Assembly (NCBI RefSeq): GCF_013402815.2
Contig: NZ_CP058601.1
Coordinates: forward strand, 682,001-746,000
Length of the DNA: 64,000 bases
DNA from: Natrinema halophilum
GTDB taxonomy: Archaea > Halobacteriota > Halobacteria > Halobacteriales > Natrialbaceae
Direction: 5' to 3'
Shown here: in pieces, positions 1 to 64,000 of the stretch
How the letters are laid out: the number at the start of each line of letters is the position of its first letter
Position numbering within the stretch: the first letter of the stretch is position 1
The notes under the pieces: model-generated
What the model saw: the letters and a program-made list of their open reading frames with translations, nothing else
Database searches by the model: none
What the model was told of the DNA's origin: nothing
Made by a program: the position numbers and the translations under genes

Positions 1-1370
1 GGCCATTTCGTCGTCGGCGGGTGGACGCCATAATCGAGCATTCGTTTCGCGACGTCGGCGGCGTCCTGCTCGCCGGCGCTAGCGACGAACTCGTGGTGGA
101 ACGGGCCGTACGGGATGTCGTAATCGATCTGTTCCGCGAGGTAGTTCGCGTTCAGGACGGCGGAGGCACTTGCGTCCGCGAGTCCGCCGTCACCGAGACG
201 GGCGATGTACGCGAACGTTTTGAGCAGTACCAGCCAGTTGCCGTGGAAGCCGTGGACGTTACCGATAGTTCGGTCGGGATCGACTCGCTCGTAGACCTGC
301 TCATCCGATCGGGAGCTTCCGTTGCGCTCGCGGACGGTCGGTGCGGGAAGAAACGGCGCCAGTTCTTCGACGACGCCGACCGGACCCGCGCCCGGTCCGC
401 CGCCGCCGTGGGGGGTCGCAAACGTTTTGTGAACGTTGTAGTGCATCACGTCGAAACCCATATCTCCGGGGCGTGCGCGACCGAGTAGGGCGTTCAGGTT
501 TGCCCCGTCGTAATACAGCAATCCGCCGGCGTCGTGGACCATCGCCGCGATCGTTTCGATGTCGCGCTCGAACAGGCCGAGCGTGTTCGGGTTGGTCAGC
601 ATGAGCGCCGCGGTATTGTCCGATAACGCGGCCTCGAGCGCCTCGAGGTCGACCCGCCCCTCGTCGTCGCTGGGCAGGGAGACGACGTCGTAGCCGCCGA
701 GTGCGGCGCTCGCAAAGTTCGTACCGTGGGCGCTTTCGGGGACGATGACCTCGTCTCGATGGCCCTCTCCGTTGTGCTGGTGATAGGCTGTGGCAACGCG
801 AATTCCGACGAACTCGCCCGCCGCGCCGGCGGGCGGCTGAAGCGTCACTGCGTCCATCCCGCCGATACGGGCGAGGTAGTCCTGTAGGCGATAGAGGACT
901 TCGAGGGTGCCCTGGATCGATTCGTCGGGCCGATCGGGATGAACGGCCGCGGACGGGAGTGCTGCCACGTCCTCCGTAAACTTCGGGTTGTACTTCATCG
1001 TACAGGAACCAAGCGGATACGGACCGCTGTCGATCCCGTAGGTCATCTGGGAGAGCCGCGTGTAGTGACGAGCGAGTTCGGGTTCGGAAAGCTCCGGAAG
1101 CTCGAGGGAATCACGCGTCAGGTCGTCCGGCAACGGCGAGCCGCCGCTGGTGGCGTTCACGTTGGCGGTACCGTTTTCGGCGGTCTCTTCGACGTCAGCG
1201 TGACCGGTTTTCTGCCCGGCCCCGCCACCGTCGTCCGCAACCCGTTCGATCTCGATCCGCGTCAGGTCTTTCTCCGAGAGCAGGGGTTCGTACTCGCCGT
1301 TTTCGATGTACCGGGCCTGATCGTATCGCGATTGCGACGCAACGCGTTCAGGCGACCGGTCGTCGGTCAT
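1..1370 (-). CDS. gcvPB: Glycine dehydrogenase (decarboxylating) subunit 2, 3' end cut by window edge
   Basis: Catalytic PLP-binding half of the two-subunit P-protein of the glycine cleavage system. It decarboxylates glycine and passes the aminomethyl group to the lipoyl arm of GcvH. The reverse strand opens with [20 protein letters not shown] and stays open to the window edge (456 codons visible). Family hallmarks are visible: GSCTMKYNP near residue 125 and the PLP-lysine segment [18 protein letters not shown] near residues 310-325. The ATG (1368-1370) overlaps the gcvPA stop as ATGA, so the two are translationally coupled. The C-terminus lies outside the window. gcvT and gcvH, usually neighbours, are 18 kb away on the other strand. 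Confidence 0.96.
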
Positions 1371-2704
1371 CGGACCACCTCCTCGAAGATAGCGACGAAT
1401 CGGTCGAGTCGCTCATCGGAAACGCCGGCTACACAGACCTGGATCTCGTGGTCGCCGACGACGTGTACTGCGAAGCCGTGGCGTTCGATGTCGCCGGCGA
1501 CGGCTCGCGCGGGCTGGTCGACGTGAACCACGAACTCGCGAAAGTGGCGCCGATCGTGAACTGGGGCGTGGACGCCGATCAGATCGTCGAGTCGCTCAGC
1601 CAAGCCTTCCGCTCGTTCGACGCCGCGTTTTGCGAGATCGACCATTCCACTCGGTCCGAGAACTGCGGCGTGCATCGCTGTTCGGAGCGCAACCCAGGCC
1701 TGATTCGTACAGATATTGCTCGTGGCGCGTTCGCGTCGGATGTGCTGTTCACGCGTTTGTAGCGTCAGCGTGAACGCGCGCCTGTCCGTCGCGTCTTCGC
1801 TTGCACCGACCAATCGACCTGGGGTTTGCCGGAGGTACCGTTCTCGAGTCGCAAACAGGCCAAGCCCCATTCCATAACTCGTCGGGAGACCGAGGACGCT
1901 TGCGTCGCCGACGACGACGTCGACACCAACGTCAGCGGGCCGCTGGAGCAGCGAGAGTGCGATGGGGTCCGTTCCGAGCGCGAAGAGGGCATCGTTGGCA
2001 TCAGTGAGGGAACCGATCGTCGCCAGGTTCTCTTCGATCGTTCCTCGAACGGTCGGATTTTCGGCGTAGACCATCACTGCTTCGCGGTCGAGGGCCGCCT
2101 CGAGTCCCGACAGATCGACGTTTCCGTCGTCGACTGGATACGTCTCGACCGTAAGATCGGTGCCCGCGATGTAGTTCTCGAGGGTACTCCGCCGTTCCTC
2201 GCGGAGGAATTGGGGGACGAGCACGCGATGTCCCGTCGTTTCTCGGACCCGATCGGACAGCGTGGCGGCCTCACCGAGCGCCGTCGCCGCATCGTAGATC
2301 GAACAGTTCGCGATTTCGAGGCCGGTTAGCTCGACCAGGAGCGACTGGTACTCGAACAGCGCCTGGAGGAAGCCCTGAGAGGCTTCGGGCTGATACTGCG
2401 TGTAGGACGTGAGAAACTCCGACCGATCCGCGAGGTGATCGACCAGCGACGGCACGTAGTAGCTGTAGTGGCCTCGGCCGAGCAGTTCGACGATGTCGTC
2501 GTTACGGTCGAGAGTCGATCGTACTAGCTGGCGCGCTTCCCGTTCAGTTCGTGCGTCGATGCCGAAGTGGTCGTCGAACCGGACCTCGGCCGGAATGTCG
2601 AACAGGTCCTCGACGGTGTCCGCATCGACAGCTTCGAGCATCGCTTTGCGGTCCGCTTCCGTATGGGGTGCGTACGGACTCCCCGTTGCGTGTAATCCGT
2701 TCAT
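1367..2704 (-). CDS. gcvPA: Glycine dehydrogenase (decarboxylating) subunit 1
   Basis: N-terminal-type subunit of the heterotetrameric glycine decarboxylase. The product is 445 aa, normal for GcvPA. It begins [20 protein letters not shown], and the GcvP N-terminal fold is recognisable from [20 protein letters not shown] and [15 protein letters not shown] near residues 105-150. It works with GcvPB (overlap ATGA), GcvT and GcvH in one-carbon metabolism. The start at 2704 lies 116 bases from the first base of the decayed TnpB element, so its native upstream region (in many haloarchaea, gcvH) has been replaced. Confidence 0.96.
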
Positions 2705-2846
2705 GGCTAGACGTAGTCTCGATCGAGCGATCCGGTTGTTCCGCTCTGGTGGTGACAGTCGCGTTCGATCCAGGACACGATACTCATATCTAACGGACTA
2801 GGGGTTATGAACGCACTCGTTTGTTACAGGTTGAACAGGCGCAACG

Positions 2847-2888
2847 CCACGGCCTTTCGGCCGTGGATACGCGCCGTCACTTCGTGAC
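2847..2888. repeat. Left-end palindromes of the TnpB element
   Basis: Two hairpins in tandem: CCACGGCC-TTTC-GGCCGTGG (2847-2866, perfect) and GTCAC-TTC-GTGAC (2876-2888). Such subterminal hairpins are the transposase recognition structures of IS200/IS605 elements. They lie about 75-115 bases upstream of the TnpB start. Confidence 0.7.
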
Positions 2889-2960
2889 CCAACCTCCCGA
2901 CGATAGCACAACCAGATATTCCAACGGAAACTTACGAAACTGGGGCGAGTTACATCTGTA

Positions 2961-3960
<1,000 letters not shown>

Positions 3961-4074
3961 TGTCAATTTCCACTACCCTTTACCGTCACCTCGAGACCGA
4001 GTCCCCCGATGGAAATCCGAGTGCGGTTAGCTCGGCCGGTACTCTGCTGGTCGTGAGAAAGGAGCGGGATCAGC

Positions 4075-5244
4075 TCACTGCTCGAAACCAGCCTCGTCGT
4101 TTGCACACTCCGTCGGCTCCGTTTTGGTGTCCTCGCTCGTCGTCGACGCAGATTCGACGGCCGTTTCCTTCGATTCGGGTTCCTCGATAGCCGTTTCCAA
4201 CGCCGACTCATCGGCCCGTTCTCCGGTATGTTCTCGAGCGAAACTGTCCAGCGTGATCTTTGCGCCGCCGAGGACGACGGGACCGATGAACAGCCCGACG
4301 GCACCGAAGACCACGAGGCCGCCAAAAATTCCGACGACGATAATCGCTGAGTTGAACGTACTGGATCGCCCGATCAAGGCAGGCCGGAGATACGAGTCAG
4401 AGAACGTAACGAACAGTCCGTAGACTCCCAGGGTAGCGCTGGCAGTTGGCCGGCCGACCGCGAGGAGGTAAACCGCCGCTGGAATCCATACTCCGAACGC
4501 GCCAACGAGGGGAAGCAGCGTCAGAAGGAACGTTGCCACGGTGAGAAAAATGACTGCGGGAACGCCGGCAACCGCAAGCCCGATACCGAGCATTACCGCC
4601 TGTATGGCCGCAACAGCGACGTTTCCGACGACTGAGGCCCACATGAGGCGGTCGAGTCCCATACGAAGTTCCTCGAGCACGTCGTCGTCGATTGGAAGCA
4701 CCCACTGGAACCACATAACGAGCTTCTCTCCATCCCGCAACAGTGCGAAGAGAACGAACAGGGTGATAGTCAGCCCGATGAAAACACCCGGCAATCCGCC
4801 GACGATATCGATCGCTCCCGTCGAGATTCCCTGGAGACCAGTTGCGATACGGTTCTGGTTCGACTGGTACAGATCCGCCAGATCGACGGCATACCCGTTA
4901 GTGGCAAGGGCCTGTTCGATCGTCTCGACGTCGATTTGACCCTGTCTGATGGAACTGACGAGCCGTATCGACTGGCGTATAGCGACAGAGACGACGTACA
5001 CGAGAGGGAGCAAAACCACGAGCAACGTCGCAACGACCACCGTGATCGCTGCGACCGTCGATCTGACATAATTCTCGAGTCGTCGTTGGACTGGGTGCAT
5101 AATGTACGCGAGAACGACACCGAAGAGGACGTATTGAAGATACGGCAGAACGACGAACAGCGCGAGGGTACCGCTAATCAGTGCGAGCGCGGTCAATCCG
5201 GGCTGGTCTACGAGCCAGTCCGGTGGACCGGGACGGTCTGCCAT
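4075..5244 (-). CDS. AI-2E / PerM (DUF20) family membrane transporter
   Basis: 389-aa polytopic membrane protein. It starts MADRPGPPDWLVDQPGLTAL, and hydrophobic segments begin at about residues 16, 35 and 62. The central region carries the family landmark GGLPGVFIGLTITLFVLFAL. C-terminal segments around ATFLLTLLPLVGAFGVWIPA and IVVGIFGGLVVFGAVGLFIG (residues 235-330) match the YdiK/PerM/TqsA-type permease fold. The last 60 residues form an acidic cytoplasmic tail. The substrate is not predictable: the family name derives from a quorum-signal exporter, but members also act as Na+/H+ antiporters or export other solutes. It appears monocistronic. Confidence 0.88.
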   Translation of the reverse strand: MADRPGPPDWLVDQPGLTALALISGTLALFVVLPYLQYVLFGVVLAYIMHPVQRRLENYVRSTVAAITVVVATLLVVLLPLVYVVSVAIRQSIRLVSSIRQGQIDVETIEQALATNGYAVDLADLYQSNQNRIATGLQGISTGAIDIVGGLPGVFIGLTITLFVLFALLRDGEKLVMWFQWVLPIDDDVLEELRMGLDRLMWASVVGNVAVAAIQAVMLGIGLAVAGVPAVIFLTVATFLLTLLPLVGAFGVWIPAAVYLLAVGRPTASATLGVYGLFVTFSDSYLRPALIGRSSTFNSAIIVVGIFGGLVVFGAVGLFIGPVVLGGAKITLDSFAREHTGERADESALETAIEEPESKETAVESASTTSEDTKTEPTECANDEAGFEQ

Positions 5245-5384
5245 GTGGAGTCCTAGAGCGACACGTTACATTAGTCCATTGATACAAATCGAGAATTCCG
5301 AGTCGGACGGATCAGTTCGGCCTCGACAGGTTCAGCGGTTTCGTTTGCGTACCGCGACCTGCTACTCCACGATGGTTACGACTG

Positions 5385-6722
5385 CTATTCGACGTATCGA
5401 TACTTTCGTTCGCCCATCCTGCCCCACCCGTCGAACACGAACTCCGAATCTGGCGTCGTAAACTCCTCGACATCGACGTCCATCTCGTGGTTGTGAACGT
5501 CGTGAATTTCTTCATAGTCCTCCCACTCGAGTTCGTAGCGATCTGCAAGCTGTTCGTCGACGTTGAGAGCTTCGATTTCGTTTTGCCAGCCCTCCTGAAT
5601 CGTCTCAGCGTGGATTTCTGCCTGCGCGCCGCTTCCGTAAGAGGCGACGAGCAGTTTCTCACCAGCGACCTCGCGTTCGTTCTCGAGGGCGTGTTTGAGA
5701 GCACTCACACGGGCGACGTGGACCGATCCGGTGTACCAGTTTCCGACTTCACGGGAAATCGTCAGCGTCGGGTCGATGGTTGCGTCGTACCACTGGGTGT
5801 AGCGATCGGTGTCTTTGAGCGCATCCATGTAGTCCCGCAGGGCATCGCGGTACTCGTCGTCGGAGTCGAACGCTTCGGGCCGGGGCTGTCGACCGATTTC
5901 CTCGGCGAGTTCGTCCTCGATGCTCGTATCGCGGATGACGTGGCGGTAGGCTAACAGTGCAGCCTTTCGGACCATGCCGGGGAACGGGGTATGGAACGGC
6001 GCATAGATGATGTCGTCTTCGTGGACGTCGCCGGCGACGCTCTCGAAGTCCTCGAGGGCTTCGCGCATCCGTGCGAGGTAGACTTGCACGGACCGTTTGC
6101 CGTCGACTGAGGGGAACTGCTGGTTGGGTTTGAGGAAATCCGTCTCGTCGGCAGAGCCGTAGCCCTGCTCGGTGGAGAGTTCGACCAGACTCGGGTCCTC
6201 GCTGATGAGCATCGCGACGGCCCCGGCACCCTGGGTCGCCTCGCCGTCGTCGCCGCGTGCGTACAGCGCCGTATCGGTCGCGATAACCAGTGCCGAGCGA
6301 CCACGGTTGCGACCGGCCTGAATCCAGTTGTACGCGTCGTCCAGGCTTTGCGTTCCCGAGATGCAGGCAAACTTCCGTTCGCCCTTGTTCGCGTGGTGGA
6401 AATCCCCGTCGTAGACCTGTTCGAGGCATCCAGCGACGTACGTCGAAACCGGCTTGGAGTTGTCGAAGGCGCTCTCGGTCGCGACGTCGATTCGTCCGAT
6501 ATCGTCGGGTTGGAGGCCTTTGCGCTCCATCAGCCGGTGGGCGGCGTTCGCGCCCATCGTGACGATGTCCTCGTAGCTGTCCGGGAAGGAACTGACGTTG
6601 AGGCCGAGCCCCTTCGTGTATTTAGCGGGGTCTTCGCCTTTCTCCGGGGCGAACGTCCCAGGAAGATCGAGTTTGAGGTTCCCGGTCCAGATTTCGACGG
6701 CGTCAATGCCGACTGCTGTCAT
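5385..6722 (-). CDS. hmgB: Hydroxymethylglutaryl-CoA synthase
   Basis: Condenses acetyl-CoA with acetoacetyl-CoA to HMG-CoA, the entry to the mevalonate route that supplies archaeal isoprenoid lipids. I start it at 6722 (MTAVGIDAVEIWTGNLKL), because the nine codons upstream are not family sequence; the product is 445 aa. The catalytic triad is visible: Glu83 in ATESAFDNSK, Cys120 in KFACISGTQSL and His244 in APFHTPFPGM. Substrate-binding GSG near residue 370 (VASYGSGAQAE) is present. The length and the acidic C-terminus fit haloarchaeal homologues. No linked mevalonate gene is seen here. Confidence 0.95.
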   Translation of the reverse strand: MTAVGIDAVEIWTGNLKLDLPGTFAPEKGEDPAKYTKGLGLNVSSFPDSYEDIVTMGANAAHRLMERKGLQPDDIGRIDVATESAFDNSKPVSTYVAGCLEQVYDGDFHHANKGERKFACISGTQSLDDAYNWIQAGRNRGRSALVIATDTALYARGDDGEATQGAGAVAMLISEDPSLVELSTEQGYGSADETDFLKPNQQFPSVDGKRSVQVYLARMREALEDFESVAGDVHEDDIIYAPFHTPFPGMVRKAALLAYRHVIRDTSIEDELAEEIGRQPRPEAFDSDDEYRDALRDYMDALKDTDRYTQWYDATIDPTLTISREVGNWYTGSVHVARVSALKHALENEREVAGEKLLVASYGSGAQAEIHAETIQEGWQNEIEALNVDEQLADRYELEWEDYEEIHDVHNHEMDVDVEEFTTPDSEFVFDGWGRMGERKYRYVE

Positions 6723-6866
6723 ACGTTTCCAATACAGGTGATAGTACAAGATATTGTCGTTCGTCGATTCGACGATTGTCTAAACCTCTCGGATCACATC
6801 TAGTCGACGCACCGAGAAAAGAGGTGTCAAAGTGTGTAATGGAGCAGCGTACGGCTTCGGGGATCT

Positions 6867-6887
6867 GGGCGCCTGTCGATGGCGCCC
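6867..6887 (-). terminator. Hairpin 3' of the pilin-like gene
   Basis: Perfect 7-bp stem GGGCGCC / GGCGCCC with a 7-base loop, 37 bases beyond the stop of the 6924-8474 gene and upstream of the HMG-CoA synthase start. Archaeal termination mainly needs T-runs, which are absent here. It may therefore be an RNA 3' stabiliser or processing site rather than a strict terminator. Confidence 0.4.
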
Positions 6888-6923
6888 ATAACTGAACTTG
6901 TGGCGAATCGGTCTACCCGTCTT

Positions 6924-8474
6924 TCAATTGCAAAGATCGACCGTTCCATCGGCTTTGCTCAGTTGGGCCCCACAGACTTCTCCAGTATCGCGGACTTCGA
7001 CCTCGAGCCATACTGGGTAGGGCTCTGCGCCACCCTGATTGGAACCGCTCTTAACTTGAACGATCGTGCTACCGCTCGTTGCTGCGTTGGTAATTGTCTC
7101 GTTGCCGACGACCGTTCCACCTTTCTGATCACGGATTCGAGCGTCGATGTCCCCACGGTTGGAGAGGTTCCAGGTAAACTCGGCTGATCGGAGTCCATGT
7201 TTCGTATGCTCGGTATTCATTCGACCGGTAGCCGACTCGAGCGAGGGGCCGCTGCGCGATATCTCGAGGGAGATTTTGTCGCCGTCGCTTCCGCTCGAAG
7301 TGTAGACGGCAACCGTGTCCCCGTCCGTAGCGCTCGAGTTGACTGTGAACATCGTGGTGTTCATTCCGCTACTATTTGTCGTCCCTTCCGTCGGTGATAC
7401 ATTCCCGACGTTTTGATCACTGACTGCGTACCTGACGGTCGCACCGTCCGCAGTTGCGTTGGTACCCATCGTCAGGTCGACGGAGGTACCGGTAACGACA
7501 CAGGAGTCGTCGGTACAGTTGCTGTCGACGACGCTCGACTGCCCCGACGGATCTTGCCAGTCGACGGAGTACGCTGGACTCGATCCGGACTCGCTTCCCC
7601 GGCGTTCGACATCGAAGTCAGAGTTGGAAGCCCCGTGGTCACCGACTCCAACGCGCGCCATCTGGAGGTCGTAGGGTTCCCCCTTCTTCGCAAGTTCGAT
7701 CCGAAGCGTGCCGTCCGCGTAGGCCACGACTCGAGCATCCGACTCGCCGTCGTCAAACGTGGTTCCGATCGTTTCGTTCCAGGCACTCGGGGATCGTGTC
7801 GGGATCGAAAGCGTAATATTGCCACTTCCGTCCGAGGTAACGGGGACCGGATCGTTCGGTCCGCTGAGTATCTCCGGATCGAGTGAGACGCCACCGCGAC
7901 CGGCCTCCGAAACGCTCCCGTTCAACAGAACGAGCCTGATCGTTCCGTCGCTGATCACTCCGTTCCCCGACAGGGGGATGGTCGCCTCCTCGAAGTCGTT
8001 GTACGCGAAACCATGTTCGATCCTGGTCGCCGGCGCGTCTCGGTACTCGTTGTAATCCGGTCGATACACGAGCGTGGTCGATTCGTACGGCATCCCGACC
8101 AGACGATCCGGATTCTCGTCGTACTCCGACGAATTTTGCACGTCTGCGTTCGAAACGGTCACGTTCCCCGTCCCGGTCGTCTTCAGCGTTCCCGACGGGT
8201 CCGGCGGATTCGCGGTAAACGTACGGGACGGATACTGAGCGCCAAGAGTTACGGAAACCGACTTCGAGCCGCCGTCGCTCCCAACGTTTCTGATCGCGTT
8301 TCGCAACTCCAACATCTCGTTGTGAACCCGTTGATTGTGATCGCTCTCTATCGCGTGGTTCTGCGCAGGAACGGCGTTTACCTGATACATCGCGAGCGCG
8401 GCGAAGACGATAGCGAGCATCAACACCGCCCCGATCTGGACGGTCACCGCCCGCTCATCTTCCCACGGTGGCAT
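6924..8474 (-). CDS. Pilin-like secreted or surface protein, function unknown
   Basis: 516 aa. The N-terminus MPPWEDERAVTVQIGAVLML leads into one hydrophobic helix (residues 12-32), then AQNHAIESDHNQRVHNEMLE. A short charged leader followed by an N-terminal helix that can enter a filament core is typical of archaeal class III (type IV pilin/archaellin-like) signals. The rest is acidic, low in lysine and rich in Gly/Ser/Thr and Asp. Predicted beta sequence contains many N-x-S/T sequons (for example NSSEYD, NCTDDS, NATADG). A Cys pair (SNCTDDSCVV) sits near residue 320, and the C-terminus has VCGAQLSKADGTVDLCN. It is probably exported and glycosylated. The hairpin at 6867-6887 follows its stop. 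Confidence 0.75.
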   Translation of the reverse strand: MPPWEDERAVTVQIGAVLMLAIVFAALAMYQVNAVPAQNHAIESDHNQRVHNEMLELRNAIRNVGSDGGSKSVSVTLGAQYPSRTFTANPPDPSGTLKTTGTGNVTVSNADVQNSSEYDENPDRLVGMPYESTTLVYRPDYNEYRDAPATRIEHGFAYNDFEEATIPLSGNGVISDGTIRLVLLNGSVSEAGRGGVSLDPEILSGPNDPVPVTSDGSGNITLSIPTRSPSAWNETIGTTFDDGESDARVVAYADGTLRIELAKKGEPYDLQMARVGVGDHGASNSDFDVERRGSESGSSPAYSVDWQDPSGQSSVVDSNCTDDSCVVTGTSVDLTMGTNATADGATVRYAVSDQNVGNVSPTEGTTNSSGMNTTMFTVNSSATDGDTVAVYTSSGSDGDKISLEISRSGPSLESATGRMNTEHTKHGLRSAEFTWNLSNRGDIDARIRDQKGGTVVGNETITNAATSGSTIVQVKSGSNQGGAEPYPVWLEVEVRDTGEVCGAQLSKADGTVDLCN

Positions 8475-8547
8475 AGGCGAGGATAGTCGTCGCTGCTTAA
8501 ACGTCTGGTGGCTACCGATCGTGACTCAAAACTGGTCGCGACGGCCG

Positions 8548-9126
8548 CTATTCGTCTTCCTCGACGACTTCGGGATCGCTCATCGCACTCTGGAGACTGT
8601 CCAGTCCGTTGATCCATTCGGTAACGAGCCCGTACTCGAGATCGTCGGCGACGGTCATATCGAGTTCCTCGTCGTCGATAATGAGCGTCCCGGCCTGGGC
8701 TGCGTAACCGAGTGCGGCGTCGAGATCTTCCTCGGCTTCGGCGTCCGCCGCAGCCCCGAGATAATCCCCGACGCTTCCGTCTTCGACTGGGCCGTTGGCG
8801 ATGTACTCTTCGGCGGCAAAGAAGACGCAAACCAGACTCGTCTGGACGCCGTCGACGAGGATCAGTTTCTCCTCGTTTTCGATGTCGACCTCGCTGAGAA
8901 CGATCTCGCGGACGTCGTTGATTTCCGCTAACGCGTCTTCCTGACCGAGCTCCCCGTCGTCGTAGGCTGCGACGATTTTCGCGATTGCGATAGCCGTATC
9001 GTCCTGCAGATTAAGCAGGAGCCGAGCCGAAGATTCGTCTTCCGGATCGATCTCTTCGTCTTTGATGCGATCGATCCAGTTCTGCCAGCGCTCCTCCGAG
9101 TAGAACTCGGTCGGGGAATTGCTCAT
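8548..9126 (-). CDS. DUF2150 family protein
   Basis: 192-aa very acidic, mostly helical cytoplasmic protein, MSNSPTEFYSEERWQNWIDR at the N-terminus. The opening YSEERWQNWI.RIKDEEIDPEDE and the block VLSEVDIENEEKLILVDGVQ match my recollection of the haloarchaeal DUF2150 family. There is no signal peptide or membrane segment, and no catalytic motif is evident. It is 73 bases upstream of nothing obvious on the same strand and is probably its own transcript. Function is unknown across the family. Confidence 0.8.
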   Translation of the reverse strand: MSNSPTEFYSEERWQNWIDRIKDEEIDPEDESSARLLLNLQDDTAIAIAKIVAAYDDGELGQEDALAEINDVREIVLSEVDIENEEKLILVDGVQTSLVCVFFAAEEYIANGPVEDGSVGDYLGAAADAEAEEDLDAALGYAAQAGTLIIDDEELDMTVADDLEYGLVTEWINGLDSLQSAMSDPEVVEEDE

Positions 9127-9404
9127 ACAGACACCTACACCGGCCGCTTGAAATGCCTTTCTCTACATCAGCCGGATCAGCTGAATGTTCACGATCCGTC
9201 GAAGGACCTCGCTGGCCATGAAAACGTCGGTACACGCGACAATCCGCCGTTCGTTCCTCGCGGCGTCTGACGCTGCACTCGTTTGCAATCACCTGTCACT
9301 CGGTCGTCCACCATCGATACACGTCCGTCGAACGAGTGTGTTTCGGGTGGCCGTACTCCCGCGCGGTCGACGGGGATGCTGGTAGCTCACTTTCCCGAAC
9401 CTGC

Positions 9405-10256
9405 TCACTGGTTTTGCTCGAGTGTCGCTACCGTGTCGATGTCGTAGACCTGTTCCGGCGTATCGACGTGTGCGGTCTCGACTGCCTCGTCGTGACCGGA
9501 CTCGAGTAGCCATCGGACGCGACGAGGTACCGTTTTCGGTCCGAGAACCGCTCCTGGTCGATCAGGATCGTCGATGTAGTCGGTTTCCATCAGGAACGGA
9601 TCACCGCGCGCAACAGCGGTTTCGAGACGGTCTTTCTCGCTCATCACGCTCGGTGTCGGACCCTCGAGGCGGCCGCCCGCATAGTGTTTGACGACTCGAT
9701 GAGCCGGGAGGCCGACGTCTTCGGCCCAGTCGGTGACCGCCGACAGATCCTCGCTGGCTTCCGTGTGCAACTGAACGGCACAGTCGAGGGCCGCACCGTG
9801 CTCGAATGCCCGTCGCATGACTTCGTTCGACGCCTTCCAGACGTCGTCAGCTACCTCGTAGTGGGGGCGGCCGGATTTCAGCGCCAGCGCATCGCCCGCT
9901 TCGACGTACTCTGCGGCGACGTCGATTCCGGCCATCATTAGGTCGCGGGCTTCCTCGGGTGCGAAGTTGCGGTCGTCGACGAGTCTGGAAATCAGCCCCG
10001 GGTGGACGCCGAGGACGGGCCAGGCTCGTCCCTCGAGTTCGCTCGATGCTTCTTCGACGATTTCGATGGTGCGCTCGAAGACGGACCGGAAATCGTCGCC
10101 TGTTTCGGCCTCGACGCCGAGATGCCAGGAGGGCTTGTTAACCACGAGCAGGTGAGTACCGCCGACGCGGGCGAAATCTTTGACGGCAGCGATGCCTCGA
10201 TGGTTGTCCGGATCGAGGTGGAGGTGGTCGTCCAGTACCGGCGTCTCGTCGATCAT
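9405..10256 (-). CDS. TatD family metal-dependent hydrolase
   Basis: 283 aa. Metal-binding motif LDDHLHLD at residues 7-14 (the H-x-H of the amidohydrolase barrel), VLGVHPGLIS near residue 82, VQLHTEAS near residue 160, VKHYAGG near residue 187, and the late FLMETDYIDDP with its metal-binding Asp near residue 225. These give a TIM-barrel TatD-type hydrolase, a family that includes 3'-5' DNases. The substrate of this archaeal subgroup is not known to me. The gene stands alone between DUF2150 and the divergently transcribed antiporter. Confidence 0.85.
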   Translation of the reverse strand: MIDETPVLDDHLHLDPDNHRGIAAVKDFARVGGTHLLVVNKPSWHLGVEAETGDDFRSVFERTIEIVEEASSELEGRAWPVLGVHPGLISRLVDDRNFAPEEARDLMMAGIDVAAEYVEAGDALALKSGRPHYEVADDVWKASNEVMRRAFEHGAALDCAVQLHTEASEDLSAVTDWAEDVGLPAHRVVKHYAGGRLEGPTPSVMSEKDRLETAVARGDPFLMETDYIDDPDRPGAVLGPKTVPRRVRWLLESGHDEAVETAHVDTPEQVYDIDTVATLEQNQ

Positions 10257-10420
10257 AGGAGACAGTGGGGGACCCGCGCTCGAAAAGTCACCGACTCGGG
10301 CTTAGGTTCTGTGACCCCCGACGACCGGAGAGATTGTGATGTGAATTTCTGGGACATTAAACATCTGGTTACTGCCCCCTGAACCACGGCTTCCTTCGGA
10401 TAAAGTATTGTCAGTAATGG

Positions 10421-10430
10421 TTATAAAAAC
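10421..10430 (+). promoter_or_regulatory. TATA box of the antiporter operon
   Basis: TTATAAAAAC is the most AT-rich block upstream of the 10474 start. Transcription would begin near 10450, leaving about 24 bases of leader before the GTG start. Confidence 0.45.
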
Positions 10431-10473
10431 GGGTGTGGTAAGGAATTGCGTGTATCAGTATGGGTGACCCAAC

Positions 10474-12045
10474 GTGAGCGGTACCGAAGATAATTCGGCC
10501 GGCGACGGACCAACCGAGCAGTTCACACAGCCGGATCGTGAGAGCGAGTCTCGAGTCGAGTTCTACGGCGGTCGCGGGGTAAGCGCGTTCCCGATCGCGT
10601 TCTTCATCGTCTGGGCGATCGTCCAGACCGCTCTCTGGCGGATCGGGGATACGGGCGGACTCATCGTTGGAATACTGATCGGGCTCATCCTCGGCATGTT
10701 CTTCGTCCGGGGAAACTGGCAGACCTACGCCAACACCATCTTCGAAGGGATGACGCAGCCGGTCGCCGTGACAGCGATCGTGGCATGGATCTGGGCCGGG
10801 ATGTTCGCCCAGTTGCTACAGGACGGTGGTTTCGTCGGCGGCCTCGTCTGGCTAGCCGATACCGGGGGCGTCGGTGCGGCGCTGTTTCCGGCGATCACGT
10901 TCGTTCTCGCCGCCATCTTCACGACAGGAATCGGCACCGGATATGGTGCGACCGTCGCCTTCGTCGGACTGTTCTTCCCGGCCGGCGTGGTCCTCGGAGC
11001 GAATCCAGTATTGCTGTTCGGGGCGATTCTCTCCGGAGCGATCTTCGGCGACAATCTCGCACCCGTCAGCGACACGACGATTGTCAGCGCTGTCACTCAA
11101 GACGCCGACATCGGCGGCGTCGTGGCCTCGCGGTTCAAGTACGTCATTATTGCCGCAACCATCGCCTTCCTCGGCTACGTCGCTGTTGGCCAGGGGATGA
11201 GCGGACTCGAGGTCAGTGCCGAAGCCCAGGAAATATTTCTCTCGGGAAGCGAAGCGATCGGCCTCGTTCACGTCATTTCGATGCTCGCCGTGATCGGTGC
11301 GGCGGTCGCCGGGCGCCACATTGTCGAGGCGATTTCGTGGGGAATCGTACTCGCCGTCTTCTTCAACCTCGTTTTCGGCCTCGCGAGTATCGGTGACATC
11401 GTCATGTTCAACGCGCCGCCGGACGCACCGTTGGCCGAACCGCTCGCCGAACTGCCGTTTCTGACGGTCGTCCAGGACCCCGACGCGGTCGGCGTCACGG
11501 GAAGCCTGATGAGCGGCGTGTCGGGCTTTCTCGAACTGTCGATTCTCGTCTTGCTGATCATCGGAGCGGCTCAGATCATGATCCGTGGCGGCGCGTTCGA
11601 GGCGCTGCTCGATTGGTCCATCGAGAACCTCGCGACGAGCGTCCGCAACGCCGAATTGACGATGGTCGGCACGGCAGCGCTGATCAACGCGATCATCACG
11701 ATCAACACCGCCGCCGAGGTTGCGATCGGACCCTACATCTCGAAGATCGGCGAGCGATTCAATCTCAATGGCTATCGCCGAGCGAACATTCTGGACGGAC
11801 AGACCGCCGCGTTGGGTTACATCTTCCCGTGGTCTGGCGGCGTACTCGCCGGCTACAGCGCGATGCAGGAACTCCCCGGCGAGTACGGTTGGTTCGACCA
11901 GTCGATGGTCGTCACGCCGATCGATGTCGTCCCGTTCGTCTTTCAGGGGTGGCTCCTCGTGGCCGTCTTCGTCGTCGCCGCACTGACCGGCTTCGGTCGC
12001 GAGTACGTAATCGACAGAGAGAGCGAGGAGGTAGCCCGCGTATGA
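10474..12045 (+). CDS. NhaC-type Na+/H+ antiporter family membrane protein
   Basis: 523 aa with 11-13 hydrophobic segments between residues about 35 and 515. NhaC-family signatures include TTGIGTGYGATVAFVGLFFP and GAILSGAIFGDNLAPVSDTT (residues 150-205), followed by the symmetric C-terminal half INAIITINTAAEVAIGPYIS. The start is GTG at 10474; an ATG at 10460 reads into a stop after five codons. NhaC members usually exchange Na+ for H+, sometimes malate or lactate; which ion moves here cannot be told. Its stop overlaps the next start (ATGA, 12042-12045), so it is co-translated with the TRAM-domain protein. Confidence 0.87.
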   Translation: MSGTEDNSAGDGPTEQFTQPDRESESRVEFYGGRGVSAFPIAFFIVWAIVQTALWRIGDTGGLIVGILIGLILGMFFVRGNWQTYANTIFEGMTQPVAVTAIVAWIWAGMFAQLLQDGGFVGGLVWLADTGGVGAALFPAITFVLAAIFTTGIGTGYGATVAFVGLFFPAGVVLGANPVLLFGAILSGAIFGDNLAPVSDTTIVSAVTQDADIGGVVASRFKYVIIAATIAFLGYVAVGQGMSGLEVSAEAQEIFLSGSEAIGLVHVISMLAVIGAAVAGRHIVEAISWGIVLAVFFNLVFGLASIGDIVMFNAPPDAPLAEPLAELPFLTVVQDPDAVGVTGSLMSGVSGFLELSILVLLIIGAAQIMIRGGAFEALLDWSIENLATSVRNAELTMVGTAALINAIITINTAAEVAIGPYISKIGERFNLNGYRRANILDGQTAALGYIFPWSGGVLAGYSAMQELPGEYGWFDQSMVVTPIDVVPFVFQGWLLVAVFVVAALTGFGREYVIDRESEEVARV

Positions 12046-12314
12046 ATTTCCTGCAGAAGTATCTCACTGGCTGGCGGTTCCGAGCGAACCGGCCGACTCT
12101 CGAGGAAGGGACCGAACTCGAGGTTTTCGTCGCGGAGACCAACGGGACCTCTGGTCGGGCGTTCATTGGTGATACGGAACTGATCATTGACGGTGCTGGA
12201 CCGGAAACCGTCGAGAAACAGGTTCGTGTTCGCGTGACCAAGTTCGACGAGGCAAGTGCCACCGGACACGGCGATCTCCTCGATGTCGTCGGTCAGAGTT
12301 CGTTTACAGGTTAG
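12042..12314 (+). CDS. Small TRAM-domain-like protein
   Basis: 90 aa, MNFLQKYLTGWRFRANRPTL at the start, followed by EEGTELEVFVAETNGTSGRA and VRVRVTKFDEASATGHGDLLDVV. The pattern of short beta strands with G-x-x-D/G-turns (residues 20-85) resembles a TRAM/OB-type RNA-binding fold. Such small TRAM proteins are frequent in haloarchaea and are proposed to be RNA chaperones. It overlaps the antiporter gene by ATGA, and its stop overlaps the convergent NYN gene's stop by three bases (12312-12314 against 12311-12313). The link with the antiporter could be regulatory or accidental. Confidence 0.75.
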   Translation: MNFLQKYLTGWRFRANRPTLEEGTELEVFVAETNGTSGRAFIGDTELIIDGAGPETVEKQVRVRVTKFDEASATGHGDLLDVVGQSSFTG

Positions 12315-12796
12315 GTTTTGCTCGCGTGCTGATCGTCCGCCGTCTCGAGCGTGACGGCCTCGTCGGCCGCGTTTCGCAACGCATCCGAGCGACCGTACGT
12401 TCCAGGAGCGATCGCGATCGTTGCGACGCCGACGGTCCCGGCGTACTCGATGACGGGTTTGAAATCCGTATCTCGCGAGGCTATCGCGAGCCGGTCGATG
12501 GTCCCGTTTGCGGCGAGCGCGGTCGCATCGACGGCGAGTTTAACGTCCACGTCGCCGCTGGTGACGATCACCTCGAAACCATGGGCCTCAGCGGCCTGGA
12601 TAAGACCTGGTGTAGCGTGCTCGTCGAGATACAGACGGATCACCCCGACCCGACCGAAGTCGCTCGCAGCGTCTCGAAGATCGTCGAGGTCGACGTCGAA
12701 TTCTTCGCGGAAGACGTTCGGCCCGTCGACGAACAGCCCTACTACCGGCTCTGTCGCCGTGTCGGGAGCGAGACGAGCGCGAAGGCTATCGAACAT
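12311..12796 (-). CDS. NYN-domain (PIN-like nuclease fold) protein
   Basis: 161 aa if started at 12796, MFDSLRARLAPDTATEPVVG. Conserved acidic residues of the NYN/PIN fold are seen in LFVDGPNVFREE (Asp at about residue 24), SGDVDVKLAVD (about residue 83) and ASRDTDFKPVIEYA (about residue 107). Proteins of this family (LabA/DUF88-like) are predicted metal-dependent RNases, but the haloarchaeal members are uncharacterised. The frame is open further upstream, but that portion is not family sequence. A 28-bp duplication covers the start codon (see 12791-12846) and creates a second, out-of-frame ATG. Confidence 0.85.
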   Translation of the reverse strand: MFDSLRARLAPDTATEPVVGLFVDGPNVFREEFDVDLDDLRDAASDFGRVGVIRLYLDEHATPGLIQAAEAHGFEVIVTSGDVDVKLAVDATALAANGTIDRLAIASRDTDFKPVIEYAGTVGVATIAIAPGTYGRSDALRNAADEAVTLETADDQHASKT

Positions 12797-12846
12797 TGGC
12801 AGTCGTCCGTCCTTTCTCGAACATTGGCAGTCGTCCGTCCTTTCCC
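12791..12846. repeat. 28-bp tandem duplication over the NYN start codon
   Basis: Two direct copies (12791-12818 and 12819-12846) differ at one base, C/T near the right end. On the minus strand each copy carries a complete ATG with identical flanks. Because 28 is not a multiple of three, the upstream ATG (12822-12824) is out of frame and opens a 12-codon ORF (MFEKGRTTANVR) that ends at 12786, inside the NYN gene. Confidence 0.95.
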
Positions 12847-13103
12847 GTGCCCAAGAATAGATGTAACGAAAACCCGGTGTCCGCGTGGTTTCGACGACTG
12901 GATCTCTATTCGACGGATTGATCGACGACTGTGACTTCCGTTTCGGCTGATCGAGTCCGAAATGCAACGCACCCCCTGGATCGGCTAATATCCTGTGCGT
13001 GCGTCGGTACACAGATCCATTTTCCCTTCAGTAGCGTGGCCCGACGTTCGCGGATGTATATTATAACCTTCCCAGTCATCTGAGCCAAATTAAATTCTGA
13101 AAA

Positions 13104-13120
13104 ATATAGTAAGTTATTAA
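13104..13120 (+). promoter_or_regulatory. TATA-like element of protease gene 1
   Basis: AT-rich block containing TATAG and TTATTAA, whose last block begins 35 bases before the ATG at 13149. That is the place occupied by the conserved TTACTAATTTCA element before protease genes 2 and 3. Transcription would start at or just before the ATG. Confidence 0.5.
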
Positions 13121-13148
13121 TGCCGCCACACTGCCTTTCTTTCTGGAA

Positions 13149-14855
13149 ATGGCCAATAGTAATAACCGCAATGTCGGCCGTCGCTCCGTCCTCGAATCAC
13201 TCGGCACGCTCGGCGCACTGGCCGGGTTCGCTGGCGTTACGGCCGCGACGCCGGGTCGCGAACCGGGACCGAAGGAATCGGAACTGATCGTCGGGGTCGA
13301 TTCGACTGACGGAACCGTCGAGGAGACGATTTCACCGCGGCTTCCGAGCAACGCAGAAATTGTCCATACGAACGAGACGTTGGGCTACGCCGCAGTTATC
13401 GTTCCCGACGACGGCGGACAGAAAAGAGAAACCATCAAACATGACCTCCGCACCGTAGATTGGGTCCGGTATACGGAGGACAACGCGACCTATCGGGCTC
13501 TCGATGCGGGTTCCGCTGGCTCAGAGAGCGATGCCACGGCCCAAGATCCCCTTTATCGGCCGAACGATCCCAGTTATGCTAACCAGTACGCACCGCAACA
13601 GGTCAATTGCGAAGAGGCCTGGGAGACGACCCTCGGCGACCCAAACGTGACGATATCTATCGTCGACCAGGGCATTCAGTACGATCACCCTGATCTTACG
13701 GAGACCGTATCCGACAGCGTCTCGAACGGCGGGTACGATTTCGTGGATAACGACGGTGATCCATATCCGGCGAGTGCAAGCGAGAGTCACGGAACGCACG
13801 TGGGGGGGATCGCCGCCGGCGGCACAGACAACGGGACGGGTCACGCCGGTATCTCGAACTGTACGCTGCTGTCAGCACGAGTGCTAAGCGACACTGGCGG
13901 CGGTTCGCTTTCAGATATCGCAGACGCCATCCAGTGGTCGACCGACCAGGGTGCCGACATCATCAACCTGTCTCTCGGCGGTGGTAACCCCACCGAACTC
14001 ATGGCCGAGGCCTGCCAGTATGCGTACTCGAATGGCTCCTTGCTCGTGGCGGCTGCTGGCAACGACTATGGTGCTCCCGTCGCGTATCCAGCCGCATATG
14101 ATAGTGTCGTTGCCGTCTCCGCGCTCAACGAGCGCGAAACGCTGTCGGATTTCTCCAACGTCGGCCCGGAGATAGAACTGGCTGCACCCGGGAGCAACGT
14201 CCTCTCGAGTATCCCCTGGGACGATTACGATTCTTACTCCGGAACGTCGATGGCGTCGCCGGTTGTCGCCGGCGTGGCCGGGCTCACGTTATCCGCGTGG
14301 CCGTCCCTTTCTAACGACGAATTGCGAGACCATCTCACACAGACCGCCGTCGACGTCGGTCTGGCGGAAACCGAGCAAGGAAGCGGCCGCGTCGACGCCG
14401 GCAATGCCGTCACCACTGAACCCGGTAGCTCTCCAGATCCAGATCCAGATCCCGATCCTGACCCTGACCCTGATCCTGACCCTGACCCTGATCCTGACCC
14501 TGACCCCGATCCCGGTACCTGTGGCGACGAGGTCAATACGACGACTGCCGATGGCGAATTCAGTGGGGGGTGGTGGGGCGATTCGAGCGATACCTACGTA
14601 TACCAACTAAAGACCGAGATGCCCTGTCACGCGACTGTGTCCATCGATGGACCGTCGAGCGCCGACTTCGACCTCTACTTGACCCTCGATGGGCGAACCC
14701 CGACGACGTTAGACTACGACGAACGGTCGGTAAGCCAAAACGCCAGCGAAGAGATTCCGATCAAACTCTCCGGCAAGGAAACGCTCGGTATCCTCGTCAG
14801 ACGGTATCGAGGGAGTGGCTCCTACACCCTGTCCGTCGAAGAACAGGGCCGATAG
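13149..14855 (+). CDS. Tat-exported subtilisin-like (S8) protease 1, halolysin-type
   Basis: 568 aa. Order: Tat signal ([10 protein letters not shown], residues 10-19, cleavage after about residue 33); inhibitor-I9-like propeptide (about 45-115); S8 catalytic domain with Asp173 (VDQGIQYDH), His214 (SHGTHVGG), oxyanion Asn305 (AAAGNDYG) and Ser367 (SGTSMASP); a linker of 14 Pro-Asp pairs (429-456); C-terminal PPC-like beta domain (about 465-568) containing [15 protein letters not shown] and [12 protein letters not shown]. The family folds before Tat export and matures by propeptide removal outside the cell. It is the first of three tandem paralogues and the only one with the Pro-Asp linker. 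The substrate is probably general extracellular protein. Confidence 0.95.
14433..14516 (+). repeat. Pro-Asp coding microsatellite
   Basis: Fourteen hexanucleotide units of the type CCNGAY encode a (PD)14 linker in protease 1. Third positions vary (CCA/CCC/CCT, GAT/GAC), indicating age or repair. Such repeats can gain or lose units by slippage without frameshift. The paralogues at 15117 and 17203 lack it and instead have unrelated acidic linkers. Confidence 0.95.
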
Positions 14856-15083
14856 AACCGCTCCTTCGAACCACCGGTGTGGTATTTTCACCCTAGTTCC
14901 AGACCCAGAATCGCGTAGCGAACTCGGCTCGACGCGCGGAAACTCGAACCCAGTTTTTCGAGATGTACTACCCCCGTAATCGATCGCCTTCGTATATTCA
15001 CTCACTATTTTTAAGGATGTAACGTGCCCTATATATTCGTCCATCTAGCATCCAAAATAAACTATCGTTGGTTTAGAAAGTTT

Positions 15084-15095
15084 TTACTAATTTCA
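15084..15095 (+). promoter_or_regulatory. Conserved TTACTAATTTCA promoter element, protease 2
   Basis: The 12-base block begins 33 bases before the ATG at 15117, exactly as in protease 3. TTTACTAA is in TATA-box position for a transcript starting near the ATG. The surrounding sequence differs more than this block, suggesting selection on the promoter. Confidence 0.6.
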
Positions 15096-15116
15096 AACCT
15101 TGATGAATGTCATCTA

Positions 15117-16799
15117 ATGACACAAAAAGATCCCCCCGACCGAGACGGGAACGATCGCACCTACGACCGTCGGTCGATCCTCTCTGGGGCCGGGTCGATC
15201 GCCATTGGTGGGCTGCTCGGATTGAGCGATGTTACGACTGCAACACCTGGCCGTGAACCGGGTCCGAAGTCCGACGAGATCATCGTCGGTCTTTCGCCGT
15301 CAGTTTCGAACGTCGCCCACGAGGCACACGTCTGCACTCCTGAAGAATGCGAGGTCGCCCATGCAAACGAGGCGATTCGGTACGCAACCGTCTCCGTTCC
15401 CTCGGATGGGTCTGATCGTAATCGCGAGCAACTTATCGAATCCATCAGGCAATCGCCCGCCGTCAAGTACGCGGAATCGAACGCCACAGTCCAGTCGCTC
15501 CTCGAGCCGAACGATCCCCAGTATGGTTCCCAACACGCACCCCAGCAGGTCAACTGTGAGCAAGCCTGGGAAACGACCCGCGGGAGCCAGGACGTGGTCA
15601 TCTCCGTCGTCGACCAGGGGGTCCAATATGACCATCCCGCCCTCGAGGGGGTCGTCGACGACCGCATCGGCGAAGATTTCGTGGACAACGACGGTGATCC
15701 GTACCCGGGTCGAGACGAATTCCATGGAACGCACGTCGCCGGTATCGCGACCGGCGGAACGGACGACGGAACCGGCCACGCAGGTATCAGCGACTGCTCG
15801 ATGCTCTCCGTACGTGCGCTCGATCAGACCGGTCAGGGGGCGATCACGGACGTCGCCGATGCGATTCAGTGGTCCGCCGATGCCGACGCGGACATTATCA
15901 ACCTCTCGCTGGGTGTCCAGGGTTCTTTCCAAACGCTCAGATCGGCCTGTCAGTACGCCGCCGATCGCGGCGTCTTGCTCGTCGGCGCAGCGGGCAACCA
16001 GGGTGTCAACCGCGTTTTTTCGCCTGCCTCCGAAGAAACCGTCCTCGCAGTCTCGGCACTGAATTCTGACGACTCACTCGCTTCGTTTTCCAACACGGGA
16101 CCGGAGATTGACCTCGCCGCACCGGGTAATCAGATCGTCTCGAGCGTCACCGGCGGCGACTACGCACGGTTGTCGGGAACGTCGATGGCGGCGCCGGTGG
16201 TCTCTGGTGTCGCCGGACTCGCACTCTCGGCACACTCCGGTTTGTCACGGTCCGAACTCCGGCAACACCTTTTAGAAACCGCAGCCGATGTCGGCCTTTC
16301 CGACGCACAACAGGGAGCCGGCCGAGTCGATGCCGCCGCAGCAGTCCAAACGGACCCGTCCGGGGACGGGGACCCGGGTGATGGGACGAACCCGGATGAG
16401 GATACAAACCAGGAAGACGGTGGCCCAGACGAAAACGAAAACGGAGAGAATCCGTCCGGTCAATGCGGGAACGAGATTCTCACAGCACGCACGGGCGGAA
16501 CGCTCGACGGCCGCAGTTGGTGGGGCGAGAGCCACCGATACGGCTACTCGCTACGCACAGCCGACCCCTGTTCGGCCACGATTACTCTCGAGGGACCGGC
16601 CGACGGCGATTTCGAACTCTATGTGACCACCGATGGTCGTTCCCCTAGCAGGTGGGACCACGACGAGTCCGCGACCAATTCGGGGTCGAGCGGGTCGGTC
16701 GATCTCTCACTCGACGGCGTCGACATCCTCGGCCTACAGATTCACGCAGAACGGGGAGCCGGACAGTACACGCTGCAACTCGAGGAACGCGGCCGATAA
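15117..16799 (+). CDS. Tat-exported subtilisin-like (S8) protease 2, halolysin-type
   Basis: 560 aa, started at ATG 15117 (MTQKDPPDRDGNDRTYDRRS). The open frame extends upstream but without a signal peptide. Tat signal DRRSILSGAG (18-27), propeptide (about 50-130), S8 domain with Asp166 (VDQGVQYDH), His203 (FHGTHVAG), Asn294 (AAGNQG) and Ser356 (SGTSMAAP). An acidic Gly/Asp/Asn-rich linker (about 415-460) precedes a PPC-like C-terminal domain (GRSWWGESHRYGYSL, FELYVTTDGRSP). It shares with paralogues 1 and 3 the post-signal motif [10 protein letters not shown]. Numbering of the catalytic residues is identical to paralogue 3, so these two are the closest pair. Confidence 0.95.
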   Translation: MTQKDPPDRDGNDRTYDRRSILSGAGSIAIGGLLGLSDVTTATPGREPGPKSDEIIVGLSPSVSNVAHEAHVCTPEECEVAHANEAIRYATVSVPSDGSDRNREQLIESIRQSPAVKYAESNATVQSLLEPNDPQYGSQHAPQQVNCEQAWETTRGSQDVVISVVDQGVQYDHPALEGVVDDRIGEDFVDNDGDPYPGRDEFHGTHVAGIATGGTDDGTGHAGISDCSMLSVRALDQTGQGAITDVADAIQWSADADADIINLSLGVQGSFQTLRSACQYAADRGVLLVGAAGNQGVNRVFSPASEETVLAVSALNSDDSLASFSNTGPEIDLAAPGNQIVSSVTGGDYARLSGTSMAAPVVSGVAGLALSAHSGLSRSELRQHLLETAADVGLSDAQQGAGRVDAAAAVQTDPSGDGDPGDGTNPDEDTNQEDGGPDENENGENPSGQCGNEILTARTGGTLDGRSWWGESHRYGYSLRTADPCSATITLEGPADGDFELYVTTDGRSPSRWDHDESATNSGSSGSVDLSLDGVDILGLQIHAERGAGQYTLQLEERGR

Positions 16800-17168
16800 T
16801 CGAGGCAGGCGCGAATCCCGAAACCGGAACCGGCCCCCGCCTGACTCGAATGTGGCGTTTACGCGCCGAGTTGACGCACGCGGAATGCTCGACGGTAGCA
16901 TCGACTCGCCAGCGCTCTCACGCCGACTGTAGTCAGTGCGGGCTGTGACTTCGGAGCCATTCGGGAGAGCAAAGTGCCGATCGCACGGGCCCGATGGACG
17001 CTCGAACGCGGCGTCGTTCGCCGAAAACGTAGTCGCCGTTTTTTCCGCCGAATTCCGCCCCTTCACTGCCCAACTGAACATATTGTCAACTTAAGTCGTA
17101 AAGGCATTTCGTTCGGAACACTATTGATCGGAATATTTTGGAATAAACGAAGTTCAGTTCGATAAGAG
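16800..17168. other. Intergenic region between proteases 2 and 3
   Basis: About 370 bases with no credible gene. The first half is GC-rich and the second half AT-rich, ending in the promoter element at 17170. Confidence 0.6.
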
Positions 17169-17169
17169 T

Positions 17170-17181
17170 TTACTAATTTCA
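17170..17181 (+). promoter_or_regulatory. Conserved TTACTAATTTCA promoter element, protease 3
   Basis: Identical 12-base block at the identical distance (33 bases) from the start codon as in protease 2. It is probably the TATA/BRE region of a leaderless or nearly leaderless transcript. Confidence 0.6.
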
Positions 17182-17202
17182 GGATAGTATGACTATAGTC
17201 TC

Positions 17203-18834
17203 ATGACACAGAACGGTCCCCCCGACCGGACCGCCTTCGACCGAACGTACGACCGTAGAACGATCCTGACTGGTGCCGGCTCGATCACCCTCGGCGGGCT
17301 GATCGGCTCGAGCGGCGTCGCACGTGCGACGCCCGGTCGCGAGCCTGGCCCGAAGAAAGAGGAGATCATCGTCGGCATCGAATCGGACGCCGCCGACGTG
17401 GCCAGCGAAGCGCGCGCCGCCGTCCCCGGCGACGCCGAAGTCGTCCACACCAACGAGACGATCCGCTACGCCGTCGTCTCCTTCCCTTCGGAGGCTCCCG
17501 CTCACGCACGCAAGCAGTTCATCGAGGCGATCACCCGTTCGCCCGCAGTCGAGTACGCGGAACCGAACGTCACCGTGCAGTCGGTGCTCGAACCCGACGA
17601 CCCCTACTACGACTACCAGCACGCGCCACAGCAGATCGGCTGCGAGCGTGCCTGGGAGACCACACGCGGGAGCGAAGACGTCATCATCTCCGTCGTCGAC
17701 CAGGGGGTCCAGTACGACCACCCCGCCCTCGAGTCGGTTATCGACGACCGAGTCGGCGAGGATTTCACCGACGATGACGGTGATCCGTACCCCGCGGGCG
17801 ACGAGGACCACGGCACCCATGTCGGCGGTATCGCTGCGGGTGGGACCGACGACGGGACCGGTCACGCGGGGATCAGCGACTGCTCGCTGCTCTCAGCCCG
17901 CGCCTTAGACGAGACCGGGCGAGGATCACTGTCGGACGTCGTCGACGCGATCCAGTGGTCTGCCGACGCCGGCGCGGATATCGTCAACCTCTCACTGGGT
18001 GTCGACGGCTCCTACGAGAGCATGCGATCGGCTTGCCAGTACGCGGCCGACCGTGGCGTCCTCCTCGTCGCTGCGGCCGGGAATGCGGGGACAGACCGGG
18101 TCTTCTCACCCGCCTCTGAGGATACCGTCGTCGCCGTCTCGGCGCTCGAATCCGACGATTCGATCGCCTCCTTCTCGAACACCGGTCCAGAGGTCGAACT
18201 CGCCGCGCCGGGCAGCCGCCTCGTTTCGTGCGTCACCGGCGACGGCTACGCGCGGATGTCGGGGACGTCGATGGCGTCGCCGGTGGTGGCCGGCGTCGCC
18301 GGTCTCGCGCTCTCGGCACATCCCGACCTGGCGCGATCGGACCTCCGTCAGCACCTCCGCGAAACCGCCGTCGATGTCGGCCTCGGCGAGACCGAACAGG
18401 GGTACGGACGCGTGGATGCGGCTGCGGCCGTCGAAACAGATCCGTACGGCGACGGCGGGACTGACAGTGAAGAGTCCGAGGAGGATGCCACGAACCAGTG
18501 TGGTGACGAGACCACCACCGCGAGCACCGGCGGCACACTCGACGGTAGCGGCTGGTGGGGCGAGAGCGATCGGTACGGCTACGCGCTGCAGACGACCGAG
18601 CCCTGTTCGATTACGATATCGCTCGAGGGTCCCTCGGCCGGCGACTTCGACCTCTACGTGACCACCGACGGTCGCTCGCCCACCCGATGGGACCACGACG
18701 AATCGTCGACGGAATCCGGGACAACCGAGTCGGTTACGTTCTCGCTCGAGGGCGACGAAGACCTCGGGCTACAGGTGCACGCGAAAAGCGGGCGTGGTGA
18801 GTACGCGCTTCGGCTCGAGGAACGCGGGCGGTAG
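17203..18834 (+). CDS. Tat-exported subtilisin-like (S8) protease 3, halolysin-type
   Basis: 543 aa. Tat signal DRRTILTGAG (18-27), propeptide containing AVVSFPSEAPAHARKQFIEA, S8 domain with Asp166, His203 (DHGTHVGG), Asn294 (AAGNAG) and Ser356 (SGTSMASP). A short acidic linker (DSEESEEDATNQ, about 425-440) leads into a PPC-like domain (GSGWWGESDRYGYALQ, FDLYVTTDGRSP). All catalytic residues are intact. It is more GC-rich at third positions than copies 1 and 2 by inspection. Duplication followed by divergence, chiefly in the linker, is the simplest history for the array. Confidence 0.95.
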   Translation: MTQNGPPDRTAFDRTYDRRTILTGAGSITLGGLIGSSGVARATPGREPGPKKEEIIVGIESDAADVASEARAAVPGDAEVVHTNETIRYAVVSFPSEAPAHARKQFIEAITRSPAVEYAEPNVTVQSVLEPDDPYYDYQHAPQQIGCERAWETTRGSEDVIISVVDQGVQYDHPALESVIDDRVGEDFTDDDGDPYPAGDEDHGTHVGGIAAGGTDDGTGHAGISDCSLLSARALDETGRGSLSDVVDAIQWSADAGADIVNLSLGVDGSYESMRSACQYAADRGVLLVAAAGNAGTDRVFSPASEDTVVAVSALESDDSIASFSNTGPEVELAAPGSRLVSCVTGDGYARMSGTSMASPVVAGVAGLALSAHPDLARSDLRQHLRETAVDVGLGETEQGYGRVDAAAAVETDPYGDGGTDSEESEEDATNQCGDETTTASTGGTLDGSGWWGESDRYGYALQTTEPCSITISLEGPSAGDFDLYVTTDGRSPTRWDHDESSTESGTTESVTFSLEGDEDLGLQVHAKSGRGEYALRLEERGR

Positions 18835-18879
18835 TCAGTGCAGGCCGGAATCGGGCCGCGACTGGGCTGACCTCGTCTG

Positions 18880-20363
18880 TTACTCGAACACGAAGTAGTC
18901 GCGCTCCTCATTCTGGACGGAAATCCACTTGGGCTCGGTCAATTCTTGGACGATCCACTCGCCGTGGTAGCGGCCGAGGCCGGATTGCTTTACGCCGCCG
19001 AAGGGCGCGTTGTGGTCCTCGTTGATCGGCTGGTCGTTGATGTGAACCATGCCCGCTTCGATCCGATCGGCGAGATCGCGAGCGCGCTCGACGTCCTCGC
19101 AGAACACCGACGCGGAGAGGCCGTACTCGGTGTCGTTAGCCAGTTCGATGGCCTCCTCGTCGTTAGAAAACGGAATGACTGGGGCGACAGGGCCGAAGTG
19201 TTCGTTACACGCCGTCGGCATATCGTTCGTACAATCCGAGAGGACGGTCGGATCGACGAACAGGCCATCGGCCTCCCCGCCCGTCTCGAGGGTTGCGCCG
19301 GCATCGACGGACGCTTCGATGAACTCGACCAGATCGTCGCGTTGCGTCTCGTTTTGAACCGGACCGAACGTGACATCCTCGTTCTCTGAGGGGTCGCCGA
19401 CGACCAGCGACTCCGCGTGTTCGACGAGCGAGTCGACGTAGTCGTCGTACAGCGATTCGTGGACCAGATGGCGGTTGATCGAGATGCAGACCTGACCCTG
19501 GTGGAAGAAGGAGCCGAACGCGCCGGCTCGAGCCGCCCTCCTCGAGGTCGGCCCCCGTCGGTGACGACGAAAGGCGCGTTTCCGCCGAGTTCCAGCGCAG
19601 GGAGGGCAAGGCTCCCGGCGGCATTTTCGGCGACGGACGTGCCGACGGCAGTGGATCCGGTAAAGGAGAGGACGCGCGGGATCGGGTGGCTGGCGAACCG
19701 GTCGCCGATGTCGGAGCCGCGACCGGTGACGACGTTGACGACGCCGTCGGGAACGCCTGCCGCTTCACAGATCGCCGCGATCAGTAGCCCGCCGGTGATC
19801 GGGGTATCCGTCGCGGGCTTCAAGACGACTGTATTTCCGAGCGCGACTGCCGGTGCGACGGCTCGCAACGAGAGGTGTAGCGGAAAATTCCACGGTGAAA
19901 TGACTCCGACGACGCCGACCGGTTCGTAGACGATGTGGTTGTCCTTATCGTCGATCGACGTGGACGGTCGAACCTCCTCCTCGGGCGCCTCGAGTTCCAG
20001 TGCCATCTCCACGTCACCGGTCGCAGTCGCAAACTCGCCCAGTGCGCGGTACGATGGCGTACCGGCTTCGGTCGCGAGCAGGCCCGCAACTTCCTCGAAC
20101 CGCGCATTGAGTTCGTCGAGCAGGGATTTGACTATCTCGTTGCGTTCTTCGCGTGGCGTCTCTTCCCATGCCGGTTGTGCCGACTCTGCCGCCTCGTACG
20201 CAGCGTCAACGTCGTCTTCGGTCGCCGCCGGTACTTCCGTAAACACTTCCTGTTTCGACGGGTTTTCGACCGGGATGGTGTCACCGCTGGCAGCCTCACG
20301 CCATTCGCCATCGATGAACAACTGATTCCAGTCGGCCTGTGGCTCGAGCTTCGGGACGCTCAT
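18880..20363 (-). pseudogene. Aldehyde dehydrogenase, disrupted by two 1-base insertions
   Basis: The N-terminal part (MSVPKLEPQADWNQLFIDGE, start 20363) holds the NAD-binding region (VGVISPWNFPLHLS, SFTGSTAVGT) and the general-base Glu in ALELGGNAPFVV. After TDG the frame is lost. Removing one G from the run near 19555 and one from the run near 19540 restores ADLEEAARAGAFGSFF, then the catalytic Cys in HQGQVCISIN. The frame ends at the stop 18880 (LTEPKWISVQNEERDYFVFE). A normal-length NAD(P)-dependent aldehyde dehydrogenase of about 490 aa would result. Both errors lie in short G-runs about 15 bases apart, so either a recent pseudogene or sequencing error is possible. The substrate is unknown. 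Confidence 0.88.
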
Positions 20364-20579
20364 ACCTCCGTTTTTACGCGGTTTATAATCATATATTTTC
20401 GCCAACCGGAGACGATAGCCCGTCCCGTTGTAACCGATTTCGATTACGGTGCTAGCCGAGACACACTGTGGGTCGCAGAACCCTTCTTCGTCGGGGAAAT
20501 CCATCGGTCAGACGCGAAGTGACCGCCGTGTGTTCCGCCGACGAAAAGACATTACTACTCCGCGGATTACATTCAGGAT

Positions 20580-21680
20580 ATGCCGCTTCAGACGTCGCCG
20601 TTACGTGGGATTCACGACGAGCGCGGAGCGAAGTTCACGGAGTTTGGCGGCTGGGACATGCCGGTCGAATTCGATTCGATCCAGATCGAACACGGGGCCG
20701 TTCGGGAGGACGTCGGCATCTTCGACGTCTCACACATGGGCCAGATTCACGTCACCGGACCGGACGCAACGGAACTGATGCAGCGACTGACGTCGAACGA
20801 CGTCTCCCGACTCGAGGTTGGCGACTCGCAGTACGCGGCTATCACCGACGAAGACGGGATCATCCTCGACGATACCGTCGTTTACCGGTTACCCGACGAA
20901 GACGACCAGTCGACCTTTCTGTTCGTCCCCAACGCCGGCACCGACGAGGCGACCCACGAACGATGGATCAGCTACCGAAACGAGTGGGACCTCGACGCGA
21001 CCGTCGACAACCGAACTGACGAATACGCGATGTTCGCCGTTCAGGGGCCACACGCGGTCGATCTGGTCGAGAGCATCGCCGACGAGTCGGTCGACGACCT
21101 CGAGCGCTTCGAGGCCCGGTACGCGACGATCGACGGCGTCGAATGCTGGACGGCTCGAACGGGCTACACTGGTGAAGACGGCTTCGAACTGATCCTCCCC
21201 TGGGAGACAGCCGAGGAAACCTGGGCGGCGTTCGATTGCCAACCCTGCGGACTCGGCGCTCGCGACACGCTGCGGATCGAGGCTGGACTGTTGCTTGCCG
21301 GCCAGGACTTCGATCCCGAAACCGACCCGCGAACGCCTTACGAGGCCGGTATCGGCTTCGTCGTCGCACTCGATACCGAATTCGTGGGACGGGATGCGCT
21401 GGCAGCGGTCGAGGAAACCGGCGTCGAAGAGCAACTCGTCGGCTTCCAGTTGATCGACCGCGGCGTTCCCCGACACGGCTACGATATTACGACGACCGAG
21501 AACCGGGTTATCGGCACCGTTACGAGCGGGACGATGAGTCCGACGCTCGAGAAACCGATCGGTCTCGGCTATGTACCGGTCGAATCCGCTGAACCGGGGA
21601 CGACGCTGCAGGTGATCGTCCGCGGCCAGTTCAAAAAAGCAAGGGTTGAAACGACACCGTTCATTGACATAGTACAATGA
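20580..21680 (+). CDS. gcvT: Glycine cleavage system aminomethyltransferase (T-protein)
   Basis: 366 aa, start [20 protein letters not shown]. It takes the aminomethyl group from lipoylated GcvH, releases ammonia and forms 5,10-methylene-THF (or the archaeal C1-carrier equivalent). The family motifs [17 protein letters not shown] and [15 protein letters not shown] lie in the first 65 residues. The folate-binding Asp region and [16 protein letters not shown] near residues 185-205 follow, and the C-terminal barrel has [20 protein letters not shown]. Its stop overlaps the gcvH start by ATGA (21677-21680). The P-protein genes are not downstream here but 18 kb away and inverted. Confidence 0.97.
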
Positions 21681-22060
21681 GATTCGAAATTCCAGATGAT
21701 AGACGGTACCTAGAATCGCACGAGTGGGCACACGAGACCGACGGCGTCGTCCGGGTCGGGATTTCCGATTTCGCTCAGGACGAACTCGGCGACGTGGTCT
21801 TCGTCGAGCTTCCCGACGAGGGCGACTCCCTCGAGCAGAACGATGAGTTCGGCGTCGTCGAATCGATCAAGGCGGTCTCAGACCTCTACGCGCCGGTATC
21901 TGGCGACGTCGCCGCGGTCAACGCCGACCTGTTCGACGCACCCGAACTCGTCAACGACGATCCGTTCGGCGAGGGCTGGATGCTCGAGATCGACCCGGCC
22001 GACGGAGACCAGCTGGCGGAGTTGCTTTCCGCCGACGAGTACGAAGAGCAGATCGCATAA
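21677..22060 (+). CDS. gcvH: Glycine cleavage system H protein
   Basis: 127 aa lipoyl-carrier protein that shuttles aminomethyl and dihydrolipoyl groups between P, T and L proteins. The lipoylated lysine is Lys65 in [38 protein letters not shown] near the N-terminus and the terminal helix with DEYEEQIA are standard. It is translationally coupled to gcvT (ATGA). The region that follows contains a cytochrome-like relic on the other strand rather than the expected gcvPA. Confidence 0.97.
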
Positions 22061-22194
22061 GGCGGCTCCTGTGCTCGAATCCGCACAGTGGATTCGTCGG
22101 TGGCTCCCGGCTTCGTATTTCCGACTTCGGGTCGACTGCTACTCCTCGTCGCCGCAGCCTCCTACCGGGCCGAGACGGGTAGCTGGTAATCGTT

Positions 22195-22332
22195 TCAGTT
22201 GGTGTAGTCGAACCCGCCCCACAACAGTGCCTGGGTCGACGTGCTCACTGCGCTGCCGTCGTTGTGGCAGGTGATGCACCCCCTGTCTCTGATGGAGTGG
22301 TTGATCGACCGGTTCCGACTTCTTTTCTCCGG
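22195..22332 (-). pseudogene. C-terminal relic with a c-type haem motif
   Basis: On the minus strand an open stretch of 45 codons without a start reads NRSINHSIRDRGCITCHND and ends STSTQALLWGGFDYTN plus stop. CITCH fits the C-x-x-C-H haem-attachment motif. It is preceded in frame by a stop at 22333-22335. It looks like the 3' remnant of a gene truncated at the rearrangement junction behind gcvH. The parent family is not identified. Confidence 0.45.
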
Positions 22333-22432
22333 TCAACCCCTGCTCTGCAGTTTCGGTACCTGGCTCCGCCCCATATTTATCGGCAGATGGATTACAAAAT
22401 ATTTTTCAATAACTGACTAAATTGAACCTTCT

Positions 22433-23377
22433 ATGGTTGAACCCAACACGAACGGCGGGCAGCCTCGAGCGACCTCGCGTCGAACAGTATTGAAAATTGC
22501 AGGGGCCAGTGCAGGGGCACTCACTATCCCCAGCGCGGGTGCCACAGCGGCGTCCGGGACCGACACGCGATGGCGAGTTGCCCTCTCGTTCCCGACACTC
22601 GCGAAAGTCGAAGGTGGTGACGAGGTGCTCTTCAACGTCGATGCTGCCGATGGCGTCGTCGAGGGCTGGGAAGGGTACGGATACGATGGCATGTTCATCC
22701 TGCCAAACGACACCCAGGGTGCAGACTGTGGCGGCTGGTTCGATCCCTGCGAAACCTACCGTGCATCCCTTCCGTACATCCTCGAGTGGCAGTGCGAGGA
22801 GTACGATTACGGCGAGGTAGAAGTGATCGTCCAGACCGAGCAGAACAGTGGGACTGGCTACGGTGCCGTCCATCGGTTCGAAACCGGAAACGAATCGGTC
22901 TCCGTCGAGAGCGGATCGCCGGGCTCGGACCTCCTCCAACCGAAATTCACGCAGACGAACGTCGTCGCCGATAACTACTTCCGCCCGCTCGACGTCGAAC
23001 TCGAGGTCGATTTCAGCAACTCTTCGCTGCGAGATGGCACGGAATCGACGACGATCAACGCCGCGATCCCGAACAAGGGAGGCGTCCTCGACCGAGTCAA
23101 GAACCTGGTGAATACGACGGACGAAATCTACAGTAGGGGCGTCGACCTGGCCGACAAAACGACCCCGATCGATCTGAATCGGATGCGGAAAATCGGGCGA
23201 TACTACGGCTACGCAGCGACGGTGGGCATCGGTCTCGACAGCGACCTCCCGCGGCAAGCGGCGATCAGCGGGATCGGCGCCTTCACCGACCCGATCAAGG
23301 ACTACCAGGAGCGGGAACTCTACGGTGAGAATACTGTCTCGACGATGGGCGGTCCGACGATCATGAACACGGAGTAA
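22433..23377 (+). CDS. Tat-exported protein of unknown function
   Basis: 314 aa. Tat signal SRRTVLKIAGASAGALTIPS (residues 15-34) with likely cleavage near AAS. The mature protein is predicted mostly beta, with conserved-looking Cys at CGGWFDPCETY and EWQCEEYDYGE (about residues 98-125), possibly disulfide-bonded outside the cell. The C-terminal third is more helical (GVLDRVKNLVNTTDEIYSRG, ISGIGAFTDPIKDYQERELY). No known domain was recognised. It is monocistronic, preceded by an AT-rich stretch (22378-22430) that should hold its promoter, and its stop faces the convergent regulator. Confidence 0.7.
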   Translation: MVEPNTNGGQPRATSRRTVLKIAGASAGALTIPSAGATAASGTDTRWRVALSFPTLAKVEGGDEVLFNVDAADGVVEGWEGYGYDGMFILPNDTQGADCGGWFDPCETYRASLPYILEWQCEEYDYGEVEVIVQTEQNSGTGYGAVHRFETGNESVSVESGSPGSDLLQPKFTQTNVVADNYFRPLDVELEVDFSNSSLRDGTESTTINAAIPNKGGVLDRVKNLVNTTDEIYSRGVDLADKTTPIDLNRMRKIGRYYGYAATVGIGLDSDLPRQAAISGIGAFTDPIKDYQERELYGENTVSTMGGPTIMNTE

Positions 23378-23411
23378 CCTGATCACCCACGACGGTCAGG
23401 TGGGGTGGAAG

Positions 23412-24122
23412 TCACTCGAGACTCACGAGATGCTCGAGCATGTCGTCCATGGGCGGATTCGCCACGGCTAACGAGTACCCGTCGATTCGCGCCAGATCGG
23501 CCGCGTGATCCCAGAGATCCTCCTCGTCGATTCCGTGGAGGATGACGGCGTTCGGCGTGGGGTTGACGACGCGTAATGCTACGAGCGGCGATTCTCCTCG
23601 CGTCACGCCCGTAAACACGAGCACACGGTTCGTACTCTGGCCGTAGAGTCTGAAGAACTCCTCGCTGGAGAGGCGCGTGATCGCCTCGATGCTGTCGATG
23701 ACCGTGTGGCCGCTGACGCGGTCGGTGCCGCTCGAGGCGACTTCGGTCGCCTCGAGGTCGGCGTAGAGCTCGGAGAGGGGAATCGACGTGGCGTACTCCC
23801 GAAGGTCGTAGACGACGTCGCTCTCGAAGCCCGCCGAGAGGACTCGGCCGTACTGTCGAATGCGCTCGCCGCCCCGCCGTTCGTCGATCGTAAGGAGCCC
23901 TCGGACGAGTCGACCGACGACGCCAATGCCCGGACTTTCTCGGCGACCGCTCTCGTAATCGGAGATGACCGACGAGGAAACCTCGAGTTCGGCCGCCAGG
24001 TCAGTCTGTGAGATATCGAAGTCGGTTCGCCACTTGCGCAGCGTCGCGCCGGGGTCGTCGCTCAGTGTGATTTCACCGGCAATTTTCTCCGCGAGTTCCC
24101 GTTTGGGTCCGCGCCCGCTCAT
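23412..24122 (-). CDS. HTH (Xre/Cro-type) transcriptional regulator with C-terminal sensor domain
   Basis: 236 aa. An N-terminal Cro-like helix-turn-helix spans about residues 26-80 (LRKWRTDFDISQTDLAAELE, SSSVISDYESGRRESPGIG). The C-terminal 120 residues (SGHTVIDSIEAITRLSSEEF, VLVFTGVTRGESPLVALRVV) form an uncharacterised domain shared by archaeal proteins annotated as predicted transcriptional regulators (COG1709 type). The role is probably a soluble DNA-binding regulator with an unknown ligand. The start MSGRGPKRELAEKIAGEITL at 24122 is supported by the open frame and the family N-terminus. Confidence 0.82.
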   Translation of the reverse strand: MSGRGPKRELAEKIAGEITLSDDPGATLRKWRTDFDISQTDLAAELEVSSSVISDYESGRRESPGIGVVGRLVRGLLTIDERRGGERIRQYGRVLSAGFESDVVYDLREYATSIPLSELYADLEATEVASSGTDRVSGHTVIDSIEAITRLSSEEFFRLYGQSTNRVLVFTGVTRGESPLVALRVVNPTPNAVILHGIDEEDLWDHAADLARIDGYSLAVANPPMDDMLEHLVSLE

Positions 24123-24491
24123 ACTCGTCGGTCATCCGGTCGGCTGAAGTAGCTACCGGAGACTCCCTCGGCGTGGCACTTTCCCGTTTGTCGTCCCCGT
24201 TACGGGTCGTGGGTTTCGCCCGACCACTTGCTCGTTTCCCCGGGACTGGCGGCGTATCGTCGAGACGGCCACCCGATCCGTACTCGGTGCATACCGTCTC
24301 CGACACCCCGATCGGCAGGTATCCCCGAGGTGCCAGAGCTCACCAAGACTCGAGCCGCGTCCCGCGACGACGGACGCGCGTTGCCGTCTCGCAGCGGTCG
24401 GCGGCAGGTCCCCACGCGACCCGAATAGCGGGTGCCGAACCGATCCGTGAATGACGAAAGATATAGGGTAGAATTCACATACAGGTTACAT
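24123..24491. other. Intergenic region between divergent HTH regulator and glycosyltransferase genes
   Basis: About 370 bases with GC-rich, frame-open but composition-driven ORFs only. The AT-rich segment at 24465-24490 probably holds the glycosyltransferase promoter. No other structure was seen. Confidence 0.5.
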
Positions 24492-25409
24492 ATGTCAGGG
24501 TACCCTCCCACGAGCGTGATACTGCCGACCGTCGAGTGGGCGGACGCCTGTGCGGAGGTTCTCGACCAGCTCGAGCCGGGCGACGAGCTGTTGATCATCT
24601 GTGATAACCGGTCAGATCCGGTGTACGACCGTCGAGACGATCTACCGGTAACGGCTCGCGTCATCGCCGCCGGGGAGCCGGAGGGCTGTTCGGGGAAGGC
24701 AAACGCCATTGCGACCGGAATGGAGGCCGCCGGAAACGACCGGATCATCTGGACGGACGACGACTTTCACCACCCGCCGGATTGGCTGACCACGCTCAAC
24801 GCCGACTACGAGCGACATGGGCCGACCTCGGAACTCCCCGTCTTCATCGGAAACGACCCCCTCTCGTATCTGGTCGAACCGCTCTATGCGTATACGGGAA
24901 CGGGCATGGTCTACGCCGCCGACGTGGCGTGGGGCGGTGCGCTCGTGTTCGAACGGGATGACGTAAACGGGAAAGCGCTTCTCCGGGACCTCCGGCGGAC
25001 GGTGAGCGATGACGGGACACTCGCCGAATACGTGGATTTCACCGCGGTAAAACGCACGCGCCGGGTCGAAATCGGCGGGACGATCCGAGAATCGCTCGAG
25101 CGACACGTCCGGTTTACGAAACTCGTCCGGCATCACGATCGAGACGCGATGATCGCCGCCGCCGTCGTCGGCACGCTCGTCTCCGTCGCGTATCTCCTCT
25201 ATCCGCTCGCCGGACTCGTCCTGTCGACGCTGTGTTACGGTGCCGTCTACGCCGCGTTCGGCATCCGCCGATGGACCGTCCTGCTTTCGTATCCTGCCAC
25301 GATCGCGCAGGTGCCGCTGCTGGCGTACGCCCTCGCCCGGCGGACGTTCGTCTGGGGCGGCCGACGCTATCGCTGGCGGTCGATGTTCGACGTGGAGGTG
25401 TTGGAATAG
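24492..25409 (+). CDS. Membrane-anchored family 2 glycosyltransferase
   Basis: 305 aa from ATG 24492 (MSGYPPTSVILPTVEWADAC). The longer frame from 24432 lacks family sequence. GT-A fold landmarks: ILPTVEW at the N-terminus, LLIICDNRSDPVY, the acceptor/donor segment GCSGKANAIATGMEAAGNDR and the metal-binding triad WTDDDFHHP near residue 92. After VDFTAVKRTRRVEIGG come two or three hydrophobic segments (about residues 215-290) that anchor it in the membrane. The C-terminal layout resembles ceramide-glucosyltransferase-like GT2 enzymes. It probably transfers sugar to a lipid or surface glycan; donor and acceptor are unknown. Confidence 0.82.
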   Translation: MSGYPPTSVILPTVEWADACAEVLDQLEPGDELLIICDNRSDPVYDRRDDLPVTARVIAAGEPEGCSGKANAIATGMEAAGNDRIIWTDDDFHHPPDWLTTLNADYERHGPTSELPVFIGNDPLSYLVEPLYAYTGTGMVYAADVAWGGALVFERDDVNGKALLRDLRRTVSDDGTLAEYVDFTAVKRTRRVEIGGTIRESLERHVRFTKLVRHHDRDAMIAAAVVGTLVSVAYLLYPLAGLVLSTLCYGAVYAAFGIRRWTVLLSYPATIAQVPLLAYALARRTFVWGGRRYRWRSMFDVEVLE

Positions 25410-25473
25410 TCGACCCGTTTACGGTCGCTGACCGCCGCCGTACGGTGTTCCGTCGGGTCGGTAGCTAGCGAGA

Positions 25474-26457
25474 CTACCGTCGGCTTTCAGTTCGCTCTGC
25501 CGACAGCGACAGGATATGGTCGAGACGCGTCTCGAGCGACGGGTGTGTCGAACGAAGGCCAGACGCGGTGGAAGCCGTGTCGAACGAGGGCAGGATGTTG
25601 ATCGCGTTTGTAGACCGAGCGTACTTGCGGAGGTCCGTCGTCGGTTTGTCGGGACCAGTCCCGTCGAGTTTTTCGAGTGCAGTCGCGAGCGCTACTGGGT
25701 CGCCGGTCATGGTCACAGCGCCGCGGTCGGCGGCCAATTCTCGGCCGCGAGAAAATACACCGACTCCGATCGATGCGATAAACACCAAGAGGGACGCACA
25801 GACGTCGGTGACGCTCGATGGATACCCTTCGTCCTCGATGATCGTCTCAGCAGCGACAAGCGGGAGCAGGACGCCCGTGAATAGTCGGTGGTCGTCGTTA
25901 GCGATGTGTGCCAGTTCGTGGGCGAGGACCGCCGTCATTTCCGATCGTGACAAATTTATTAGAATTCCTCGCGAAAGCACGACGACCGGCGTCCCGCAGT
26001 GGCCAGTTCTGATGATTGGGTCATCCGATCGATACGTCGTGTATGCCAGTGGCACCGACGTCGAGTGAATCCGGACAGCCGGTTTCGGAATGTCGACCTG
26101 TCTCGCAAGTCGGATGACTGCGGAGTCGATCACAGTCGCCTCCTCGAGCGATGCCCGAGAGACGGGCGTCGTTCGCTCGAGCAACGCGGCCCGTTCGGCA
26201 CGAATTGCATTGCCGGTCGCTCGACCGAACCAGGCAAGCCCACCGACAGAAACCGTCGTCCACACGACCGGCCACACGGAGGGTGGAACCGTGATCCCGA
26301 TAGCGTTCAGCAACTCGGCTGCGTACGCCGAAAGGGCTACACCACCGGTCAAAGACAAAACGAGCACGATACCGAGGCTCCCGAGCAACGCTGAGCCGCT
26401 GATGAGCGTTGCGAGTGCAGCACGGATCGCCAGATCGAGTGACCGAACGAAACCCAT
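25474..26457 (-). CDS. M48 (HtpX-like) membrane zinc metalloprotease
   Basis: 327 aa. Two N-terminal transmembrane segments (about 12-45 and 62-80), then the catalytic HELAH at 180-184 (AVLAHELAHIANDDH). Two more hydrophobic segments (about 193-205 and 220-237) precede the third zinc ligand, Glu240 in SRGRELAADRGAV. The C-terminal motif STHPSLETRLDHIL is typical of M48B. HtpX-like proteases degrade misfolded membrane proteins. All catalytic residues are present. It is convergent with the GT2 gene and divergent from the DUF457 gene. Confidence 0.9.
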   Translation of the reverse strand: MGFVRSLDLAIRAALATLISGSALLGSLGIVLVLSLTGGVALSAYAAELLNAIGITVPPSVWPVVWTTVSVGGLAWFGRATGNAIRAERAALLERTTPVSRASLEEATVIDSAVIRLARQVDIPKPAVRIHSTSVPLAYTTYRSDDPIIRTGHCGTPVVVLSRGILINLSRSEMTAVLAHELAHIANDDHRLFTGVLLPLVAAETIIEDEGYPSSVTDVCASLLVFIASIGVGVFSRGRELAADRGAVTMTGDPVALATALEKLDGTGPDKPTTDLRKYARSTNAINILPSFDTASTASGLRSTHPSLETRLDHILSLSAERTESRR

Positions 26458-26608
26458 ACGATTAAATCGAAATATGAAGGATGAAAAATACGCGTCGAAT
26501 ATCGGCCACTATGGTCAATTGGAATAGTGTTATCCGTTTGATGGGGGCCGGAACAACGACAGACGAGCGCCCCAACAGTCAAGCCCACGCAGTTCGAGTC
26601 GCCGGGAT

Positions 26609-27247
26609 ATGCCATCGACCGTCGTCCACGTCGCATTCGCCGGACTGCTCGGTGTCGCGTTGCTCGGCGCGAAGTTCGACACGCGGGCGATCCTGATCGT
26701 AATGGGGTGTAGCGCCTTGCTCGACCTCGATACGCTTATCGGGATCGTCGTTCCTGGAACACACCGCGCGGCGTTGCACAACGTCTGGATCGTCATCATT
26801 CCCGCTGTGGGGCTGTTGTGGGACGGGAGGATCCGCTCGGAGTCCATCGTCCGAGAACGGTGGGGGACGTATGGCCGACGCATCGCGTGGACGACGCTTG
26901 CGGCACTGTTTTTTACACACGTATCGTTCGACGCCTTCTTCAACGGCGTTAATCTGTTCTGGCCGGTCCACGATCGTTTCTACGACCTGTCCGGGACACT
27001 ACTCGTGACCGACCAGCGCGGCCTCGTCCAGACGTTCGTGGAACTCGACACCGGCGTGATCGCCGAGTCGACCGCCCGCGGGACGACCGAAAACACGCAC
27101 TACAGAACCGGGTTCGATCCCACTCGAGACGAACCCACCACCGGCGTCGAACGGATCTTCCCCATCGCCGCGACCGGCGAACGGTTCGTCCTTACAGCGA
27201 CCGGATTTACGGCAGTTATCGTTCGAGTACTCGAGGACCGCCGATAG
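26609..27247 (+). CDS. DUF457-type membrane-bound metal-dependent hydrolase
   Basis: 212 aa. Starts MPSTVVHVAFAGLLGVALLG with the characteristic S-T-x-x-H. Then CSALLDLDTLIGIVVPGTHR (residues 34-53) gives the DLD-x-H pattern of the YbcI/YdjM family, and FFTHVSFDAFFNGVNLFWP (about residues 111-130) gives the second H-x-x-x-D block. There are four or so membrane segments. Its physiological substrate is unknown; the family is named from sequence motifs. The C-terminal 80 residues are soluble. Confidence 0.82.
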   Translation: MPSTVVHVAFAGLLGVALLGAKFDTRAILIVMGCSALLDLDTLIGIVVPGTHRAALHNVWIVIIPAVGLLWDGRIRSESIVRERWGTYGRRIAWTTLAALFFTHVSFDAFFNGVNLFWPVHDRFYDLSGTLLVTDQRGLVQTFVELDTGVIAESTARGTTENTHYRTGFDPTRDEPTTGVERIFPIAATGERFVLTATGFTAVIVRVLEDRR

Positions 27248-27311
27248 GCCTGACGGGCGTTGATCCGACGTAGTCGAGGGACCTTCATCGCCAGCCGGTA
27301 GAAGACGTTCC

Positions 27312-28073
27312 TTACGCGGATTCGGTTTCGCTCTCGGACGGCGGCGTTGTCGTCTCGACGTTCGCTCGGAGCCACGCGATCGCCGCATCGACCGCCTCGG
27401 GATCGGTACTCGAGACGCGGATTCGTCCCGGTCGGTCTTCGCTTCGGGGATAGCTGCCGACGGAAACGTCGAAACGATCGGCGACGTTCTCGAGCGCCAC
27501 GTGGAGCGCTCCTTCGGGAGCCGGCGTGTACAGCGTTTCCGCGGTCGAATCCCCTCGGATCTCGTCGGCAACCTGTTCAAACATGGCCTGCATTTCGTCG
27601 GGGATGCCGGCGAACACGTAGACGTTATCGACGACGCAGCCCGGTGCCCAGCCGTCGTCAACGACGATTGGCGTCGCGCCCTGGGGAACCGACGCCGCGG
27701 CCTCGAGATCGATTTGCAGTTCGTATTCGGCGACCATTTCTGGGTTCTCGTCCCGGAACGCTGCCGCCTTCTCGACCAGTCGCTCGCGGATCTCCCCGTG
27801 GACGCCGACCTCGCGCTCGAGGCCGTCGGCGACCGCTTCGACGGTCACGTCGTCGGGCGTGCCGCCGATACCGCCGGTGACGATCAGGGCGTCGAATTCG
27901 TCGCTCCAGCGGGCGACGTAGTCGGCGATCAGTCCGCGGTCGTCGGGGATCGTCAGGATTCGACCGACCGTACTCCCGCGCTCGGTGATCCGCTCGGCCA
28001 GCCACGACGCGTTAGTGTTGGTCGTCGATCCTGCGAGAATTTCGTCGCCCACGGTGACGATCGCGACGTTCAT
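27312..28073 (-). CDS. CinA-like molybdopterin-binding-domain protein
   Basis: 253 aa. MNVAIVTVGDEILAGSTTNTNASWL and ALIVTGGIGGTPDDVTVEAV are the MoaB/MogA-type binding-domain signatures found at the N-terminus of CinA. YVFAGIPDEMQAMFEQV and the last 60 residues correspond to the extra domain of the CinA N-terminal part. The separate amidase (pncC) domain of bacterial CinA is absent, as is usual in archaea. Bacterial relatives act as ADP-ribose/nucleotide pyrophosphatases in NAD salvage. The archaeal function is uncertain. Confidence 0.85.
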   Translation of the reverse strand: MNVAIVTVGDEILAGSTTNTNASWLAERITERGSTVGRILTIPDDRGLIADYVARWSDEFDALIVTGGIGGTPDDVTVEAVADGLEREVGVHGEIRERLVEKAAAFRDENPEMVAEYELQIDLEAAASVPQGATPIVVDDGWAPGCVVDNVYVFAGIPDEMQAMFEQVADEIRGDSTAETLYTPAPEGALHVALENVADRFDVSVGSYPRSEDRPGRIRVSSTDPEAVDAAIAWLRANVETTTPPSESETESA

Positions 28074-28493
28074 AGACGGCCTTGGAGTTACAGGCAGTTA
28101 TCCGCTCCGGGTGTCGACGGTCGAGTTCCGTCGATTTGCCGGTTTCCGGTGCTTCCGCGGTATTTAACGGCCTGCCACGCTCGATATCGGTGTGGCGGGT
28201 GTTGTCGGACGGATGCAACTTCACGTCGCAATCTTTCGAGAGTCGAATCGAGTTGGAATCGTCGTCGAGTTGGAACCGTCGTTCGTCGAACGGTAGCGCT
28301 ACGGTTTTGTAAGTCGTATGCCAAGTGATCGTATGGGTATATATACTAGTGGCGGGACTCTCATCGCGTCCCCCTTGCTACCCGACGGGTGCCAACGTCG
28401 TCGGCAGAGTGGATGGCTCGACCGGATCGATGCGCCAGTTTCACATAGAACTACCGTGGCAGGGTTGCTAACGAGCAGCTCGCGACGTTTGGG
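28074..28493. other. Intergenic region between CinA-like and CNNM genes
   Basis: About 420 bases. It contains a perfect AT palindrome GTATATATAC (28337-28346) that could serve as a promoter in either direction, 148 bases before the CNNM start. The short open frame at 28318-28509 lacks coding character. No other gene is seen. Confidence 0.5.
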
Positions 28494-29858
28494 GTGGATT
28501 TTGTGGTAGAACTCGCGTTCTCACTCGCGCGGCTCGGCTTTGCGTTCTTTCTGGTCTTCCTGAACGGGTTCTTCGTCGCAGCGGAGTTCGCGTACGTCCG
28601 AATTCGGTCGACACAGATCGAAGCACTCGTCGAAGACGGACGTTCGTCGGCCAAGCTCGTTCAGGAAGCAGAAGAAAATCTGGACGACTATCTCGCAACC
28701 ACTCAACTGGGAATTACGATCGCTTCGCTGGGGTTGGGATGGGTCGGCGAACCAGCTATCGCTGCGCTTCTCGACCCCGTCCTGGGACCGGTGCTTCCTG
28801 CAGGTTCGATTCACCTGGTATCGATCGGTATCGGGTTCAGCGTCATCACCTTCCTGCACGTCGTCTTCGGTGAACTCGCGCCGAAAACGCTCGCGATTGC
28901 TGACGCCGAGCGGATCGCGCTCCTCGTCGCAGCGCCGATGAAAGTCTTCTACTACGTCTTCATCCCCGGAATCATCGTGTTCAACGGCACGGCGAATTTC
29001 TTTACCCGGCTCATCGGCGTCGAGCCGGCGTCCGAGCGCGACGAAAGCCACAGCGAGGAAGAAATCATTCGGATCGTTTCCCGGTCCGGCGAACAGGGAT
29101 CCGTCGACATGGCGGAAGTCGAGATGATCGAGGCGATTTTCGACCTCAGCGACACGGTCGCCCGCGAAGTGATGGTCCCCCGACCGGACGTCGTGACCGT
29201 CTCTGCAGACATGCCCCTGTCGGAACTGCGGACCGTCGCCTCGAGCGGGAGCTATACCCGATTCCCCGTCGTCGACGAGGAGGCCGACGAACCGGTCGTC
29301 GGCTTCGTTCACGCGAAAGACGTGCTTCACGCCATCGAAACGTCGGGCCGTGGCGACGAGCCGACGGGGACCGAACCGACTGCCCGCGACCTCGCAAGAG
29401 ACGTCCTTTTCGTCCCGGAGACGCGCCGAATTGACGGCGTCCTCGCGGAATTTCGTCGACAGAACGTCCAGTTAGCCATCGTTATCGACGAATGGGGTGC
29501 GTTCGAGGGAATTTTGACCATCGAGGATATCATCGAGCAAGTCGTCGGGGAGATTCAAGACGAGTTCGACATCGCCGAAATGGAACCCTCTATCGACGAA
29601 CTCGCGGACGGGCGGTACGTCGTGGACGGCGGTGTCTCGCTCGTTTCCGTAAACGAGACGCTCGAGACGAATTTCGAGAGCGAGGCGTTCGACACTGTCG
29701 GTGGCCTCGTGTTGAGCCGCCTCGGCAGGGCCCCCGACGTTGGTGATGCGGTCGAGGCTGACGGCTACGAGTTGACGGTCAAAGAGGTGGATGGAACGCG
29801 TATCTCGAGGGTAACCGTCAGCGATGCGTCCCCAGAGGCGGAGGAACCTACCGACTGA
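28494..29858 (+). CDS. CNNM/HlyC-CorC family membrane protein with CBS pair
   Basis: 454 aa, GTG start (an alternative GTG lies nine bases on). N-terminal CNNM/DUF21 domain: FFLVFLNGFFVAAEFAYVRI, TQLGITIASLGLGWVGEPAI and VVFGELAPKTLAIADAERIA within residues 15-150, with four membrane segments. Then a CBS pair (REVMVPRPDVVTVSADMPLS ... VQLAIVIDEWGAFEGILTIE, about 220-345) and a C-terminal CorC/HlyC domain (YVVDGGVSLVSVNETLETNF, DTVGGLVLSRLGRAPDVGD). Relatives export or regulate Mg2+ and other divalent cations, with CBS domains sensing nucleotides. Older databases call them hemolysins, which is misleading. Confidence 0.92.
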   Translation: MDFVVELAFSLARLGFAFFLVFLNGFFVAAEFAYVRIRSTQIEALVEDGRSSAKLVQEAEENLDDYLATTQLGITIASLGLGWVGEPAIAALLDPVLGPVLPAGSIHLVSIGIGFSVITFLHVVFGELAPKTLAIADAERIALLVAAPMKVFYYVFIPGIIVFNGTANFFTRLIGVEPASERDESHSEEEIIRIVSRSGEQGSVDMAEVEMIEAIFDLSDTVAREVMVPRPDVVTVSADMPLSELRTVASSGSYTRFPVVDEEADEPVVGFVHAKDVLHAIETSGRGDEPTGTEPTARDLARDVLFVPETRRIDGVLAEFRRQNVQLAIVIDEWGAFEGILTIEDIIEQVVGEIQDEFDIAEMEPSIDELADGRYVVDGGVSLVSVNETLETNFESEAFDTVGGLVLSRLGRAPDVGDAVEADGYELTVKEVDGTRISRVTVSDASPEAEEPTD

Positions 29859-30063
29859 ACTATCGGCGTATCGTAGTAACCCGCTCGGAAGCGGTCGACG
29901 AAAACGATTCGGTCAACCTCTTTCGTCCATCGCGAATTGGAACGTCTCGTTCCCTGCGCGTCGGACATGATTCGTCGTCCGTTTCGTCAGGGGGCGATTG
30001 CATGCTTCGCGCAATCGATCGTTCTCGGCCTTGGCCCCGTCGCAATCCAGCAGACAGCCGAGA

Positions 30064-30760
30064 CGTGAACTACCACACCCTACCGCGCCCGGGCTTACTC
30101 AACCTTCGCTTGTTGAGAGTGGGGCTTCCTGTTTCTGTGTCAGAACTTGCAGGAACAGATCCCACAGCGTCCACAAGACGTGGGGCATCTTGTGCGGCCT
30201 CTCGGAGAGCTTTGCTCTCCAATGGTCGGCGAATCGTCGATTCGTCTCGACGGCAGAACGCCAACGTCGTTCTGCTGACGATTCCAGATACCACAGGCGA
30301 TTTCTCTTTCCGGGCGGTTCGGAGTGTCCCGCTCCTGCCTAATGGACACTCGGCCACAACCGACGATGCACGCTTGTTGTCGTCGTTCGAAAGAGCTTCA
30401 CTCTTTCGTGATCTGGCGAAACCGTTGGTTTCGTTGACCTCGCGGAGCGAAGGTCCGTTGGTTTCGTTGACCCCGCGGAGCGAAGATCCGCGTGGTGACG
30501 AAACGCCGAAGGCGATTCGAACCACGTTTGAACATCGTCGGAAACGCAGTGAGCATCGCACTACCATCAACCGCGAGGGCAGCAAAAGTGGCGATATGGG
30601 TGAAAGAAAGCCGTATGGATGGTGTATACCCTCCATGCTTGCGTCTTCGACGCTCCCTGAGAGTACCGCTGGACCGACGGTCCCGCTACCCATACGAACG
30701 GCGGAGCCGTAAGCAGAAGGGGCTTTACGGCCCTCACTTACCGGTAATTCGTTCTTGCCT
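30064..30760 (-). mobile_element. Truncated IS200/IS605-type element (tail and right end only)
   Basis: The minus-strand end reads AGCCCGGGCGCGGTAGGGTG then TGGTAGTTCAC (near 30066-30095), preceded by a CTCAAC-8-GTTGAG hairpin (30098-30117), the arrangement of IS1341-type right ends. The interior holds more perfect hairpins: GGAGAGC/GCTCTCC (30204-30220) and CGAAAGAG/CTCTTTCG (30388-30408). An open minus frame (30070-30693) ending SPTLNKRRLSKPGRGRVW could be a TnpB low-complexity tail. No TnpB catalytic motif remains. Boundaries are approximate. It fills the gap between the CNNM gene and the Tat lipoprotein. Confidence 0.55.
30422..30487. repeat. 33-bp tandem repeat, two copies
   Basis: Copies 30422-30454 and 30455-30487 differ at two positions. 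In the minus open frame they encode two SLR(G/E)VNETNG-type units of 11 residues, so the frame is kept. Confidence 0.9.
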
Positions 30761-30990
30761 GGACTCCTGTGACCTTATATCAGGATTCTAATATGTACTA
30801 GGTCTTAAATTATCGAAACAAGGAAAGGATTGGATTCTGATCTGCGAATCAACGAAGTCTCAGAGGGTGAAATCGTCGTCTGTATCGTCCATTAGCCTAC
30901 TTTCGGAGACTTCAGTCTAGACCGATGACTGTAATCGGTAATGATAAAAATCCTACATATTTATGGAGCATGGCGTTATTTCCTCCGGAC

Positions 30991-31698
30991 ATGGACCGCC
31001 GGAAATTCCTCGTTTCGACGGGAGTCGGAGTCGGACTCACTGGATGTCTCAACGCGAATTCGAATGCCGGGTCAGGAACGGAAAACGGGACAACCGACGA
31101 CACGAATCCGTCAACGTCCGGTACATCTTCAAGCACTGACGATGGGAATGAAACTGGCCCGACAGAAAACGAGTCGAAGCCCGAAAAAAAGACGAGCGAG
31201 AAAGGCCCGAGCGAGAAGCACGCCGACGAGGGAGAGAATAAGACCGCCACGGGCGAAGAGAAAACCGACGAGGAAGAGGACATGACAGAGAAAGCAGAGG
31301 ATGCGCGTCGAACCGCTACGTTTCCATCCTGTTCTCGAGCGGAGGTCACCGGGACGTTCGACGCAGGTGACGTCGCGTTCGCGAACACAGGGTTCTTTAC
31401 CGACGGTCTCTTCGGGAATACGCTTCTCGAGGACGGCGTGGAATTCGGCGACGACGTTGCCGCACCGTTTTCTGGGACCGTCGTATTCGAGGTCGGCAAC
31501 GAGCGAAACGTGACCCAACGACCGAACGAGATACGGATCGAAATACCGAATTACGGCGACGACGGCACCGTAATCACGTCGCTGACGACCGATCGTTCGG
31601 ACTTTATGGCCGTCAGCGGTACGCATCCGAATCCGCGCGCGAGGGAGTGTCTGGAGGAAATTCGATCAGCAGAGAACGACGAGTCACCGACCAGCTAA
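30991..31698 (+). CDS. Tat-dependent lipoprotein of unknown function
   Basis: 235 aa from ATG 30991. MDRRKFLVSTGVGVGLTGCL combines a twin-arginine motif with a lipobox (GLTGC), so it is likely exported folded and lipid-anchored at Cys19. Residues about 22-110 are a disordered, Glu/Lys/Thr/Asn-rich spacer typical of haloarchaeal lipoproteins. A compact C-terminal domain (about 115-225) contains SCSRAEVTGTFDAGDVAFAN and GDDVAAPFSGTVVFEVGNER. The domain is not recognised. Starts at 30925 and 30970 are possible, but they would bury the Tat motif. Confidence 0.72.
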   Translation: MDRRKFLVSTGVGVGLTGCLNANSNAGSGTENGTTDDTNPSTSGTSSSTDDGNETGPTENESKPEKKTSEKGPSEKHADEGENKTATGEEKTDEEEDMTEKAEDARRTATFPSCSRAEVTGTFDAGDVAFANTGFFTDGLFGNTLLEDGVEFGDDVAAPFSGTVVFEVGNERNVTQRPNEIRIEIPNYGDDGTVITSLTTDRSDFMAVSGTHPNPRARECLEEIRSAENDESPTS

Positions 31699-31905
31699 GG
31701 GGAATGTGACGGCCCAGCGATGACGCATGATTTACAGAAGAGCACTGGAAAATCGCATCGTCGGCGGCGGCGGTGGTTTCGCCTCGAGTGGTGAGGAGGA
31801 CCACAGATTTGGCATCCGACTTGCGCTTCGGTTGGCGGAACAGAACGGGATAAGCGGCGTAGTGCTCCGGAACCACTAAACACGCCTCGTTCCTATCAGC
31901 CAGTA

Positions 31906-33420
31906 ATGACCGACTGGACAGAGAAGTACCGCCCGACGACGCTGTCGGAGGTACGCGGCAACAACAAGGCTCGCGACAAGCTCGAGGAGTGGGCCGAAAC
32001 CTGGGACGATCACCGAAAGGCGGTGATCATTCACGGCAGTCCCGGCGTCGGGAAGACATCCGCCGCCCACGCGCTGGCCGCCGACATGGGGTGGCCCGTG
32101 ATGGAACTCAACGCCAGCGACAACCGTCAGGCGGATGTCATCGAACGGATCGCTGGTGAGGCGGCCAAGAGCGGCACGCTAACCGGGGGCGGGTCGGGCC
32201 GTCGACTCGTCATCTTAGACGAGGCGGACAACTTCCACGGAAATGCGGATTACGGCGGCTCGAAGGAGGTCACCCGCGTCGTCAAGGAGGCGAATCAGCC
32301 GGTCGTTCTGGTCGCGAACGAATTCTACGACATGAGCCAGTCGCTTCGAAACTCCTGTGAGACCATCGAATTCCGGGACGTTTCGAAGCGATCGATCGTC
32401 CCTGTCCTTCGGGACATCTGCCGGCGCGAAGACGTCGAGTTCGACGAAGAAGCCCTGGAGAAAATCGCCGAGTCGACCAGTGGCGATCTCCGTTCGGCGG
32501 TCAACGACCTGCAGGCGGTCGCCGAGGAGGCGGAACGGCTGACCGTCGACGACGTCGTGACGGGCGAACGCGATACGACCGAGGGGATATTCGATTTCCT
32601 CGACTCGCTCATCAAGGAAGAAGACGCCGAAGGGGCGCTGCGGGCATCCTACGACGTCGACGAGACGCCGGATGAATTGCTAAACTGGATCGAGGACAAC
32701 CTCCCGAAAGACTACGAGGGCGCTGAACTGGCCGACGCATACGAGTTCCTTTCGAACGCTGATCGATGGCTCGGCCGCGTCCGGGCCACGCAGGAGTACT
32801 CGTACTGGCGCTACGCGACGGACAATATGACCGCCGGCGTCGCTGCCTCGAGACGCGGCGACAAGGGTGGCTGGACACGGTACGGACCGCCGAGTTACTG
32901 GTCGAAGCTCGGCCGGACCAAAGGGACCCGCAATACCCGGGATGCGATCGCCGAACGTATCGCCGAACGTGAGGGTGCAAGCGTCGCAACGGTTCGACGA
33001 GGAGTACTCCCGTTTCTGTCGAAGATGACCCACCACTGCAAGAACCGCGACCTTACCGTTCGCATGGCTGCAGCTTACGACCTCGACGAATCAGAGGTGT
33101 CGTTCGTCACCGGTAGCGGAAAGGACACCAACAAGGTACAGTCGATCGTCGAGGACGCCAAGGAGCGGATGGCCCAGGAAGCGGTCGATCACTCCGGCGG
33201 CGCCTTCTTCGAAGCCGAGCGCTCGAGTTCTGACGCTGAGGAAGTGACCGTAGATTCGACCGGAAGTGCCAGCGATAGTAGCGAGGGCGACGACGCCCCG
33301 AGCGAACAGGGCACGCTCGCGGCCGTCGATGAAGACAACGGGAACACTGCGGACGAAGCGGCCGACAGAGGCGCCGACGATCCGGATGATGATCAGTCGG
33401 GGCTAAGCGATTTTATGTAA
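31906..33420 (+). CDS. rfcL: Replication factor C large subunit
   Basis: 504 aa clamp-loader subunit that, with RFC small subunits, opens PCNA and loads it on primed DNA. Walker A GSPGVGKT (44-51), Walker B LVILDEAD (101-108), sensor-1 VVLVANEFYDMSQSLRNSCE and sensor-2 SGDLRSAVNDL (about 185-195) are intact. The acidic C-terminal tail (about 435-504) ends QSGLSDFM, a fitting PCNA-interacting PIP box (Q-x-x-L-x-x-F). It is a single gene preceded by 207 bases of non-coding sequence. Confidence 0.96.
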   Translation: MTDWTEKYRPTTLSEVRGNNKARDKLEEWAETWDDHRKAVIIHGSPGVGKTSAAHALAADMGWPVMELNASDNRQADVIERIAGEAAKSGTLTGGGSGRRLVILDEADNFHGNADYGGSKEVTRVVKEANQPVVLVANEFYDMSQSLRNSCETIEFRDVSKRSIVPVLRDICRREDVEFDEEALEKIAESTSGDLRSAVNDLQAVAEEAERLTVDDVVTGERDTTEGIFDFLDSLIKEEDAEGALRASYDVDETPDELLNWIEDNLPKDYEGAELADAYEFLSNADRWLGRVRATQEYSYWRYATDNMTAGVAASRRGDKGGWTRYGPPSYWSKLGRTKGTRNTRDAIAERIAEREGASVATVRRGVLPFLSKMTHHCKNRDLTVRMAAAYDLDESEVSFVTGSGKDTNKVQSIVEDAKERMAQEAVDHSGGAFFEAERSSSDAEEVTVDSTGSASDSSEGDDAPSEQGTLAAVDEDNGNTADEAADRGADDPDDDQSGLSDFM

Positions 33421-33540
33421 GCTGGTACCTCGTCACACCGAGACCCGTACCCGGAACACCGCCGTGGGGTGAATCACGGGTTATATTCTCCTCGAATACG
33501 TCCATATATTGATTGATCGACACTATTACGACGATGAACG

Positions 33541-33765
33541 ATGAGAGTGTCTATAGGTGACCCCCGAATGACAAACACCCACAGATGCCCGCTCTGCACG
33601 GAGACCTACGACGACCGCACAGACCTTCGGGTCCATCTCGAGGTGCAACACCGAAAATCCGAGGTGGTTTCGTATCTTGTCGAACGAGACCCGGGGGTAA
33701 CTACAGTCTCAACCGACCACAGATCCCGAACCATCGACGAAGAGAAATCGGCACCGTCGCCCTGA
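33541..33765 (+). CDS. Small C2H2 zinc-finger protein
   Basis: 74 aa from ATG 33541, or 65 aa from ATG 33568 (MTNTHRCPLCTETYDDRTDL). One C2H2 finger: CPLC-12-H-4-H (RCPLCTETYDDRTDLRVHLE then VQH). Single-finger proteins of this size are common in haloarchaea and are mostly uncharacterised; nucleic-acid or protein binding is possible. A TATA-like CATATATT at 33504-33511 sits about 30 bases before 33541, which favours the longer start and a leaderless message. Confidence 0.75.
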   Translation: MRVSIGDPRMTNTHRCPLCTETYDDRTDLRVHLEVQHRKSEVVSYLVERDPGVTTVSTDHRSRTIDEEKSAPSP

Positions 33766-33781
33766 GTGTCGCCGCATACGA

Positions 33782-34474
33782 TTAGACGTCTTTTACCGGT
33801 AGTCGGTCGCGAAACGCCGCCGACAACGCGTCACCGATACCGATGGCGAGGTCGCGTGGCCCAGCACTGGCTTCGTCGGCCAGCAACGGTACCGTCTCGA
33901 CTGGGTGGCCCGTCATCCGCTCGAGTTCGGCCGGATTGGTCCGCTCGGCCACGGTTTCGCCGGCGTACTCGTTACAGATAACGCCGAAAACGTCGATACC
34001 GCGTGCCTCGAGCGCATCGATAGAGAGCGCAGTGTGATTGAGCGTACCCAATCCTGAACGCGTAACGACGACCGCGGTGGCTGCGAGATCGTCGACGAGG
34101 TCGATCACTTCGTGATCGCCGGCCAGCGGGACCCTGAGACCGCCGATACCTTCGACGATCGGCACCGTCGCGGCCGCGATTTCACGCTCGCATGCCGTAC
34201 GGATCGACTCGTACTCGATGTCTTCCGCAGCGACTTCGGCGGCGACACGCGGGGCCAGCGCCGGTTCGAGGTACTGGGGACAGGTCGCTGCTGACGGATC
34301 GGCGCAGGCTGTGGCAACGAACGCTGCGTCGTCGTCCGGCGGGTGACCGGTCTGTGCTGGTTTGATCGCCCGCGCATCGTGGCCGGCTTCGCGCAGAAGA
34401 CGCGTCAGTCCAGCCGTTATGACTGTTTTTCCGACGCCCGTTCCGGTGCCGACGACCGCGATCGGGTCAGTCAC
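33782..34474 (-). CDS. bioD: Dethiobiotin synthetase
   Basis: 230 aa. ATP-dependent ureido-ring closure of 7,8-diaminopelargonate to dethiobiotin. P-loop GTGTGVGKT (9-17), substrate lysine in AIKPAQTG (about 38-42) and VEGIGGLRVPL (about 108-118) match BioD. It is the last gene of bioB-bioU-bioF-bioD. Its start overlaps the bioF stop (34471-34474). Confidence 0.95.
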   Translation of the reverse strand: MTDPIAVVGTGTGVGKTVITAGLTRLLREAGHDARAIKPAQTGHPPDDDAAFVATACADPSAATCPQYLEPALAPRVAAEVAAEDIEYESIRTACEREIAAATVPIVEGIGGLRVPLAGDHEVIDLVDDLAATAVVVTRSGLGTLNHTALSIDALEARGIDVFGVICNEYAGETVAERTNPAELERMTGHPVETVPLLADEASAGPRDLAIGIGDALSAAFRDRLPVKDV

Positions 34475-35814
34475 AGCAGCCCTACCTCCTCACCCGCGGC
34501 ACGGAACGCCTCGAGGCAGGTGACGATATCACCCTGATCGTGAGTTGCCATCGGTACGACGCGAATTCTGCTGGTTCCATCGGGAACGGTCGGTGGGCGG
34601 ATCGCAGGTGCAACGATGTCCCGTTCACGGATTCCGTCGGCGAAAGCGATTGCGTCGCGCCGATCGCCGATGAGAACGGGGAGGATCTGGGAGTCCCCCC
34701 AGATTTCGAATCCCATCGACTCGAGTCCGTCACGGAGGTGTGCAACGTTATCCCAGAGTCGCTCCCGGGCATCACTGTGACGGGCGACGTGCAGCGCCTC
34801 GCTCGCTACTGCGGCAGCCGGTGGTGAGAGCCCGGTCGAATAGACGAACGAACGTGCCTCGTTGAGTACGCATTCGATCAGTTCCGCGCTGCCGGCGATG
34901 TATCCACCCTGGCTCGCCAGCGCTTTCGAGAGCGTTCCCAGCTGGATCTGAATGCGGTCTTCGAGCCCCTCGGCCTGGACGATGCCACCGCCGTTCGCGT
35001 AGAGGCCCGTCGCATGCGCCTCGTCGACCATCACCCACGCCCCGAACTCTTCGGCAGCGTCACAGATCGCGTCGAGTGGCGCCACAGTGCCGTCCATGCT
35101 GAAAACGGAGTCGGTGACGATCAACCAGGATTCGTCGGCTGGCTCCCGCCCCTCTCGAGTTGCTCGTTCGGCTCGTTGCTCGAGCTTCGTTCGCAGGCTC
35201 GCCACATCGCAGTGGTCGTAAACGACGGTATTGGAGCCTGCCAGCTGACAGCCATCGATGATGCTCGCGTGGTTTAACTCGTCGGAAAAGATCACGTCCG
35301 GTTCGAGTGCGGTAATCGTTCCGACGTTTGCTGCGTATCCCGACGAGAAGGTTAGCGCGCGTTCTGTGTCCTTGGTTTCGGCGAGCAGTCGCTCCAGATC
35401 CCGATGAACCAGCGTATCGCCGGTGACGAGCCGGCTAGCTCCGGCACCCGTCCCGACGGTCGCGGCGGCTTGCCGGGCCGCGTCCTGAATCCGCTGGTCG
35501 TCCGTCAGACCGAGGTAGTTGTTCGAGGCGAAAACTAGCGCCTCTGTAGCCTCGAGGACGGGTAGTTCACTGCCGGAGGGCTGCGCAAAGTAGCCGCGCT
35601 CGGCGACCCGATCGACAGGCGACAATGTACGTTTCAAATCGTTCTCCTCGAGCGTTTCGAGTCTGTTCTCGAGGTCGAACCCGCGGTCGGCCATTCGGGT
35701 GAACGGACTCAGCGCCATGGTTTCACTCTCACGGTTCCGATTCGACGGGAGATTCGAGTCGCTCGCGATTCGAGCCGGCTGATATGCGGCAGTATCGGGG
35801 TCATCGGTAGTCAC
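34471..35814 (-). CDS. bioF: 8-amino-7-oxononanoate synthase
   Basis: PLP enzyme condensing pimeloyl thioester with L-alanine. The longest frame is 447 aa. PLP Lys297 lies in LGTLSKALASQGG, cofactor Asp264 and His267 in VMVDEAHATG, and the glycine-rich substrate loop at SGYAANVG (158-165). Residues 1-40 are not family-like. The start could be at Met33 (35718) or Met41 (35694, MADRGFDLENRLETLEENDL), which gives the usual length of about 405 aa. It lies 30 bases after bioU and overlaps bioD, so it belongs to one operon. Confidence 0.94.
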   Translation of the reverse strand: MTTDDPDTAAYQPARIASDSNLPSNRNRESETMALSPFTRMADRGFDLENRLETLEENDLKRTLSPVDRVAERGYFAQPSGSELPVLEATEALVFASNNYLGLTDDQRIQDAARQAAATVGTGAGASRLVTGDTLVHRDLERLLAETKDTERALTFSSGYAANVGTITALEPDVIFSDELNHASIIDGCQLAGSNTVVYDHCDVASLRTKLEQRAERATREGREPADESWLIVTDSVFSMDGTVAPLDAICDAAEEFGAWVMVDEAHATGLYANGGGIVQAEGLEDRIQIQLGTLSKALASQGGYIAGSAELIECVLNEARSFVYSTGLSPPAAAVASEALHVARHSDARERLWDNVAHLRDGLESMGFEIWGDSQILPVLIGDRRDAIAFADGIRERDIVAPAIRPPTVPDGTSRIRVVPMATHDQGDIVTCLEAFRAAGEEVGLL

Positions 35815-35844
35815 GTTTTATGAAGGGACGGCTTCGCCAGGAGA

Positions 35845-36903
35845 TCAGAATCCGGGCATCAGTTCGGCGGGCCCGAAGACGCCGTACTCGCCGGCGCAGT
35901 TCCGACGCACGCCGGCTTTCAGGTAGCCCAGTGCGGGACCGTTAACGTTTGCCTCCATACTCGTCTCGTCGCCGAGTGAGAACGTATTCGTCGCCGTCTC
36001 GCCATCGAAGGTCGTTCCGGTGACACGCACTGTGGTCGTGGTGGGCTTCTCGTCGTTACGGACGTCGAGAATGCCGCCGACCGAAACGTCTTCCGCGTCG
36101 CAGACGCCGGCGCGCTCGAGGAGGACGTCGTCGGCGTGTTCCATGTCTTCGAATTCGATGACCCCGTCGTGGTCGTCGATGATGTCCTCGATTTCGGCGT
36201 CCGAGAGTTCGCGGGCGGTCTCGATGTCGTACTCGGGGAGGTGAGCGATATCCTCGCGGACGGTGCCGCGGTTATCCTCGTACCCCGACTTGAGGCCGAC
36301 ACCCCACCAGATATCGACGTCCGTAACCTCGACGAACGACTGTGCGGCAAGCGAAGCCGCCCCGGTAAGCAGGCCGGGCGTGGCACCAGCGCCGCAGATG
36401 AACGTAATCCCCGCATCATCGAACTCGTCGCTGCGATCGTCGAGCATGTCGATCACGCGGGAGCGCTTGAGGACGTCGATCAGCACCCCCGAATAGCCGC
36501 CCTCGACGAAACGGGTGGCCGTCCGCGGGATGAAATCGTGTTCGTAGTTCGGCAGTGCGAGCAAAACTGCGTCGATCCGGTCGCCGTGGTCGATCACCTC
36601 CTGGATCGGGTCGTCGCTGGGCCGGGCCTGGTTCGAGGCGACGACGCCTCTGTCTTCGCCGTGTTGTTTGACTCCGCCCTCGGCGGCTGCGGTACCGTTT
36701 CCGCCGTCCGTCGCTACTTCGTTGTCGATGTTGCCTTCCGTCGCTGCCAACAGTTCGTCGACGTCGAGGCCGTCGACATCGAACGCAACGCCGTGGCGGT
36801 CACACGCCGCGACGGGCGTCAGCGCGTCTTTGTGCTGGCTCACTTCGAGTGCTCGTCGGCCGATGCCTCCGGTTCCGAGTACCGCAAACGTGATATCGTC
36901 CAT
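35845..36903 (-). CDS. bioU: BioU-type (S)-8-amino-7-oxononanoate synthase, Rossmann oxidoreductase-like
   Basis: 352 aa with an NAD(P)-binding Rossmann start (FAVLGTGGIGRRALEVSQHK). It is often annotated as saccharopine-dehydrogenase-like oxidoreductase. It sits between bioB and bioF where bioA would be expected, and no bioA is in the operon. That is the position of BioU, a suicide enzyme known from cyanobacteria and found in haloarchaea, which donates the amino group from its own lysine to make diaminopelargonate. Lys146 in GVLIDVLKRSRV is my candidate sacrificial lysine (inference). Residues about 60-90 are a low-complexity haloarchaeal insertion. GAGATPGLLTGAASLAAQSF near residue 170 is the family block. 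Confidence 0.82.
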   Translation of the reverse strand: MDDITFAVLGTGGIGRRALEVSQHKDALTPVAACDRHGVAFDVDGLDVDELLAATEGNIDNEVATDGGNGTAAAEGGVKQHGEDRGVVASNQARPSDDPIQEVIDHGDRIDAVLLALPNYEHDFIPRTATRFVEGGYSGVLIDVLKRSRVIDMLDDRSDEFDDAGITFICGAGATPGLLTGAASLAAQSFVEVTDVDIWWGVGLKSGYEDNRGTVREDIAHLPEYDIETARELSDAEIEDIIDDHDGVIEFEDMEHADDVLLERAGVCDAEDVSVGGILDVRNDEKPTTTTVRVTGTTFDGETATNTFSLGDETSMEANVNGPALGYLKAGVRRNCAGEYGVFGPAELMPGF

Positions 36904-36939
36904 GTGTATCGTTCTGGGTTCGCTGCAGGTCGTTAGTCG

Positions 36940-38046
36940 TCAGTCGTCGCTCAGTTCCGTGCCTGTATTCGCAGTCGTCTCGGCCGAGGACTCCGCGGCC
37001 CCGCTGTGACGGGCCTTGACCGCTTCCGGGTCGAAGTCGTTGGTCTCTCGGTTGGGCTCGAGACCCGCGCGCTCGATGATTTCGATGTCTTCGCCGGGCG
37101 ATTGTCCCTCGGTCGTGAGGTAGTCGCCGGTGAGGATGCCGTCCGCGCCGGCTTCTAAGGGAAGGTGCTGCTCGTCGGGCGAGAGGTTGACTTCGCGGCC
37201 GCCGGTGAGCCGAACGCGCGATTCCGGGTGGAGCAACTTGTAGACTGCGACCGTTTTGACGATCTCTTCGGTCGTGATGTCGACGCTCCGTTCGGCTAAC
37301 GGCGTCCCTGAGACCGGATTGAGCACGTTCACCGGCAGCGACGAAATGCCGATGTCTTGCAGCGCGATGGCCGCTTCGACCCGGTCGGTCGGCGTCTCGC
37401 CCATCCCGAGAATGACGCCGGCACAGAGGTCCATTCCCGCCTCTTTGGCGACCTCGAGCGTCTTCACTCGGTCTTCGAAGCTGTGGGACCCGACGATCTC
37501 GGGGAAGTACCGCGGGGATGTCTCGATGTTGTGATTGTAGTGATTGATTCCCTCCTCGGCGAGGATCGCGGCTTCCTCTTCTGTGAGAATCCCCAGCGAG
37601 GCGTCGACCTCGAGATCGCACTCGTCTCGGACGAGTCGGATCGACTCGAGTACCTCCTCCCACTCCTCCGAGCGGTGTTCCTTCGAGACGCCTTTCTCGG
37701 CGACGACGATTCCGAACCGCTGGGCGCCGTCGCGTTCGGCTCGCTTCGCGGCCTCGAGGATCTTCCCTGGACCGAGAAACCCGTACGTGTCGATACCGGT
37801 ATCGAAGTGGACCGATTGCGCACAGAAACCACAGTCCTCGGCGCAATTACCCGCCTTCGCGTTGACGATCGAGCAGGCGTCGACCGTACCGTCACCGAAG
37901 TGATCGCGCACGAATGCGCCGGCTTCCGAGAGCTCGGCGGTCGGCTGGGCCAGTAACGCCAACCCGTCGGTCCGGTCGAGACGGTCCCCGGCCAGTACCC
38001 GCTCGAGTGCGTTGTCGATCGTCTCGTTTCCAGTCTCGTAAACCAC
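36940..38046 (-). CDS. bioB: Biotin synthase
   Basis: 368 aa radical-SAM enzyme that inserts sulfur into dethiobiotin. The [4Fe-4S] cysteines are Cys68, Cys72 and Cys75 in NCAEDCGFCAQS. The family blocks VVAEKGVSKEHR, GINHYNHNIETSPRYFPEIV, GVILGMGETPTDRVEAAIAL and RLTGGREVNL are present. The GTG start at 38046 is preceded by a TATA box (38071-38080), placing the transcript start next to the GTG. The operator at 38035-38068 covers this start. The C-terminal 30 residues are an acidic tail. First gene of the bioB-U-F-D operon. Confidence 0.95.
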   Translation of the reverse strand: MVYETGNETIDNALERVLAGDRLDRTDGLALLAQPTAELSEAGAFVRDHFGDGTVDACSIVNAKAGNCAEDCGFCAQSVHFDTGIDTYGFLGPGKILEAAKRAERDGAQRFGIVVAEKGVSKEHRSEEWEEVLESIRLVRDECDLEVDASLGILTEEEAAILAEEGINHYNHNIETSPRYFPEIVGSHSFEDRVKTLEVAKEAGMDLCAGVILGMGETPTDRVEAAIALQDIGISSLPVNVLNPVSGTPLAERSVDITTEEIVKTVAVYKLLHPESRVRLTGGREVNLSPDEQHLPLEAGADGILTGDYLTTEGQSPGEDIEIIERAGLEPNRETNDFDPEAVKARHSGAAESSAETTANTGTELSDD

Positions 38047-38068
38047 ATCTCTGGAAGACGTTTACGAG
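38035..38068 (-). promoter_or_regulatory. BirA-type biotin operator overlapping the bioB start
   Basis: A perfect inverted repeat CTCGTAAAC / GTTTACGAG with 16 bases between the arms. Read as the classic BirA box (TTGTAAACC-N14/15-GGTTTACAA) it is TCGTAAACC-N14-CGTTTACGA, so the GTAAAC/GTTTAC core and spacing match. It lies between the TATA box and the bioB start codon, where a bound repressor would block initiation. Confidence 0.75.
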
Positions 38069-38070
38069 AG

Positions 38071-38080
38071 TATAAAGTTT
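38071..38080 (-). promoter_or_regulatory. bioB TATA box
   Basis: AAACTTTATA on the minus strand, centred about 27-30 bases upstream of the GTG start. That spacing implies a leaderless bioB transcript. Confidence 0.6.
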
Positions 38081-38235
38081 TTAGATAGTAGCAACATTTC
38101 GAACATCGCTGAGAGACGCCAGGCGCTCTGACGGCCGACCAGTGTAGCGGGTCGACGGGCCGTTCCCTGGCGTTTTCGATTGCGACAACGTGGTAGAAGG
38201 TTTTTCCCGGTTTCCAAATCCTTGAATAGTGTTGT

Positions 38236-39150
38236 ATGGTATCAAACGGTATGGTTCTGAGCATCCCGGAGGAACGGTTTGAGGACGTGCCGGATTTCGA
38301 CTACGAGCCACAGTACGTCGACGTCGGTGAGTTGCGCATGGCGTACGTGGAAGCCGGCGGCGCCGATGGCGACGGTGACGAGGAGACGTTCCTCTGTCTC
38401 CACGGCGAACCCACCTGGTCGTTCCTCTACCGGAAGATGATGCCCACCCTGGCCGAGCGCGGTCGCGTGATCGTCCCCGATCTCATCGGGTGTGGCCGCT
38501 CCGACAGGTACGAGGATCGCGACGAGTACACGGTGGAAATGCACTACGACGCGCTGCGAACGTTCGTCGAGGAACTCGATCTACAGAATATCACGGTCGT
38601 CTGCCAGGATTGGGGCGGGTTGCTCGGACTCGCACTCGCGGCCAACCAACCGGAACGGTTCGCGCGTCTCGTACCGATGAACACCGGTCTCCCCGACGGA
38701 ACGCAGGAGATGACCGAGACCTGGCACGCGTTCGCGGAGATGGTCGCAACGGCCGAAGAACTGGACATCGGGGAACTGGTCGCGAACGGATGTTATCATG
38801 ACCTCCCTGCGAACGTGGTCGAGGCCTACCGCGCTCCGTTCCCCGACGAACGGTACATGGCGGGGGCCCGGACGTTCCCGGGGCTCGTCCCGCAGTCGCC
38901 GGACGATCCGGGAGCCGACCTGTTCGCCGACGCCCAGGAACGACTCGCCGAGTGGGAGAAACCGGCGTTCGTCCTGTTCGCGATGGAGGACCCGATTACG
39001 TCCGACAACCGCGATCCCCTCCGGAACCTCATCCCGACCGCGAGCGAACAACCCGACGTCTGGATCGACGACGCCTCGCACTTCCTGCAGGAAGATGCCG
39101 GTGAGGAAATCGCAGCGCGGATCGTAGATTTCGTCGACCGAACGTCGTGA
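38236..39150 (+). CDS. Haloalkane-dehalogenase-like alpha/beta hydrolase
   Basis: 304 aa. Nucleophile Asp125 in CQDWGGLLG, oxyanion HGEPTW (56-61, Trp61), halide-stabilising Trp126, acid Asp252 in AMEDPITSD and His282 in DDASHFLQED form the complete haloalkane-dehalogenase set (subfamily I-like, with acid after strand 7). The cap region spans about residues 150-230. Such enzymes hydrolyse carbon-halogen bonds to alcohols. The physiological substrate in a halophile is unknown, and natural brominated or chlorinated compounds are possible. Start MVSNGMVLSIPEERF at 38236 is the first ATG. It shares its upstream region with the divergent biotin operon. Confidence 0.85.
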   Translation: MVSNGMVLSIPEERFEDVPDFDYEPQYVDVGELRMAYVEAGGADGDGDEETFLCLHGEPTWSFLYRKMMPTLAERGRVIVPDLIGCGRSDRYEDRDEYTVEMHYDALRTFVEELDLQNITVVCQDWGGLLGLALAANQPERFARLVPMNTGLPDGTQEMTETWHAFAEMVATAEELDIGELVANGCYHDLPANVVEAYRAPFPDERYMAGARTFPGLVPQSPDDPGADLFADAQERLAEWEKPAFVLFAMEDPITSDNRDPLRNLIPTASEQPDVWIDDASHFLQEDAGEEIAARIVDFVDRTS

Positions 39151-39166
39151 GGCGGACATCGAGCCG

Positions 39167-39661
39167 TCATTGGTCGGTGAAGAAATCTCTGAGTAAGGGA
39201 AACCATGCCCCGAGGACTGCCCCGAAGAGCAAGAGAGCGACGAAGCTTCCCGAGTGATGGTACGGAACGGGATATGCCCGTCCCGCAGCGAGACCGAGCA
39301 AGAACGGAGCCCCGTATGCGACGACCGTCACCCAGAGCAGAGCACCGTAGGAAAGGCCCACACAGGCGCAGAGAAATGGATTTCGATAACTCTCTGCAAG
39401 CGGCCGAGGGACGTGCTTCCCTCTTTTCAGACGGGTAACAATCGCAACGAAAGGCCCCGCTGCAACGAAACTATGACAGAATACCAGCGTCCACTCGTTT
39501 ACCACACCGTCCAATCCGTATATTGCAGTCACCGACCGAAGGTTTCCCGTGGCGTGCAAGATGCCACCGAGCGCCGTCCCGGCGATAAGGGCCGCCGTCA
39601 CCGTGGTAAGAACCATCTCTGCGGACGGAAACCCACCATGACGTGACTGTCTATAAGCCAT
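39167..39661 (-). CDS. Four-helix integral membrane protein, unknown
   Basis: 164 aa from ATG 39661 (MAYRQSRHGGFPSAEMVLTT). Four hydrophobic segments: about residues 17-38, 55-75, 93-117 and 135-155. Motifs such as VVNEWTLVFCHSFVAAGPFV and NPFLCACVGLSYGALLWVTV are visible, but no known family is recognised. Lys/Arg-rich loops (RLKRGKHVPRPLAESYRN) suggest both termini are inside. An 11-base upstream frame extension to 39694 is possible. A 10-bp inverted repeat lies upstream (39698-39722). Confidence 0.6.
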   Translation of the reverse strand: MAYRQSRHGGFPSAEMVLTTVTAALIAGTALGGILHATGNLRSVTAIYGLDGVVNEWTLVFCHSFVAAGPFVAIVTRLKRGKHVPRPLAESYRNPFLCACVGLSYGALLWVTVVAYGAPFLLGLAAGRAYPVPYHHSGSFVALLLFGAVLGAWFPLLRDFFTDQ

Positions 39662-39697
39662 GAACGATTGTATTAACGATATCCATAAGAACATATC

Positions 39698-39722
39698 TAA
39701 AATCTAGACGAATGTCTAGTTT
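39698..39722. promoter_or_regulatory. Inverted repeat upstream of the membrane protein gene
   Basis: AAAATCTAGAC-GAAT-GTCTAGTTTT, near-perfect dyad (one unpaired base) 37-61 bases upstream of the ATG at 39661 and 57 bases beyond the RuBisCO stop. It could be a regulator site, or, read on both strands, a bidirectional terminator: its arms end in A/T runs on both sides. Confidence 0.45.
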
Positions 39723-39778
39723 TATGAGCCTTTCACTATCGTCCGATCGAACCCCTTCGGTGGGAGAACTATCGTCTT

Positions 39779-41029
39779 TCACCGGGGCGTCTCTGCTCCC
39801 CACGTCTCGAGTGCTGTCGCCAGTTCCGGGTGATCGGTAGCGTAGTCCGCAAGCGCTTCGCCGGCCATCGCCGCTTCGACGGATTGACGGAGCGCTTTCG
39901 CACCTGCGAGCGTCCCATCGGGATGGCCGTGGACACCGCCGCCGGCCTGAACGATAATATCCGTTCCCAGAGCGTCGATGAGTTGATCGATGACGCCGGG
40001 GTGAAGTCCCCCCGAGGCGACGGGAAGGACCGGGTTCAGGCCGTAGCACTCCCCCGTGAGCCACGCGTTGATCCCCGGCGTGTCCTCGTTCTCGAGTTTT
40101 CCCAGCCCCGCCGTCCCGGTGTGAATGTGATCGACGCCACAGAGGCGGGCGACCTGGGCAATGACGCGCATCGAAACGCCGTGGTGGTCCAGTCGATCGA
40201 AGGCTGCGTGCATCGCGCGGTGAGCGTGGATGGCCAGTCCGTGATCCTCACAACGGTCCCGGACGCTCTGGACGGCGGCCCATCCGCAGGTAATAACGTC
40301 GACCATAACGAATCCGCCCCCGTGTTCGGCGACGAGGTCGATACGTTCGAGCATCTCGGTGGTCTCTGCGGTGACGTTGACGAGGTAGTCCTTTCGTTCA
40401 CCAGTATCCTCCTGGACGCGGTCGCGGGCAGCGAGGCTCTCTGTCAGTCGATCGACGAAGGGATTGAAGGCCTGATCCGTGAGGTTCTCGTCGTCCTTCA
40501 GGAGATCGATCCCGCCGCGCCAGGCTGCTTCGCCGATGCTGGCGTGAGCGTCGGTCGACAGCCCTACTTTCGGCTTTGGCACCGTCGCCAGCACCGGTCG
40601 ATCCTCCGCATCCAGCTTCTCTCCGGCGACGCTGGTTCCGAACTGCGGCCCTGGAAACCCGCCGACGACCGTTTCCGGCCACCGACAGTCCTCGAGTCGA
40701 ATCGAGTCAACGGCTTTCATCCCCAAGATGTTCCCCGCGATACACGAGAGAATCTGTGGCATGCTGCCTGCCTCGAATAACTCGGGGGGATAGGCGACGA
40801 GGACGTCACTCCCGTCGATGTCGCAGGCGACCGCTCCGAGGTCCGTCAACTCGCTCTCGTCGACGTGGAGCGCAGCCCAGGTTCCGTTCGACGACTCCGA
40901 CGCGACCCGACTCGCTGCCGCTTCCATCGTCATATCAGCGGCCGGTTCGATGGCGAACTCACAGACGAGTTCCGTCTCTGCGGGTTGGTACTCGAGGTCC
41001 AGAAAATCGTCGTACTCGATCCCGGTCAT
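39779..41029 (-). CDS. rbcL: Form III ribulose-bisphosphate carboxylase (archaeal RuBisCO)
   Basis: 416 aa. Catalytic Lys152 in VPKPKVGL, the activation motif GGIDLLKDDENL with carbamylated Lys178 and metal ligands Asp180/Glu181, HAHRAMHAAF, HTGTAGLGKLE and ASGGLHPG are intact. Form III enzymes use ribulose-1,5-bisphosphate produced from AMP or nucleosides (AMP pathway), feeding carbon to 3-phosphoglycerate rather than running a Calvin cycle. The other pathway genes (AMP phosphorylase, R15P isomerase) are not in this window. Start MTGIEYDDFLDLEYQPAETE at 41029. Confidence 0.94.
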   Translation of the reverse strand: MTGIEYDDFLDLEYQPAETELVCEFAIEPAADMTMEAAASRVASESSNGTWAALHVDESELTDLGAVACDIDGSDVLVAYPPELFEAGSMPQILSCIAGNILGMKAVDSIRLEDCRWPETVVGGFPGPQFGTSVAGEKLDAEDRPVLATVPKPKVGLSTDAHASIGEAAWRGGIDLLKDDENLTDQAFNPFVDRLTESLAARDRVQEDTGERKDYLVNVTAETTEMLERIDLVAEHGGGFVMVDVITCGWAAVQSVRDRCEDHGLAIHAHRAMHAAFDRLDHHGVSMRVIAQVARLCGVDHIHTGTAGLGKLENEDTPGINAWLTGECYGLNPVLPVASGGLHPGVIDQLIDALGTDIIVQAGGGVHGHPDGTLAGAKALRQSVEAAMAGEALADYATDHPELATALETWGAETPR

Positions 41030-41305
41030 GATAACGACCCACGTTCAATGGGCCGACTATTAGAGTTTATGCCGGCACCGACGTACCCGAATATCCATCG
41101 GTGAATACTATGGGAACTGCCTGTTTCCCCCTCTTTTTCTTCATTACTGCCAGGAGAGCGTCGGAAGTGACCAGTTGGTAACTTCCGCCCCGTTCAATCC
41201 GACTGACGGCCAAAATGTTAATATATCATATATCTCATCTATCGTGACTAAGAAAATTCCAAAAATTAAAGTCGCGTGATAATCCACTTTCATAGAAGCG
41301 AGTTC

Positions 41306-41974
41306 ATGACAGATAGCACAACAAACAATAATCCGGGCGACGTCGCGTTCGATGTGGGCTCGAGCGTTGACGAGCTGTTCGGGGAATCCGAGGCCGGCGA
41401 CGACCCAGGGGCGGAGCGCCGGACACCAACGGAACACCGGGATACAACCACAATGGGGGAGGATACCGACGGCGTCGAAGATAGAACCGCTGCCGAGGTT
41501 TTCGATCAGCTTCGTGCTGACGCGACCGAGACGAACGGAGCGGACGATATCCTCGCGGAGGAGAGCCCGGAAGATATCATCGCGAGCGCTAACGAGCCGG
41601 AACCGGAGCCGAAGATTGCAGATGAACTACTGGCCGACGACGACGAACTCGCGGATCTCTTGCTCACAGAACGAACGAAAGGCGAGGAGTTCCTCTGGGT
41701 CAAAACGGATTCCTCGACCACGTCATCCGCGTCTTCCAACGGGAACCGCAAATCGGCGTCAAACCAGCACCTCTCCGAAGCGAGAGATCGGCGACGGCGA
41801 CCGAAAGACGTCGAGTTCGATTCGGATAGCCCCGGGAAACGGAATGGTGGCGCGAACGCGGCCAAAAACAGCAACAGCAATACCTCGAACGCAGAGCCCG
41901 ACGACGCATCTGAATCGGACGACGAGGAATCGTCGGGACTCATCGGAGGGATTCGATCTATTCTCAGCGACTGA
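41306..41974 (+). CDS. Acidic, largely disordered haloarchaeal protein
   Basis: 222 aa from ATG 41306 (MTDSTTNNNPGDVAFDVGSS). The most ordered-looking, probably conserved, segment is AAEVFDQLRADATETNGADD with SPEDIIASANEPEPEPKIAD, and DELADLLLTERTKGEEFLWV (about residues 62-130). The remainder is Ser/Asn/Asp-rich. A C-terminal short helix reads SGLIGGIRSILSD. There is no signal peptide or membrane segment. Comparable proteins are conserved in haloarchaea as hypothetical proteins. An AT-rich region precedes it (41190-41280). Confidence 0.7.
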   Translation: MTDSTTNNNPGDVAFDVGSSVDELFGESEAGDDPGAERRTPTEHRDTTTMGEDTDGVEDRTAAEVFDQLRADATETNGADDILAEESPEDIIASANEPEPEPKIADELLADDDELADLLLTERTKGEEFLWVKTDSSTTSSASSNGNRKSASNQHLSEARDRRRRPKDVEFDSDSPGKRNGGANAAKNSNSNTSNAEPDDASESDDEESSGLIGGIRSILSD

Positions 41975-42099
41975 GGTTGACTGCTCTCGCCGGTTCCACG
42001 ATGTCGTCCGGCGCCGTGGAAACGAATCGTCTGATTGACCCGGTTCCCACTCCTTGCTGACCTCGTATTCACGATCACAGCCGTCCACCTCGAGTGGTG

Positions 42100-42255
42100 T
42101 CACTGATCGGGATGCCACCGAAGGCCGTCGTGTCGAACTGTATACGCCTGCTCGCCACAGTCGGGACAGCGCGTCCCGCCCGATTCGAAGTCGTCGGTCC
42201 GGGACGGTATCGTATGCTCGTTTCCACACGCGTCACATACGATGCGTACTGGCAC
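42100..42255 (-). CDS. Small two-CxxC zinc-ribbon-like protein
   Basis: 51 codons with a GTG start at 42255: VPVRIVCDACGNEHTIPSRT, continuing to RCPDCGEQAYTVRHDGLRWH and a stop at 42100. Two C-x-x-C knuckles (CDAC, CPDC) 20 residues apart form a complete zinc ribbon. It may be a small zinc protein of unknown role; many haloarchaea encode such genes. It is too short for standard gene lists, but the pattern (paired knuckles, correct spacing) makes it credible. Confidence 0.6.
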   Translation of the reverse strand: MPVRIVCDACGNEHTIPSRTDDFESGGTRCPDCGEQAYTVRHDGLRWHPDQ

Positions 42256-42416
42256 AGGTAGCGATACGCCGACGAGCACGACTATGATCCTATAGCAGGC
42301 GATTGCCGGGAACTCGTCGATACGACGAAATAGCTATCTAGGGGTCGCAGGCGACTGTACACCGATCTCAAGCGGTGCAGGTCGTTACGACGGACCTGTG
42401 AATCCGCTCGAGGGGA

Positions 42417-43289
42417 TTACGCGAGGAAGTCCTCGATGTGAGTTGCGACTTCCTCGGGGGTGTCGCCGACGGGCACGCCGGCATCGTTGAGGGCGTTAAT
42501 TTTGCTTTCTGCCGTCCCTGTGCCGGACCCGGAGACGATCGCACCCGCGTGGCCCATCCGTTTACCCGGCGGTGCGGTGCGACCGGCGATGAAGCCGGCG
42601 ACGGGCGTGTCGACGTGTTCGTCGATAAATGCGGCGGCCTCCTCTTCGTCTTCGCCGCCGATTTCGCCGCACATGACGATAGCCTCGGTATCGGAGTCGT
42701 TCTCGAATAGTTCGAGGGCGTCGACGAAGTCAGTTCCAATGATCGGGTCACCGCCGATGCCGATGGCAGTCGTCTGCCCGATGCCGCGGTTAGTCAGGTT
42801 ATCGACGACCTGGTAGGTCAGCGTTCCCGAGCGGGAAACGAGTCCGACGTTTCCTGCGGAGAAGATGTTGCCGGGGAGAATTCCGAGTTTGGCCTCGCCG
42901 GGGGTGATGAGGCCGGGACAGTTGGGACCGATGAGACGGGTATCGGTCTCGCTCAGGCGCTTGTTCACTCGCGCCATGTCCTGGGTCGGGATTCCTTCCG
43001 TGATCGCAACCGCGAGGTCGAGACCGGAATCGAGCGACTCGAATATTGCGTCGCCTGCGAACGCCGGCGGGACGAAGATGACCGACGTATCGGCGTTTTC
43101 CTCCTCGACCGCTTCGTGGACCGTATCGTAGACGGGGACGCCGGCGGCTTCTTGCCCGCCCTTACCCGGGACTGCACCGGCTACGACGTTGGTTCCGTAT
43201 TCCATCATCTGTTCGGCGTGGAATTTCCCCTCCCCGCCGGTGATGCCCTGTACCACGACGCGCGTCTCGTCGTCGACTAGTACGCTCAT
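42417..43289 (-). CDS. sucD: Succinate-CoA ligase (ADP/GDP-forming) alpha subunit
   Basis: 290 aa. TCA-cycle enzyme interconverting succinyl-CoA and succinate with substrate-level ATP formation. CoA-binding [14 protein letters not shown] (15-28), [16 protein letters not shown] (122-137), SRSGTLTYQ and phospho-His247 in [12 protein letters not shown] are intact. It overlaps sucC by four bases (43286-43289). Confidence 0.96.
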
Positions 43290-44437
43290 TGGTCGTTCAC
43301 CTCCCCAGCGTACTCGACGGCACGCTGAACTGCGTCCTCGAGGGTCTGTTCGACCGTGACGAGGTCCTCGTTGAGAATTTCCATGCCTTCTTCCCAGTTG
43401 GTTCCGGCCAGTCGGACGACGACCGGTTTGGGTATCTCGTCGAACTGCTCTAAGGCTTCGTTGATGCCTCGAGCGACCTCGTCACCGCGGGTGATACCGC
43501 CGAAAATATTGAAGACGACGCTGTCGACGTTCCCGTCGGAGAACACCATGTCGAGTGCATTTGCGATGCGTGCGGCCTTCGCGCCGCCGCCAACGTCGAG
43601 GAAGTTTGCCGGTTGGCCGCCGTAGTGGTCGACCAGGTCGAGCGTCGTCATCACGAGTCCGGCACCGTTGCCGATGATGCCGACGTTCCCGTCCAGTCGG
43701 ACGTAATCGAAGTCGTACTCGTCGGCTTTCTGTTCAAGTTCGTCGCCGCCGGTGGCCTCCTCTTCCATTTCGGCGAGTTCGGGCTGTCGGAACAACGCAT
43801 CCTCGTCGATGTTCATGACAGCGTCCGCTGCGATGACCTCGTCGTCGCTCGTGACCATCAGCGGATTGATTTCGGCGTCGGCACCATCCTTGTCGTCCCA
43901 GAGCTGATAGAGTGTAGTGAGAACGCTCGAGACGTCGCGCGCGACAGACTGACCGACGCCAGCATCGTAGACCGCTTTGCGAGCCTGATATGGATGCATT
44001 CCGAACGACGGGTCGATATGTTCGCGGGCGATCGCTTCGGGATCTTCCTCGGCGACCTCCTCGATGTTGACTCCGCCCTTCGTCGAGACCATCGCGACGG
44101 GTCTGCCCTCGCCACGATCCATCGTAATGCCGACGTAGAGTTCGTTCACGAAGTCGACCGCCTCCTCGACGAGAACCCGATCCACGTGGTATCCCTTCAG
44201 GTCCATCCCGAGAATTGACTCGGCGGCTTCGCGAGCCTCGTCTTCATCCTCGACGAGTTCGATCCCGCCGGCTTTCCCGCGACCGCCAACCTGTACCTGC
44301 GCCTTTACCGCTACCGGATACCCGATTTCCTCCGCTGCGGAGACGACGCCGTCGACGTCGTCCGCGAGCTGGGAATCCGGCGTAGGTACCCCGGCATCGG
44401 CGAAGACCTGCTTCGCCTGGTACTCATGTAATTTCAT
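43286..44437 (-). CDS. sucC: Succinate-CoA ligase (ADP/GDP-forming) beta subunit
   Basis: 383 aa. ATP-grasp N-terminal part ([40 protein letters not shown]) and C-terminal flavodoxin-like part ([40 protein letters not shown]) with the Gly-rich loop. It forms the alpha-beta pair with SucD. TATA-like TTTAAG at 44466-44471 lies about 27-30 bases before the ATG, so the message is leaderless. It is ATGA-coupled to sucD. Confidence 0.96.
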
Positions 44438-44791
44438 ACCATTCGAACGGCCGTTCCGCCGTTGCTTAAATCCTGCCAGTTTCCAATCGCCACGGTAATT
44501 CCATTCCCGTGACTCGAGAACGTCTGTCTAGCCGTCGTCGTACCCACCACGTGTTACGGCTATCGTACATATTCAACTGAAATCCGGTCTGAACGTATCA
44601 TCTAACCCAACCCGTTTCCTGTTGGATCGCGAGAATACTGTTAGTACGGGATAGGGTGTATCTGAGACGAATCCATCGAATCAGTTCGCTCGAGGATTTC
44701 GACGACGATCGACGACGTTCCAGCGGTACGAGGACGGCCAGCACAGCATTCAAAGTCCGTCTCCCCCTACCTCTACCACGAGGCACTCCCT
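44438..44791. other. Intergenic region between sucC and the prenyltransferase gene
   Basis: About 350 bases between divergent genes. It holds the sucC TATA box (44466-44471) and AT-rich stretches at 44560-44650. No RNA or protein gene is visible. Confidence 0.5.
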
Positions 44792-45661
44792 GTGACGAAC
44801 CCGACAACGATTCACCGAACGCAATGGGTTTCGTCGATAGCGGCCGTCCTCCGGTTTCTAGTTCACAGCAACCTCTTCATTTCGCTGGCAACTGTAAGCG
44901 TCGTCGTCACCACCGTTTTCCTCGCAGACCTCCCGCTCGAGCCCCTGCCGTTGTTCATCGTCTTCGCAGTCACGATGTTCGTCTATACCGTCAACCGATT
45001 CACCGACCTCGAGGAAGACGAGCAGAACGTGCCGCGGCGTGCAGCATTTACGAAACGCTACGGACGGATCTGGCTGGCACTCGGCGTCGGCCTTTACGGA
45101 ATTGCGATCGGAATCGCAGTCGCGTTCGGTCTGGCGGGTGCCATTTACATGCTGCTTCCGCTGGCAGTAGTCGTGCTGTATTCCGTCGGCGGTGTCAAGC
45201 AAATATTTCTCGTAAAGAACCTCGTCGTCGGCCTCGCCTGGGGTGCGATCCCGTTGGGCGTCGGTTACTACTACGAACGGCTTGGTACCCTCGAGATCCA
45301 GTTCCTGTTCGTCTACGTGACCGTTATGATCACCATCGCCGCTGTGATCTTCGACGTAAAGGACATCGAGGGTGATCAAGAGGAAGGAATTCCGACTGTT
45401 CCAAATCTATTCGGTCCACGGGTGACCCGAATCGTCTCGCTGGTGGCCACCATCGTCGTTGCAGTTGTAGTCGTCGCGCTCGTCGCAAGCGGTGTCATCC
45501 CAACCGAATTTCTCGTCGTCCTTGCGATGAACGCCTACGTCTGTGCGTACATTCCCTTCGCATCTCCCGATCTGGGTCCACTGTACTACGGGTTCGTCGT
45601 CGACGGCGAACACGTCTTCCTCGCTGTGGTCGTCGCCGCGCTCGAGGCCCTGGTCTGGTGA
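44792..45661 (+). CDS. UbiA family prenyltransferase
   Basis: 289 aa, GTG start at 44792. Eight or nine hydrophobic segments. First Asp-rich motif NRFTDLEEDEQN (about residues 68-79, a variant of N-D-x-x-D-x-x-x-D) and second DVKDIEGDQEEGIPT (about residues 188-202) bind the Mg2+-pyrophosphate of the isoprenyl donor. It fits intramembrane UbiA-type transferases used for menaquinone, haem O, carotenoid or archaeal lipid synthesis. The acceptor cannot be assigned from sequence. The C-terminus extends through helices around AYVCAYIPFASPDLGPLYYG. Confidence 0.88.
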   Translation: MTNPTTIHRTQWVSSIAAVLRFLVHSNLFISLATVSVVVTTVFLADLPLEPLPLFIVFAVTMFVYTVNRFTDLEEDEQNVPRRAAFTKRYGRIWLALGVGLYGIAIGIAVAFGLAGAIYMLLPLAVVVLYSVGGVKQIFLVKNLVVGLAWGAIPLGVGYYYERLGTLEIQFLFVYVTVMITIAAVIFDVKDIEGDQEEGIPTVPNLFGPRVTRIVSLVATIVVAVVVVALVASGVIPTEFLVVLAMNAYVCAYIPFASPDLGPLYYGFVVDGEHVFLAVVVAALEALVW

Positions 45662-45748
45662 AGGTAAACGTTAGTTGATACATCAGCGAACGGGTGAACG
45701 TGATCAGTATCGTATATCGGTCACTGGATGAGAGTGAACGGTATCGTG

Positions 45749-45900
45749 TGACATCCTCCCCGCCGTGAACGGCGGGGCTTCCCACACGGCGGGAATGCCG
45801 ATTAGTCGTTGCCAGAGGGTTTCGAGACTGCTTCACGCAAGGTCGTCTGCGTCATCCCCGCAGAGCCACTACTGTGGGTGCTAGACTCAGCATTTTCATC
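45749..45900 (-). ncRNA. Candidate TnpB guide-RNA (omega RNA) scaffold
   Basis: The minus-strand 3' end of the element folds as two hairpins, TTCCC/GGGAA followed by the perfect 9-bp CCCCGCCGT/ACGGCGGGG (45758-45777), and ends in GGATGTCA. In characterised TnpB systems this overlaps the 3' end of tnpB and carries a guide read from the flank beyond the element, here the bases leftwards from 45748. Boundaries and expression are inferred. Confidence 0.45.
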
Positions 45901-47206
45901 AACACCACTCCTCACGGAGGTTTGGCTTCCTACACCGTTCGTGTCTTGTTCTTGCGATTGTCTCGTGGCCGTGTCACTACGGCTCCCGTCCTGTGGCGTC
46001 GAAGGAAATCGAAGATTTCCTGACCATTGGAAGACTTGGTCTTCCAAGAAGTCATCGCCTGCCTGTTTCCACGGCAGGCTCTCTCCCCACTGGTCTACGC
46101 GACGTGCGATATTCGCACTCGCGTTGATATCCGCCTGAAACGTCGATACATGGCACTCAGGGTTTCTTGCACTTGAACTCGGCTTGCCGAGGTCTATACC
46201 CGATGTGCTTGCACGAATGGCACGTCTGTGAGGTGTACTGCGGATGAACGTATTGAACCGGAATCCCGGCGTCCTTCGCTTTGTCTTCGATACGGCCCTG
46301 CAACCGAGCGAAGGCCCACGAGTGCAGGCGTCGGTTCATGTACTTCCCGTAGTCCAGAGATTCACGGATATACGCCAAGTCCTCCATCACGATGACAGGA
46401 TTCTCGAACTGTTTGGCATACTCTACAGACTCACGAGACGCCTTCTCGATGATGTCTGTGAGTCGGTACTGGTAGTATGAGAAGCGTTCTTCAACGCGCC
46501 ACTCCAAAGCGTCTCGCTCTTGGAGGCGCTTGAGCGTTGTGTACATCTCCTTGCGGAGTTGCTTGGCATTCTTCCCGTTGATTAACAGTGGTTTCGTGGG
46601 AGTGTCGTGCTGGAGGGCACAGCCCGTGACCAGCATCGACTCACCAATATCGAACCCAACCCGAGTTGGTTCCTCGGGTAGCTCGGTCGTGTCTTCAACC
46701 TCGTATTCGACGGTAACGTGGAGTATCCACGTGTTCCGGTGTTTCTGCAAGCGAAGCTCGCCCACTTTGGTACTCGATTCGTCATCGAGCAGGTCGTCCC
46801 ACAATCTCTCTTGGTCTGGATTCAGTCGGAGTGGAATCCAGAAGTTGGTTCCGCGCCTGGGCTGGGGGACGTTCCAGCAGATTTCGTATTCACGCGAGGA
46901 GTCACGGTCGAACTTCCCGGCTCGATTCACGAATCGAAGTGGGTGTTCGTTGTCTAACTCTTTGGCGTTGTACGTGTTGTGGAGTTTCGGGACGTAGGAT
47001 TTGAGGGCGTCCTTGGCTTGGTACGGCAGGTTGTACGGTGTCACCACGTCGTTCGTGGCGCTCATCGTCGTACAATTTTGCTCGAAGGCATCGTGGAGTG
47101 CGTCTCGGTATTCGGACAGCGTTTGCTGGAGGCGTTGCTCTTTGCACCGTGTTGGGGGTGCGAGCGTGGTTTCCAGTGTTTTATTCGCTGTCTTCGTTGT
47201 TGACAT
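45802..47206 (-). pseudogene. TnpB RNA-guided nuclease, one frameshift in the zinc ribbon
   Basis: The first frame runs 349 codons (MSTTKTANKTLETTLAPPTR) to a stop at 46157. RuvC-I Asp186 in TRVGFDIGES, RuvC-II Glu275 in VIVMEDLAYI and zinc ligands Cys329, Cys332 and Cys346 (TCHSC, FKCKKP) are there. Beyond the stop, the neighbouring frame continues PECHVSTFQADINASANIARRV with the fourth Cys and RuvC-III Asp, ending at 45802 after a Ser/Thr-rich tail. The switch is at AAG AAA CCC TGA (46157-46168): one extra A, or a +1 shift at CCC-TGA, links the frames as KKPECH. Fused length is about 467 aa. It may be a pseudogene or a recoded gene. Confidence 0.85.
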
Positions 47207-47342
47207 CGTAGCCTTCGGATTTGAGTGCTGTCCGGAGGAGTTCGGGGTACGCGCGGGAGTGGCGTATTCCGTGGTCGCGGGCGTATTCTTTGACGGCTTC
47301 GTGGAGTGGCCCGCCTCGCTCCATATCGAAGTCGGCTCTCAT
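47181..47342 (-). CDS. Small conserved-looking ORF preceding tnpB
   Basis: 53 aa: MRADFDMERGGPLHEAVKEY, ARDHGIRHSRAYPELLRTAL, KSEGYDVNNEDSE. Start ATG 47342, stop 47181. The last 26 bases overlap the tnpB start in another frame, so the two are translationally linked. Residues about 11-42 look like two helices with a turn, possibly a ribbon-helix-helix-like DNA-binding fold that could autoregulate the element. I recall similar short proteins before tnpB genes in other haloarchaeal elements, but the function is unproven. It is too short for routine gene lists. Confidence 0.6.
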   Translation of the reverse strand: MRADFDMERGGPLHEAVKEYARDHGIRHSRAYPELLRTALKSEGYDVNNEDSE

Positions 47343-47437
47343 CCACCTAAGCGTAAGTTATTACGTAAGTTAAAGCTAACGGTTAGCATTCGGGCCGTGT
47401 ATCAGGACGTGGTTAGTGTGAGAATTGTCGGATTCCC

Positions 47438-47457
47438 TCCCGCCGTAAACGGCGGGA
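47438..47457. repeat. Probable left-end palindrome of the TnpB element
   Basis: Perfect 9-bp stem TCCCGCCGT / ACGGCGGGA flanked on both sides by CCCTCC/TTCCCTCC. It lies about 95 bases before the small ORF, the same relative place as the left-end hairpin of the 2.8-kb relic. It could instead be a solo right end of another element. Confidence 0.5.
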
Positions 47458-47465
47458 TTCCCTCC

Positions 47466-48015
47466 TTGTAGGAAGATGGGTATGGACGGGGAACGCTCGG
47501 TATCGAAAATCGACACCGCGTTAGTGACACCATTCGAATCGCCATCGGGGGAGCGACCGAGTACGCCACGAAAGATGTGGACAATTCGCCCTGTGACCAC
47601 CATCCGGAACGAACCGACGGTCCAGTTCGCGGTCGATGCCGGTGAATCGCGACCGTATCCGGAATCCCTCACGCACCCCGTCGCGTCCGCTGCCGAAGTG
47701 CAGGTCGACGACCGGGAGCCAAAACGGTGGTCGTTGACTCCACGGACGATTGGCGACGTCACGGAGCGGGGAACAGACAGCTGGGTCGAATCACCCCGCT
47801 GACGAGGCCGACTACCTGAGTACGGTACTCGAGCGGGCGGGTACAGTAACCGAATGGTCGCGATAACCCGGCGTCCGGACACCACGACGGATCGAGTCTG
47901 CAGTATCGGTATCCACACGGGGACACTCGTTCTGGTGAGCACCGTATTGTTCGCCAATGAGCGACGCAGACGCTATCGCTGCCGACCGTTCGCCGTCCGC
48001 CAATACGGACTGCGA
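47466..48015. other. Gene-free stretch after the TnpB element
   Basis: About 550 bases. Open frames exist on both strands (47476-47802 plus, 47376-47957 minus), but neither shows a recognisable protein, a good start or a consistent composition. It may be debris from the transposon insertion. Confidence 0.45.
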
Positions 48016-48252
48016 TCAGTCCCGATCGGTTTCACTCCAGTCGCAGTCCTGGCACTTCCGGCCGGTGACGAGTTCGGTGACTGACGGCATGTACGTCACT
48101 GTGAGAACGTTGCCGCCACATTCCGGACACGACTCATCGGCTTCCGCGATAGTATCGACTTCCATCACCGAGTCACCTTCGACCAGCTCGGCGAGTTTTT
48201 TGGCCGTAACCATTCGCCCCTGAACGACGCGATTCTCGCTCACACGCGACAT
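48016..48252 (-). CDS. Small zinc-ribbon protein, DUF5795-like
   Basis: 78 aa. SENRVVQGRMVTAKKLAELV at the N-terminus, ECGGNVLTVTYMPSVTELVT in the middle, and two CxxC knuckles, CPEC (about residues 42-45) and CQDC (about 67-70), ending CDWSETDRD. I recognise the pattern as the haloarchaeal DUF5795 family, whose role is unknown. A GTG three codons after the ATG is an equally possible start. Confidence 0.72.
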   Translation of the reverse strand: MSRVSENRVVQGRMVTAKKLAELVEGDSVMEVDTIAEADESCPECGGNVLTVTYMPSVTELVTGRKCQDCDWSETDRD

Positions 48253-48579
48253 AACGGGTACTACATCCTAAGCGTTTCCTGAATCAGTCGTCCGTGTGAT
48301 TGACCGATTCGGTCCACGTCACATGAACCGCTCCGAACTGTCGTGCTCGAGTCATCCCTCTACGCAATCGGGTACTGGACGAAAACGTGGCCGGTGGTGG
48401 GTTCACCACCCCTATCCCTCGGCCGTCAGAGGCACGGTATGCGGTTACCGTTTCACCACCTACCGCATCAAGATTCGTGCCTCGAAAGGACATTAGTGTA
48501 TCCCGCACAAATTGTGCATACCCTGCACACGGTGTAATACGGATGTGTTCACTGTCGGCTGCGTCTACTACGGCGTCAA
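48253..48579. other. Gene-free stretch before the FilR1-type regulator
   Basis: About 330 bases. The minus open frame 48284-48640 overlaps the end of the regulator and has no recognisable sequence, so I do not call it. No RNA structure is evident. Confidence 0.45.
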
Positions 48580-49374
48580 TTAGTCGTCGGTGACGGGCGC
48601 CGATCGGCTTGCTAGCGTTTCGAACCGATCGACCGCCCATTCTCTGACCACCGGATCGCTCGACTCGAGGAGCGCTGTTGGCAGGCCACTATCGTCGTGA
48701 ACACCGATCTGAACGGAGTCGTCTATAATTCCCAGAAAGAACGGAATCTGCGTATCCACGACGGAGACCGAAACGGTGTCGTAGTCTGCGATCGTCTCGA
48801 ACTCGTCCGCTACCAGCGACTCCGATTGCAACGTTTCTGCGACCGATTCGGTGACGACCAGTTCGAACGTCGCCCCCGCATCGATGGGCGCTTGCGATAC
48901 TTCGAGCGGTTTGGCGCCCGTCGCTGGCAACGCTAACCTGGCGTGTTCCATCTCAGCCAGGCTCGCCGCATGGTGGTCGACCGGACCGTACGGGTTCGCA
49001 GTCGTGGCTTCGACGACCGTTGCGTCGGCCAGACGCTCGAGATCGAACTCGAGTTCGTTCGACGGGATTCGCTCGATCACCGGCCGGAGGCCGATGGCCG
49101 TATCGACCTGTTCTAATGCGTTTTGCACTCCCGCTGCGGTGAGGGCCCCAGCCGTCGTGATCTCGTAATAGCGATCACGCTCACGTATCAGACCGCGATC
49201 GACCAGTCCCTGCAGGTTTCGTAGCAGGGTCGTTCGCACGACGTCGACCTCGTCTTTCAATGATTCTCGTGAAACGGGACTCGTCTCGTACAGCGTCTCG
49301 AGAACGCGAATCCGACACGGCGACCGCGCGACGAACTCGAGCAACTCGATCGCATCCCCCTTCCGATCGCTCAT
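48580..49374 (-). CDS. Winged-HTH regulator with FilR1-type C-terminal domain
   Basis: 264 aa from ATG 49374 (MSDRKGDAIELLEFVARSPC). The frame is open to 49440, but family sequence begins here. N-terminal wHTH (residues about 8-75: RIRVLETLYETSPVSRESLK, VDVVRTTLLRNLQGLVDRGL). The C-terminal part (residues about 100-255), with GLRPVIERIPSNELEFDLER and DTQIPFFLGIIDDSVQIGVH, resembles the FilR1 middle domain (PF08350), known from methanogen methanogenesis/filament regulators and abundant in haloarchaea. The ligand is unknown. It probably controls local or remote genes. Confidence 0.82.
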   Translation of the reverse strand: MSDRKGDAIELLEFVARSPCRIRVLETLYETSPVSRESLKDEVDVVRTTLLRNLQGLVDRGLIRERDRYYEITTAGALTAAGVQNALEQVDTAIGLRPVIERIPSNELEFDLERLADATVVEATTANPYGPVDHHAASLAEMEHARLALPATGAKPLEVSQAPIDAGATFELVVTESVAETLQSESLVADEFETIADYDTVSVSVVDTQIPFFLGIIDDSVQIGVHDDSGLPTALLESSDPVVREWAVDRFETLASRSAPVTDD

Positions 49375-49572
49375 CACAACTGATAATTCTGACCGAATGT
49401 ACTTTATCTCACTGGCTATTGACGGTTCGCGATGTTCCACAGTATGGCCAGTCGGAAGCAGGGATCACAGCCAGTAGATTTCAGTGTCTCCAGACGATTC
49501 ATGGTCAGATAGTCGGGACGGCATGTGTCTGCGCGCACAACCGTATAGACTGTTGCTCCCAAACGACCGGAT

Positions 49573-49902
49573 ATGGAGACGCGCTGGGCGACCGTCGACG
49601 GCGTCACCCTTGAGCTACCGGCCGACTGTACCGTCTGCGAACTTCGGGATGCACTGTACAAACCCGATGATTCGGTACTGATTGCGGTAACGGGGGATCT
49701 CGTCTCCGTCGTCCACGACGAAGATGAACCGCTCTCCGAACTGGTCGCCGGCTGTGCACAGACGTACTATTTCAGGCGGCCGAACGAACCGGAACGAAAC
49801 GACGTTCTCGCTGCGCCGGAACTAGAGGCGGCACTAAACGGTCCGGACGACGGGCGGTCGACCGCTGAGACTACCTTCCAGCGCCCCGGGATCGACCACT
49901 AA
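49573..49902 (+). CDS. Small haloarchaeal protein, possible beta-grasp fold
   Basis: 109 aa: METRWATVDGVTLELPADCT, VCELRDALYKPDDSVLIAVT, GDLVSVVHDEDEPLSELVAG. The first 70 residues follow the order strand-turn-strand, helix, strand, strand of ubiquitin/ThiS-like beta-grasp proteins (compare DEDEPLSELVAG), but there is no C-terminal GG tail. The remainder is an acidic extension. A TATA-like CCGTATAGAC (49541) precedes the ATG at about leaderless distance. The function is unknown. Confidence 0.6.
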   Translation: METRWATVDGVTLELPADCTVCELRDALYKPDDSVLIAVTGDLVSVVHDEDEPLSELVAGCAQTYYFRRPNEPERNDVLAAPELEAALNGPDDGRSTAETTFQRPGIDH

Positions 49903-50114
49903 CTGGACCGGAACGAGAAGGGTCTGATTTCCGTTGCAGTGACACCAACGCGAAAGCCCAGGACTCTATCACAATTTCGGACGGTCTGATCCGACCTCAT
50001 AGAGACAGGAGAGCCGACTCGGCCGTCTCGAGATCGATACAAAAGCATCTCTTCGTGGTCGACTCGTTTCGAACCGGAACCGAGCAGCGTCGGGACGGTC
50101 GGTTTTCGTTCCGT

Positions 50115-50369
50115 TCAGTCTATGGTCACGACCGGCTGGTCGCTATCGGGAAATTCGATAGCAATTCGATGATCAGCGTACGTAAACTCGACGTGTCCCG
50201 TCCGGAGTCCGCCCGACTCGGTGTTCGAAAAGATCGCGGTGAGCGCGTCGGGATCAACTGCTTCGAACAATGGCGGCAATTCCGTCGGATCGGCCCCCTT
50301 GAGTGCTGCTACCCCGGTGACGATTCGCTCGTACACGTCGTTGGCGTCGGCTGCGAGGGACTGTTCCAT
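50115..50369 (-). CDS. HalOD1 (haloarchaeal output domain 1) protein
   Basis: 84 aa consisting of little more than one HalOD1 domain: VYERIVTGVAALKGADPTEL, PPLFEAVDPDALTAIFSNTE and VEFTYADHRIAIEFPD. HalOD1 occurs as the output part of haloarchaeal signalling proteins or alone, and its activity is unknown. Start MEQSLAADANDVYERI at 50369. A second stand-alone HalOD1 gene is at 63530. Confidence 0.85.
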   Translation of the reverse strand: MEQSLAADANDVYERIVTGVAALKGADPTELPPLFEAVDPDALTAIFSNTESGGLRTGHVEFTYADHRIAIEFPDSDQPVVTID

Positions 50370-50762
50370 TAGCAGGTAACGCTACACAGTTCCATTAATA
50401 GTTTACGGAATATGCGGGGCTGATAAAAATTACCATTGGAACTTTTTTGTGCTTATCTCTGTCCGATACGCGATTGTCGAATTTCACTCCGTATTTGGCT
50501 ACCAGTATTGATGGTTCGATTATTTCAGCCGATCTGTACGGACTAAAACTGCCGCCCGTGTCTAACCGAGATCGTAAGTAGTGGCCTCCAACGGTCACTA
50601 CTTCATCAGGGATCAGCACCAACTGATATACTGCATGTCGGAACCACTCGGCGTCTGCGCCCTTGCCGAAGGGTTCGTTTCATCATCGGCAACTACCTCT
50701 TACTCGCTGGCCGCCTCGGTATCGTTGCTCTATTCGCGGCCTCTGTCGTCGGTATCGTTGCT
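50370..50762. other. AT-rich gene-free stretch
   Basis: About 390 bases without a credible gene. It contains an inverted repeat AAGTAGTG-12-CACTACTT (50576-50603) and, at its right end, a 33-bp duplication (50716-50781). The AT-rich part at 50395-50450 probably carries the HalOD1 promoter (minus strand). Confidence 0.5.
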
Positions 50763-50781
50763 CTATTCGCGGCCTCCGTCG
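50716..50781. repeat. 33-bp tandem duplication at the end of the beta-propeller gene
   Basis: Copies 50716-50748 and 50749-50781 differ by one base. The second copy contains the TAG stop (50763-50765) and last codons of the gene, so the first copy duplicates the gene's 3' end downstream of the stop. Confidence 0.95.
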
Positions 50782-51839
50782 TCGGTAGGGAAATACCCGC
50801 TCACACCAACGTCGATTCTCGCGAGGCTCGGGGCTGCTTCCGATTCATCCCGAAGAAACGTCCCGTACGCGAAGTTTGCGATGTACAGCGACGTCGACGT
50901 CGGTTCAGTAGTCCCGAAGTGTACGTCAGCGGGGAAATCTAGCGGCGCGCCGCTCACGACCGTCTCGATCTGCTGGTCGTCCCTGAGGCGGACGACTTCG
51001 TTTCGTGCGTTCACGGCGAGGTACGGCGTCCCCTCCTCGTCGATCGTCATGCCGTCTGCGCCGACCAGCCTTTCATCCTGGACGATCTGTTCGACTCGTC
51101 CCGCGCTCCCATCGTCGGCGATCGGGACTCGCATGACTGATCCCGCGTTGAGGTTGTCCACGTATACGTCGCCATCTGGATGGATCGCCAGTCCATCTGC
51201 CCCGACTGGCGTCTGCGCCCCCATATTCGGCTCGAGCAGGGGATCCGAGACCCACGGCTCGGCTTCACCGTCGATCGACACCCGCCAGATCGCGCCAGCG
51301 AGGTGATCGGAAACGAGGAGCGCATCAGACGTCGACGGATCGGGTATAATTCCGTTGGGCATCGACTCTCCGGCCGGCAGGGAGACGACCCGCTGGGGTT
51401 CACCGCTTTCGTCGATCTCGACGCGCCAGATCCCGTGCGTTTCGGGCTGGCCCGATGCGTTTACTGCGTACAGGACACCATCGAGAATCGTTATCCCCAG
51501 AAGAAGACCCTGCTCTCCGGTGTCTATCGTTGCAACCGACGACTGACTCCCGTCGGACTTAACCGCCTGGATCTCGCCCGACGGTCCCATGCTCAGATAG
51601 ACCGTTCCCTCGTCGTCGATAGCGAGGTTTTCGGGCAATGATGGCGGATCGAAGTCGGCCACAACAACGAGGTTCGTCGCCGTTTCCCCGTTCTGTGAAC
51701 CTAAACCGCCAGTCGGGATTCCCGCCAACGCTCCCGCTGTGGCAACAGCACTCAGAAACGAGCGTCGGTGTGGGCGTTTGCGAGTGGCGGCGGTAGAATC
51801 GGGACTGGTAATCGTCTCAGTCGGATCACTAGTTGTCAT
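50763..51839 (-). CDS. Tat-exported SMP-30/gluconolactonase-like beta-propeller protein
   Basis: 358 aa. Twin-arginine signal (HRRSFLSAVATAGALAGIPT, residues 24-43). The mature part has NHL/SMP-30-like repeats: LPENLAIDDEGTVYLS, GILDGVLYAVN-type turns, NGIIPDPSTSDALLVSD, GADGLAIHPDGDVYVDNLNA and GADGMTIDEEGTPYLAVNAR. Conserved Asn/Asp positions could hold a metal, as in SMP-30 lactonases. Export suggests an extracellular sugar-lactone or related hydrolase, or simply a binding propeller. The substrate is unknown. Confidence 0.82.
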   Translation of the reverse strand: MTTSDPTETITSPDSTAATRKRPHRRSFLSAVATAGALAGIPTGGLGSQNGETATNLVVVADFDPPSLPENLAIDDEGTVYLSMGPSGEIQAVKSDGSQSSVATIDTGEQGLLLGITILDGVLYAVNASGQPETHGIWRVEIDESGEPQRVVSLPAGESMPNGIIPDPSTSDALLVSDHLAGAIWRVSIDGEAEPWVSDPLLEPNMGAQTPVGADGLAIHPDGDVYVDNLNAGSVMRVPIADDGSAGRVEQIVQDERLVGADGMTIDEEGTPYLAVNARNEVVRLRDDQQIETVVSGAPLDFPADVHFGTTEPTSTSLYIANFAYGTFLRDESEAAPSLARIDVGVSGYFPTDDGGRE

Positions 51840-52063
51840 GGGTCCGGCGACGGACGGCGCTATCCGAAATCGGGTAAATGACCGTCATCGTTTCCCGAAA
51901 AACCGAGCAGTTACCGTCAGTTGAGTACGAAACGACGTCTTGTCATTCCTTCACAAAACATTACTTGGCTATCCTTCAGAAGCCATTCTCGACGGGAATA
52001 GTAGACGGAGATCGAAGGGGCAACGACTGCCGCTTTATTACGTTGGCCGCAGTACTCACCACA

Positions 52064-53422
52064 ATGGACGTCCGGACGTTTCCAGTTCTGACCGACGAGG
52101 ACCACCCCCTCGTGGCGCGTCTCTCGGTCGGAGTCGGCGAGAACACGGCCCGAGTTCTGGCGTATCTGCTGTGCCGGCGAGCGGACCCCGACCTCGCTGA
52201 TCCGGCGACGCGAACTGCCATCCATATCGGCGCTGGCGTGAGCAAGAACGCAGCAGCCGATGCGCTCGACGATCTGGTCGCAGCGGATCTGATCGACGAA
52301 ACGACGGCGGAAACGGCAGCGCCCGGTCGGCCGCCAAAGGCATGGTATGCAGCCGAGTCCGAATCGAAGACGATTCGGCGGACGTACGTACGCCACGCCA
52401 ACAGATTGATCGAACAGGGCCGCCACACTGTAACGGCTCTCGAGTCGGTGTCGTCTGAATCAGGAGACCCTTGTGAGGCAGATTCAGGCGCGGCGCCGAA
52501 CCCCGTCGACGAATGGGGCGACGCCAACGGTTCCGATTCGACCGCTACTGGCGTCCGCTCGGCACCCGAGCGTGCGTCTATCGCCCTCAACTGGCAGTCG
52601 AACCCCCTCCACCTCCCACTATTTGCCGCAGGAGATGGCTCCGCGAGCGACGTTTCGTTCACGTTCGACGAATACGACGGCTCCCGAGAAGCGGCGAGCG
52701 CCGTCGCATCAGCGTCGTGCGACGTCGGCGTCGCCGGTGCAGCGACGATCTTGCGAGAACGTACTCGGGGCCAGCCTATCGTCCCGATCGCGGTCTATTT
52801 CCAGCGCTCGATGGTCGTTCTGTATACGACACAAGCAGCCTTTGGCGGCCCGTTCGAACGAACCGACCAACTCGAGGGACGTCGAATCGGGATCTCTTCA
52901 GGGACGGAAACGGGACTGCTCGGGCGTCTCTTCCTCGAGCAGGCTGGCGTTCGGGACGCGGTCGAACTCGTTGACATCGACGGTGAAGAACAGGCAGCGC
53001 TCCGGTCCGGATCGGTAGACGCCGTGACGGGAATGGTACCCGATCCGGATCGACTCGAGACCGCGGAACGAACCGTCGATGCCGTCACTGTGTCGGATGC
53101 ATACCCCGCATACGGGCCGGCGCTGATCGCGACCGAACGCACGTTACGTCACCGGAAACCCCTTCTCGAGTCCGTCCTCGTCGCAGCGATGGCAGGCTGG
53201 GCGGACGCGGTTTACGCGACGGAAACGGCGGCGAAAGCCTTCGCGAGCGAAATAGATCAGCCGTCGGAGCATATCGCTCGGACCTTCGACCGCGCGACCG
53301 ACCGATTCGGATCCAATGACGCGGTTCGGCGCTCCGGATGGGGGTGGCATTCGCCGGATGAGTGGCGCAATCTCAAGGACGCCCTCGCGCAGGGAGGAAT
53401 CCTCAAAACCGGAGGAACGTAA
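52064..53422 (+). CDS. HTH regulator fused to an NMT1/THI5-like substrate-binding domain
   Basis: 452 aa from ATG 52064 (MDVRTFPVLTDEDHPLVARL). The upstream frame to 51878 has no family sequence. Residues about 22-125 form a winged helix-turn-helix (VLAYLLCRRADPDLADPATR, SKNAAADALDDLVAADLIDE, GRPPKAWYA wing). A Ser/Asp-rich linker (about 126-168) follows. Residues about 170-395 look like an SsuA/THI5/NMT1 periplasmic-binding-protein fold (IALNWQSNPLHLPLFAAGDG, SCDVGVAGAATILRERTRGQ, GRRIGISSGTETGLLGRLFL, GSVDAVTGMVPDPDRL). No signal peptide: the binding domain stays in the cytoplasm. The design suggests a one-component regulator sensing a pyrimidine/thiamine-precursor-like or sulfonate-like ligand. 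The target genes are not evident. Confidence 0.78.
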   Translation: MDVRTFPVLTDEDHPLVARLSVGVGENTARVLAYLLCRRADPDLADPATRTAIHIGAGVSKNAAADALDDLVAADLIDETTAETAAPGRPPKAWYAAESESKTIRRTYVRHANRLIEQGRHTVTALESVSSESGDPCEADSGAAPNPVDEWGDANGSDSTATGVRSAPERASIALNWQSNPLHLPLFAAGDGSASDVSFTFDEYDGSREAASAVASASCDVGVAGAATILRERTRGQPIVPIAVYFQRSMVVLYTTQAAFGGPFERTDQLEGRRIGISSGTETGLLGRLFLEQAGVRDAVELVDIDGEEQAALRSGSVDAVTGMVPDPDRLETAERTVDAVTVSDAYPAYGPALIATERTLRHRKPLLESVLVAAMAGWADAVYATETAAKAFASEIDQPSEHIARTFDRATDRFGSNDAVRRSGWGWHSPDEWRNLKDALAQGGILKTGGT

Positions 53423-53497
53423 TGGTCGAGAGAACCAAATGCTCGGAACGAACCGATTCAGACCGGCGTCAGCCGTATCACCGGTCCCCGCCATTGA

Positions 53498-53800
53498 TCA
53501 CCTGACGGTCAGGTCGTCACCGCCGTCCGGTTCCGTAAACTCGAGTTCGATCTCGAGTTCCCGTTCCCGTTGCTCCGAAAACTCGATCTCTACTTCGACG
53601 GGGTCGCTATAGTCGAACGGAAGTTCCCACTCCGACGTGGAGACCGTAAACGACGACCCCGCCTCGAGTTGGTCGGCGAGGTCGTGCAAGAACGTCGCCG
53701 TCTCCTCGCTGGAGAGGTATACTTCCTGTTCGAAAAATCCACTCGTGATCGTTCGTCGGTCGCTCGTCCGGTCGTCTGGAAGATCGACGCGGTCGTCCAT
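53498..53800 (-). CDS. Small acidic protein, amphi-Trp-domain-like
   Basis: 100 aa from ATG 53800 (MDDRVDLPDDRTSDRRTITS). The strongest block is SGFFEQEVYLSSEETATFLH, then DLADQLEAGSSFTVSTSEWE and VEVEIEFSEQRERELEIELE. The alternating strand pattern with a helix at the N-terminus resembles the amphi-Trp domain family of haloarchaea, function unknown. The start is chosen because TTTTATG at 53827-53833 can serve as a TATA box 27 bases upstream. ATGs at 53827 and 53809 are alternatives. Confidence 0.6.
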   Translation of the reverse strand: MDDRVDLPDDRTSDRRTITSGFFEQEVYLSSEETATFLHDLADQLEAGSSFTVSTSEWELPFDYSDPVEVEIEFSEQRERELEIELEFTEPDGGDDLTVR

Positions 53801-53969
53801 GTGCAACATTGTCACGAGGACGCGCATAAAACTGCGTTCAAGACGTCCGATACGTTCACAGCGATCGTCTGTGACGCACGATTCGTTCCTGACATTCGTG
53901 CACCGGATCTGACTCGAGTACCGTGAAAATCGACGAAACGCTTCTTGAGACGGACCACGAACGAATCGC

Positions 53970-54269
53970 ATGACCCTCATCGACGTTCTGGGGAACGGGA
54001 CGCGACTGGCCATTCTCAGGGAACTTTCGCGGGAGCCGATGTACGTCTCTGAACTCGCGGATACGATCGGAATGGACGGTAAAACTGCCGTTCACCACCT
54101 CTCGACGCTCGAGGACGCCGACCTGATATCTTACTACCACCAGGGGAACAGAAAATACTACCAACTCGACCGACGTATCGAGTTGCGAATTGCACCGCCT
54201 CCCGAGCGGACGTTCGTTCTTCAGGCAGATACACCTGATCGGGCAGATACTCCCGATACTGAAGACTGA
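53970..54269 (+). CDS. ArsR-type winged-HTH regulator
   Basis: 99 aa. DVLGNGTRLAILRELSREPM, YVSELADTIGMDGKTAVHHL and STLEDADLISYYHQGNRKYY make a complete ArsR/SmtB-like wHTH (residues about 5-70). It is followed by a 30-residue acidic tail. No metal-binding cysteines are visible, so sensing is not obviously metal-based. It is divergent from the 53498 gene with about 170 bases between starts, and they may share regulation. Confidence 0.82.
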   Translation: MTLIDVLGNGTRLAILRELSREPMYVSELADTIGMDGKTAVHHLSTLEDADLISYYHQGNRKYYQLDRRIELRIAPPPERTFVLQADTPDRADTPDTED

Positions 54270-54511
54270 GAAACGCGGTCGAGAGAGAAAACGCAGCTCG
54301 CCTTCGGGAGAAGCCGGGTCCATATAGCGTTTTTCACCGGATTCCGCGTAGAATCTCTCTACAGAATCCGCTTGTGATCCGTCACCGGATTCGGTCGGGG
54401 GTTTTCGGTGGCGTTCGTGTTGGGTTTCAAAACGATGCGTGTAGAGATTTCCAATGAAAATCCCTCCCCGACCTGATAGCTATATGTCAGTGGTTATCAT
54501 ACGACCGCTAC

Positions 54512-55879
54512 ATGTCTGACTCCTTCAGTGAGGGTACCCTCGCGACCCGGCCTTCACGGTTCGGAGCCTGGCCGTCGCTGCTCGTCTCTGAAGCGAAACT
54601 GTTTCGAACGATCGGTTCGGCCGGTGTCGAAATCGGCCACGGTCTCGAGTTGGCGGGGCTTTCGCCTCGCCGCACCGCTCGACGTGTCTTGCTCTTCTTT
54701 CTGGTACTCACGTCACTCGTCGCAGTCCCGATTGCGCCGGCGCTCGCTCAAAGTATCGACGATACTGACGAGGGTGCAAGCGACGTCGACCAAGAGTCGA
54801 ACGAGGAAGGTGGTCTCGAGGGTGCGGTCGAACGTATCGTCGAGGGCCACGGCATTCTGGGCGGAGTGATCGTTCTGGTCATCGGCGGGGCCGTCCTGAC
54901 AGTTTGTGTCGAAAAATTAATTAGTTATCTTACTCGCGCAGCGCTGGGGCTAAAGCTATCGCTGTTTGCACTCGCGATAGTTTTCACGGGATTCGAGTTC
55001 GACGATACGATCCTCGCCCTCGTGCTCTCTGCTGGTAATCTGGAGACCGCTGCCCTCGGAACAGCACTCGGAACGGGGCTGGCGATCGTCGGGGCGACGC
55101 TCGCACTCGCGGCGATCGTCAGACCATTTCCAGTCGACATTCCCTCCGATTACGTCGTCCTTTTTGCGCTGGCACCGGTGCTGTTGCTACCGTTCGTCCT
55201 CGCGGGAACGCTGACGTTCGTCCACGGTCTCTTGCTTCTCGGTGCATTCGTACTGATATTCGGTTACATCATCCGTCGTGAATTCCAGCGGGAGACGCCG
55301 GTGTTCAGAAATACCGAACTCGGCGAAGAGATACGGGCCGACGGTGGCGCGACACTTCCGGCGCCAATTTCGCAGATCGCCGAAGATCGGTTCGTCGCCG
55401 ACCGGCCTGCTGCCGGAGTACTGTGGCTTCTGCTCGCTTTCCTCTCGCTAGTCGGCATCGTCTTCGCCTCGATGTTTCTCGAGGCGGGGTCGGAGGTCGT
55501 AATCGACGGATTGGGACTCGAGGAAACGGTGTTCGGTGCGACGGTACTGACGGTGATCCTCACGTTCGAAGACGTCATGCTGACGATCGAACCGGTCCGA
55601 CGAGGGGTTCCCGAAATCGGCGTCGGGAACGTAATCGGAAGCGTCCTCTTTTCGGTGACCGGAAACGTCGGCGTCATCATGCTTTTCAGCGACCTGGAGA
55701 TTTCGCAATCCGTGCTCAGGTTTCACCTTCCGTCAGTCATCCTCGTTACGATTCTGGCCGCGTACTTCCTCTACCAAGGCGAAGTAAGGCGGTGGCACGG
55801 CTATCTGCTCGGTGCCTGTTACGTCTCTTACTGGCTGATCGCTCTCGTGGTCTTCGGCGGTGTGCCCATCGGTGGGTAA
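54512..55879 (+). CDS. Cation/Ca2+ exchanger (CaCA)-like membrane protein 1
   Basis: 455 aa. N-terminal extension of about 105 residues including one extra hydrophobic segment (LLFFLVLTSLVAVPIAPALA, residues 60-80) and an acidic loop. Then two membrane repeats: TGFEFDDTILALVLSAGNLE (about residues 165-185) and GATVLTVILTFEDVMLTIEP followed by VRRGVPEIGVGNVIGSVLF (about 345-385). GNVIGS is the alpha-repeat signature, but the ion-binding GTSLPE block is replaced (ILTFEDVML). It probably moves a cation; which one is open. It lies 66 bases before a paralogue on the same strand. Confidence 0.78.
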   Translation: MSDSFSEGTLATRPSRFGAWPSLLVSEAKLFRTIGSAGVEIGHGLELAGLSPRRTARRVLLFFLVLTSLVAVPIAPALAQSIDDTDEGASDVDQESNEEGGLEGAVERIVEGHGILGGVIVLVIGGAVLTVCVEKLISYLTRAALGLKLSLFALAIVFTGFEFDDTILALVLSAGNLETAALGTALGTGLAIVGATLALAAIVRPFPVDIPSDYVVLFALAPVLLLPFVLAGTLTFVHGLLLLGAFVLIFGYIIRREFQRETPVFRNTELGEEIRADGGATLPAPISQIAEDRFVADRPAAGVLWLLLAFLSLVGIVFASMFLEAGSEVVIDGLGLEETVFGATVLTVILTFEDVMLTIEPVRRGVPEIGVGNVIGSVLFSVTGNVGVIMLFSDLEISQSVLRFHLPSVILVTILAAYFLYQGEVRRWHGYLLGACYVSYWLIALVVFGGVPIGG

Positions 55880-55945
55880 CCCGACCCGCCGTGACCTGCG
55901 ACACCGACCGATAGCTAAGTGCGTTGCAGGGGTACGGTAACGGAC

Positions 55946-57007
55946 ATGGTCACCCCGAGTTCGCCGGTGATCCTCGCCGGCGTCTTCCTCTTCGGCGTGG
56001 TGCTCGTCGTCTGGTGCGTCGAGGTCTTCATCGAGGCCGTCGCTCAGAGCGCCATCTCGCTCGGGATCTCCGGATTCTTTCTCGCTGTCGTTCTGGCCGG
56101 CATCGACCTCGAGAACGCGGTGCTCGGCGTGACTGCTGCCGTTGCCGACCTCCCGGGGCTCGCGGTTGGTACGGTATTCGGTGAATCGCTGTTCGTCCTT
56201 ACCGTCGCCGTCGGACTCGCAGGAATCGTCGTTCCGTTTCGAATGGATGTACCACGGGCGTACCTGCTTTTGCTCGTCGTCACGCCAGTTCCAGCGTTCG
56301 TGCTGTCACTCAGCGGCAGGCTCGATTTCCTCGATGGTGCCGTACTCGTCGGGCTATTCGTCCCCCTACTGGCGTACATTTTCTGGCACGAAAGGCGGTC
56401 CGAAACGACGTATTTGCTCCCCGAGGAGGTTCAGGAAGCGATCCAACTGGAGAACCGACCGGGGACTGAGGCTGCGGACGGCGGCGAAACGGGACGGCAA
56501 CCACTGGAGAGCGACCTGGACATCGATTTCGATTTCGACGAACTAGTGCCGTCGCTGGAGGACCGATCCGGGCGGTTCTCCCTTGGCGTTGCTTTACTCG
56601 CCGTAATTGGGATGACTATCGGCTCCGGACTGACGGTCTACAGCGCCGAAGGCATCTTCGTCGCGCTCGGTATCTCCGGGCTCGCATTTGGCGCGACGGT
56701 GCTGAGTTTTATCGCGTCGCTCGAGGAACTCGCGCTAACGCTCGAACCAGTCCGTCAAGGCCACCCGGAACTCGCGGTCGGGAACGTCGTCGGCAGCACC
56801 GTGTTTTACACGACGGCCAACCTCGGACTCGTCGCCTTGCTCCATCCCGTCGCAACCGGCGGTGACGTCCTGACGGTCCACTGGCCGTTTCTCGCCGGCA
56901 GTTTACTTCTCGTGTCGGCGACGCTCGCTCGAGGCCGCGTGACGCGTCTCAGTGGAATCGCCCTGATCGGCTGGTACGTCGGCTACTGGATCATCAATTA
57001 CCTGTGA
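55946..57007 (+). CDS. Cation/Ca2+ exchanger (CaCA)-like membrane protein 2
   Basis: 353 aa from ATG 55946 (MVTPSSPVILAGVFLFGVVL). Two alpha-like repeats: GISGFFLAVVLAGIDLENAV (about residues 35-60) and GATVLSFIASLEELALTLEP followed by VRQGHPELAVGNVVGSTVF (about 245-285). The second keeps a Glu pair (LEELALTLE) and GNVVGS as in canonical exchangers; the first is degenerate (LAGIDLENAV). About ten membrane segments, with an acidic loop (about 165-205). It is similar throughout to the preceding gene and lies immediately after it, so the two may form a complex. Confidence 0.78.
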   Translation: MVTPSSPVILAGVFLFGVVLVVWCVEVFIEAVAQSAISLGISGFFLAVVLAGIDLENAVLGVTAAVADLPGLAVGTVFGESLFVLTVAVGLAGIVVPFRMDVPRAYLLLLVVTPVPAFVLSLSGRLDFLDGAVLVGLFVPLLAYIFWHERRSETTYLLPEEVQEAIQLENRPGTEAADGGETGRQPLESDLDIDFDFDELVPSLEDRSGRFSLGVALLAVIGMTIGSGLTVYSAEGIFVALGISGLAFGATVLSFIASLEELALTLEPVRQGHPELAVGNVVGSTVFYTTANLGLVALLHPVATGGDVLTVHWPFLAGSLLLVSATLARGRVTRLSGIALIGWYVGYWIINYL

Positions 57008-57047
57008 GTTCCGATCGGCATCTCGATCCGATCGATTCATGGCGGGC

Positions 57048-57314
57048 TTATGATAGTATCGTCGCGATACCCGGCCCGAGGAGAACGCCACCGAGTACCG
57101 TTCCATATGCAAGAAACGCTAGCAGACTTTCGGGGAAAGCGAAAGCCAATACCACCATCCAGAAAACGTAGGCGAAACCGCCACCGATAGCGAGATCAGA
57201 GAGACGAATACGACTTGCTATCGTTATCCCAAAACCGAGTATCCCACTTAGGATCAGGACCAGGAATATAATCTGGCCGCGTAACGATTCGGGAACGAGC
57301 GAAACCAGTGCCAC
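57048..57314 (-). CDS. Small three-segment membrane protein, start uncertain
   Basis: 88 aa from a GTG at 57314; the frame stays open to 57584. Hydrophobic segments: GQIIFLVLILSGILGFGITI, IGGGFAYVFWMVVLAFAFPE and LLAFLAYGTVLGGVLLGPGI. They end at LSTOP 57048. The upstream part (to residue 1 of the longer frame) is Arg/Ser-rich and not membrane-like, so I prefer the short form. No family recognised. It is convergent with the exchanger-like gene 2. Confidence 0.5.
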   Translation of the reverse strand: MALVSLVPESLRGQIIFLVLILSGILGFGITIASRIRLSDLAIGGGFAYVFWMVVLAFAFPESLLAFLAYGTVLGGVLLGPGIATILS

Positions 57315-57718
57315 ACAACGTTGTCCAGCGGCCAGATCACATCCCCAGCGACGGAAAGTACTACTGCGCTTGTACTGATTCGTTTTGCCCTCCCTTCCAT
57401 AGTTAATACATAGTCTTGTTTTTATACTAATACACGCGTTAAGAGGTTCTCGAGTCGCCATTCTCTTAGAGCCGAAAAACGATCCGGAACTGGCCGAATT
57501 CGCGGGGATTCGGGTCGGTTTCTGAAATGATCGAGGAAACGGGGTCGGTCGGAAAACAGACATTAGGGACCGATAAAATAGCATTGTGGTATCGGAATGT
57601 GGAAAAGTCGATCTTGAGCGGGGAACGATCGAGCCTGTTTATTGTTCATTCTCGACACTCCGTTACCCGGTACGCAGGGTAACCCGGACTGACGTCCGGC
57701 GCGGCGTACTGAGAGACT
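57315..57718. other. Intergenic region before the sugar-dehydrogenase gene
   Basis: About 400 bases. The minus frame of the membrane protein may extend into it. The AT-rich part at 57560-57600 and 57630-57650 could hold the promoter for the 57719 gene. Nothing else is seen. Confidence 0.45.
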
Positions 57719-59899
57719 ATGACACGAAACGACGACGACAAATCGGCGTTTTCGAGGCGAACGGTCCTCCGCTCGTCGGCGGCGCTCTCCGTCGCAGGCC
57801 TCGCACTGCCGGTGGCGGCACAGGATGAGGCTATAACTGGCGAAATCAGGCTCGGCGGTCGGACGAGCGGCTGGGTTGGTATATCGCCGGATTCGATCGC
57901 TGACGAACGAAATCCGACGCTCACGCTAGTTCAGGGCCAACAGTATACGCTCACGTGGGAAAACCTCGATGGGACGGGGCACAACTTCAACATCGAGAGC
58001 GAAGCGGACGAACAGTTCGTCTCGACGGAAATCATTTCGACTGCGGGCGAAACGCAGACCGTCGAGTTCACCGCCGAAGAAGGGATGGCGGAATATTACT
58101 GCGCTCCTCATCCCAACTCGATGCGCGGCCAGGTCGAACTCGTAGACGAGGCCGGAGACGGCGGCGAGGAGGCCCAGATGCCCGATCAACTGATCGGTGA
58201 CGGCCCGACTGTCGGTATCGAGACGGTTGCGGAAGGATTGAGCGCGCCGACGAGTCTTACCGTCGCCGACGAGGATGCCGATCGGCGATTCATAACCGAT
58301 CAGACTGGGCAAATCTACGTCCACGGTCCTGACGGGCTCCAGGAGGAACCGTTCCTCGATATTTCGGATCAGCTCGTCGAGTTCATGGAGTTCGACGAAC
58401 GCGGTCTACTCGGCCTCGCGTTCCACCCCGACTTCGCCGAGAACGGCCGGTTCTACGTCCGGTACAGCTCGCCGTCGCGGGAGGGAACGCCAGAAGACTA
58501 CGATCACACGTTCGTCCTCTCGGAGTTCCAGACATCCGGCGACGACAACGAAACAGCCGATCCCGACTCCGAGCGGACGATCCTCGAAATTCCGGAGCCT
58601 CAGTTCAACCACAACTCGGGTGCGCTCGCCTTCGGTCCCGACGGGTATCTCTACGTCGCCACCGGTGACGGCGGCGGGGCGAACGACGTCGGCCTCGGGC
58701 ACGTCGAGGACTGGTACGACGAGAACGACGGCGGCAACGGCCAGGACACCGCTGAGAATCTCCTCGGCGGAATCCTCCGAATCGACGTCGACCAGGAGGG
58801 TGAGGAGACGCCGTACGCGATCCCGGACGATAACCCGCTCGTCGACACGGAGGGCCAGCGCAGCGAATACTTCGCCTGGGGCTTTCGAAACCCCTGGGGA
58901 ATGTCCTTTACCGACGACGGTCAACTTCTCGCCGCAGACGTGGGACAGAACCTCTTCGAGAGCGTCAACTACGTCCAGAACGGCGGCAACTACAGCTGGA
59001 ACGTCAAAGAAGGTGCACACTGCTTTAGTACGGAGACGCCTCAGGAGCCTCCTCAGGACTGCCCGCGGAGTACACCCGACGACGTTCGAGGTGGTGAACC
59101 ACTACTCGATCCGGTCATTGAGTACCCACACGAGGTCGGAATCCTCCGGTCCGATACCGGCAACGGCGGTGGCAACGAGACTGAAGGTGGCAACGAAACG
59201 GTAGGCGACAACGAGGGGGAAATCAGTAACGAGACTGCAGACGGAAACGGCGCCACTGACGGCGGCCTCGGCGTTAGCGGCGGCCAAATCGGCGTCTCCG
59301 TTACCGGCGGCTACCTCTACGAAGGTAGCGAGATCAGCGAACTCGAGGGAACGTACGTCTTCGGCGACTGGAGCATCGACGGCGAGAGTCCGGGGACGGT
59401 CTTTCTCGCCCGACCGACCGAGGGATGGCAGGAAGCCGACGGTGGCGAGGACCTGGAGGACATGTTCCTCGACCCGCCGACGGAAGACGAGGGCAACGAA
59501 ACCGATGGCGGAAACGAAACTGACGGGGAGACCGGTGGAGACGGCGCCGGAGATACGACCCAGGATGGGTTGTGGCCCATCGAACAGATCCAGCTACAGG
59601 GCGAGGCCGCCGAAAACGGTCGACCAAACAGATTCGTCTACGCGTTCGGTGAGGGTGCCGACGGCGAAATCTACGTCCTCACCACTAGCACGTCGACGGT
59701 AGAAGGTGAGGGAGCCGTTCACCGCCTCGTCCCTGCCGAAGGCGGCGACGGCGAAGAAATGGGAGACGGCGATGAAGTAGCTGCTGACGACGATGCGGGT
59801 GACGAGACCGAAACTGCCGCCGATAACGAGACGACAATCGGCAACGAAACGGAAACCGAAAACGAAACGACGACTACCAACGAAACGAACGGGGTGTAA
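57719..59899 (+). CDS. Tat-exported cupredoxin fused to PQQ-type sugar dehydrogenase-like propeller
   Basis: 726 aa. Tat signal SRRTVLRSSAALSVAGLALP (residues 12-31). Cupredoxin domain (about 37-140) with a complete type-1 copper set, His88, Cys128, His131, Met135 (GTGHNFNIES, YYCAPHPNSM). Then a GSDH/Yliii-like six-bladed propeller (about 160-640): LGLAFHPDFAENGRFYVRYS, GALAFGPDGYLYVATGDGGG, AWGFRNPWGMSF. Ten Asn-Glu-Thr N-glycosylation sequons are clustered in linkers and the C-terminal tail. Electrons from sugar oxidation could pass internally to the copper site. The substrate is unknown. Confidence 0.85.
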   Translation: MTRNDDDKSAFSRRTVLRSSAALSVAGLALPVAAQDEAITGEIRLGGRTSGWVGISPDSIADERNPTLTLVQGQQYTLTWENLDGTGHNFNIESEADEQFVSTEIISTAGETQTVEFTAEEGMAEYYCAPHPNSMRGQVELVDEAGDGGEEAQMPDQLIGDGPTVGIETVAEGLSAPTSLTVADEDADRRFITDQTGQIYVHGPDGLQEEPFLDISDQLVEFMEFDERGLLGLAFHPDFAENGRFYVRYSSPSREGTPEDYDHTFVLSEFQTSGDDNETADPDSERTILEIPEPQFNHNSGALAFGPDGYLYVATGDGGGANDVGLGHVEDWYDENDGGNGQDTAENLLGGILRIDVDQEGEETPYAIPDDNPLVDTEGQRSEYFAWGFRNPWGMSFTDDGQLLAADVGQNLFESVNYVQNGGNYSWNVKEGAHCFSTETPQEPPQDCPRSTPDDVRGGEPLLDPVIEYPHEVGILRSDTGNGGGNETEGGNETVGDNEGEISNETADGNGATDGGLGVSGGQIGVSVTGGYLYEGSEISELEGTYVFGDWSIDGESPGTVFLARPTEGWQEADGGEDLEDMFLDPPTEDEGNETDGGNETDGETGGDGAGDTTQDGLWPIEQIQLQGEAAENGRPNRFVYAFGEGADGEIYVLTTSTSTVEGEGAVHRLVPAEGGDGEEMGDGDEVAADDDAGDETETAADNETTIGNETETENETTTTNETNGV

Positions 59900-59932
59900 T
59901 CACCACTCTCGCCCTCGGCCCTCGAGACGCTT

Positions 59933-60048
59933 CCTTCCGTCGGGACGTACAGGAGGCAGCGCCTTCCGTCGGGACGTACAGGAGGCAGCGCCTTCCGTCG
60001 GGACGTACAGGAGGCAGCGCCTTCCGTCGGGACGTACAGGAGGCCGCG
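59933..60048. repeat. 29-bp tandem repeat, four copies
   Basis: Units 59933-59961, 59962-59990, 59991-60019 and 60020-60048. The first three are identical and the last differs at one base. Unit starts CCTTCCGTCGGGACGTACAG. It lies between the stops of two convergent quinoprotein genes. Not CRISPR: there are no spacers. Confidence 0.97.
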
Positions 60049-60133
60049 AACGTAAGGTGACGGCTGGTGGCGAATTCGAGGGGCTCGACGGCCGATCCGG
60101 GTCGAAAAAAGTACCGACGGCGGTTCGACGGCG

Positions 60134-62167
60134 TTACTCCTCGAGCGAGTAGACGGCGATCGTATTGCCTTCTTCCTCGACCTGGTTACCGCCCCCGCCC
60201 TGTATCGCGACGTATTGCTTCCCTTCGTTCGGGTCGTACCAGCTCACCGGCGCGCCGTCGACTCCGTGATTGCCGACAACGTTCGTGGACAGGCGCTCGC
60301 CCGTTTCGGTGTCGAAGGCGTGGAGATACCCGCCGGGGCCGCCGGCGAACGTCACGCCCGTCGCGGTCGTCAGCGACCCACCCCACGGCGGACCGACTTT
60401 CCAGCTGAACCAGCTCTGCCATTTCACGTCACCGGTGAGCGGATCGATACCGGCGATTACTCCGGCGTTCTCGTTCCACGCGGGAACTTCCTCGTTCTGG
60501 AACTGTTGGGTTTCGTCCTCTTCTTCGTCGTTGTCACCTTCGTCCTCGCGTTCTCGCTCTTCGTGGAGGTCGCCTCCGTCATCGCCCTCTGTTTCGTTGT
60601 CGACTGCAGTTTCGTTCCCGATGGGTTCCGTTTCGTTGCCGATTGCCGTCTCGTTGCCGGTATCGGTAACGTTGCCGTCTTCCTCACCTGGTGCCGCGCC
60701 ACCCTCTCGCTGACCGGCTTCTTCCGCTTTTTCCGCGTCGGCCGGCTCCTCTTCGGTCGTCTCGTCACCCTCTCGCTGCTCTCCTTCCTCGGCCATGACC
60801 GGCTCCGTCTTTCGGACGGTGTCCATCCCGATGTAGGTCTGTCCGGCCTCGTACTCGACTTCGAACCAGGAGAACTTGATCGGATAGTTGGTTCCCTTGA
60901 CGACCAGCGTCTGCGTCTCGGGGTCGTACGCGCTCGGCTGGGGATTCGTGCCGCCGATGAGGTCCGGCATGATCCAGGGGGCGCTCTCGAGGTCGTCGTA
61001 CGGCGGCAGGTTGAACGTGTTCAGATGCTGGACGAACTCGTCGCTGCGCTGGTGGAGCTGTCCGGTCTCCATGTCGACCGTGTATACCCAGCCTGTTTTT
61101 CCGGGCCAGGTTGCGAATTTTCGCGTCTCGCCGTCGACGTCCGCCTCGAAGACGATCGGGGGACTCGGGGAATCGTAGTCCCACCAGTCGTGGGGCGAGT
61201 CCTGGTGATGCCACTGGTATTCGCCGTCGGACGTGTTGACTGCGACCTTTCCACACGAATATGGATTGTATCCCGGTCTGACGGTGCCGTACCAGGGCCC
61301 CGGATTCGCCGACGGAATGACGACCGTCCCCTCGTCGGGTTCGACCGCGCCGGACGCCCAGGCGGTCGCGCCGCCGTGCTGCCAGGATTCGCCCACCCAC
61401 TCGTGTTCCGGCGTCATGTTGACGCGCCACTGCGGCTGGCCGCCATCGAGCGAGATACCGTCGAAGAATCCGCTGACGCCGAATTCGCCGCCGAAGCTGC
61501 CCTTCATCAGCATACCGTCGTAGATCAGTGGAGGAAACGAAGACGTGGTTCCGCGCGAGCGCTCCCACTGGAGTTCTTCGTGCATGAGGTCGTCGGCGAC
61601 TTCGCCGCGATAGGCCGCCGCGCCGTTGTAGTACCACCGCTCTTCGCCGGTGTACCGGTCTATCGCGATGACTCCCAGGTCCAGCGTACTTTTATAAACA
61701 GTATCGCCGAGGATGGCCGGGCCACGTTCGGCTGGCGGTGTCGCGTCGGATGCGCCGACGACCGGTCGGTAGAAGTGTCGCCACAGGATTTCCCCGGACC
61801 GTGCGTTGATCGCGTACAGCAGATCCGGCCCAACGGTCGTATACATGATCGGTGGATCGCCGTCCACGATGACTGGCGATCCCTGGAAGTCGTTCGGATG
61901 GTCCGCGACCTCGAGTCGATACTCGTTTTCCAGTTGATCGACGTTCTCGGGTGTGATGACGTCGGCCGTCGAGTGGCGCTGTGCCTCGTACGAACCGCCC
62001 GCGAGAAGCCAGTTAGTCGGCTCTTCACCCGTCTGTCGAAGGTCCTCTTCGGTAACGTCTACTTCCGGTATCTGATCGGTGTCTCCCTGTTCGACGATTG
62101 ATTCACCCGGTTTTTCGTTCCACGGTGCGTCTTCCGGTAGTTCGACGAGATGAGATTCGTATGTCAT
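60134..62167 (-). CDS. PQQ-type quinoprotein dehydrogenase (eight-bladed propeller), no signal peptide
   Basis: 677 aa. N-terminus MTYESHLVELPEDAPWNEKP is acidic and without a signal. Propeller repeats with the tryptophan-docking pattern: LLYAINARSGEILWRHFYRP, GVIAIDRYTGEERWYYN, YNPYSCGKVAVNTSDGEYQW, GYLHAFDTETGERLS, typical of the methanol/alcohol-dehydrogenase-like quinoprotein family. Residues about 460-558 are an inserted acidic loop with five N-glycosylation sequons (four NET, one NVT). It is 15 bases after a Tat-signal gene that could export it by hitchhiking. The substrate is probably an alcohol or sugar. Catalytic Asp/Ca ligands could not be assigned by eye. Confidence 0.8.
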   Translation of the reverse strand: MTYESHLVELPEDAPWNEKPGESIVEQGDTDQIPEVDVTEEDLRQTGEEPTNWLLAGGSYEAQRHSTADVITPENVDQLENEYRLEVADHPNDFQGSPVIVDGDPPIMYTTVGPDLLYAINARSGEILWRHFYRPVVGASDATPPAERGPAILGDTVYKSTLDLGVIAIDRYTGEERWYYNGAAAYRGEVADDLMHEELQWERSRGTTSSFPPLIYDGMLMKGSFGGEFGVSGFFDGISLDGGQPQWRVNMTPEHEWVGESWQHGGATAWASGAVEPDEGTVVIPSANPGPWYGTVRPGYNPYSCGKVAVNTSDGEYQWHHQDSPHDWWDYDSPSPPIVFEADVDGETRKFATWPGKTGWVYTVDMETGQLHQRSDEFVQHLNTFNLPPYDDLESAPWIMPDLIGGTNPQPSAYDPETQTLVVKGTNYPIKFSWFEVEYEAGQTYIGMDTVRKTEPVMAEEGEQREGDETTEEEPADAEKAEEAGQREGGAAPGEEDGNVTDTGNETAIGNETEPIGNETAVDNETEGDDGGDLHEEREREDEGDNDEEEDETQQFQNEEVPAWNENAGVIAGIDPLTGDVKWQSWFSWKVGPPWGGSLTTATGVTFAGGPGGYLHAFDTETGERLSTNVVGNHGVDGAPVSWYDPNEGKQYVAIQGGGGNQVEEEGNTIAVYSLEE

Positions 62168-62182
62168 TCGTGTTCACCCTGG

Positions 62183-63121
62183 TTAGTTGGTTACCTGGTT
62201 TCTCGGCGCCCGCTTGTCGTCCGTGATCCGGATGACATCGCCGATCAGGAACTCCTGGGCGATGATCATCAACGCGGTGCTGGCGGTCGTCAATGTCGTG
62301 AGGTGATCGTCCGCGATGTCGCCGTCCGCGAGGTCGCGCGCGGCCGACCCCATCAGGTAGTAACCGCCGAGCATCGATTTGACGTCCCAGAGCCCCTGGT
62401 CTATCATCTCGCCCGTGATCAGCGGTTCGCGCTGCCACAGGAAGTGGTCGAGGCCATCGATCCACAGTAACGAACCTTCCGCAGCCCGTTGGTGGAGCGG
62501 CGCGACGTACTCGTGAACGACACCGTCATCGACGGCGTTCGCCGGCGGATAGTCGCCCGTCTTCATCCACCAGGAAAGTTGTTCACGTGCGTTTACGATG
62601 TTCATCACCAGCGCCGTCTGCTCCTGCTCGGAGAACCCGACTTCCGATAGCGTCGCCGGGAGCGCATCGATGTGGAGCAGTTGCCGCGTCGTCTCCTCGA
62701 TGTGCTCCGGCGTGAACCCCGGCAAGTTCTCCTCTGCACTCGCGAAGAACCCTACCTCAGCGAGGTGGTCGTTGATCGCCCACGCTGCCGTCGTCAGTTC
62801 TTGATAGGCCGACGCGTCCTGTTCAGGAACCCCCATCGCCTCGAGTTCGGCCAACAGTCCGAAGCTACCCTCAAGGCCGGCCAGTTGCTCGCTCAGCAGC
62901 GTCGCGTCGAGCGTTCCTGTCAGGTCGTTTTGCACCGCCTCTCCCATCTCGGCGAGACCCTCTGCGGTTCCGCTCGAGACCTCCGATCGGAGATCCTGTA
63001 ACGTCGCACCGGCGACGGCACCGCCGGCGACGACGCCGAGCGCTTTCAGGAATTCGCGACGGTCCTCGTCGCTTACGTCCCCGTAGCTGTATCGTTCTTC
63101 TGGATTGGTACCGTATACCAT
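62183..63121 (-). CDS. Tat-signal protein, probable partner of the quinoprotein
   Basis: 312 aa from ATG 63121 (MVYGTNPEERYSYGDVSDED). DRREFLKALGVVAGGAVAGA (residues 20-39) is a twin-arginine signal. The mature protein is almost all helical (LAEMGEAVQNDLTGTLDATL, LTTAAWAINDHLAEVGFFAS, EHIEETTRQLLHIDALPATL). No cofactor motif is evident. Its end is 15 bases from the quinoprotein gene. The operon order (Tat partner first, enzyme without signal second) resembles Tat export of a complex in which one subunit bears the signal. The frame is open to 63148, but the ATG at 63121 is preferred. Confidence 0.75.
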   Translation of the reverse strand: MVYGTNPEERYSYGDVSDEDRREFLKALGVVAGGAVAGATLQDLRSEVSSGTAEGLAEMGEAVQNDLTGTLDATLLSEQLAGLEGSFGLLAELEAMGVPEQDASAYQELTTAAWAINDHLAEVGFFASAEENLPGFTPEHIEETTRQLLHIDALPATLSEVGFSEQEQTALVMNIVNAREQLSWWMKTGDYPPANAVDDGVVHEYVAPLHQRAAEGSLLWIDGLDHFLWQREPLITGEMIDQGLWDVKSMLGGYYLMGSAARDLADGDIADDHLTTLTTASTALMIIAQEFLIGDVIRITDDKRAPRNQVTN

Positions 63122-63529
63122 GGCACTCTCTGAGGGACGTGGTCCCACTCATTAAGATGCTTCCACCGTTTTCGATTTGAAATATATTTCTTCAGACGAC
63201 TCGAACCGCTGGATTTGCGTGGAATGTATGCAGAACAAGGTATGTTACCACAACACGTACTTAGAACGAATTCGGTCGGATAATCGGGAATTTCCCTTGC
63301 CGATGGTAATTTTTATCGGCGTCAGGATGCTGCTCGATACGGTATTACTCTGTTAGAAGAAATTTCCGCGCGCTTCATCATGGAAAGTCACCTTCGTGAT
63401 TCGAATCGTTCCGTTGGTGGGCTCTACCACCGACTGTCATCTCGTTCCGTCAAAACGTACTCTGGCTGTGAGACTCATGTTAAGCACTGATGAAGGATGT
63501 GACGTTATATACTCATCTAGTGAGATAAT
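63122..63529. other. AT-rich gene-free stretch
   Basis: About 400 bases between the divergently located quinoprotein operon and the HalOD1 gene. AT-rich islands at 63170-63195 and 63300-63320 may hold the quinoprotein operon promoter on the minus strand. Open frames here are short and unconvincing. Confidence 0.5.
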
Positions 63530-63829
63530 CTACCGAAAGTATCTCACACTCTGTACATCTACCTGCTCATTCCTGATCAGACCGTCATAGCCTGCAACTA
63601 GCAGTTCAACCTGCACGTCGGCAGAATCAGGATTCTCTTTGACAATTCTGTCGAGCGCTTCCGGATCAACGTGCTCGTAAAGTGTGAAGCCGAGATCAGC
63701 AGGGGCGTCTACGGGATCGACGTTTTCGACCGCGCAGACCGCCTGAATAATGGCGGTACTGACCGGGGTTTCGTCGTCGTACGTATGTTCAAACGTTGGA
63801 TGGGAACTGCTATCGCTATCTGATGACAT
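63530..63829 (-). CDS. HalOD1 domain protein
   Basis: 99 aa from ATG 63829 (MSSDSDSSSHPTFEHTYDDE). The HalOD1 domain (PVSTAIIQAVCAVENVDPVD, FTLYEHVDPEALDRIVKE, VELLVAGYDGLIRNEQVDVQ) occupies residues about 20-95. The upstream open frame to 63997 is not domain sequence. The protein has no input or sensor domain, as in the 50115 gene. It is a possible output component of signalling, with an unknown partner. Confidence 0.82.
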   Translation of the reverse strand: MSSDSDSSSHPTFEHTYDDETPVSTAIIQAVCAVENVDPVDAPADLGFTLYEHVDPEALDRIVKENPDSADVQVELLVAGYDGLIRNEQVDVQSVRYFR

Positions 63830-64000
63830 GGTGGTCTCACCAGAACGTGCTAGTCGACTTCGATTGTTGAATCTATGTCCCAGGTATGTAAGAGACGTGT
63901 TCGAGAAGGTCATCGCAGTTGAGCTATAGCTGATGATCCGACTGCCGAGCACACCAGGCACCGACCGAAACCGTTCTCTGTACGGGTCCACTTTCACTCC

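Follow-up and report, generated by a model that had tools for sequence, protein, structure and literature searches.

The locus described here raises the question of which enzyme carries out the conversion of 8-amino-7-oxononanoate (AON) to diaminononanoate in a biotin operon where a Rossmann oxidoreductase-like gene occupies the place expected of bioA. A sequence-only reading had proposed that this gene encodes BioU and that the gene order is bioB-bioU-bioF-bioD. The window (the whole stretch of 64,000 nucleotides that was analysed) does contain four minus-strand open reading frames in this order, and each has matches to the family in question. We interpret them, with a probability of roughly 0.94, as an operon for the whole late stage of biotin synthesis, with BioU acting for BioA, from a haloarchaeon that belongs to the genus Natrinema or stands close to it. 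The genes, and the sites within bioU to which we refer below, are located at the following window positions:

36940..38046, minus strand: bioB, biotin synthase, 368 aa, GTG start, the first gene of the operon
35845..36903, minus strand: bioU, 352 aa, predicted NAD(P)H-dependent enzyme from AON to the carbamate of diaminononanoate (DAN), replacing bioA
36634..36723, minus strand: BioU residues 61-90, a variable loop specific to haloarchaea, absent in Slr0355 of Synechocystis
36466..36468, minus strand: codon of BioU Lys146, the predicted sacrificial amino donor, aligning with K124 of Slr0355
36136..36138, minus strand: codon of BioU His256, equivalent of the catalytic-site His233, aligning with H233 of Slr0355
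34471..35814, minus strand: bioF, 8-amino-7-oxononanoate synthase, 447 aa
33782..34474, minus strand: bioD, dethiobiotin synthetase, 230 aa

The product of bioB matches NCBIfam model TIGR00433 at 334 bits, above the cut-off of 225, and contains the Pfam domains Radical_SAM and BATS, while that of bioD matches TIGR00347 at 112 bits (cut-off 83). The bioF product has TIGR00858 as its top model, with 390 bits and an E of 7e-117, a little short of the cut-off of 426. Intergenic spaces measure 36 bases between bioB and bioU and 30 bases between bioU and bioF, and bioF and bioD overlap by 4 bases. The nearest named relatives belong to Natrinema, Haloterrigena and Halopiger, at ~91-92% protein identity. 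Near the operon lie genes for a type III Rubisco (window 39779-41029), a haloalkane dehalogenase-like hydrolase divergent from bioB (38236-39150) and the replication factor C large subunit (31906-33420), the last of these being the most frequent operon neighbour in a conserved-neighbour scan. An Rfam scan of a single relative locus returned no match.

A phmmer comparison of the bioU product with solved structures returned Synechocystis BioU as the best match (E 4e-85, residues 6-54 and 87-352), and the five entries for that protein (6ir4, 6k36, 6itd, 6k37 and 6k38) are its best solved relatives, at E about 1e-84. The structure of the protein was then predicted from 24 aligned relatives, one plasmid-record row being omitted, and the resulting model (mean pLDDT 84.7) superposes 321-322 residues on the five BioU entries with Z scores of 43-45 and an rmsd of 1.4-1.5 Å. 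The next structural matches, namely carboxyspermidine dehydrogenase, lysine dehydrogenase and amine dehydrogenases, all score below Z 20. The gene in the place of bioA is thus BioU, as had been proposed, both by sequence and by a Z of 44 for the model on BioU. Its sole NCBIfam match is NF047886 (347 bits, E 1e-103), whose curated cut-off of 600 bits is reached neither by this protein nor by any of the tested haloarchaeal or other archaeal members, and appears to have been set for the cyanobacterial branch. Since the haloarchaeal members all fall far below it, haloarchaeal BioU has diverged from cyanobacterial BioU (about 45% identity), the latter branch being represented by the Synechocystis sequence alone.

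If BioU acts for BioA, a genuine bioA should be absent, and the sequence-only reading had called for a genome-wide search. With the bioA model TIGR00508 (cut-off 405 bits), nothing in the whole genome exceeds the cut-off; the best score is 259 bits, from a protein assigned to another type of aminotransferase. The genome encodes about six class-III aminotransferases, which could suggest that one of them performs the BioA step and that the gene at the bioU position has some other role, for example as a regulator, all the more so as NCBI labels the bioU product a 'transcriptional regulator'. We consider this very unlikely: all of these aminotransferases lie far below the bioA cut-off and score higher for ArgD/LysJ-, DAT- or GABA-type families, which rules out a bioA elsewhere in this genome, while bioU encodes a BioU of full length, with the catalytic residues retained and no match to a DNA-binding domain. 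The same label is used by NCBI for haloarchaeal BioU proteins, copies on plasmids also being named 'hypothetical protein'; BioU is therefore mislabelled in public records, an annotation that can be corrected. In the same genome, a glutamate-1-semialdehyde aminotransferase-like gene lies in two frames (C1:2678433-2679354), which suggests a frameshift or an assembly error.

The absence of bioA extends well beyond this genome. None of 391 haloarchaeal genomes holds a bioA above the cut-off, and the model does exceed it in an archaeon used as a positive control, Methanocaldococcus jannaschii. A strong bioU match occurs in 150 of the 391 genomes and bioB in 177: both genes are found in 149, bioU only in one, bioB only in 28 and neither in 213. 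Twenty bioB loci were inspected individually: 18 came from genomes in which no strong bioU lay close by, and the other two are second or separate bioB genes. Most consist of a lone bioB; three have bioB-bioF only (L203, L206 and L214, with neither bioU nor bioD nearby, pairs that may be decaying or may serve salvage), one carries a frame-broken bioU with bioF and bioD, and one retains a bioU remnant. None of the 20 combines intact bioF and bioD in the absence of bioU-derived sequence, and therefore bioF and bioD beside bioB are always accompanied by bioU sequence in this set. In this survey, BioU is the only detectable enzyme for the step from AON to diaminononanoate in haloarchaea.

The gene order is likewise widespread. 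Of 129 haloarchaeal bioU loci, 100 show it, and many of the remainder are stretches too short to span the four genes; among the 58 named haloarchaeal loci it occurs in 51. Such a recurrence is far beyond chance. Operons of Natrinema, Haloterrigena, Natronorubrum, Halorientalis, Haloferax larsenii and others share the order and residues described here at 65-93% identity; they differ in the length of the loop, and some lineages possess a second copy or have lost the adjacent bioF or bioD. Two copies of bioU per genome were observed in G230 (L101/L102) and in Halorientalis salina (L177/L181), one locus of the two being bioB-bioU only. In several haloarchaea bioU is located on megaplasmids, as seen in seven plasmid records, one of them from Haloferax larsenii. 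In Haloferax mediterranei, HFX_5078 is presumably the bioU gene, with bioF (HFX_5077) on one side and bioB (HFX_5079) on the other.

The earlier reading had singled out Lys146, in a VLKRS segment, as the candidate catalytic lysine and had suggested an alignment with the characterised cyanobacterial enzyme. In that alignment the residue (context VLIDVLKRSRV) coincides with K124 of Synechocystis BioU, the active-site lysine, which is replaced by alanine in 6itd and 6k37; the H233A variant was crystallised as 6k38. The positions of Lys146 and His256 are occupied by lysine and histidine, respectively, in all 131 aligned sequences (130 haloarchaeal plus Synechocystis). A motif check retrieved the lysine in 57 of the 58 named haloarchaeal loci, the remaining locus being frame-broken shortly after the motif. 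The lysine is also invariant in a second archaeal class (16 genomes) wherever the sequence covers the site. Motifs such as DIGTRT and DIGIRT, which gave the impression of archaeal BioUs devoid of the lysine, derive from another stretch further upstream, and alignment places a lysine at the true site in all of these proteins.

In Synechocystis BioU, AON is reduced covalently onto the lysine, CO2 is taken up and the diaminononanoate carbamate is released oxidatively, with loss of the lysine amine (PMC12915131, PMC7133116). By analogy, we infer a comparable sequence for the haloarchaeal protein. BioF would make AON, and BioU, a Rossmann-fold dehydrogenase, would join AON to the Lys146 side-chain amine as an imine and then reduce this imine with NAD(P)H. 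The AON-lysine conjugate would take up CO2, and NAD(P)+-dependent oxidation would free the carbamate of 7,8-diaminononanoate. Lys146 would thereby give up its amino group, allowing one reaction per BioU molecule, and BioD followed by BioB would perform ring closure and sulphur insertion. BioU ranks among the few enzymes that are believed to be consumed by their own metabolic reaction.

The loop at residues 61-90 distinguishes haloarchaeal BioU from the Synechocystis enzyme. The sequence-only reading had noted a low-complexity insertion here, to be compared with other BioUs; it is present, has a high content of Gly, Ala and Asp, and is predicted to be disordered at residues 61-83 (pLDDT <50), and it is missing from the BioU of both Synechocystis and the other archaeal class. 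Among the 130 haloarchaeal sequences its length varies from 8 to 82 residues (median 33), with 8-11 residues in three deep sequences and 20-82 in the others. Conservation amounts to 61% in the loop versus 86% in the remaining protein, with the patches TDGG, VKQ-GE and GV-AS-Q being kept. Being disordered, length-variable and specific to haloarchaea, the loop is probably not catalytic, and we regard it as a salt-lineage elaboration outside the catalytic core.

The divergence of the haloarchaeal branch and this lineage-specific loop with its conserved patches could nevertheless be taken to indicate that haloarchaeal BioU is a true catalyst, drawing its amine from outside (free lysine, for example) or being repaired rather than undergoing a single turnover. 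We see little chance of this: every sequence examined has the lysine, no variant lacking it was encountered among them, and the loop, disordered in the model, can shrink to 8 residues. Equally improbable is a mechanism differing from the cyanobacterial one in that the loop patches aid regeneration, partner docking or CO2 handling, such that the enzyme would not be strictly single-turnover.

The supply of pimelate to this operon is a separate matter. No bioW was found in this genome, no bioC match exceeds the cut-off, and the scan revealed no pimelate gene among the conserved operon neighbours; as none of the known pimeloyl-CoA sources was detected, the de novo pathway as a whole is putative. 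Operons of the type bioB-bioW-bioU-bioF-bioD occur in another class of this phylum, outside the haloarchaea (for example G665, L230:3817-8433), BioU being present in 16 of 200 genomes; the full-length BioU proteins of that class share 53-57% identity with Synechocystis BioU versus 45-49% with the BioU of the window. Only two of 194 haloarchaea possess a bioW-like gene, and in the deep lineage G021, which is one of the two, this gene sits between bioB and bioU. This suggests that an ancestral operon may have carried bioW, which would have been lost in most haloarchaea. Haloarchaea that have the operon and no recognised pimeloyl-CoA gene thus present a testable gap, given the bioW between bioB and bioU in the other class and in one deep haloarchaeon.

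The step from AON to diaminononanoate is also carried out by the class-III aminotransferases BioA and BioK, PLP enzymes unrelated to BioU that employ an external amino donor and of which none exceeds its family cut-off here. A 2026 paper (PMC13336041) states that haloarchaea depart from the otherwise conserved late pathway and credits the 2020 BioU paper for this; the presence of BioU in haloarchaea is therefore already established. No biochemical work on a haloarchaeal BioU turned up in the literature searched. As far as that literature shows, what is new is how large the survey is, the NCBI mislabelling and the bioB-bioW-bioU-bioF-bioD operons of the non-haloarchaeal class. The operon in the window is an ordinary example of the known BioU type: with BioU of Synechocystis sp. 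PCC 6803 (Slr0355) its BioU shares the fold, the active-site lysine and histidine, about 45% identity and the replacement of bioA, and it differs in the extra variable, disordered loop at residues 61-90.
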